From: Antennarius striatus
Lineage: Eukaryota > Chordata > Actinopteri > Lophiiformes > Antennariidae
Assembly: GCF_040054535.1 (NCBI RefSeq)
Contig: NC_090792.1
Coordinates: 1,035,001 to 1,099,000 of the forward strand
Reading direction: 5' to 3'
DNA: 64,000 bases
The notes below the pieces were generated by a model. The model was given only the letters and a program-made list of their open reading frames with translations. It did no database searches and was not told the origin of the DNA. Made by a program: the position numbers and the translations under genes. Shown here one piece after another: positions 1 through 64,000 of this stretch; positions within the stretch are counted from its first letter, which is position 1; every line of letters starts with the position of its first letter.

Positions 1-2654
1 TTACCTGGAGGTAGAAGCCAATGGAAATGAGGGAAAACTCAATCAGTCATTGGATAAAATTACACAGCACATCTGCCCTTTGGTGTTGAGCTGGAGGCCA
101 CATTATCATGACAAATCAAAGGTTACTGTGAGCCTTCTAAAGTGGAACATGAGATGGAACAGAAGCGCTGCAGGACGGCGGCTCACCTGTCTGTTAGCGG
201 CTCCGTGTGAAATGTCAGAGTGGGAGCAGCGAGCTGCACGACCAGCGTGTCTAACTGCAGTTAAATCTCTGTCTTGGATAGAAGTGTGTTTCTTGACTTG
301 AGCTCTGCGGTACAGGAGTGTTTCCTTTGATGGAACACAATGGAGCAATCTGGCATTGTGACGGACAAAGCTGCCGTCACCTCTTTGGGGTGAGATTGCT
401 CACGCCTGCTGGAGCAGCGTGGACATAATGGAGTAGAGGAGGACCTGGCTTCTCCTCCAGCTGGGGGAGTTTTCTATCTAAATAGTACATCGATGGAAAT
501 GTAAAATGAAACCCACTGTCCTTTGACTTACGTAATTATTTGTTGAAGAATTCTTTATGTTACTGTGAGATTTCTATCAAATGTGGAACATTAATTAATT
601 AACCCCCCCCAAAAAAGAATTTGAGTAGTTTTCTTGCATTTAAAGTTATTTCACACTGAATCAGTCGATCAATTATACCAACAGCTTCCACAAAATGATT
701 CATATATGTTGATCATGACAATAAATAAAATTAAAAAATTCAGCTAATTAAAATAGAAACTTCCATTAAAGGATTTTATAGTGGATTTTATATATCCAAA
801 ATAATATCTGCTACTGTAGATATTATTAATACTGTAACACAGAGGCGTTTTCAATGGATTTGCTGAAAGCAGAAAAACGTTTTTATTTGTTATTCTAAAA
901 ACTCTGTGTTATCATGACAACACTATTAAATAAATCTGTGTCTACAGATGTACAAAATGAACCCATATTGTAGTACTGTACTGTGTGAGCGTCTCCAGGG
1001 TGGGGCGCAGCTTCGTCTTTCTTTACTCTGATCAGCCTGTAAATATGTTTTGACATTTTCCAGAAGGAAAAATACACATGTAAATAAATACACTTGGAAT
1101 ATACTGTGCACATTGATTTTTTTTTTAAACCCATAATTATGAGCAGCAGAGGGGGAGAAACCCCAAAAGCATTTGCCTCTGATTCAGCAAACGACTGACA
1201 TTCTCTATTTCCCTCACTTTTTGAAAGCGACTTCAAACGTGTCGACAGACTGGCTGCATTTTTACCAGTTATGACGTCGTCCAGTAGCATCAGTACAATA
1301 CATAGTACAGCTACAGACGCTAGCGTGTGCTGCTGATGTCATCTAGTGTGGCCACAAGGTTGGCTGTGGGGCTAATCGTCTTGGAATCAGGCCAGCGACG
1401 TGTGGTGAGGTTCATGGCTGGGGGGGGGGCACCAAATTCATCATAATTAGATTTACAAAAACATGAACCTGCAGTTTAGCTTATTCACCGTTTAATTACC
1501 AACAGGTCATTTTTAAAGTCTCACAGCAGAATTATTTACACATACAAACTGTAAGAATTAGCATATTTGATTAAAACTAACATCATGTTGTTTCCTACAT
1601 GTTTATATGTTATGTTTACTGATAAAGGAAGTCCATGCGTCGCTCCTTCAGAATAAAAGCATTGAAAACGTTTTGAGTTCAGGTACGTAATCCTCCATTT
1701 TTATAATAAGGCAAGGCGAGAGGAAAACAAATTGATGGCTGCTCTTCACCATAGATTGTAGTTTACTGTCACTTCTTCTACGGCTGAATCCCTGGGATCA
1801 CCAGCGCCCCCTACCATGAGGCGGGAGAACTGCGTGCCTCACTTCGTGCCTTTTCCCAGCGGTTTCAGTACCGCTCAACTCCAGAAAGACGTTACACACA
1901 TGCAGTTGTTGACAAAAAAACTCTACATTATATACATTAGCTAAATAATGGGAATTTTAGTTCATAGAACAAACGTGTTAAAACATTTTAATAGTGACAT
2001 ATAGAGAGATAGCATTACGGTCTCACTGTTCAGCTACCAGCACAGCTAGTGGAGTCACTGATCGATCCATGGTGATCAATGACTCACCACAGGTCTCTGA
2101 TCAGTGGTAAATGTGAAAAGTCAGAGATTTTGTGTAAAAATAATCTAAAGTTGTTGATGTTAAATAGAAAATATCTTTATAATACACATCACTGGATGAA
2201 TATAACTAATTAATTTCTTCCATTTTTCATTTCTTTCTTTCATGAGGGCAGGTGAAGTCGTGCCCCCCCCCCCCCAGTCACTGAATCAGACTATTATAAG
2301 GTTAAACCTGTGGATTAGAATAGTCCTCATAGTGATTCGTGTAGGATATATTGATCTGTGATAGTGATGTCATGATGTTTGAATGAACACACTGCACAAG
2401 AGCACTTTGAATGTCTGAACTAAACGTGTTCTCCTTAGCCATGCACATGCATGCACACACACACACACACACACTCACACACACACTGTCTGGTTGATTG
2501 GTTTCCTGTAGAAACCAATGGCTGCTCACCCACTCAACATTTCTGTTCATCTTTCTCTGTGTTGTTTTCCATTCCTGAGTTTCCTTGTTGCTTCTGTTCA
2601 CCTGTTTATTTTTGTCCATTCGTAAAAAGAAGCCATTATTTCTCCCCCCCCCAG
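1..2654 (+). other. sobp: intron of sobp (upstream part), no exon seen
   Basis: This AT-rich stretch lies upstream of the first visible sobp exon. I searched it for the preceding exon of the family (the first FCS-type zinc finger) and did not find it, so that exon is probably left of the window. The short open frames here have no splice context or family resemblance. It contains a (CA)n run at about 2453-2486, homopolymer C runs near 2264 and 2645, and nothing else I recognise. Confidence 0.6.
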
Positions 2655-2750
2655 GCGAGAGACGACGATGGCCTCGGTGGGAAATTACCCCAGCACAGCT
2701 TTACTCAAGACACGCCCAGGCTTGTCTTCAAGACAAACAGCGATGTGCTT
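2655..2750 (+). CDS. sobp: sobp penultimate coding exon
   Basis: A 96-bp exon (32 codons, phase 0 at both ends) sits between a pyrimidine-rich acceptor ending CCAG at 2651-2654 and a GTAAGG donor at 2751. It encodes ARDDDG at its start and TPRLVFKTNSDVL at its end. From memory this aligns with the human SOBP segment between the two FCS-type zinc fingers (ARDEDG ... TPRLAFKNNCELL). The frame runs directly into the next exon at 7166, giving VL-VCDWC as in SOBP. The exon carries no zinc-binding cysteines itself; it is the linker just before the second finger. Seen: splice sites, frame and length. Inferred: family membership through similarity and continuity. Confidence 0.92.
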
Positions 2751-4126
2751 GTAAGGACCATAACCATTTAACACCAGATAGAGTTTAACTGTCATTAATG
2801 TGTTTTGATGTTGTCTTTTTGTTAACAGTGTATAATTTCCTCCTGACATGTCAATGGACTGTTTCATATTTGGGCATCAACATAAAAGTCAGCTCCAGAT
2901 TAACAGACAGTCCACAGGCGGTACTTATGGTTTGACATGAAATTTGCATATATTTTAATTTGAGTTTTTCATAACTGTTTTCATACATAATCAATTGCTT
3001 TGTCCATTTTCTTTACATGTTCTATTCAGTACCTTCTGTTGTTGTTTTTGTTTTTTAGGAATTAATGGCTCGTCTGGAAATTAAACGAACATATACTGTA
3101 ATACCAACAGATAACTGGTCAAACTAAACTGGTTAGTTTACCTGGAATGAATGGAATGCTTGTATTTATTGAACTCAGACCCAACATTTCCATTTGATCC
3201 AATCAGACATAAATCTAAATCTAGCTGACGAAGATGTTCACACCATCCTGCCTCTCCATTACTTCAGCCACACATGGGTGTTGGTTCCACGTTTGTCGTC
3301 CTGTTTACAGAAACCACCTGAACTAAAATCACCGGACACAGATCAACATCTAACTTAGTGGATTCATTCCTGGCACCCACAAAATTAAAGTTTTTACCTT
3401 ACTGTAATCTCTTTGTTATAACCTCCTTGATTTGGGATTAGAAAAATAGAATCTTTCAAATCAGTTTATCAAGTATAAGATCAAACTAGATTGAATAGTT
3501 GATGACAAATTGTGAGTTATTGTCATTTGTTTAACCAGCAAATTACTTTCTGTAGATGAAATTGCAGTCCTCTCTGACCCACAGTAAACAGGCAGTTCAA
3601 CAGGCAGTAGAACAGACAGTACAGCACAAAGTACAGACTATATAACTAAATATAAACTAAATGTTATTTAGGCCATGACAATTAATTGTAATCTAATCTA
3701 ATAATGTAATCTCATCTAATTCTATCTAAATGAAGACCTACACTAAAGAAGTAGTCAGAAAGGCTTCAAGCAGTACCTGCTCCAAACAAACCAAAAAGAA
3801 AATCTGAAACACCTTTTATGGATTAAATAAACATTTAATGTTTGTTGGTGAGTTTTATCTTTAGAGATAAATCGGCCAGCTGTGTTCCTGTTTCCAGTCT
3901 TTGTGCTACAATAAGTTTGATCATCCCGTCTGATTCTCAGCAAGACAACAATGATATTTCTCCGAGGTATCACCTTGTTGTTGTTTCCTTTAAACACACG
4001 GGACGAATCAACAACCACACGCCAGCAGAGACGTTCAGTCTGCTGCAGCGGCATTCACACACCATCCAGCAGGGCTGTCATCATTCTTACACCTGCAGCT
4101 ATTTTACTCACTGTGTGTGTGTGTGT

Positions 4127-4176
<50 letters not shown>

Positions 4177-7165
4177 ATGCGTGCGTGTGTGTGTGTGTGA
4201 GAGAGAGAGATGAAATATAGTGTAATTGAGCTTCACCTGGCCAAGTGAGAATGGCCTTTGTGTGTCACATTTGTAGTGAGTGATGGTGATGGCTGTGTGT
4301 GATGGGACAGGCCTCACAGGAAGTGTGTGTCTGGTCTTCTTTAGCCGTTATGTAAAGGTTAATCTCATCACGCTGCACTTTAAAGAGGGGACACAGTCAG
4401 TACCAGGAAAACATACCATATGAAGCAGGTATGTTTCCATTTTACTAAGCCAGTTAATTATAAGCTTCATGATAGATATTTCAATAAATGAGATCACTGT
4501 AAACTGATATTTTGGCTAATCATAGCGTATCAACATTTTGCAGATTGTCTGTTGAATGCTGCCAAAGTTTAATTTTCTTATGTAATTGTGTTTTCTTTTT
4601 CCAGTGGACCAGGTGCATTATGATGGCAGACTAATGATACACGATCTAGTTTTTGGAACGCGTCCACAGCACAACAAGCCCAGTCTTTCTGCTGGATTTG
4701 AATTGTCTAGGGAATATTCTATATTCTGCTGCAGATTATTTGGACACGACTTGACCAAAAAGAAAAATCTGTTGACCTTCTCTCTTTGAGTACCTGGTCC
4801 ATTTACATTGGGTTAAGCTTTAAGTTTTGCCCTTTGTGATTTTACCAGCAATCTACAGATTGATTTGAAAAGCCTCTCGTGAAAACCTGAAACCTCTGCA
4901 ACATCTTGAACTCTCCAGCTGCTTGAATCTCTTCTTAAATCTTTTCAATATCAGATTCTCTTCCATCTCCTGACTATTGAAATGTTTTCTTCTTCATCTC
5001 TTGAAGCTTTAACGTCATTCTTGGCAACCTGTTGCTGTATATCCTACTGCTATCTCTTTAGTCCAGCTATTTAACACTCTTTATCCCATCCCCAAAGAGC
5101 CCCTTAAGAGGAACCTCACCTAGCTTAATGTAAACTAATCATATACTAGAGTAGATGTTGTTCACTCTTGAGATTCACCTATGTCAGTGGTCTGGTCAGG
5201 GGGTCAGAGGTTGACTGGAGGCTGAAAATGATGATTTTTGAGTTGGTTTTATTCGTTCGGAATCAAAATAATTGTTGTAATGCAGATGGTTAAGCTGGAA
5301 AACGGTACTTGCTTGTTGGCCTCGGTGGAAATAAATGACCATAATTACATTGAACTGCAAACATCTGTGTACAGAGTGGGGAGAGAGAAAAGGCACAACT
5401 CCATTAGCGTAATGTGCAGTGAAATTTCACTCACTGTGCAGAAAGGCGTTAAGTGCTCTCCATCTGTTTTTCTGAGTCAAGGAAAATTTCAGCACATTTA
5501 TTATTTACAGTATCCTGGACCGAACATTATCCAGCTCAACTTGTGAGAGAACCTTTTTGACTTTTACAGTTCACAGCTCATTGAATTAAGACTGAATGAA
5601 CAGTGAATTCATTAGAACGGCGAACCCTTTGCAAACCATCATGGATTAAAATGTTCTCTCTATGCGGACGACATGATGTTTTACACGCGCAGTAGTTACA
5701 AGACAGCCCGATATGCATTCTTTTTAAATCAAGATCATTTTTACACTGCACCTCCCAAACAGCCCATATTAGTCCAGGTTTAGCTGCTGCCAGACAGGAT
5801 TCTGCCAAATAGGCTAATGTTGCTTTGCAGCGCGCTAAAGGAGTTTATCTACTTTCTGGTTTACATCCCTCAACTTATTAACATTCAGCTAAGGGGCTAA
5901 AGGGTCTGTGTGATGGATGGATGTCGTTGAGGGGTCTGACAACTGATTAATGCCTTAATTATCTTCGGCGAGGACCTGCCACTCCTCCCAGAGCTGACAG
6001 AGTGAGCTGTGTGTGGTCTAACGAGTGGCGCCGTGTTCAGGGCTCGCCCACCGCTATCTACTCTACTAGGGTCACATTCATTTTCTTTCCAAAGAAAAAT
6101 TTTTACTTTTTGTGCTGAAAAGGTGTAAAGTAGTCATGAAACAGTGCAGCAGGGAGTTTTGGGATCTTTGCCAATCCAATAAGGAAGAAAGACAACGTCT
6201 CAGTGAGGATTGTGGTCCACGCTCTGCATGCAGATTCCTCCTCGTCACTGAATGTGTGACAAATTAAACAGTGGATCTGAATTTTGTATCATCATTCCAA
6301 TCACAGCAATAATACATAAAAACATAATAATCTATAGAACATAGTATTTAATTTAGATTTAAAAATGTGTGACTCCATTTTTAATGTTTTTTTTTAATTA
6401 CCAAGAAGAGAATGAAGGTGAAAATGATCGCATTCAGAAAATCCTACTTACATCACATACAAATTCTGTTATTTAGTGAGTGTAAAGGACAGAATTAGAA
6501 AGTTCTGCACTAGACTGCTGGAACAATTCCCCTGGTTTAAATCTGTTACAGATTTAAAGTAAAGCGTTACCAGTCGTGATCTGAAATGCAAAATACTGCA
6601 AAGCTGAACCTTTACATGTAATTCAACCTTTAGAATAAAAATAAATGTGAAATTGCAGACGACCTTATAGTGGTAGAGTATATTCAAACTGACTTAATTG
6701 TAGTGTCTGTAGCTTAGTTTGCCCACACTTTAATACTGAGTGTTAAGGGAATGTTTTTTCTTGGTGCTTCAGGCATCGTCTCTTCAGGATCTGTGTTTAT
6801 GAGACTGCAAGGATCTTTATTGCTAACAGAAGGTGAAAATGGGCATTTCTTGTTAGGATAGAATTTAAAGACAGCCGCTTTAATTCTACTTAGCAGCTCA
6901 ACGCCATCAGGCACACATTTAGACGCATGCACAAACGCATACCTGCGTTCATAAATCAAATACATACAAATTTTAAAGTTAAACGTCCGCTTTTGACTGA
7001 TCTCATCTTTTTCAAATGTGTTTACCTCCAGATGGTTTTGAGGCTGAGCTTCATCATACTAGGGTACTTCAGAGAACATTATGCAGCATTTAATCAAAAA
7101 CAAATTAGAAGTGTATGCTGACAGGTGCTGATGCACTGTGCACACTGTCTGTGTTTTTGTTGCAG
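2751..7165 (+). other. sobp: last intron of sobp
   Basis: A 4.4-kb intron running from the GTAAGG donor at 2751 to a TTGCAG acceptor at 7160-7165. It is mostly AT-rich unique-looking sequence with a long (GT)n tract at 4112-4199. A stretch around 5,860-6,060 is less AT-rich and contains TTAATTA-like homeodomain cores, so it could be a conserved regulatory element, but nothing in this single sequence proves it. No exon-like open frame with good splice sites was found. Confidence 0.7.
4112..4199. repeat. (GT)n microsatellite
   Basis: Nearly pure GT dinucleotide tract with single-base interruptions, followed by a short GA run. It lies inside the last sobp intron. The long ORFs crossing it (poly-Cys-Val or poly-His-Thr) are artefacts of the repeat. 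Confidence 0.97.
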
Positions 7166-9223
7166 GTGTGTGACTGGTGCAAACACATTCGCCACACTAA
7201 GGAGTACCTGGACTTTGGAGCTGGAGAACGGAGGCTGCAGTTCTGCAGTGCCAAATGTCTGAACCAATATAAGATGGACATTTTCTATAAGGAAACCCAG
7301 GCTGCACTGCCTGGAGCACTGTGCAACCCCGGACATGGGCCTAGCGGGGAGAGTAAGCTAGACTGTGGTGGAGGGGTGCAGTTACTCACTCCTGAATCTT
7401 GGGGGACGCCATTAACGGACCTCCGGCGTAAAGCTCCCTCACCTGGGGGGCCATCCACCACCTCTGCTTTGGCTCCCTCCACCTCGTCTGCCACCTCACC
7501 CTCAGACATCGTGGCTGTCTGCTCACCATCCTCCTCATCTTCAGCCAAGATCCCCACACCCAGACCCCATGAGAGTCCCTCACTTCCCCCTCCACCTGTT
7601 CCCACTTTGCACCCGCCTGTTGGAGTCCCCTCTGGTAGCCCTCCAATGGTAATGACACACCGGGGACCCATGCCTCTGCCTCTGTTCATGGAGCATCAAA
7701 TGATGCAACAGATGCGTCCACCATTTCTGCGTCCCTCTGCCCACTCTGCAGGACCCAATAGCCCCCTGTCAAACCCTATTATCCCTGGTATTGGTCCACC
7801 ACCTCCTCCAAGGACCCTCGGTCCAACATCAAGTCCCATGCACAGGCCCCTCCTCTCTCCACATATGCACCCTTCATCCAATCCTAATGCTGGCATGATG
7901 CCCCCCCACCCAGGTCTCCCCTTACCGGGCCTACCCCCTTTTCCTCCAATCAACATGATGCCCAATGGACGCATTCCTCTACCACCAGTGATGAACTTTG
8001 GCATGCCATCCTTGGCCCCATTGGTACCCCCACCAACTCTTTTGGTCCCTTACCCTGTTATTGTACCCCTGCCAGTCCCAATCCCTATCCCAATCCCTAT
8101 TCCCATCAGCCCCAAATCTTCTAGGGACCAATCTGAGAGAGGTGGATCTGTTCGGAACGCACCAGAGTCATCTGAAGCATCAGCCTCTGGGCCACGTTCT
8201 CCAGGTTTGTCTGGACGGGATAGAGGTGAGCAGAAAGTAGAGCGTGTTGATAGAGACTGTCCCTCCCCTCTACGCTCAGAGACAAGCAGAGTGGAATTGG
8301 TGGACTTGACAGTGAAAGCAGAGGCCAATTTGAGCAACATGTGTCTGACTAGTGACCCTAGACTGATGGATGGAGTCATTGATCTAACTGTGGGCCAGAG
8401 GTCATTCCAACAGCAGGTAATACAGAAGATGCAACCTGGGGTCAAGATCAAAGTAGAGGCAGAGGCTGAAGCAAGGTCTCCACCAGCTGCTGGGCTTGGA
8501 AGAGAAGGGATGGGTTGTCATGATAGGGGAGGAGGGGTCCTCTCACAGTGTCTCCTCAGTGCTACAGAGGTGGAGGGGTCCACAGTCCCATACATATCTG
8601 AATTGTCAGGCCCACCCTCCAGCAACAGCAGCCCTTCATCCAATGCTGATCCTCCAGTGAACAAGCCACACCCCTGTATCTCCAAAATTACCACTCCACC
8701 CTTATCCAACATCACACGGACCCACCACCAAACCTTCCCCCAGCTCCAAAGTAGTCCTGCTGCCCCATGTAATGTCATAGTCAATGGTACGGGTTGGCAT
8801 TCACTCCCTGCTCCTGCCTTTGAGCCTTGCCCTGACAGAAACGGAGACCATGTCACAGGAGAAGGAAAGGCTGAGGATAAGCCAGCCAATAGGGAGCTAG
8901 AGCATGAAGCACTGAAAGAGAACAATTGCTCAGTGGGGGACTGGGAAGTGGGGAAACGTGGCCCACTGCCAGATGAGATGGGAGATGCACTGGAGGGTAA
9001 GCCAGACCCTGACTCAAACTTCGAGGAAGGTGAGCATGCCTTTTCCTTGCCACTGCTGTCCACCGGAGGCTGTGTGGTTATCCAGCCTGTGCCAAAGCCT
9101 GGTGTTGACAAGACGGCCATACTATCCTGCTCCATCAGCGCCCCTTTGTCTGCAGCTGGGAGCCCTGAGCTGGAGCCGCCGCTGAAGAGGAGGTGTCTGC
9201 GAATTCGCAATCAAAACAAATGA
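7166..9223 (+). CDS. sobp: sobp last exon: sine oculis-binding protein homologue
   Basis: SOBP is a nuclear protein that binds SIX-family homeodomain factors; loss in mouse (Jackson circler) affects the inner ear. This exon starts after TTGCAG and stays open for 685 codons to the TGA at 9221-9223. It begins with an FCS-type zinc finger (VCDWCKHIRHTKEYL ... RLQFCSAKCLNQYKMD; two Cys pairs). A long proline-rich region follows, with the PTLLVPYPVIVPLPVPIPIP tract characteristic of SOBP. Two SUMO-interaction motifs, VELVDLTV (8291-8314) and VIDLTV (8375-8392), come next, then CNVIVNGT and KENNCS blocks. It ends in EPPLKRRCLRIRNQNK, a basic tail identical to my recollection of human SOBP and a likely nuclear localisation signal. 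No frameshift or premature stop is present. The translated ATG at 7115 lies in the intron and is not a start. Teleosts can carry two sobp paralogues; I cannot tell which this is. Confidence 0.97.
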   Translation: MCDWCKHIRHTKEYLDFGAGERRLQFCSAKCLNQYKMDIFYKETQAALPGALCNPGHGPSGESKLDCGGGVQLLTPESWGTPLTDLRRKAPSPGGPSTTSALAPSTSSATSPSDIVAVCSPSSSSSAKIPTPRPHESPSLPPPPVPTLHPPVGVPSGSPPMVMTHRGPMPLPLFMEHQMMQQMRPPFLRPSAHSAGPNSPLSNPIIPGIGPPPPPRTLGPTSSPMHRPLLSPHMHPSSNPNAGMMPPHPGLPLPGLPPFPPINMMPNGRIPLPPVMNFGMPSLAPLVPPPTLLVPYPVIVPLPVPIPIPIPIPISPKSSRDQSERGGSVRNAPESSEASASGPRSPGLSGRDRGEQKVERVDRDCPSPLRSETSRVELVDLTVKAEANLSNMCLTSDPRLMDGVIDLTVGQRSFQQQVIQKMQPGVKIKVEAEAEARSPPAAGLGREGMGCHDRGGGVLSQCLLSATEVEGSTVPYISELSGPPSSNSSPSSNADPPVNKPHPCISKITTPPLSNITRTHHQTFPQLQSSPAAPCNVIVNGTGWHSLPAPAFEPCPDRNGDHVTGEGKAEDKPANRELEHEALKENNCSVGDWEVGKRGPLPDEMGDALEGKPDPDSNFEEGEHAFSLPLLSTGGCVVIQPVPKPGVDKTAILSCSISAPLSAAGSPELEPPLKRRCLRIRNQNK

Positions 9224-9369
9224 GGTGGGCATTGACATTTTTTATGTGTCAGTCTCCAGGCATCACTTATAAATTGTCTGAAATATCTACTTATTATATA
9301 CTCATTATTATGATTTTAACATTTTTTGAAACTCTTACAAAAGGCTTATGTAGCATGATAATTTTGAAA
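9224..9369 (+). other. sobp: sobp 3' UTR, proximal part
   Basis: Sequence immediately after the sobp stop codon. It is AT-rich and must begin the 3' UTR, but I see no clear AATAAA signal before the palindromic array at about 9370, so the transcript end is undetermined. Confidence 0.5.
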
Positions 9370-9850
9370 TTGAAGTGAGTCTAGATAGTATAGACTCACA
9401 TACTAGTCTATTCTAGTATATAGACTAGTCTATACTAGTACAGACCAGTTTATGTACTAGTATAGACTAGTATATAGACTAGTATACTAGTATAGACTCA
9501 AATACTAGCATAGACTAGTATATGAGTCTATGCTAGCATATATACTAGTCTATACAAGTATATGACTAGTTTATACTATACAAGTATATGACTAGTATAG
9601 ACTGTACAAGTAGTATATGACTAGTATAGACTATACTAGTATATACGTAGACTAGTCTATACTAGCATAGACTAGTCTACCTACTAGTATAGACTAGAAG
9701 GTAGACTAGTCTATACTAGTATAAAGACTAGTCTATACTGTTATAGACCAGTATAGACACCATGACTGTTGAGGGATTCTTGTATAAGCACAACGTTGGA
9801 CCTGCTACACTGGCTTTACTGACTAGTCTATACTAGTATTTATAGTCTAT
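9370..9850. repeat. ACTAG/TATAGAC palindromic repeat array
   Basis: About 480 bases built almost wholly from TATAGAC, ACTAGT and GTCTATA in both orientations. Many perfect dyads occur (for example TAGACTAGTCTA) at irregular spacing, so the array is self-complementary on both local and long scales. It starts about 150 bases after the sobp stop codon. A stretch of ordinary sequence at 9761-9819 interrupts it; that stretch is repeated at 10893-10951. No family name recognised. Confidence 0.85.
9761..9819 (+). repeat. 59-bp segment duplicated at 10893-10951
   Basis: The segment containing CTTGTATAAGCACAA and GGACCTGCTACACTGGCTTTA recurs 1.1 kb downstream with only a few mismatches and in the same orientation. 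The first copy lies inside the palindromic ACTAG array; the second is flanked by unrelated sequence. This is either a local duplication or two copies of a dispersed repeat. Confidence 0.85.
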
Positions 9851-9949
9851 ACAAGTATTTTTGTAAAAGTATTTGTACAAAAATACAAGTTTTTTGTGTG
9901 CAGTAACACAAGTTGTTTTGTGACATGTTTAAATGTCTCTTCGGAGCAA

Positions 9950-10350
9950 GAAGGTTCTGGATTTAAATCCTGACCAAGGACCATCTTGCATGTTCTCCCT
10001 CTATCAGTCACTGGTTCCTTCCACAGTGAACCGACAACTCTAAATCACTCTAAGATGTGAATGTGAATGTGACCATGTGACGAATTCATGACATGTCAGG
10101 GGTAAACCCTACCTATTGCCCAATGTCTACTCGGATAGTCTTTGGAAGGACAAGCGGTTACAGACGATGAATGGATGAATGGATGGATGGATAGATGGCT
10201 GTGTGGATGGATGGATGGATGGATGGATGGATGGATGGGTGGGTGGATGGATGGATGGATGGATGGATGGATGGGTGGGTGGATGGATGGATGGATGGAT
10301 GGATGGATGGATGGATGGGTGGGTGGATGGATGGATGGATGGATGATGGA
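9950..10350 (+). repeat. dispersed teleost repeat ending in (GGAT)n minisatellite
   Basis: From about 9950 the sequence resembles the very common fish repeat containing GCATGTTCTCCC and ending in an AAGCGGTTA-GATGAATGGATGG tail. The tail is expanded here to about 180 bases of GGAT units with regular GGGT interruptions (10165-10346). The WMDGWMDG and HPSIHPSI open frames on the two strands are translations of this array and are not genes. Confidence 0.8.
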
Positions 10351-10439
10351 TGCCAACACATTATCTTAAAATCTACACTTCTCATTCCTGGTGAGCCGTC
10401 ATATTACTGATTTTTCCAGAGAGATTACTTGTTGCTTTA

Positions 10440-10830
10440 CTGTGACTTGCAGATTGCCTCCATGAGATTCAGAATGGAAATGGGAAGTCTTTCATGACAG
10501 AGGATTAATTCAGTGCATTAATACAGATTTAATGATGCACTCCTTGAGTTGTTAATTAAATGAAATTGTATTGAAGAGCAATTGAAGACCAATTCAAGTT
10601 GTGTTAGCATGAGTTGAGTGCTCTGAATTAGAGTAATTAATAATGACAAAAGATGGAAATCGGGCCCCATGCTCCGTTAGCCCAGCAGAAAGCAGCTGAA
10701 ATTAATCATGAAGAAAGCTGAATATTTTTTTCTCTATCTCACCTTTTCCAAGGGCTTCCTTTGAAAAATCTACTGCAAAGTACTGATTATTTCGTTTCAT
10801 TCTTTATTTACACATAATGTTTGCATATAG
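10440..10830. other. possible conserved non-coding element
   Basis: A non-repetitive AT-rich block with a high density of homeodomain-type cores (ATTAAT, TTAATTAA, TAATTAAT, AATTAATCATG) and no low-complexity sequence. It lies 1.2-1.6 kb downstream of sobp, a developmentally expressed gene. It reads like fish-tetrapod conserved enhancers, but only an alignment could show conservation. Low confidence. Confidence 0.25.
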
Positions 10831-11000
10831 ACCTTGAAGTAAGAAGCAGTGCTAAAAATTAATATTTTCTCACATTTTATCCTTTCTATCACCATAACTG
10901 TTGTGTGGTTCTTGTATAAGCACAATGTTGGACCTGCTACACTGGCTTTACAAAAAAGTCTTTGGGTTCAAACTAATTCTGCTGTCATTGTGTTCCTCAG

Positions 11001-11267
11001 ATGGATGTTCTGAGGACTACAGTGCAATCATCAACACCTTCAAATTCCACTCTTCCCAGCTACACCGCCACACGTTTCCCTACCCTCACTCATCGTCTGT
11101 TCTACCAGCACCACAAATCGCCTTTGACGACTGACGAGAGTCCATTTAAACGTGTTGATGTGTATCATAGTAGAGCAGACTGGTTTTCTTCTGCTCTGTT
11201 GGCAGACATTCTAATGGACTGGACTTTCAAAGACCTGGTGTTTCCAGCAGGATCGTTTGACCTTTGA
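11001..11267 (+). other. orphan 88-codon open frame of unknown status
   Basis: An ATG preceded directly by an acceptor-like TGTTCCTCAG opens an 88-codon frame ending at a TGA. Composition is not repetitive (MDVLRTTVQSS at the start, DLVFPAGSFDL at the end). I recognise no domain, and there is no donor, partner exon or obvious promoter. It could be a decayed coding piece, part of an extended sobp 3' UTR, or chance. Confidence 0.2.
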
Positions 11268-14200
11268 ACTGCAGACAGCATCCCTGAATCAAGAAGACTA
11301 CCCCTCTACTTCTCTCTTCTCAGCCTGCGTCGGCTCTTTTAGCCTGTTGTTAGTCTGTGCTCTCTGTTTGGTCTGTGCTCTCTGTTACGGGGAACATGCT
11401 GTAGAGTGTTTTATTTAAAGGAGCTGCTGGGACATCAGAGAAGGAGATCGTAGAGAGATTTCCATCCCTCAGTGGAAGGTTTCCAACCTGGTGCCACGCC
11501 ACAGGTACAAACTCCCTGCTCCTGTAAATGTTATTTTATGTCTCTTACAGTTTGTCATCAAGGCATAAACAGATTTCACCAGTTTAGATTTTAAAGCTGC
11601 AAAGTTCTGCGCACCCGTATTTACCTTTGCTTGTGCACAACCAGCATAAAGTTTGTGTTGGCCTGACACCACGTGTTCTGGATGATCTGTAAAGAAGCAC
11701 AAGTAGGGACACAAGTAATTCACTATAACCGTCAAGACGTTCTAAGAAGATAGAGGCAAACAAAGAGTCGTTGGACATGAAATCACCAGTTGTGTTGAGT
11801 CACTCTAACAGAATCAGCACATATGAGGAGAAAATATGAACCTTCACCAGCAAGCAATGAGTGTGTGGGTGGAATCATGCAATTTGTGCCCTTTTTCTGT
11901 GGCTTGTAATAGTTTGCTCTCAATCTTAACTGAATTGAAATGTATCTTGTTATACAAGAATGAGACAGAGACGCATCATTTTTACTATTGACAGTTTGAC
12001 ACCCTCCGTCATGTTGTGTGCAGGCCTGTGAGATGAGCTCTGCTAGTAGCAGTAATAGCTGCCGTCTTCAAAGTTTACTGGGAAGACAAGGAACTGCGGA
12101 AACTGTGCAACCAGGAAAAAAGTACTTGTTACTGCAGGCTAGTTCTCAGTCTTTTCTATAATGCATCACCAGGGATGTTCCTATAATGGGTTACTTTTAG
12201 ATTGACTCACTGCAATGAATTTCGAGGGGCAGAGGGGGAAACACGGCTTTCATGAATAATTCTTTCGGGACCTAGAGGAAAACTTGCTTAAGTAGCTCTA
12301 ACGAAACAAAAAAGACAAAGTTTAAAACTTGCACCAGTTCTGCTACTTTCTTTTGATTTTGCCAATTATTTCTATTTTAAATTTAAGGCCAAATATACAC
12401 ATGTTGTATACATATAGTGTTTGATTTGCTGCAATGCTGTAATTACAACTTTGGGCAGTTTGCGTACATGAAACACAACTGTCATCCCTCCGTTTCGATC
12501 CGATCCAGTTACACTGAAGCCTGAGTGTGTGAGTCGAGACTCCGTCAAACGAAGCCAGCATTTAGTTTCCGCTCTTATGGATGAGGGTCATTGTGAGAGT
12601 CAGAGTGGAATTATCATATGCCAAATGCCTTTAGTGTGCTGAAGAAAACATGTCAGTGAAAACAATTTGATTCTGAAGATTAGACCAGATAATATATAGT
12701 TGCCAAAATAATAATTACTTGTTTTAAAAATATGGAAGAAAATTATTGGAAAGCACAAATGGACGTTGAAAGCAGCATTAAAGCTCGCTGTTGTTTCTCT
12801 TTACGGTTTGCTCAAGTCATAAAGTCCTTGAGGTGAAATACAAATCTAGACTTGACTGATCCCTTACATCAGATGTATACATTACATTTAATCATGTTTC
12901 CACCAGCCGTACTTTCACTTTATTCTGACAGAATGACACCTTTGTGACGTTTTGGGACACTTTTCGCTGTGATGACTCAAACCGTGTTGCGGTGATTTGC
13001 GTTGCCATTATTGGTTTTTCAGTGTGGAGCTTTGCTGGGCTCCAGTGTGGCGTTAAAGCACGCCCGGAACGCCCACATGTGGGATGTGGTGACATCTTGC
13101 CGAGCTCAGCCAACCCTCAAACAAATGTGTGCTTTGAGGCTGAACTCACATCCAGGAGTCCCGAGAGAAAAACGCTCTTAAAATCCACACGTGTTCAGCT
13201 TTCAGTGTTCAAATCAGTGTGGCCAGAAATGTATTTTCTATGACCTTGTTTTCAGATGCTGGTGTGTTACTGATACCCTTCTGATAGCCTTTGATGGATG
13301 ACATAATAGAAGACTTTTATTATGAATTCAAAGGAAATTGAATGGATTAAAACTGAATGAGTAGAATTAGTAAAAATATCATCATTTTATCCTTAAAATA
13401 CAATCCTTATGTGAGGAAAAATCCTCACAACTCAAAACAGGCTAGGTTTTTCTTATTGTCTTTAACTGACATCCTGTACACAGGTTATAAAATCACAGCC
13501 AACAACAACCTTGTGTTTTGAAGATTCTCGATCTGTTTTTCTTTAACAGCTTTGCTACTTTTAATTACTACCCAACGTGGATATCGTATCGTTTTAAACA
13601 CCTGGTGTTGAAAAAGTGTCAATGATTTTTTACGGCGTTGCTGCAGGAAGGAAGTCCGAGCAGAAACGGCCTCATTGAGACGTTAACTGTCAGACAGGAA
13701 GCTGCAGACAGCCGGCTGAATATCTGTGTCCCAGCAAACGGCTCCATTCTGCTCAGAGCAAAAGGAGCGGCAGGAACGAAATGTGTTCATCCTCAGTTTT
13801 ACATCCATTCCCTTCTCTACCGGTAACAGCCTGGATCAACCTGCTGCTTTTAAATGTTAATGATGGTGTCATCAGCATCAGCGGATAGTCATTTGAACGG
13901 CGATGCAACGCGTTGATCCAGACTGAGTCCAGCAAAACCGTCACATGTTTAAGAAAAAGCCCCAAACGTGTGATTGCTCGGCTCCGATCATACATGTGTC
14001 CACCTGTGACAAGCATTCGCCTGCAGGACTCACACTCCACACATGCACGGTGCACAAGAGTCATTAAACTGTGTGAATGTGATTCCGGAGCTCAGTTGAA
14101 GAGCGTTGAAGCAGCGAGCAGCGTTTAGTGCAATCTGTTGGAGGGTCATTTAGGCTCAGGCCTGTCAGGTCCGCGCTCTGGAGCCCCATTTCCTTCATTT

Positions 14201-16800
14201 CCCTCCGAGAAAAGGCAGCGGCGTGCTCCATCTCTTCTTTCTGCTGAGCTGTAGTCGTCCTCAAATAGAGATATCCCTTCTTTGTAATCCCTTAAGACAC
14301 ATCTAATAGACACCACATTCCTCCAGCTTCTAATAATTGTAATGAAGCAACTGCTTTCCTTCTCAAAACAAATAATTCTCTGTTATCGAGAAAAGAGAAA
14401 TGATGGAGAGATGATGGATGAACGGAGCAATCAGAACCATTAACCCTTTCAGTTAACCTGACCTTATTCAGTTAACTGATGTTTAAACTATCTGTAGATC
14501 CTGTTTCTTATTACTTTTTAATTCTCTATATTCATTATATTGTATGAATTCTGCAGAGGACATGACCTCAGCATCCTCAGTGGTAGCTACCTTTAACAAA
14601 CCTGTTCCAGCTCCGTCTGTCGACAGATTACTCCTGTGTGTTGTGTTGAGGGAGGTCGGAGACAGAGACTGTGATGTTGTTCTTCACTCTGAAGCTGTCT
14701 CCTTGTTAGCTCTTCTCTTTATCGCCACAGGCTAAAGCGTACGCTGCACTCAAAGACAGGAAAGAGTGTCAGCGCCGATGGAAGCCCAGGTGTCAGTGTT
14801 TTAATATATGACATGTAGTCTGATAATTGTGTAATTAAGCTGGGGGATAAATGATCGTCTTGTTATCAGGTTGCCATAAAATGTTCTTGTCTCATTTATA
14901 ATAATGAGAGGTTGAGCTCTTCTCCAGGTTGAGCTCTTCTCTAGCGCCACCCTCAGGACAAAGTCTTTACTACGAACAGAGAATACCTAAAACTCAAGGC
15001 CAGGTTTCCTTTGGTCTCACAGTGTGATGATCACATGTTGGTTAGCTTGGCTTAGCTTAAAGATTTGAAACTGAAAACAACTAGCAGAGGTTAAAAGAAA
15101 TAATAATCAGCAGCTGTAAAACACAAATTAACATGCTAAATTTGATCTGTTTCCAGTCTTTATGCTAAACTAGCTTGTCTTTTCCCAAATATATGCTCTT
15201 AAGAGATAATGACTGTGCTGCCCTTTTTCTTACTTTTGTTATAAAATGATAATTTTGGGCTGATTTTAATTTAATTTTAGGCTGATTTCCCCGAATTCCT
15301 CCCCTTATCCTTAAGGAATCTAATCCTGTATCTGGTGGGGACATAATTCTAAATGAGGAACTCCTCGAATCTTTTGTTTTGTCTGGTTTTTCTCCCGCTT
15401 GACTCCTACACACACATTCAGACACACACACAGACACAACAACATGCATGTTATGTCTGACCCTAAACTGCCCCATGTTGTGTTGGCATTGGAAATGTTG
15501 AGACAGACTTGAAGACGTGAGAGTCAGACTCTATTCTGGACCGCCGAGTCGGGCTTTATGAGGGCAACCAGACTTGTGACAAATCTCCAGCATTCCTTTT
15601 TAGCTGACGGACTGCAGGTCTGAATTATGCAATGACATTTAACCCCAACCCTGATATAGATGACAAAATACAACATGACATGACATCATGTTACTGTTCA
15701 CAAACAGAGAAGTTGCCTTAACTCTTGCTTGTATAATCCACAGTTAAGACAATGATGCTCACCTGTAAAGAAGACTGTCCCTTCTTTGTACAAAATGAAA
15801 TATACCAGAAACAACAACTTTGTTATCTTGATAGTGTCAATGTATACATGATCCGCTTTTCTGCAACTTGTAAGAACCCTCACATTTTTGCTCCCTTCCC
15901 CTCCAAACTCCTTGTTCCTAAACATGCAATCTGTTCAGCGTTTAAACTTGTGGTTGACTGTCAATCTTTTTGTGTACATTTTATAGTATTTATTTATTGT
16001 TGACAAGTTTTGCATTTGAAAATAATAAAAAATGAAGGCAGTTTGACCGAAGATACTATGTAAATGCCTGGTGAATGGTGCAAAGCATTTTTTTAATTAT
16101 TAAAAATGACAAAACGATGATCCAAGGAGATGAACTTATGACTTTTTATTATGACGTTGTAACATGTACATAACATGTGGCCAAAATTGCTTTGAAAAAT
16201 TATCATTTTTTTGTGTTGTAACAGTATTTGTTTTATCAAGTGAATTGCTCATGAAGACAAATAAATAAAACACAACCTTGTTTCGGATGGGTCTTATCTG
16301 CTGGTGTACAACGAACCTGCACAGCTGGAATTTTAAAAGAGCACAGAAGTCTACATTTCTTTCAGCTCGATTTAATATAATCTTATAATCACATGATTTA
16401 TGTCGTCTGTGAACATTCAACGTTTAGTGGAAAACTCAATTCAAAAACATTACTATTAACTCATAGTCTGTTAAACTGTACCAAAAAACTCAGTTTCCTG
16501 TTTGAAGCTCCCTTTAAATGCATTGGCTGCTCTGCTGCCTCCTTGTCCGGCACCTTCCTGTTCTAACCTAAGCTGTAATGGAGTCACCTCCACAGAAGTG
16601 TGGCGCCCTCTGCTGGTGCGGAAGCTGCAGGTGCAGCCTGAGAAGAGCTTTGCTGGCCCATGATTGTCCAGCTCACCCTCAAAATCCAAGAGATTGCTCC
16701 AAGAGCCATAGCTTAGCTTTCCAAAACGGTTTTTTTTTTTCCCCAAACCAACAGAACATAAATAAATACAATAAGGAAACAGAACAAGGAAAGTTATACA
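11268..16800. other. intergenic DNA, nothing recognised
   Basis: About 5.5 kb of mostly unique-looking AT-rich sequence between sobp and rock2. The short open frames on both strands lack splice context and family similarity. No RNA gene was seen. A (CA)-rich patch lies near 15,410-15,440. Confidence 0.5.
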
Positions 16801-16839
16801 GTTAATAGTAACAACAGAATTAAATGCACATTGAACAAA

Positions 16840-17070
16840 TGAAAGGCGTTTCTGGGAGATCTGTCTTTTCCAGTCACTCCAATATTCTTTAAATTTAGTC
16901 TTTCGGAGTCTCAGTGTAGAGGTAATCCTTTCCATTACGTAAATTTCATAAATTGCATCATACCAGTTCTCTAGGGATGGGGCACCAGTTTCTGGTGATT
17001 GTTTTCCATGCTGCCACACTCAATATACCTGGATTAAAAGTGTCCCAATAGTAATATACGCTCATTTTCA
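16840..17070 (-). mobile_element. L1-type LINE ORF2 C-terminal remnant
   Basis: On the minus strand, sequence around 17,040-16,850 translates to a segment containing WKTITRNW, then ENWYDAIYEIYVMERITSTL and KFKEYWSDW. This pattern (a tryptophan-rich stretch, then I-x-x-I-Y-x-M-E-x-(I/L)-T and a final W-x-x-W) is typical of the C-terminal end of fish L1-clade ORF2 proteins. The frame then runs on as meaningless sequence to about 16,471. It is a 5'-truncated, dead copy. Confidence 0.6.
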
Positions 17071-17298
17071 GTGAAGTAACACATATTTTTATATTCTGTT
17101 ACTTCTAGTGGTTCAAATACATGTACGGGTGATGGTTGGTCTCAGCTCTGTAGGATAGAAATGTGAATTTAATGGTCTCTAGCGCCAGCTTGTGGCACTT
17201 GGAAGTATTGAGCTGAAGAGAAAAGGCTTCATCAGGGGAAGGTATGAAGGCAATAAAACAATAAAACACACAATAAAACATGTAAATACAGCAAATGT

Positions 17299-17311
17299 GT
17301 TTGTGTGTGTG

Positions 17312-17385
<74 letters not shown>

Positions 17386-17394
17386 TGTGTGTGC
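17299..17394. repeat. (GT)n microsatellite
   Basis: A GT tract of about 90 bases with an early GCAT interruption. The poly-His-Thr and poly-Val-Cys open frames over it are artefacts. Confidence 0.97.
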
Positions 17395-18044
17395 AGATAC
17401 ACACACAGTATACATTATATGGAAATAGGAATGCTAATAATACATACATACATTTTTAATACTGACAATAAAGCTCTATTTTTACACGTTTTCTTATCGT
17501 AGAGGGACAAATACATTTGTCTGACCACTAACAGTAACACATGAGGTTTCCTACTGTGACAATTTGAAGTTTACAGAAGATTCCACTCTGACCGGAGGCA
17601 GACTGGACTTGTAGACCTGTCGGCCCCGTGCTACCAAGAACTCCAATCAATGATAACTTGGTGCTTTTGCTGAAACAACGTATGTTGTTGTTGATGTTTT
17701 GACTTTTCTCTAATTGATCAAGTATTTCTTTTATTCCATAGAAGTTGCCGTTGTCACATTACAAAACCTTCAACATGAAAAAAAATGAGAAAGAAATGTT
17801 TTATAATCAACATGATGGGATGGTTTCAGGTTTTCTACGAGGCAGCAAATATACAAGAATGAAAGAGAAATTGCGTTCATCCCTCCATCTACATCAACAC
17901 TGACTGAAATCACAAAACCAATTGCTTTGCCAATTTTTAAAATATGAGAATTGTATGGGTATCTTCTCTTTCAGTGACCTCTTTATCCACATGTACTGCT
18001 TTTAAACCTCTGATCAGTAAATATAACCTTTTTGTTATCTCCAG

Positions 18045-18305
18045 GTTTGCGGTCTTAAAAAGGACAACTGCACATTTTTCATTTGTCCTCTGAGGATTTA
18101 TCACAGTGATGAGAAGCCAGAGAAACAGACGGCGCTAACATTCAGACTGTGTAATTACATCCTCAGATCAGATCCCCCAACTCTCACCAAAATTAAAGTG
18201 ATGGGAGGAGGAACTGTGGTTGGAAAAAAAGTCCAACTAGAGGTTGGTTTCACTTCTTGTACTTTTCTCAACCTCATACAATGTAAAGCCGTACATTCAA
18301 GGTGA
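18045..18305 (+). other. orphan open frame behind a strong acceptor-like site
   Basis: After TTTTTGTTATCTCCAG the frame VCGLKKDNCTFF... stays open for 86 codons to a TGA at 18303-18305, with no start ATG at its head. The composition looks protein-like (LTKIKVMGGGTVVGKKVQLE at the C-terminal half). I do not recognise it. A RTE-like LINE tail lies 150 bases further on, so it may belong to a transposon; otherwise it is an isolated or decayed exon. Confidence 0.25.
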
Positions 18306-18439
18306 AGCTGAACCATCAAAGTACATTACTGGAGCCTGTGAACGATGAGCTTCTACCCCTATGGATTTAACCCTTTTTTTGTCATTTTCAAAATGACAGG
18401 ATTTTGAAAAACACATTTTTAAGATCACGTCACAACTTA

Positions 18440-18545
18440 AAAATGATGATGAGGGAAGACATGAGGGCAGTTGGTGTTAGAGAGGGGAATGCAGAAGATA
18501 GGCTGACATGGAAAAGGATGACCCGCTGTGGAGACGCCTAACGGG
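18440..18545 (+). mobile_element. RTE/endonuclease-reverse-transcriptase LINE, C-terminal end
   Basis: The plus strand encodes MREDMRAVGVREGNAEDR followed by LTWKRMTRCGDA and a stop. The pattern D-M-x-x-V-G-V-x-E-x-x-A-E-D-R-x-x-W-(K/R)-x-M-x-x-C-G-D is the typical C-terminus of RTE-like endonuclease-reverse transcriptases that are abundant in fish. Upstream catalytic parts are absent, so this is a 5'-truncated copy. Confidence 0.65.
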
Positions 18546-20690
18546 ACACGACCAACGGAGAAGAACATGGATTAGAAGAAGAGGAATTTTATTTTTAAAA
18601 TCATATTCATAAAAGTCAAAATACAAGATACAGTAGTCACATTTACACGTAGTCTAAAAGATTCACCCAAACAGGAACTCACCTTTGACACACCATGGGT
18701 TCATAAAAGTGTCTAAAGCATTCATAACTCTGAAATAAGATCAATTCTGATTATTGATACCTGTACATTCTTCTTAAGAAGAACAATATGATGCATTATC
18801 TTACTTTATTGACACAACATAGAAAACTAGAATCAAAATCAGTTCTGTGACTTAACAGCAGCAGTGAGTTAATCCAAGATGAGGCAGACAGGAAGTGTGA
18901 GTACAGACATTCTGTTCTGCTTCTATTTCATCCAGCAGGTTGTAACACACACCTGCTGGAACATCTTTATTGCTGTCAAGCTGAGCAGGATTAGGACCCC
19001 AATGCAGGACACTGTTGGAAAAGCTTTTGTCTGTAGTTTAATCAAGAGAAAAAAGGAACAAATCCAAATGTTCAATAAAGTTGAACCGAGAGCAAAGAAT
19101 AGAAAACAATCTGACACAGAACCAAAAGAGAACCGGCATAAGAAGCCTCGGGCTAATCAGCCTGATCAAGTACAGGTGTTGAGAGGAACAACAGGTGTGG
19201 AGATGAGGCCCCGCCCACAAGTTCAGCCCCGCCTCCTGCCACGCCCCAACACAGCAGAGCAGCATGACACCAACGCAGAACCAGGACAATTGCACACAAA
19301 TTGGATACTATAAAACTAAAAAATCACTAACTTAATAGTATTTTTAAAATTCACTAATCAAATATATTAACTATACTGATTCATCATATAAAAATGTGAT
19401 CATTACTGATTTGATGTGAACTGTGAGTTCAATCAAAGCTTGGCCCGGTTGGTTTCATTCCCTCATCTCTGACTTCTGCTGAGGAAATCAACAAGTGAGT
19501 CAAACTGATTTAAAAAGTGATAAATTAGCACCTGCTGAACTAAATACAGTACATTCTCCAATACATTGTGTATACGTTAAATTACAATTAAAGAATGTTT
19601 TGTGGAATGGGGACTGATATATTACTTAGTCTAGTTGAACATTTAACTGTTTTTGGTAGAGCTGACCAAAGGTCATAGACTGACACACGAGAGGTCAAAA
19701 TCCAGACAAGACCTCAAGTTTAGAGATTTGGAAGTATTCTCCACCAAAAACGATCAAATAAAAGAAACCAACGTCTGACTTGAGGTCATCAGTTGCATCA
19801 CATCTTCAACCCAAGTTGCCCCTGATTTGTTCCAAATACAGAAAATGTTAAATGTATAACTTGTCAGAGATTAAGGATTTTTCCCAGCAAAGAACCAGAA
19901 CATACCAGCTGTGCACTAAACACCAATAAATAGCCTTTCATTATATAACCATTACATTAAGTATGTCCACCATCAAGACAGAGGAAGGTGAAGGTGTGAT
20001 TCTGTGTTCCAGCTGCTCTCTCTAGTGTGTGAACCAAACCCTCTGTATTCTCTGACTATGACACCACACACTCCCACATATAGAACAGTGTGTTCTTCTG
20101 TCCAACTTGTTCGTATTAATTCAATCAGATCATTACCTGATTAATCCAGCAAAAGCAAACTATTAATATACTTAATAAAATTAAACATATTAATATATTT
20201 GATAAAATATATGTCAGGATTCATTATAATCCTAATATAGGACTTGATGACTGATATATTACTATTTTACATAAACAGTCAGTAGATTATATAAAACATT
20301 TAGTAGATTTTCATTAAATTTGTTGGGGTTTGCTACGAGAAGTTATTGCAGATTATTGCAGACATCCATCCAACGTAACATAATCATACATTTTTAGTAC
20401 AAGTAAACAACCAGTAAATTTTGTATGGGCTACTTGCTAGATAATATAATTATGTTTTAATTTTAACCCTATACAGGAAAATATATCATATTTGATAGAC
20501 TCAGCCTCTCAAGATTTTGATACTTGTATGTCATAAATTTGACTTTTTTTGTGCAAAACCTGATGTATACAATCAGACATATGCATCTGTATTTGCCATG
20601 TCAACACATTCTGGAGTTAGCCATAATTACACAAATAAAGCTCATATACAATTTTTTGTAATATTTTATAACAAAGTTGTCACAAGGTAC
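18546..20690. other. intergenic DNA, AT-rich, nothing recognised
   Basis: Two kilobases of AT-rich sequence between the LINE fragment and a hAT element. The 144-codon frame from 18879 has no splice or family support. No element ends were recognised. Confidence 0.5.
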
Positions 20691-20698
20691 CATTAGAC

Positions 20699-21178
20699 CA
20701 GTGGTGTCAAACTCATTTTCACCGAGGGTCACATCAGCATAACGGCTGTCCTCAAAGGGCCAGATTTAATCTATCAATTTAACTCGATGTTAATTTCAAA
20801 TGAATGTAACTACTTAAATGTATAGCTTATTCAAATTACAAACATTGAAGTTATACATGAAAAATATTTTTGCCTGTTTCCTTGTTATAACATAAATCCT
20901 TTTAATTTGTCAGGTTATGAAACCTACAAAACTCCATCAATCAAGGATCAAACTATACAATTGAATCAAGAAAAATGACATCACACACACAAATTAAGAC
21001 ATTAACTTTTTTTTGGTGAAAATTAAAATAGCCTTGATTACTACATTGTGTGAAATGTGTTTTTTGGTCAAAGCACCTATTCATTTGTAAACACTCTGAC
21101 CTTTTATGGTCTCGCGGGCCACATCAAATGATGTGGCGGGCCACATTTGGCCCCTGGGCCTTGAGTTTGGTGCATGTG
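20699..21178. mobile_element. hAT-type non-autonomous transposon, copy A (480 bp)
   Basis: The element starts CAGTGGTGTCAAACTCA and ends TGAGTTTGGTGCATGTG, imperfect terminal inverted repeats of the fish hAT/Charlie type. It is bordered by CATTAGAC at 20691-20698 and CATTAGAA at 21179-21186, an 8-bp target duplication with one mismatch, which is the hAT signature. The interior includes the GGGCCACATC / GATGTGGC dyad. A second copy of exactly the same length lies at 51380-51859. Confidence 0.88.
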
Positions 21179-21299
21179 CATTAGAATTTAACTAAATATT
21201 TAATCTTCTGTAAATTATTTCATGGTTTAAGCTTTATAGAGTTAAAATAGTTCAATATGTATTCCTTTGTGATGTGAAACACACCGTTCCTTCACTCCA

Positions 21300-22113
21300 C
21301 CGTGCAGCACAGGGGTGGATCTGGACACAAATAGGGAAGCGGGAGGACGGGACAGGTGGCTTCTGGGTAATGGAGTCCTCTCTGCGTTAATGTCTGTGGG
21401 AGGAGAGAGTCGGGACCGACTCGGTGTGTTCGTGTGAGCGCTGGGGAGACGCTGAGCCGCGGGGGGACTTTTCCGTCCGAACGGAAGAACTTCCCGGTGT
21501 GGACGGAACCGACAGCGGGGGACGAGCCGCGGTTACCGGGGCGCGAACATGCGAGAAGAACTCCGTGACGGGAGCGAGACCTTATTAAACATTAAGCGCG
21601 GGAGAACGGAGGCGCTGGCGGGGAAACCGGAGCCCTAACGGGAGCCAGCGGCGGTGAACGGGGGGCAAAGCGGGCGGAATCTCTCTAAAAGGCGAGTCCG
21701 CTGCTCCTCCGGAGGGAAGGGGAGGAGAGGGGCGGAGGAGACGCCCCCGCCGCCTGTTGCTGGAGCTCCACGGCCGAACTTCACCTCCGCGCTGGGAATG
21801 GAGCCCGCCGCCTAACGGAGCTGCTCACCCGGCTGTGACGGAACCTCATCGGCTGGAGCCCGGCTGCCGGCGAGCCGGAGAGACGAGCACGAAGTTTGGG
21901 GCACCTGGGAGTCTCCGCTCCGGGACACTTTTGTGGACGGTGTCCCCGTCCGAGGCGGGTGTGGGTGGGCTGAGACCCCCGGGCTGCTCCGGTAGGCCCC
22001 CGGCCCTCAGCCGGGAACAAAGAGGGTTAGCCGGGGACAGAGAGGCTCACATGTGACCCCGGAGAGGAAACTTTATTGTTAAAAGTCAACTTCCAGCCCC
22101 CACCGCCGCCGTC
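21300..22113 (+). promoter_or_regulatory. rock2: CpG-rich promoter and 5' UTR of rock2
   Basis: About 800 bases of GC-rich, CpG-dense sequence contrast sharply with the AT-rich flanks and end at the rock2 start codon, the usual layout of a housekeeping CpG-island promoter. No TATA box is evident. If transcription starts near 21,400-21,500, the leader carries two upstream open frames: ATG 21549 to TAA 21638 (29 codons) and ATG 21757 to TGA 22056 (99 codons). The transcription start cannot be placed from sequence alone. Confidence 0.8.
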
Positions 22114-45005
<22,892 letters not shown>

Positions 45006-45069
45006 CAGGAAGTCCCCCCCCAGCAGGTCGTCACGGGGGACAGTTTATATTTGTTCCACTGGAGTGAAT

Positions 45070-45165
45070 GGAGCTCTGCCGTCAGCCAATAGAATGTGTG
45101 TACGGCGTCACGTGACTGCCTACAAAAATCTGCGATGAGGTGAAGCCGCGTGAATGCGTGAAGCC
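45070..45165. repeat. dispersed repeat fragment (GTCAGCCAATAGAATG family), copy 1
   Basis: GCCGTCAGCCAATAGAATG, then TACGGCGTCACGTGACTGCC and CTGCGATGAGGTGAAGCCGCG match 54148-54235 closely. A more diverged relative lies at 59750-60060. Confidence 0.85.
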
Positions 45166-45303
45166 CCCCCCACCGTGGGCGGGACAGCAATGTGACGGTC
45201 CTGTAAGTGATGTGTGTGTCAGGATGAGAGCAGGAACACACACCGCGTGTGGAGGAGTGTGTGTGACCCGATGGTGTGTGTGAAGTGTGGTCTCCCCTTT
45301 CAG

Positions 45304-45382
45304 ACTGGAGGACGGGGGTGTCCAGGACTGGCTCTGGGCGCTGGACGACCTCGATGACGATTCCTCCTCCGTTCATTTCTGA
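45304..45382 (+). CDS. rock2: candidate alternative terminal exon of rock2
   Basis: A TCTCCCCTTTCAG acceptor ends at 45303. If the donor GTAGCA at 45002 is used, it removes the annotated TAG: AG joins A to make Arg, and the frame continues for 25 codons, LEDGGVQDWLWALDDLDD then DSSSVHF, to TGA at 45380-45382. The peptide is acidic and tryptophan-containing, in contrast to the basic normal tail, and its codons look protein-like. The 302-base intron would contain a dispersed repeat. I cannot recall this tail in mammalian ROCK2. It is a prediction from splice signals and frame only. Confidence 0.5.
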
Positions 45383-47408
45383 CGGCGTGTGGTAACGGCG
45401 TGTGGTAACGGCGTGTGGTAACAGCGTGTGGGAACGGCGTGTGCTGTGTGCTGTGATTTGATTGGTCGTTTCCACGCGGCGTCGGTCGATTCGTCTTCGT
45501 TCTTCCTGATTTGCTGTGATGTTTCAGGATTTATTTTGTTTAAAGATGGATTTGTGTCCCCCTGAAACACGGAGGTCCCCTCTGGGCTCCTCTTCCTGTT
45601 AACACCCTGAAACATGTCTCCCCCCAGTGACCCCCCATCCTGTGACCTCAGCCCCCGCAGGTCAAACGGCTTCAAAATGAGGCGAGAAGAATCCCACAGT
45701 AGACACTGGTTCAATGGATGACCCCGCCCCCTGTAAAGCATTACGTTCCTAAATGTGTGTGTGTTCGTTTACAACCACATCGTCTGATTGGCTGCTGGCT
45801 CTGGTGGTGGTGGCGGCCTGTGGACATGTCCATCCTGATGCATGTGTTTGTTGGGGTTCTCCGCCCTGATAATCTGATAATCTGACCACCGGGTGTTTGA
45901 CATGACGTTATGGTTTAAGTATAATCTGTGATGGTGAATGTCTGATCATGTTTGTCCTGCATGTTGTTACCAGTGGGATTATCTCCTGTTTTAGACCTCA
46001 GGTTGTATAAAAAGGTGATTTTCTGTCGCACTGGGGGGCCTGATGCACCTGTGGTTTTGGCCTAGAGCAGATCTAAATCAGACAAGATGAGTAACACGTG
46101 ATTTAATCCGTCATACGTGGAGCTCTGATCATCCTCTGCACATACTTTGAGGATAATCTGAGACTAACGTTCTCCTCCATCTCCTCCTCCAGCTAACCCT
46201 GCTTGGGGGTGCGGTCCGGTGTCCAGCGGTGGGGCGTTTCCTCCTGAATCAGATCACACTGAACCCCAACACTACTCCACAAAGCCCCCCCACATCGCTT
46301 CAGCCTGAGAGTTTCAGTCTGCTTCTCCCATTTGGTGAACTTCTTTTCCTCCCTCCTGATTGGACGCCTGGTCAGACCCGTCGTGAGGCTCTGTGGAGCT
46401 GGAGTTACTGGTTCAGAAGGGGAAACACGTACCTCAACACTCACGAGGACCAAACAGGAAAAGTCTTCCTCACTACTTTTTGGGGGGGAATCTTGTGGCC
46501 AAAAAAAAAGAAGAAGACATTGTTGTGTTTAATGATTGTGAACATAAAGGGTTAAAAGGGGAGCACTACACAGAAGGTCGTCGGGTCGTTTGCTGGATGA
46601 AGCTGAGGTCACACAAACCTGAATGAGGTACGAACGCAAGCCAGCTGCGACGTCCGACCCGGGGCGCCGTGAACGTTGGATGGAGCCCCCCAGGAGACGT
46701 CCTCGCCGTCACGTGATGTTTCAAACCTGCACTGTCGTGTTCTGAGCGTGAATGTTTACGGACTGAAGGGTCGCACCGCTCACGCTTTCCTGATGCGATG
46801 CTCGGCTCCTTTTTCCTGTTTGAATGTACATCTGGGCCTTCCAGACGACACACAGGCATTGTATGACTTCTATCCAGGTAAACTTGACTGAAGCCCCCCC
46901 TCCAAACACCTACTAACTGCTCCCATCGACCACGTGTGTGTTTTGCCTTTTCAGGCCTCACATTCAGTTTTGCCACAAACGGGCCTCCATCTGTCCCACA
47001 CAGAGCCGTCAGTCATTTCCTGGATGTGAAACCGAGGAATCGACCAATGAGAAGCAGAGACGACGACATCACGCAGTCACACACCATGAGTCTAAATACT
47101 GAGCAGCACTGTTCCAAGTAAACTGTTTGTCCTGATATTTTTGTATTAAAATGTAACTGAATGGAGTTTGGGAACATTGCTGTGTGTATATGGCTTTATA
47201 TAGCTGATCCGTGTGTGTGTGTGTGTGTGTGTGTGAACCAAGTTGTCTGGCTTTAGCCAATAAGCATGTTTTATACATATAAATATACACAGTATATATT
47301 TTACATGCCATACAGTGCACATATTATTTATACAGCCTTGTCCACTTTGTATTAAGGGCTCCATCCAGATTGCATATCTGCTCCAAACGGCTCTTTAATA
47401 ACGACCAC

Positions 47409-47414
47409 AATAAA
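47409..47414 (+). promoter_or_regulatory. rock2: AATAAA polyadenylation signal, probable rock2 end
   Basis: Canonical hexamer in ACAATAAAGACATGG on the plus strand, followed by a GT-rich/T-rich stretch. It is the last good plus-strand signal before slc66a3 begins on the other strand. Confidence 0.5.
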
Positions 47415-47526
47415 GACATGGATGTGCTGCCTGCTGGGTTTTCATTGTTCTGGCTTAAAAACATCAAGATTCTAAGAAGTGCCTGAAAACCTGAAGTATT
47501 AAAATCACAAGACTGCCATTATTATG

Positions 47527-47532
47527 TTTATT
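47527..47532 (-). promoter_or_regulatory. slc66a3: AATAAA polyadenylation signal, probable slc66a3 end
   Basis: Minus-strand AATAAA (TTTATT on plus) 237 bases after the slc66a3 stop codon. It is only 112 bases from the opposing rock2 signal. Confidence 0.6.
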
Positions 47533-47768
47533 AAAATAAGAAAAAACTTCACTACATCTTGTCTTAATACAGTATTTGTCATCCTGAGTAGATTTTCTGT
47601 GTGTGTCCGGTTGTGGCAGGTTTGTAGTCACTGGAATGTAAAGAGTTCTGAGGGTGGAACACTGGAGCGACGGGAGCCGCGGTGTTTTTCACTCCCAGTT
47701 GTGCCCGGAGTGAACGACGGGACTCTGAATGTTACCCAGGCGGGGGCGGGAGGACCGGACGCCGTCGC

Positions 47769-50752
47769 TCAGTCGTCCTTCTTGCTGCTGCTCCTCTGGT
47801 AGTAAAGCGCAGTGAGCAGAACCCACAGGTTCAGCAGCGTGGAGACGATGAAGCGCACCAGGACTGTGGGGAAGACGAATCGTGTTCAGGATATTCAGGC
47901 GTAGCCGGGGGTGTCTGCATTAACACTTACAGCCGGCACGAAATGAGACAGAACTGTGTTAACACACAGGATACGGGTTTCATCTGTGACGGAGCTCTGG
48001 AGTCAAACTAATTTTCCCCATTTAAAATAAATAATTTTAACCCATTCCAGCCTGGTAAAAACTCCCCAAACCCACTAAATTATGAAAAAAACAACATTTA
48101 ATCACCCAATAGACATAGACTTTACCTATGTACTGTATAATTACAGTATAAGTTATGTAAAAATGATTAAGAGTGAAAAGAGGAGCTACGTCTTCACTCC
48201 AATCATGAGGTAAAGAAAAACAAAAAGACACAACCTTTCTAAACATTTAGTGAAAAGAACATTGACTCTTATTTTTGAGTGAAATAAATTGGAAACACTT
48301 TTGTTGTGGCCCCTGAGGGCCACCGTAGTTCATCCTTGCTCATTGAGCTCCAGACGCGCTGCTACCAGCTGACCTCACAGCTGTTTGTGTGTCCTGTAGT
48401 TTCAGAAACACGTCTTGATGAAGTTTTTTTCCCCTTATCTTCATTTTATTTCCTTTCCACCCAACCGGTCAAGGCGGACGGCCGCCCAGAAGAGTCTGGG
48501 TCCTGCTCAGAGTTTCTTCCTCAATGAGGGAGTTTTCCCCGCCAATGTCTCTGGAGGGTTCAGTTGGGTTTTACTGTCTGTTTAAGCGCTTTGACACGTC
48601 TGTTGCCACGATTAAGCGCTTTATGAATAAAACTTGATTGAGTGAAATCCTCAGACAGGGATATTTATAATGACGACTGATTACAGCCTCAGGATTCCTT
48701 ATGCAGAAACAACAGAACAGAAAATGTCCACTCGTCTTGTGATGCTCATGGAGCACAAAAGACCCCCCCCGCCCCCGTGGGGTCGGTCTGACTTACCCTG
48801 CATGTCTCCAGTTGTCACTGCCGTGGTGTAAATGCGTGCTGGAACAGAGACGATGTGTTCATGACTCATTATGAAGAGACTCAATCATTCATGTAGAACA
48901 TTAACGTTAAACAGCAGAGCAGCGGCGCTCCAGCGAGGGGGAAGTGCTTATAGAGATGATGATGAGGGGTGTACAGATGATCAGATCAGCATGTCTGATG
49001 TAGACCTCACTATGAATGAATGATTGTAACTAGAAATTCTTTTTCTTATTATGGGGTGTTATAGAAATGACACTTACCTGCACAGGAGTAGACGGCCATA
49101 GCCCAGGTGAGGCTGCTCACCTGTCCGGCCTGCTTCGTCCTCCACAGACACTGAAGCTGAGCAACTTTACTGGCTGCACTGATGACTGTGCAGAGGCTCT
49201 GTGGAGGAGAACGGGGGTCAGACTGTTTCTGTGTTCATAAAACATTCCCAGCAGGGAGGTTTTACATTTTTAAGGTTAAAAAGTTTCCACACTTTAAATA
49301 AAGAAAGCAGCTGCAGAATCATTTTGGCTTTAAGGGCTCTGAGTGACACGACCAGATACGAGGTCTGGAAAACACGCTAAAATCCTAATAAGTTAGGATA
49401 AGATAAGTTAGGATAGGATAGGATAAGGTAAGCTAAAATAAGCTAAGCTAAACTTTGACTTTATTAACTGATGACAGTGATCTCTTCCAACATCTTTAGA
49501 GTTTCTTACCATCGCCAAATCTATGATCCACGTCTGCAGTGTCAGCAGTTTCCCACCAACGACAAACCTGAACACATCATGTTAATGTAATAACAACAAT
49601 AGATATGTGGAACACTGATTCTCTTCAGCCCTAAGTGACCCCCCCCCCCCCCAGGAGTCATCAACACAATGAAAGGATACGCCATGATGTAGAGGAGGCT
49701 CTGCTTCAGGCTGCCGTTGTAATACAGGATGAGGAGCAGCAGGAAGACGTCTGAGGACAGAGAGCAGCTGATGACACACGACCGACCGACCGACGCACAC
49801 GGCTACATCTGTTCCTATTGGTCACAAGAAATACAGACGACTCACCCTGAGCGATGAGGATTGGGTACTCCAGGTACGTGGGGGGTGGGTAGTCGTGGTA
49901 CATCTGGTACGTGACAAAAACAACGAACCTGCAGACACATGATTGGAACGTTCAGTTTGAAAGCACTAGCTTTGATCTATGGTCAAAGCTAGTGCTCTGA
50001 AAGCTAGACCGGCATGCATAGGTCAAAGATCAAAGCTAGTGCTCTGACCTACTGTCACTGTTCAAAACACTAGCTTTGATCTATGGTCTTCCTCACACTG
50101 GCCTTCTCCCTCATCTTTCTATCTTACCCGGTTCCTGAGTGTACAAAAGTTGAAATTTGACCTTGACCTAGTTTTCTCAAGGTCGAGGTCATCATCTATT
50201 TTCACCCCCTTTGCTGCCTGAGTCATGTGCTTTTTGTTTCAGACAGCAGGTGTGTTCACACCTGTGTGAATCACAAGGGGTTCAGCGTTGATCTTTTCTT
50301 TGTGACGTCATCTATAATAGTCTCTATGAAGCCACTGGGAACCAGCAGACCCCAGTTGTGTTCACCAGTGGCTTCACACCCCCCAGCAGAGACACCAGTA
50401 TGGAGTCAGTGAAGGCGTGGTGAGTGGTCACCGAGCGTGTTCTTCATCACAACTCTTCCTCAGTCCTATCAGTCATGTGATTTCATTAACGGTCATACAT
50501 GACGTGTTGCAGGAGTCCAGTGCTTTACAATATCAGTAGGGGGGGGCCCTTTGATGTGGATGTGGTCTGAGCTGAGATCTGGTGAACTTCATGTTTCTTC
50601 TCTGCAGGGTAAGATTTATAATATTTATTCTGTCATGTAAGAAAGTTTAGGCTTCGATAAAATGTTCTTTTTGATTAAAAAAGTGTAAACACAAATACAA
50701 GAATACTCAAATCTGACAAAACCAGATGAGTGGAAGAACCCTGTTACACTAC

Positions 50753-50847
<95 letters not shown>

Positions 50848-51152
50848 GAGGCGGGCTGACAAACAGGAAGGCATCACAAGTCGAGCTCTGAATCATTTCC
50901 GTTACACACTTCACATCCATCCATCCACCGGTAACGACACATCTCTCCCCCCGGTCCAGGCGCTCGTTTCTCGGATCAGACGCCGGCATCAGCGCGGGGC
51001 ACTCACCCGATCAGCTCCAGCAGCAGCCCGCTGAGGCTGACTCCGGTCGAGGACTTCGCCCGAATCACCACGAAGATCTGCGGGAACTTGAGCACCAAAC
51101 ACACGAACAGGATGCTGAAGTTAACGGCGTGGAGGAGCTCGTCGGCCGGCAT
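47769..51152 (-). CDS. slc66a3: slc66a3 (pqlc3): PQ-loop repeat membrane protein
   Basis: Seven coding exons on the minus strand, in order: 51152-51007, 49928-49846, 49750-49681, 49567-49510, 49198-49078, 48838-48797, 47863-47769. Lengths sum to 615 bases: 204 residues plus TGA (human SLC66A3 about 202). The protein starts MPADELLHAVNFSILFVC and has the first PQ-loop (LKFPQIFVVIRAKSSTGVSL), YPPPTYLEYPILIAQDV, WIIDLAM, ISAASKVAQLQCLWRT (second, degenerate PQ-loop) and a last helix LVRFIVSTLLNLWVLL. Hydrophobic segments fit the seven-helix SLC66 fold; the transported substrate is not established. The C-terminus SSSKKDD is a KKXX-type ER-retrieval motif. Intron 3 (49680-49568) looks U12-type. 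The gene is convergent with rock2, as in human 2p25, which supports the identification. Confidence 0.96.
48437..48643 (+). mobile_element. L2/Rex-like 3' tail, copy 3 (slc66a3 intron 6)
   Basis: GTCAAGGCGGACGGCCGCCC, GTCTGGGTCCTGCTCAGAG, GAGTTTTCCCCGCCAATGTC, TTTAAGCGCTTTGACACGTC and AAGCGCTTTATGAATAAAAC before TTGATTGA: same family as 27767-27985 and 36060-36190. Confidence 0.8.
49568..49680 (-). other. slc66a3: putative U12-type GT-AG intron of slc66a3
   Basis: On the minus strand the 113-bp intron begins GTATCCTTTC, an exact match to the minor-spliceosome 5' consensus GTATCCTTT, and contains TACATTAAC (49589-49581) with its branch adenosine 14 bases from the TTCAG acceptor, in the window typical of U12 introns. 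The site is fixed by frame: the exon ends ATGGC and the next begins GTTTGTC, giving MAFVVGGK. No usable U2-type alternative keeps the frame. Confidence 0.85.
50130..50245. repeat. dispersed repeat with inverted AAGGTC sites, copy 2
   Basis: TTGACCTTGACCTAG, TCTCAAGGTCGAGGTCATCA and CTGCCTGAGTCATGTGCTTT match the repeats at 30797 and 59015; the second half-site is mutated (AAGGTCG). It lies in slc66a3 intron 1. Confidence 0.8.
50754..50845. repeat. (CA)n microsatellite in slc66a3 intron 1
   Basis: Uninterrupted CA run of about 92 bases, roughly 160 bases downstream of exon 1 on the minus strand. Confidence 0.97.
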
Positions 51153-51260
51153 GTCGGGAGGCAGAGGGGCCGCTGAGGGGCGAGGATGCCGCGGTGTCCC
51201 GGAGGGAGCCTGGAGTGGAAACCAGCTTTAAAGGAGACTTCCGCTCTGAGGTTTCAAAAT
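51153..51260 (-). promoter_or_regulatory. slc66a3: slc66a3 5' UTR / proximal promoter
   Basis: A short GC- and CpG-rich stretch directly upstream (minus strand) of the slc66a3 ATG, continuous with GC-rich exon 1 and ending where AT-rich repeat DNA begins. No TATA box; the transcription start is not defined. Confidence 0.5.
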
Positions 51261-51379
51261 AAAAGTCAATCAACATAGACTCAGCTACCTATCCATTTTA
51301 AAGATAGACATATATTTATTTTTTATTTTTTTTAAATATACTTATTAATCACCGAAGGGAAATTAATGTCATTCTAGTT

Positions 51380-51859
51380 CAGGGGTGTCAAACTCATTTC
51401 CACTGAGGGCCACATCAGCATGGTGGCTGTCCTCAAAGGGCCAGATGAACTAATAAATGTAACTCAGTGTAATGTAATATAAATGTAACTACTCCTTAAT
51501 GTTAAATAACTCTAAATTTAATACTCATTCAATTCAGAAACATTATAGTTACACAGAAAAATATGTTTGCTTGTTGCTGTGTTGTATTTGTCAGGTTATT
51601 AAACCCACAGAACTCCATCAATCAAGGATCAAACTATCAATGAATAAAGAAAAATAACATCAAACACAAGTTAGGAAGTTAACTTTGTTCAAAACGTTTT
51701 TGTCAGAGTTAAAATGGACTCAATTACTGCATTGTGGGAAATGTAGTTTTGGTCAAAGCACGATTTTGACCTACTTATTTTAGACACTGACCCTTTATGC
51801 TCTGCGGGCCGCATAAAATGATGTGGTGGGGCCCCTGGGTCTTGAGTTTGACACATGTG
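51380..51859. mobile_element. hAT-type non-autonomous transposon, copy B (480 bp)
   Basis: Starts CAGGGGTGTCAAACTCATTT and ends CTTGAGTTTGACACATGTG. It has the same length and internal order (GGGCCACATCAGCATG, TCCTCAAAGGGCCAG, GGTCAAAGCAC) as copy A at 20699. Flanking octamers TTCTAGTT and CTCTCGGT match only at about half the positions, so the target duplication has decayed. Confidence 0.85.
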
Positions 51860-51903
51860 CTCTCGGTAATCAAATCACATGCATATATATTAGTGTGTGA
51901 GGC

Positions 51904-51905
<2 letters not shown>

Positions 51906-51984
<79 letters not shown>
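51906..51984. repeat. (CA)n microsatellite
   Basis: CA run of about 78 bases between GGCCC and GGGGCC, just beyond hAT copy B. Confidence 0.97.
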
Positions 51985-51986
<2 letters not shown>

Positions 51987-52242
51987 GGCCTGTACGGATG
52001 CAGTGGGAGGCAACGTTATTATTATAGCCATTATTTTGAAGGTGAATTTAACCGTTTCCTGTCATCTACATTCTCGTCTTACTTCCGCATACATCCTTTG
52101 AAAGCTGCCACTTTGTGACGTTACTTGCGGAACTTGAATTTCCATCCTTTTTTTTTTAAACCAGTGTCTGTGTACTGAGATAGAATCCATCACAACAGAC
52201 CGTTCAGCTGCAGCTTTCTGTTCACCTTTTATTGCGTTAATG

Positions 52243-53530
52243 CAGGGATTCCCAAAGTGTGGTGCTCGAGCTGCCGCTAGGGGGTGCGCGAGTGTGATGG
52301 CAGCTGAGCACCTTGAAATACATAAATAATTAAATAAATAATTTAAACACTTTTTAATGGAGGATTAACAGTTTAAATATTTAAATTCATTCACGGAAAT
52401 CATTTGTAATTTTCAATTAAAAAACGTTTTGGGAAAATTTTAAATAAAAAAAAAAACAACCCAAAATGCACTTGGCTTTCTCCTAGCTACGTGCTAGCTT
52501 GTTGTGATAGCAACAACAATAATACGCCGAAATGCATAACTGGTTAAAAACGGGCAGTCTGTCGGGGATTAAATCAGGGAGAAATGAAAGAGGACAGGAT
52601 ACTTTGGCCCAACTGAGAGCTGTGAGGTCTACCAGGATGAAGAAACCCAGCAGGAAACAGAGAGTGATGATGACGAGACAGGGAAACTGAAGATGAGGAG
52701 CACAGAACACAGAAAACTCACCCGGACACTTCATCGGGAGAAGGGGGTAAAGAACACAATGAGACTCGTACTCCAAAGAGAAAACATGATGTTGAACTTG
52801 GGCCTATGTTATTTTGATTCTTTGTGGCGGAGTAGCATGTTTGTTAGCATTTAATAACTGTTAGTTTGTTAAATAGGCCTATTTGTTACATAGCAGGGCT
52901 CAAAATTGCGCCCATTTTGGTCGCATATACGCCCATATTTTCATCAGTGCGACTATTAAATATATTTGGGAGCAACGGTGCGACTAGGGGAAAAAATCTG
53001 GAGCGCCTTTTTTTGTGAGACGGCGCTCCCGCGGTCCTGCCAGGAACCAATGAGAGCGCAGCTGCGGCTGCTCTCCTGGGGGAGAGAGGAGGAACGGAGA
53101 TTGACGGAGCATCTCTATTGCTTTTGGGGGGGTGCTCCTGAAGTCTTTGCTGGTGCTACTAACTTCTACATTTGGGAGCACCAGTGCTACCAAGAAAAAA
53201 AGTTAATTTTGAGCCCTGCATAGCAATAACTGCTGTTCATCACTCATCTGTAGTCGGCTCGCTTGGCGACCATTTTGACTTAAAATATTATTATTGGCAT
53301 TTTTATATTGTTACTATTATTCTCCCCAGCGTTTCTAAAGTGACAGATCATTAGGCCCATTATTGCACAATCTATTCTGTGTTAACAGGAGCCTATATTA
53401 TTAAACTTGATACCTATATGGCTATAAAGACTACGCCTTTTCTTTTTTTCATGTTTTGGGCATTGGGAGTGCGTCAGCTAAGTCGGGAGGTAGAAGAGGG
53501 TGCGCTGACTGAAAAGTTTGGGAACCGCTG
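52243..53530 (+). mobile_element. hAT transposon remnant with 8-bp target duplication
   Basis: CGTTAATG occurs at 52235-52242 and again at 53531-53538, an exact 8-bp target duplication. Between them, the left end CAGGGATTCCCAAAGTGTGG and the right end AAGTTTGGGAACCGCTG are inverted termini of the zaphod/ZBED-like hAT group. The interior plus strand has MHNWLKTGSLSGIKS, resembling the N-terminus of hAT-derived ZBED proteins, but stops and frameshifts follow and the catalytic region is missing. A second transposon is inserted at 52894-53217. Confidence 0.9.
52894..53217. mobile_element. 324-bp transposon nested inside the hAT element
   Basis: Left end CAGGGCTCAAAATT and right end AATTTTGAGCCCTG are perfect 14-base inverted repeats, flanked by CATAG (52889-52893 and 53218-53222), a 5-bp direct repeat. 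The interior contains GGGAGCACCAGTGCTACC-like motifs. Superfamily not certain from the 5-bp duplication. Confidence 0.88.
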
Positions 53531-53789
53531 CGTTAATGCATTAGATAGATTAAATACACTGACACTCGATGTCGACTAGTTCTGGAAATACATTGATCAG
53601 TGAAACAGATATTACTGATATTGTTGCAGATATAGCACAAATATGTTACAATGCATTTTATAACATGTTGATCTGTCAGTGACGAACATGTGAGCACTTC
53701 GACTTTCAGACACCAGCTGCTGGAAATGTTCCTGAGGAAGTTCAGTTCCTTCAGCCATGTGGACAAAGACTACAACATGTGACTGCGAT

Positions 53790-53910
53790 CCATAATTCAT
53801 TCATTCATTCATTCATTCATTCATTCATTCATTCATTCATTCATTCATTCACACAGATACTATCCTACAAGGGTGAGAGGGACATATATATATATATATA
53901 AATATATAGT
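53790..53910. repeat. (ATTC)n and (TA)n microsatellites
   Basis: An ATTC tetranucleotide run at about 53792-53850 and a TA run at about 53886-53905. Confidence 0.95.
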
Positions 53911-53911
53911 G

Positions 53912-54300
53912 TGCCCTCGTTACTAGCGGTTAACGCGTTCCAGGAACCACACTTGAATAGTGAATTCTGAGATAGAGTGAGAAACTATTTCTTATTATTT
54001 ACGGTAATTTAAACGTTTATGAACCCCCCCCATACTGATATTAAACCACCGTCTATCTGTATTACCTTTTCCCACTCTGATAGACTGTTTAAAGAGCTTT
54101 AGTGTCTCACAAAAGTCTTGAGTCTGACGGAACGAGCGCACTTCCGGGTGCCGTCAGCCAATAGAATGTATGTACGGTATCACGTGACTGCCTACCAAAG
54201 AATCCGCGATGAGGTGGAGTCGCAGTTGGTGATGTGCGATCGCGCGAGGGCGATCTGTATGTATGGCAGGGATACTCCTGGCATGACATCGGTACACATG
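53912..54300. repeat. dispersed DNA-transposon-like repeat, copy 2
   Basis: GTGCCCTCGTTACTAGCGG, AACGCGTTCCAGGAACC, TTTACGGTAATTTAAACG, TTATGAACCCCCCCATACTG, CTTTTCCCACTCTGATAGAC and GCCAATAGAATG..CACGTGACTGCC. The first half is shared with 59755-59930 and the second half with 45070-45165. It resembles a widespread fish non-autonomous transposon that begins with a 'CCCTCGTT..CGCGGTTAA' motif; family name uncertain. A (CA)n run of about 92 bases follows at 54310-54401. Confidence 0.75.
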
Positions 54301-54307
54301 TAGATAG

Positions 54308-54405
<98 letters not shown>

Positions 54406-54516
54406 GTAGTACACATTCACACCTGCAGGCAATTCCAGACCACGCAATTCACCTGACGTGCATGTTTTAACAACTATGTAATTGTAGTTGTAAGACAAAA
54501 TGAGCTTTTGAAGACA

Positions 54517-54522
54517 TTTATT
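54517..54522 (-). promoter_or_regulatory. AATAAA polyadenylation signal of the HMG-box gene
   Basis: Minus-strand AATAAA in AAATGAAATAAATGTC, 62 bases after the stop codon at 54584-54586. Confidence 0.7.
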
Positions 54523-54583
54523 TCATTTTGCAAAGGGGGAGCATGAAACAGGGCAGCTTGAGGGCATGACTGTCGAAACTCCT

Positions 54584-55705
54584 TCATTTTCTTCTCTTTG
54601 TTCCCTGCACAGAAGCAAACAGACTTCTTCAGACTAGCTCAGAAAAACCATGTGGTGATGATGAAGAGGATTAAGCATTGTTCCACTTACATAGTTTTTT
54701 TTTGATGACCAGTTGGGGTAAAGCTGCTGGTGGAGCTTTTTCTCCTTATTGGCTTCTTTGATATACTTCTCCTTCTCTGTCTTGGGCAAAGAGTTCCACT
54801 ATGGACAAACGACAACACAGCATCATCACTCTACCACACACTGCTAAGATATCTGCTATCACACAAACACGAAGGGAAACAAACAAATGATGCTATTAAT
54901 GCAACAGCCCTTGACTCATCATTTCCCTCTAGTGTCCAGATGTGCCAATGTCAACTTCAAGAACTCAAGGATGATGTGGCTCTTGAAGTCTATGAAGTTT
55001 CTCAGTCATCAAGGTCGAGGTAAACCAAGATCAAAAAAGAATCAACTGGATTTGCTTCAGGTTGGTTGAAGAAGTTTCAGACCTCAGAGATTTCTTCATT
55101 TTTGACTGACTGGTAGAGTCCACATAGTGGAAAACCACAAACAACCCAAACCACCAAGACAATGAGTCGAATTAGGAGTTACCATTCATAAGGGAGTCAT
55201 TATCCCGCCTACCCTCATGTGAGCTGTTTTGGTGAGCTGCAGTCCTTCAAGAAGTCTTAAACATGACATAAACAAGAGTCTCAAGCATCCAGAACTAAAA
55301 CTATTACCTTCTTTGCCAGAGTTGCATGCAAACCACTGCTCCCAGACAGACAGACAGAAGGGTCAGCCAGTGGTCTTTGCTCCCTCAGGAACAATAGGAA
55401 GGCATTTTGAGGCTTCTTGATGTATGTACCATCATCTTTCTTCTCTTTCCTCTGAGGCCTATGAGGCCTCGGAGACCTCAAGTTAACACATAGAAACATA
55501 TCAGAAGGATACTACACAACAGCCAGAAGTTCATTCAGGGTAAAAACTGTCCAGATCAAACTTACAGTTTTGACTCTACTTTGTTTGAAACAACAGCATC
55601 ATTAAGGGGAGCAGGATTGTCTGAGAGGCGGTCCACTGCCATTTCATTCCTTGAGAGAGCGACACAAATATTAGTCACAGAACCAGTGTGAGATGGTCAG
55701 TGCCC

Positions 55706-55769
<64 letters not shown>

Positions 55770-58700
55770 GTGTTACTTACAACATCCCAGCAAATGGCAG
55801 GTATGGTAGACCACTAAGGCTCTTCTTCACTTGGTTTTCCTGGTCCTGGATGTACAAAAAAATAGGTTGTATTAGATAGGCTCCAAGGGTGTCTCAATGG
55901 GAAAAGGTTGTCCCTCCTTTGAATTTTACATTTCGAAAAAGAAAATGAACTGTGGGGTTTAGCTTACCGTTTGTGGAGGAGCAGCTGGAGGACATACTTC
56001 AGCTGGAGGGTGACCATTGGCCATTGATGTCTGGCCATTCTGTGAGGACCACTGACTTAGAAGGTTCTGTTGAGGACCAGGATGGTGACCATTTGCCTTT
56101 GATGTCTGGCCCTTCTGTGAGGACCATGGACTTGACAGGTTCTGTGGAGGACCAAGTTGTTGACCAATGACCTTTGATGTATGGCCATTCCTTGAGGACC
56201 ATTGACTCGACAGGTTCTGAGGAGGACCAGGATACTGACGACTGGCCATAGAGGTCTGGCCATTCTGTAAGGACAATTGACTCGGCAGTTTCTGCGGAGG
56301 ACCAAGTGTTTGACCTTTGGCCATTGATGTCTGGCCAATCCTTGAGGACCATTGAGTCGACAGGTTCTGTGGAGGACTAGGATACTGACGACTGGCCATA
56401 GAGGTCTGGCCATTCTGTGAGGACAATTGACTCGACAGGTTCTGTGGAGGACCAAGTTGTTGACCATTGGCCACTGATGTCTGGCTATTCCTTGAGGACC
56501 AGGACCATTGACTCGACAGGTTCTGTGGAGGACCAGGATACTGATGACTGGCCATAGAGGTCTGGCCCTTCTGTGAGGACCATGGACTTGACAGGTTCTG
56601 TTGAGGACCAAGTTGTTGACCAATGGCCATTGATGTCTGGCCATTCCTTGAGGACCATTTACTCGACAGGTTCTGCGGAGGACCAGGATACTGAAGACTG
56701 GCCATAGAAGTCTGGTCATTCTGTGAGGAGAATTGACTCGGCACTTTCTGTGGAGGACCAAGTTGTTGACCATTGGCCACTGATGTCTGGCCATTCCTTG
56801 AGGACCATTGACTCGACAGGTTCTGAGGAGGACCAGGATACTGACGACTGGCCATAGAGGTTTGGCCATTCTGTAAGGACAATTGACTCGGCAGTTTCTG
56901 CGGAGGACCAAGTTGTTGACCTTTGGCCATTGATGTCTGGCCAATCCTTGAGGACCATTGAGTCGACAGGTTCTGCGGAGGACTAGGATACTGACGACTG
57001 GCCATAGAGGTTTGGCCATTCTGTGAGGACAATTGACTCAGAAGTTTCTGTGGAGGACCAAGTTGTTGACCATTGGCCACTGATGTCTGGCTATTCCTTG
57101 AGGACCATTGGCTCGACAGGTTCTGAGGAGGACCAGGATACTGACGACTGGCCATAGAGGTCTGGCCATTCTGTAAGGACAATTGACTCGGCAGTTTCTG
57201 CGGAGGACCAAGTTGTTGACCTTTGGCCATTGATGTCTGGCCAATCCTTGAGGACCATTGAGTCGACAGGTTCTGCGGAGGACTAGGATACTGACGACTG
57301 GCCATAGAGGTTTGGCCATTCTGTGAGGACAATTGACTCAGAAGTTTCTGTGGAGGACCAAGTTGTTGACCATTGGCCACTGATGTCTGGCTATTCCTTG
57401 AGGACCATTGGCTCGACAGGTTCTGAGGAGGACCAGGATACTGACGACTGGCCATAGAGGTCTGGCCATTCTGTAAGGACAATTGACTCGGCAGTTTCTG
57501 CGGAGGACCAAGTTGTTGACCTTTGGCCATTGATGTCTGGCCAATCCTTGAGGACCATTGAGTCGACAGGTTCTGCGGAGGACTAGGATACTGACGACTG
57601 GCCATAGAGGTTTGGCCATTCTGTGAGGACAATTGACTCGGAAGTTTCTGTGGAGGACCAAGTTGTTGACCATTGGCCATTGATGTCTGGCCATTCCTTG
57701 AAGACCATTGACTCGGCAGGTTCTGTGGAGGACTAGGATACTGACAACTGGCCATAGAGGTCTGGTCATTCTGTGAGGACCATTGAATCAGCAGGTACTC
57801 TGGAGGACCAGAATGGTGACCATTGGCCATTGATGTCTTGCCATTCCATGAGGACCATTGATTACGCATGCACTTTGGAGGACCAGGATGGTGACCATTG
57901 GCCATTGATGTGAAGCCATTCTCTGAGAACCATTGACTCGGCATGTACCGAGGACGAACAGGAGGGTGACCATTTGCAACCAGTGTAGGGAAGTTCACTT
58001 TAGACAACTGCCCTTGCAGGTACGGTAAAAGAACAGCAGGAATGTGGCTACTGGCCAAGGATGGTAGGGTGTTCTCTGCAGACCACTGAGCTGCCAGGTA
58101 CTGTTGCGTAACAAAAGGAAAGCATCTATTGAACACAGTGTTCCGTGTATTGGCCACATCTGTTGGAACATTCTCTACACAGGACTTATCCAGCAGGTTT
58201 TTTGGTGAGGTGGCAGGAGGAGTATTGCTGGAGGATCCTGTTTTGTAGTTCTTGTCAAACTGCTGCTCCTGCATGTGTTGTGAAGTTGCAGGAGGGTTAT
58301 TGCTGGAGGATCCTGTTTTGTAGTATTCGTCTAACTGCTGCTCTTGCATGTGTTGTGGTGAAGTTGCAGGAGGGTTATTGCTGGAGGATCCTGTTTTGTA
58401 GTATTCGTCTAACTGCTGCTCTTGCATATGTTGTGGTGAAGTTGCTGGAGGGTTATTGCTGGAGGATCCTGTTTTGTAGTTCTCGTCAAACTGCTGCTCC
58501 TGCATGTGTTGTGATGAAGTTGCAGGAGGGTTATTGCTGGAGGATCCTGTTTTGTAGTATTCGTCTAACTGCTGCTCTTGCATATGTTGTGGTGAAGTTG
58601 CAGGAGGGTTATTGCTGGAGGATCCTGTTTTGTAGTTCTCGTCAAACTGCTGCTCCTGCATGTGTTGTGGTGAAGTGGCAGGAGAGTAATTGTTGGATGA

Positions 58701-58926
58701 TGTCCACGTTTCTAGGATGGGCAACTCATTTTCTTTATTCCTACTGTCAAATGGATCAGGAGTGCTGAGTGGAGGACTTGGTTCCAAAGGTACATCATTG
58801 AGCCATTCATCATTGCAGTCAAGGCGATCGTAATCTAGATTTGCTATTGTATCTAGGAACGGAGTAGACTTCCCAATATCCACCAACAGATCCTCTTCCG
58901 TCAGGCCCTGATGTGGTACTGAACTC
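54584..58926 (-). CDS. TCF/LEF-like HMG-box protein with long tandem repeats (5' end missing)
   Basis: Six exons on the minus strand, in order: 58926-55968, 55845-55781, 55649-55566, 55476-55308, 54798-54691, 54604-54584. All have GT-AG borders and matching phases, giving 1134 visible residues. The C-terminus is an HMG box of the TCF/LEF type: IKKPQNAFLLFLREQRPL, a 36-codon exon beginning WNSLPKTEKEKYIKEANKEK and ending LHQQLYPNWSSKKNY, and a short basic tail GTKRRK. TCF/LEF has WHALSREEQAKYYELARKER...LHMQLYPGWSARDNY followed by GKKKKRK, in an exon of the same length. Such boxes bind and bend DNA at CTTTGA-like sites. The N-terminal 986 residues are repeats (next entry). No Groucho- or beta-catenin-binding region is seen. 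The first exon is missing: the large exon has no in-frame ATG near its start and begins at an acceptor (TTTGACAG). Function unknown. Confidence 0.85.
54691..55476 (-). CDS. HMG-box exons of the TCF/LEF-like gene
   Basis: Exon 55476-55308 carries the basic lead-in PRPHRPQRKEKKDDGTY and helix 1 (IKKPQNAFLLFLREQR) plus helix 2 (SGLHATLAKK). Exon 54798-54691 carries helix 3 (WNSLPKTEKEKYIKEANKEK) and the TCF-type LYPNWSSKKNY extension. The helix 2 region contains PLADPSVCLSGSSGLHATLA where TCF has a conserved KESAAINQILG-type segment, so the box is diverged but keeps the hydrophobic core and both tryptophans. The 509-bp intron between them (54799-55307) contains only non-repetitive sequence I do not recognise. 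Confidence 0.85.
55707..55767. repeat. (GT)n microsatellite in an HMG-gene intron
   Basis: GT run of about 60 bases ending 13 bases from the donor region of exon 55845-55781. Confidence 0.97.
55968..58926 (-). CDS. giant repeat exon of the TCF/LEF-like gene
   Basis: A 2959-bp open exon. It starts with a unique acidic segment (LTEEDLLVDIGKSTPFLDTI, YDRLDCNDEWLNDVPLEPSP). Then come about seven copies of a 26-residue unit (GSSSNNPPATSPQHMQEQQ + LDEYYKT; DNA 58210-58700), followed by about 28 copies of a 25-residue unit in two alternating forms: SSQNGQTSMASRQYPGPPQN and SSRNGQTSMANGQQLGPPQK, each followed by an (L/V)xSQ(W/L) link. The sequence is low in charge and rich in Q, S, P and G, so probably disordered. 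Four 25-residue units form a 300-bp higher-order block; 57001-57300 and 57301-57600 are identical at all 300 bases. No stop or frameshift occurs across about 35 repeats, which argues for selection on the frame. Confidence 0.85.
57001..57600. repeat. identical 300-bp tandem higher-order repeats
   Basis: Two adjacent 300-bp blocks inside the repeat exon show no difference in any base. A third (57601 onward) matches for about 55 bases after one change and then diverges. A related block precedes at about 56821. Confidence 0.95.
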
Positions 58927-59014
58927 CTGTCAAACACATTCTAAATGAACGTTGACTTATAGAGGATATATTTTGTGTCTCATAACCTTTATGTGACATA
59001 AACAGTTTGAACAA

Positions 59015-59460
59015 GGCAGTCAGAGACTGCAATATCCCATGACACCACTGAATTCAAAATTTTACCAAGACCTTGCACATTTTTGTGCCTCTGGCTTCCT
59101 GAAAATATTGCTTTTTGTTCTATGATTTATCTCATCAGGTTTCAGAGATGTGTACCTAAAAAGGTATAAAAGTGAAAATTTGACCTTGACCTAGTTTTTC
59201 AAGGTCAAGGTTTTGATCTAATTTTTCCCCCTTGCCTCACTGAATATAACCCCTTTTGTTTTGTCTATCTTATACGGTTCCTGAGATATGTGCAAGAAAA
59301 CATGCAAAAGTTGAAATTTGACCTTGACCTAGTTTTCTCAAGGTCATCATCTCATTTTTATCCTCTTTGCTGCCCGAATAATGTTGTTTCATCTTTCCAT
59401 CTGCAAAGGTTGTGAAGATATTTGGTGGATGAACGGATAAACACAGTCTGACAATTACAA
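59015..59460. repeat. dispersed repeat with inverted TCAAGGTCA sites, copy 3
   Basis: Longest copy: CAGTCAGAGACTGCAATATC, CAGGTTTCAGAGATGTGTACC and two successive inverted pairs, at about 59181-59211 (intact) and 59319-59346, then CTGCAAAGGTTGTGAAGATA and TACAATACATCACCGC. The internal portion is duplicated relative to copy 1. Confidence 0.85.
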
Positions 59461-59710
59461 TACATCACCGCTTTGTAGCGGGATGTAATTACATTATATC
59501 ACCGCTTTGAAGCAGGATGTAATTACATTATACCACCGCTTTGAAGCGGGATGTAATTACATTATATCACCGCTTTGAAGCGGGATGTAATTACATTACA
59601 TCACCGCTTTGAAGCGGGATGTCATTACATCACCGCTTTGAAGAAGATGTAATTATAATACATCACCACTTTGAACCGGATGTAATTACAATACATCACC
59701 GCCTCGCGGG
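59456..59710. repeat. 34-bp tandem repeat made of two palindromes
   Basis: About seven copies of a unit that joins ATGTAATTACAT (perfect palindrome) to CCGCTTTGAAGCGG (perfect 14-base palindrome) with a short ATATCA link. Later copies are degenerate (CTTTGAAGAAGAT, CTTTGAACCGGAT). It is an amplification of the end of the adjacent dispersed repeat. Confidence 0.9.
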
Positions 59711-59749
59711 ATCTAACAAGTTCGGACTTTGCTGAAGGAATACAGTATT

Positions 59750-60060
59750 CTGTTACTTGCTGTCAATGTGTTCCAGGACCACCTGTAAAAAATGACATTC
59801 CGCAATATAGCAACAAACTATTTATTTACGGTAATTTAAACATTTATGAACCCTTCCCATTCTGATACTAAGCCACTTTCTATCTGTATTGCCTTTTCCC
59901 ACACGCTCATAGACTGTTTATGGTGGTTTTGGGTGTTTCTTTTATACACAGAAGTGCACTGCGTTCCATGAGTCTCAGAATGCAGCGCACTTCCTGATGC
60001 TGTCATCCAAGAGTGTGCGTACAGTATCATGTGACTCATGCTCCAATGATTAGTTTTCAT
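59750..60060. repeat. dispersed DNA-transposon-like repeat, copy 3
   Basis: GTGTTCCAGGACCACC, TTTACGGTAATTTAAAC, TTATGAACCCTTCCCATTCTG, CTTTTCCCACACGCTCATAG and CGCACTTCCTGATGCTGTCA parallel 53912-54200 with many differences. Confidence 0.7.
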
Positions 60061-60339
60061 TGGAACATGAGAATATCATCCATTGTTAAATGTACTCAAA
60101 AAGGGTGTGATGCTTACTTATTTAGCTGTGTGATTGACATTCTTCACCGGTTTTTTGTAGATTTTCTGCTTCACGTTCATTGTCATATCTAGTTTATATA
60201 TTGATATCTGGATGGCTTTGGTCTATGTACCTTTGATCTATCTACATTTGATCTTACTTGATGTGTCTACCTTTGATCTATCTACTTTTGATGTATATAC
60301 CTTTGATCTACCTCCTTTTTATCCATCTACGTTTGAAAA

Positions 60340-60625
60340 GTCCATAATTTTTTGCATTCATTCATTTATTCGTTTTCCTAATGGCTTCATCCACTTGCGG
60401 GGTCATGGGGAACTGGAGCCTATCCCATCTGTCTTGGGATGTGGTAGGGGAAACTCCGGGTGCGACGCCAGTGCACCGCGTTGATGAAATGAAATCTCAT
60501 CCACCTTGCAGGTCACAGGTCTGTTGTAGCCTGTCCCAGCTGGCTACTAGCAAGAGGTGGGGTACACTCCAGACAAGACGCCAGCTCATTTCGGGGCCAC
60601 AACTGAGTAATGAACTGAAACACAC
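60340..60625. repeat. common teleost dispersed repeat fragments
   Basis: TGGGGAACTGGAGCCTATCC and, about 120 bases on, CTGTCCCAGCTGGCTACTAG-CAAGAGGTGGGGTACACTC with GACAAGACGCCAGCTCATT. This is the widespread fish repeat whose other half appears at 61700-61830 and 9950-10150. Confidence 0.65.
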
Positions 60626-60637
60626 AGATTCAGGAGT

Positions 60638-60680
60638 GCTGAGCGGAGGACTTGGTTCCAAGGGTATAATTAGCTCTCTT
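60638..60680 (-). pseudogene. short duplicate of the HMG-gene repeat exon
   Basis: Read on the minus strand this encodes LEPSPPLSTPES, matching LEPSPPLSTPDP of the TCF/LEF-like gene (about 58755-58790); the DNA agrees at nearly all of about 40 bases (CAGGAGTGCTGAG, GGAGGACTTGGTTCCAA). Similarity stops on both sides. It is a displaced fragment. Confidence 0.7.
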
Positions 60681-60769
60681 CCAGATTCTCTCTCTCTCAC
60701 ATACGCCCCACATGATTATTGGTATCAGGACTTACGATCTTGAGGTTCTGGCTTTGAAATGGTCAGTTT

Positions 60770-61345
60770 GTGACAGGTTCAGTCACTGACTTAAAGGTCA
60801 TAAAGTCATATTCTGGACTGACAACAATTTATTTACTCACATCCCCACAAAAGATTGGACTGTTGTGAACAATGCTGGGTGGCCAGATTGGCGAGTTATG
60901 ATTTTGATATCAAGTATGTCCCAGGCCCATAGAATGTGCTGGCTGATGCCTTGAGTTGTGTGCCATTTGTCAAGGTTTTGTGGAGGTTTTTCTGTACCTG
61001 CCTAAGTTGGTCCTCCCCAGGCATGATACCCTGTCTATGTCTCGAGATACTTGAAACACTGGGAAATACTGATGGTGAGTAATGGTGTACTGTACAGGGT
61101 TTCAAGGGATCAAAGATCAAAAGCAAAGCATCTCCAATTTGTTGTCACTTAATAGTGAGGTTTTGCAAGGGGTTCACGATAGAGCGGGACATCAAGCGCT
61201 GTCCAGGAGCCTCTGTTTGGCAAGACAAGTCTTTCTGGCCTTGACAGAGACGTGAGAGATTATGTCTGTCAAAAAAACTCACATGAATCCCAACCATCCA
61301 ATAGGAAATGGGAGTGAGGAACAGTTCAACCAGGCCTTAAGGCCT
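60770..61345 (+). mobile_element. Ty3/gypsy retrotransposon pol fossil
   Basis: In shifting plus-strand frames I read RNase H-like WTDNN, then DFDIKYVPGP (stop) NVLADALS, then LMVSNGVLYRVSRDQRSK, then the integrase zinc-binding stretch VLQGVHDRAGHQALSRSLC with RQVF, and finally NPNHPIGNGSEEQFNQAL, the integrase C-terminal motif. The order matches Ty3/gypsy pol. The integrase core is deleted, and several stops and frameshifts show a long-dead copy. No LTRs recognised. Confidence 0.8.
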
Positions 61346-61690
61346 TGTTCAGACTGGTCGCCTGTGTCTAATTTTTAGCACATCCAGGTTGATATTGGAT
61401 GTCTCATTTGTAGTCTGAACAGTCCCATACCACATGATATCCAGTTTTTTGCGGGACGGATTGAAACCACATTTGGAAGGTAGTGTCATGTCAGATATGG
61501 ACAGATGCGTCTCAGTCTGAACAGCAAAAAAACCGATCAGCTATGCCAGACAGTGACATCATATCTGTGACGCGAGAGCCAGGTGGAAGAGCGTCGCGTA
61601 TTACGGAGGGGTAAAAAATGGAAGAAGTTGAAAATATCTGGTGTGTGTGAGATTTTCTCCAACTCCACCAGACAGTGATATTGCCAATAA
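61346..61690. other. unassigned, possibly a DNA-transposon fragment
   Basis: AAGGCCTTGTTCAGACTGG, AGTCTGAACAGTCCCATACC and CAGTCTGAACAGCAAAAAA are recurrent phrases of fish miniature transposons, but I cannot define ends or a target duplication. Confidence 0.35.
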
Positions 61691-61694
61691 ACTA

Positions 61695-61985
61695 AGGTAA
61701 CAGTGGGTAGTGCTGTCGCTGCACAGCAAGGCGGTTCCAGGTTCGAGCCCCGATCTGTGTCGTTTGCATGCTCTCACTCTCTGCTTGGGTTCTGTCCGGG
61801 TTCTCCGGCTTCCTCCCACCTCCAAAAACATGCGCTTCTAGTTATTTGGGCAGTCCTAGATTGCCCATAAGTGTGTTTGCATGCATGTTTGTCTGTGTAT
61901 ATGTGTGGTTCTGCAGTACATTGGCATCGCCCACCTGTCCTTCCATGTGAATCAGTGTCAATGAGGTTGCGTGTCCCAACTTGAA
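61695..61985 (+). mobile_element. tRNA-derived SINE (DANA/V-SINE-like)
   Basis: GTGGGTAGTGCTGTCGC (A-box region), GGTTCGAGCCC (B box at about 61739), GTTTGCATGCTCTC and CTCCGGCTTCCTCCCACCTC-CAAAAACATGCG follow the order of zebrafish DANA/HE1-type SINEs. The tRNA-like part cannot fold as a functional tRNA. A second small piece (GGCTTCCCCCACCTCCAAAA) is at 62709-62735. Confidence 0.7.
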
Positions 61986-62302
61986 TTACACAAGTTCTTT
62001 GGATACAGCTGGGCACTAATGTCCAAAGAGCTAACCAAAACGTTTTGGGCAATCCATTTTCTATTCTCTCTTCTCTTTACCCCCATCCTCTAAAAAATCT
62101 TTGCATTCGCATTCCTTATATACAAACTTATTCCTTATGTTCATCTGATTTTACAATGTTCATCTGATTTTATGATGAACATGAAAGAAAAGATTTTCTT
62201 GCAGATGAAATCGTCAAAGACGTTCTGTGTCTTAGATGATCAAGGCAATGGTAGTTTATATAGATCGTTAGATAACCCAAACCCTAATATCTATAATGAA
62301 AA

Positions 62303-62578
62303 ATGGAGCTATTTAGAAATCCACAGTTTCTAAATTCTCCCATGTTGTGCAGAGAGAGACAACTTCCATTAGTCAGAGTTTTCTTAAGAACAGGGCAATT
62401 TATGCACGTTATAATACCCGTGAGCAACATATTTGCAATATGTGAGAGCCCATGGGATAGATTTGATCCTATGAATCGGATTGAAGAAATAGTGAGTGTC
62501 GTGGAACAAGAACGGCTATTTGCAGGTGGCTTCAATTTTCTTATCGCCCATGTGTCTAATGTGGAGGAGTACTTTTGA
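62303..62578 (+). other. orphan 91-codon open frame
   Basis: ATG to TGA, AT-rich but protein-like (MELFRNPQFLNSPMLC at the start, RLFAGGFNFLIAHVSNVEEY at the end), sitting among retroelement fragments. I recognise no family. It could be a retroelement accessory frame, a recently inserted host exon, or chance; the minus strand is also open for 99 codons, which weakens the case. Confidence 0.25.
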
Positions 62579-62819
62579 AGCATGTCTACTGCCTACCTAC
62601 CCACCCATTATAGGTACACATGCAAACATGTAAGTATACTAGTAATAATAAAAAAAATATAAAAAATTGTGTGGGTAGGTAGGTGTCTGTGTGGGTTCTC
62701 TCGAGCTACTCCGGCTTCCCCCACCTCCAAAAACATCTTTGTGATCTGTAATGTTATAAATCATTGATTGGATTAAGTATTATTTACTTAAAATGTGTTT
62801 TTAAACAGCTTAACTCATG

Positions 62820-63340
62820 TTCAAACATTCACAGACTCGATCCCAGAGGAAATACTCCACAGCAGTCCCAGCACCTCCACCCACCACAAACACAAGGCAA
62901 CGAGAGGGGGCAATAAAAAGGGGTATAATACAAGCCAGACTGAAGCAGAAGACATGTATGCTCCCTCCTGTGATTCTAGCTAATTTGCACTCACTCTAGA
63001 GCAAACTATATGAGCAAGCTAACATAAACCATCTGCATGAATACAGAACTGCTTCCATTCTGGCTAATACTGTAACCTGGTTGAACAACAACAGCAACAG
63101 CATGCTGCACATTGACGTCTTTGCCTCCCCTATAAGACTGAACAGGGACAGTGAGCTCACCGATAAACAACATGGCGGTAGCGTCAGTCTCTATGTGTCT
63201 CCATGTGTTTGTCTCCACTTCAGTATGCTTACTGTGCGGTATGGATGATGCTAAAATATTCATCATAGACACTATAAATAAACACCTGGAACAACTTCAC
63301 ATTCAGATAATAAATTCACCTCCCACTTCTGTTTAGACAA
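62820..63340 (+). mobile_element. L2/Rex-like LINE endonuclease-domain fossil
   Basis: Plus-strand frames read KRGIIQARLKQKTCMLPPVI then LANLHSLEQT, matching the (K/R)RG...R-x-(A/R)-x-x-x-x-x-L-P-x-(I/V)-x-L-x-N-x-x-S-L-x-N-K lead-in of fish L2/Rex-type LINEs. RLNRDSELTDKQHGGSVSLY then VSPC follows, matching R-x-x-R-x-x-x-L-T-x-K-x-x-G-G-G-V-C-x-Y-V. Stops interrupt it; there is no reverse transcriptase. Confidence 0.7.
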
Positions 63341-63639
63341 CCAACTCACCCGATAGATTCTGGACTTTCTAACCAATAGGTCACAGAGAGGTAGCTCAGG
63401 TAACTCTTTGATCAGGTTACTCTTTGATCAGGCTACTGTTTGATAGGGTAGAGGTCACCAATGTTGGGACATCATGAACTGCAAAGGTGATGACTTTATC
63501 CCGTGAGGACCCTCTTAGGGCGGGTCACCAACAGTCCTTTGAGGGGCAATAGAGGTTGTTGCAAGAGAAGCTGTTCAACCATAAATTCCAATAGGGTATA
63601 TATCGTCAGACTGGAGGAGCTGTTGGTATCTCAGTAAGT

Positions 63640-64000
63640 TTGACAATCCTGGTTTAAAGGAACCTCCTGGAACCATCAATTGTTGCAAGGTCCTAACCTC
63701 ACTGTAGGGGTCCATAGGAGATTCACCACAAAGATCAGTGGAACATTGACCGAGGGTACACATCTTTGGAGTAGTTCCATGACCAATCTGTGAGGATGAC
63801 TGAAGTGGACAAGAAGGAGGACTTCAAAGTGGAGGTGAAGGATACCATCTACAACAACTTTCATGTAGACAATTTCCTGAAATCTTTGCCCACAGAGGAC
63901 AAGGCAATACAGTTGGTTGTGGAACGGACTGACATCTGCTTAAGGCGGATTTCAGCTGGTAAAGTGGGAAAGTAACAGTAGGGCTGGATTGTCTATTACT
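63640..64000 (+). mobile_element. BEL/Pao retrotransposon RT fossil, runs off the window
   Basis: Plus-strand frames carry GTSWNHQLLQGPNLTVGV (BEL/Pao consensus GTSLN-x-x-LLQGPDLT), then VHIFGVVP (consensus VHLFGAVS), then IYNNFHVDNFLKSLPTEDKA followed by IQLVVERTDICL (consensus NFYVDDCLKSVPTEEEAIxL). The catalytic YVDD is changed to HVDN, the palm segment with the first catalytic aspartate is deleted, and frames shift, so it is inactive. It may continue to the right of the window. Confidence 0.85.

Follow-up and report, generated by a model that had tools for sequence, protein, structure and literature searches.

What kind of gene joins a TCF/LEF-type HMG box to a long array of tandem repeats, and does it still answer to Wnt? 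We addressed this question for a locus in a 64,000-nucleotide stretch of the Antennarius striatus genome (the window; all gene features below lie on its minus strand). A first-pass annotation had reported a gene with an HMG box, exons and repeats at 54584..58926, and splice ends, reading frame, a match to Pfam PF00505 and repeat counts agree with it. The six exons within that interval have GT/AG ends and in-frame joins, and its limits are exact, 58926 being the first base of exon 2 and 54584 the end of the stop codon. The first exon, absent from that interval, lies inside the window at 60118..60140; its coding part (MSITQLN and the first two bases of the codon after it; donor GTAAG) has an equivalent short exon, donor and phase in paralogues on C1 (MSSTQLF) and C9 (MSGRQLV). 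This exon and a TATA box, both common to the C1 paralogue, complete a model of seven exons (60140..54584) and a protein of 1142 aa. Exon 2 (55968..58926) holds an acidic start, a 26-residue array, a linker and a 25-residue array in an open frame of 993 aa (441 aa in C1, 438 aa in C9). Exons 3 (55781..55845) and 4 (55566..55649) are in frame with GT/AG ends and have the same lengths, 65 and 84, as in C1; exons 5 (55308..55476) and 6 (54691..54798) encode the two halves of the HMG box, and exon 7 (54584..54604) encodes a basic tail. A similarity to PLEPSPPLSTP at ~60.6 kb was rejected as a second exon, since its position is upstream of the TATA box and the C9 upstream sequence contains no counterpart; we treat it as a presumed local duplicate.

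The HMG box is of the TCF/LEF class. It matches PF00505 (5.4e-14), which together with splice ends, frame and a structure-based match supports exon 5, and its best solved relative is LEF1 (2lef, 2.9e-18), with a gap-free alignment of 80 residues. Among 75 HMG residues, 31–32 are identical to canonical TCF/LEF proteins (31 with LEF1) and 19–21 to SOX17 and SRY. On this difference and the ranking of solved structures we rejected a SOX-type box: SOX factors share the sequence-specific HMG-box class but lack the TCF-type YPxWSxxxNY ending that is present here. Canonical TCF/LEF loci split the box between exons at the same residue, and the 36-codon exon that had been called TCF/LEF-like is indeed a phase-0 exon of 108 nt (54798-54691; WNSL...SKKNY), equal in length in C1. 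The TCF/LEF-like basic tail is likewise present, although short, GTKRRK followed by the stop (the C1 tail is longer, GKKKKKRRKKKK...); with only six residues after the HMG box exon, the present model has no room for a C-clamp. LEF1, TCF7, TCF7L1 and TCF7L2 thus have in common with the window gene the HMG class, the gap-free alignment, the exon, the YPxWSxxxNY ending and a basic tail; they differ in identity (31–32/75), clade and beta-catenin-binding domain (below), and carry effector parts where the window gene has its acidic and repeat exon. The residue aligned (to 2lef) with the intercalating methionine of LEF1 is leucine, which counts against the reading favored below.

A TCF-type HMG box and exon would also be expected in a canonical TCF/LEF orthologue whose only peculiarity is rapid evolution. 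However, an HMG tree (18 rows, 75 columns) places the window gene outside canonical TCF/LEF, within a divergent clade (support 95; with C1, support 100). We found no placement inside the TCF7, LEF1, TCF7L1 or TCF7L2 clades of this tree; placement within a characterized TCF orthologue with the same repeats was the outcome that the first-pass annotation had named as contrary to its claim. Moreover, five canonical TCF/LEF loci lie elsewhere in the genome, each with the beta-catenin-binding family PF08347. Their number matches that published for each of the four teleosts covered in Table 1 of PMC9303524, which gives five for these and four for most jawed vertebrates. We therefore rejected a canonical orthologue, an explanation that we find scarcely credible. 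Of the divergent TCF-type loci, 25 contain the two HMG exons, in some cases on weak support, and four more contain just one. A whole-genome search (E up to 0.001) assigned 19/19 PF08347 matches to the canonical loci and 0 to the divergent TCF-type loci, and exon 2 of the window gene gave no match at E up to 10; with this control, the earlier statement that recognized TCF cofactor domains are absent holds for the beta-catenin-binding domain. Near-identical inverted pairs occur among the family copies.

The remainder of the protein consists largely of an acidic start and two arrays. The acidic start (58692..58926; residues 1–83 including exon 1, net charge -12) is leucine-rich and shows 58% (C1) and 52% (C9) identity, the figures obtained with the initial 111 aa of the frame as query. 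About six 26-residue units follow (NNPPATSPQHMQEQQ-DE-YKTGSSS; 58200..58685), and then 28 W/L/F-anchored units, each about 25 residues long (56019..58118), forming a long, low-charge array of Q/S/P/G. Tandem Repeats Finder gave 6.6 copies of 78 bp and 26.1 copies of 75 bp; on recounting, the 28 units comprise 26 regular ones and two diverged ones at the array start, with the anchor in 25/26 regular units (W 16, L 8, F 1). Both repeat families, as first described, are thus real. The supposed uniqueness of the architecture is not, as the family numbers about 25–29 loci, several with acidic starts and W/P-rich units. An upstream exon with W-anchored, PPAAP-type units is seen in the window gene, C1, C9 and the divergent genes L034, L037 and L045. 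A genome search with W-units gave 25 matches, for 21 of which the window gene and the two paralogues nearest to it account; the other four all lie 0.4–0.9 kb upstream of divergent HMG exons and are weak (E 1.3e-4 to 0.09), and one of them belongs to L045. The C1 paralogue (21.07 Mb) shares seven exons, phases, TATA box, exon 1 and both unit kinds, with 57/75 HMG residues identical, but has 621 aa, nine W-units versus 28, and the longer basic tail. L034, L037 and L045 share the HMG clade (95), the two-exon box and an upstream exon with PPAAP-type units, L034 and L037 having an acidic start and L045 a W-unit like those of the window gene; none of them approaches the 28 units of the window gene, whose N-terminal sequence also differs from theirs. 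Its repeat exon is the longest among family members examined.

Selection differs along the gene. The HMG box is under purifying selection (window gene vs C1, dN/dS 0.365, bootstrap 0.165–0.833). Outside the box dN/dS is 0.8–0.9, in line with the fast evolution proposed earlier, and values of 1 or more were obtained in 143/500 bootstraps for the N-terminal segment, 236/500 for the middle and 182/500 for the linker. Since these segments are indistinguishable from 1 and the repeat units have a pN/pS of 0.845 with no clear codon-position signal, the data lend no support to a selected role of the repeats, a point against the reading favored below. Values near 1 would suit a decaying gene, out of use, as would a basic tail shorter than that of C1 and the C9 paralogue, whose HMG exon is visibly broken. 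However, every splice site is intact and the frame is open throughout, where drift would leave stops. When 110 random substitutions were placed on a random draw of 298 codons of the C1 paralogue (2000 runs), the mean was 4.2 stops and 27/2000 runs stayed stop-free; for exon 2 at 0.19 substitutions per site the mean was 22.3 stops, with 0/500 runs stop-free. The HMG box is also constrained between the window gene and C1, though this constraint could be that of the C1 branch alone. Decay therefore appears very improbable to us, and the simulation, conserved exons and promoter block led us to reject a chance open frame in the repeat.

Two further explanations grant the gene a function. Its product could compete with Wnt effectors, occupying TCF/LEF sites without binding beta-catenin and so repressing Wnt targets, as truncated dominant-negative LEF/TCF proteins do. 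A TCF-type HMG box in a protein that gives no PF08347 match fits this role, but the acidic, leucine-rich start resembles an activator rather than an empty stub, and we consider a competitor unlikely. Less plausible still, and by our estimate distinctly improbable, is a structural role in chromatin or in the nucleus of sperm or egg, with the box bending DNA almost regardless of sequence and the repeats used for packing. The long, low-charge array and fast evolution are compatible with such a role; nevertheless, the box belongs with the sequence-specific LEF1/SOX boxes and not with the HMGB class, with HMGB1 entries alone scoring 0.0074 and weaker among solved structures, versus 2.9e-18 for LEF1.

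On balance, we read the locus as an intact member of an expanded, divergent gene family derived from TCF/LEF, and think it somewhat more likely than not that it encodes a Wnt-uncoupled regulator that would bind TCF-type sites, probably in the gonad. What can be read from the DNA is a TCF-type box with its exons, an acidic start, a W-unit array, no PF08347 match and about 25 relatives. The box would bind TCF-like sites (CTTTGWW), the acidic start could recruit activators and the array may offer a large number of hydrophobic contacts through which the protein could self-associate; together they would regulate targets without Wnt input. In its favor we count LEF1 as nearest solved box, the 36-codon exon, YPxWSxxxNY, the PF08347 distribution, purifying selection on the HMG box, the exon phases of C1, the acidic start and the W-units near divergent HMG exons, as well as the TATA box and TCF-type sites. 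Fast evolution and near-identical inverted pairs, also counted here, are known features of gonadal genes, and the gene is probably expressed in gonad or egg only. A further lead for a gonadal role is that "Transcription factor 7-like 2-like, two gene copies" is reported as overexpressed in cichlid testis (PMC4202336).

The promoter bears on regulation of the gene itself. The TATA box (TATATAAA, 60193..60200) lies within a block common to the C1 and C9 paralogues that is 73–75% identical in pairwise comparisons, and is altered in C9 (TTATATGAA). In gene orientation, 39–109 bases before it, are three exact AGATCAAAG sites of TCF/LEF type (60231-60239, 60271-60279 and 60301-60309), putatively bound by such a factor; C1 has one AGATCAAAG-type site at the matching place (-34). 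Their presence at the gene's own TATA promoter suggests possible auto- or cross-regulation by TCF-type factors. The three sites are not independent because they are copies within one 15-bp tandem repeat (60216-60336), and the C9 promoter contains no AGATCAAAG-type site. Both points count against the favored reading, as do the short basic tail and another three-site cluster of the same kind at 49970-50082, inside an unrelated inverted repeat.

A bolder extension, which we offer tentatively and consider rather doubtful, is that fishes possess a second, unrecognized TCF/LEF-like system: some 25 beta-catenin-blind factors would recognize DNA in the TCF manner, spread as inverted and clustered copies and remodel the effector exon through repeat expansion; they would work in the germ line, with TCF-type sites in their own promoters linking them to one another. 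The prevailing view of vertebrate TCF/LEF factors is of a small, conserved set, and a genome in which about 25 further TCF-type genes show no Wnt-responsive part would mean that factors deaf to Wnt may be reading Wnt target sites in fish. The divergent family is not listed in the available part of the TCF/LEF survey PMC9303524, and we found no publication on it in the open literature, judged by titles and abstract beginnings among the matches listed. Automatic annotation of fish proteins may already name such genes, possibly as TCF7L1/2 or LEF1. The family offers a testable case of a transcription factor whose effector part changes fast around a constrained DNA-binding domain. Among its copies, the acidic exon at C17:18.35 was found only in those at C17:18.3-18.8 and C21:6.58.

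In the window, at C17:1035001-1099000, the minus-strand gene with a TCF/LEF-type HMG box and repeats looks like a complete, fast-evolving gene whose DNA-binding domain is of TCF type and in which no beta-catenin part was detected. Within the interval proposed in the first-pass annotation (54584..58926), the GT/AG ends and in-frame joins of six minus-strand exons were verified: exon 2 (58926-55968), exon 3 (55845-55781), exon 4 (55649-55566), exon 5 (55476-55308), exon 6 (54798-54691), and exon 7 (54604-54584). The first exon, for which 5′ RACE had been proposed, was located by comparing the upstream DNA with that of two paralogues in the same 548-Mb genome, hereafter C1 (C1:21.07 Mb) and C9 (C9:21.89 Mb). 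All three share a single common block (73–75% identity in pairwise matches) containing a TATA box and, ~55 bases downstream, a short coding exon whose donor is GTAAG; it encodes MSITQLN (window gene), MSSTQLF (C1), or MSGRQLV (C9) and in each case ends with two bases of a codon completed by exon 2. Because exon 1 lies in this block, the gene is predicted to be complete within the window, spanning 60140..54584 with seven exons that encode 1142 residues. Intron 1 also contains a 34-bp tandem repeat (59453-59702, 7.6 copies) with the palindromic CGCTTTGAAGCG in every unit, and related copies are found close to the C9 paralogue.

The TCF/LEF assignment of the HMG box was borne out by several features. 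The box matches Pfam HMG_box (5.4e-14), and its best solved-structure match is LEF1 (2lef, 2.9e-18, 80 residues ungapped), followed by an SRY/HMGB1 construct (1.3e-10). Its second half is encoded by a phase-0 exon exactly 36 codons long, canonical TCF genes of the same genome break the box at the same residue, and the ending YPNWSSKKNY fits the TCF form YPxWSxxxNY. Identity is 31/75 to LEF1, vs. 19/75 to SOX17 and 21/75 to SRY. By homology the DNA-binding class is thus TCF-type, and from that starting point we infer that the protein would be a sequence-specific regulator, that its acidic part may be an activator and its repeats multivalent, and that it probably acts in the gonad.

The absence of recognised cofactor domains, also noted in the first-pass annotation, is consistent with a whole-genome control. 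The beta-catenin-binding family PF08347 (CTNNB1_binding, 222 positions) gave 19 matches at E up to 0.001; 19/19 are at the five canonical TCF/LEF loci (C3:26.24, C8:6.28, C13:19.93, C15:14.67, and C21:16.98 Mb), within ~60 kb of their HMG exons, and none is at a divergent TCF-type locus in this search, which a strongly changed domain could escape. Pfam likewise gave no credible match to exon 2 (best E 7.5 among matches up to E 10).

The gene was originally singled out for its architecture, and its repeat exon is indeed the longest among the members seen, but it is not a single gene. Searching the genome with its HMG part and the box of another member, we found the five canonical loci and at least 25 divergent loci with both box halves: nine on C17 (1.09, 3.604, 3.608, 5.04, 5.10, 6.90, 18.34, 18.35, and 18.80 Mb), five on C22 (13.5–14.04 Mb), three on C9, two each on C21 and C11, and one each on C1, C15, C16, and C20. 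Among these, C9:2.38 (two copies), C15:5.37, and C16:3.25 were weak in the HMG-part search (E 0.03 to 4.2) and were counted on local comparison, C15 also on the other-member box search; one box half is weak at C22:13.66 (E 3.05). Stops fall inside the box at C17:5.04 and C9:21.89, and single-half matches occur in at least four more places (three on C22, one on C10). In L049, a 420-residue open frame (2562-3821) resembling an hAT-type transposase is separated by ~4 kb from a single TCF-like HMG half.

A tree of 18 rows and 75 columns, built from the five canonical and ten divergent loci together with human LEF1, SOX17, and SRY, groups the window gene with C1 (support 100) and both with C20, C11, C21, and C17:18.35/18.80 (support 95), with the canonical genes outside this clade and the C9:2.38, C15, and C16 rows weakly placed (35–83). 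It omits broken or partial copies, second arms of inverted pairs, one C9:2.38 copy, and further members including the entire C22 cluster. Five TCF/LEF genes are reported in each of the four teleosts covered by one survey (PMC9303524), and its TCF/LEF section contains no further divergent genes; the expanded family to which the window gene belongs is absent from this section. The five canonical loci and the overall character of the genome suggest a teleost host. In cichlids, "Transcription factor 7-like 2-like ... two gene copies" is overexpressed in testis (PMC4202336), a name that could stem from the divergent family.

Two pairs of divergent genes are arranged head-to-head as inverted repeats with nearly identical arms: C21:6.58/6.59 (L034/L035; 99.1% identity over 2574 aligned bases) and C17:18.34/18.35 (L037/L038; 98.0 and 98.6% in two pieces). 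The C17:3.604/3.608 pair is also in inverted order. Palindromes elsewhere hold gonadal genes, and the two near-identical pairs are similar in form; a foldback assembly error could also account for them.

The open frame is improbable under free drift. C1 shares all seven exons and their phases, and its frame stays open over 621 residues. When 298 codons sampled randomly from the C1 coding sequence received 110 substitutions, half the 219 observed differences, a mean of 4.2 stops resulted, with zero stops in 27/2000 runs; simulated drift of exon 2 at a rate of 0.19 substitutions per site gave a mean of 22.3 stops and zero stops in 0/500 runs. Between the window gene and C1, dN/dS (simple counting, 500 bootstraps) is 0.365 for the HMG box (0.165–0.833; ≥1 in 8/500), 0.80 for the N-terminal segment (≥1 in 143/500), 0.93 for the middle segment (236/500), 0.86 for the linker between arrays (182/500), and 0.71 for all 298 codons (0.50–0.99; 10/500). 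By these ratios the DNA-binding domain is constrained and the effector part changes nearly as rapidly as silent sites; selection on the repeats is not evident from sequence alone, the 25-residue units giving 0.845 without a clear codon-position signal. The C9 paralogue (L022 4401-6191) has an open exon 2, a stop in the second HMG exon, and adjoining remnants of one further HMG copy.

The N-terminal part consists of an acidic start (residues 1–83, net −12) followed by two arrays. The first comprises roughly six units of 26 residues (Tandem Repeats Finder: 6.6 copies of 78 bp), whereas the second has 28 units of ~25 residues, 26 of them regular. Among 25 of the 26 regular units (one of 27 residues was dropped from the count), the anchor at position 15 is W in 16, L in 8, and F in 1, and in C1 this position is W in 7/7 units compared (of 9). 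Three divergent loci have a comparable exon upstream of the box: in L034 and L037 an acidic leucine-rich start precedes PPAAP-type units, L045 contains the W-anchored unit DQYLQDEWGEQN, and the exon ends in APLQTVS (L034) or APPQTVS (L045), likewise APPQT|VS in the window gene. A genome search with a query of about three W-units from C1 yielded 25 matches. Of these, 21 fall in C1, C9:21.89, and the window gene; each of the other four (E 1.3e-4, 0.012, 0.020, and 0.090) precedes a divergent HMG exon by 0.4–0.9 kb (C22:13.675, C17:5.097, C22:13.690, and C11:20.058). The acidic exon of C17:18.35 matched only that locus, C17:18.34, C17:18.80, and both C21:6.58 copies, which shows that the effector exon diverges beyond recognition between subgroups. 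In L037 the upstream exon (262-1080) carries its own tandem array, built of 11-residue units (HCYPPAAPPEV); repeats in this exon have thus grown more than once in the family.

Three exact AGATCAAAG sites, a form used in TCF reporter plasmids, lie in gene orientation 39–109 bases before the TATA box. A literature search for AGATCAAAG as a TCF reporter form gave no match. C1 has one site at the matching place and C9 has none, and the three copies count as one event because they lie within a 15-bp tandem repeat; at most, they hint at auto- or cross-regulation. A second cluster of three sites (49970-50082) lies within an inverted repeat outside the gene. Elsewhere in the window are a 22-bp tandem repeat (34554-35126, 26 copies, 94% matching) and open frames matching PF15279 (SOBP family, 5.6e-105), PF00069 (a protein kinase resembling ROCK, 5.4e-31), and PF00130 (C1 domain, 2.3e-6).
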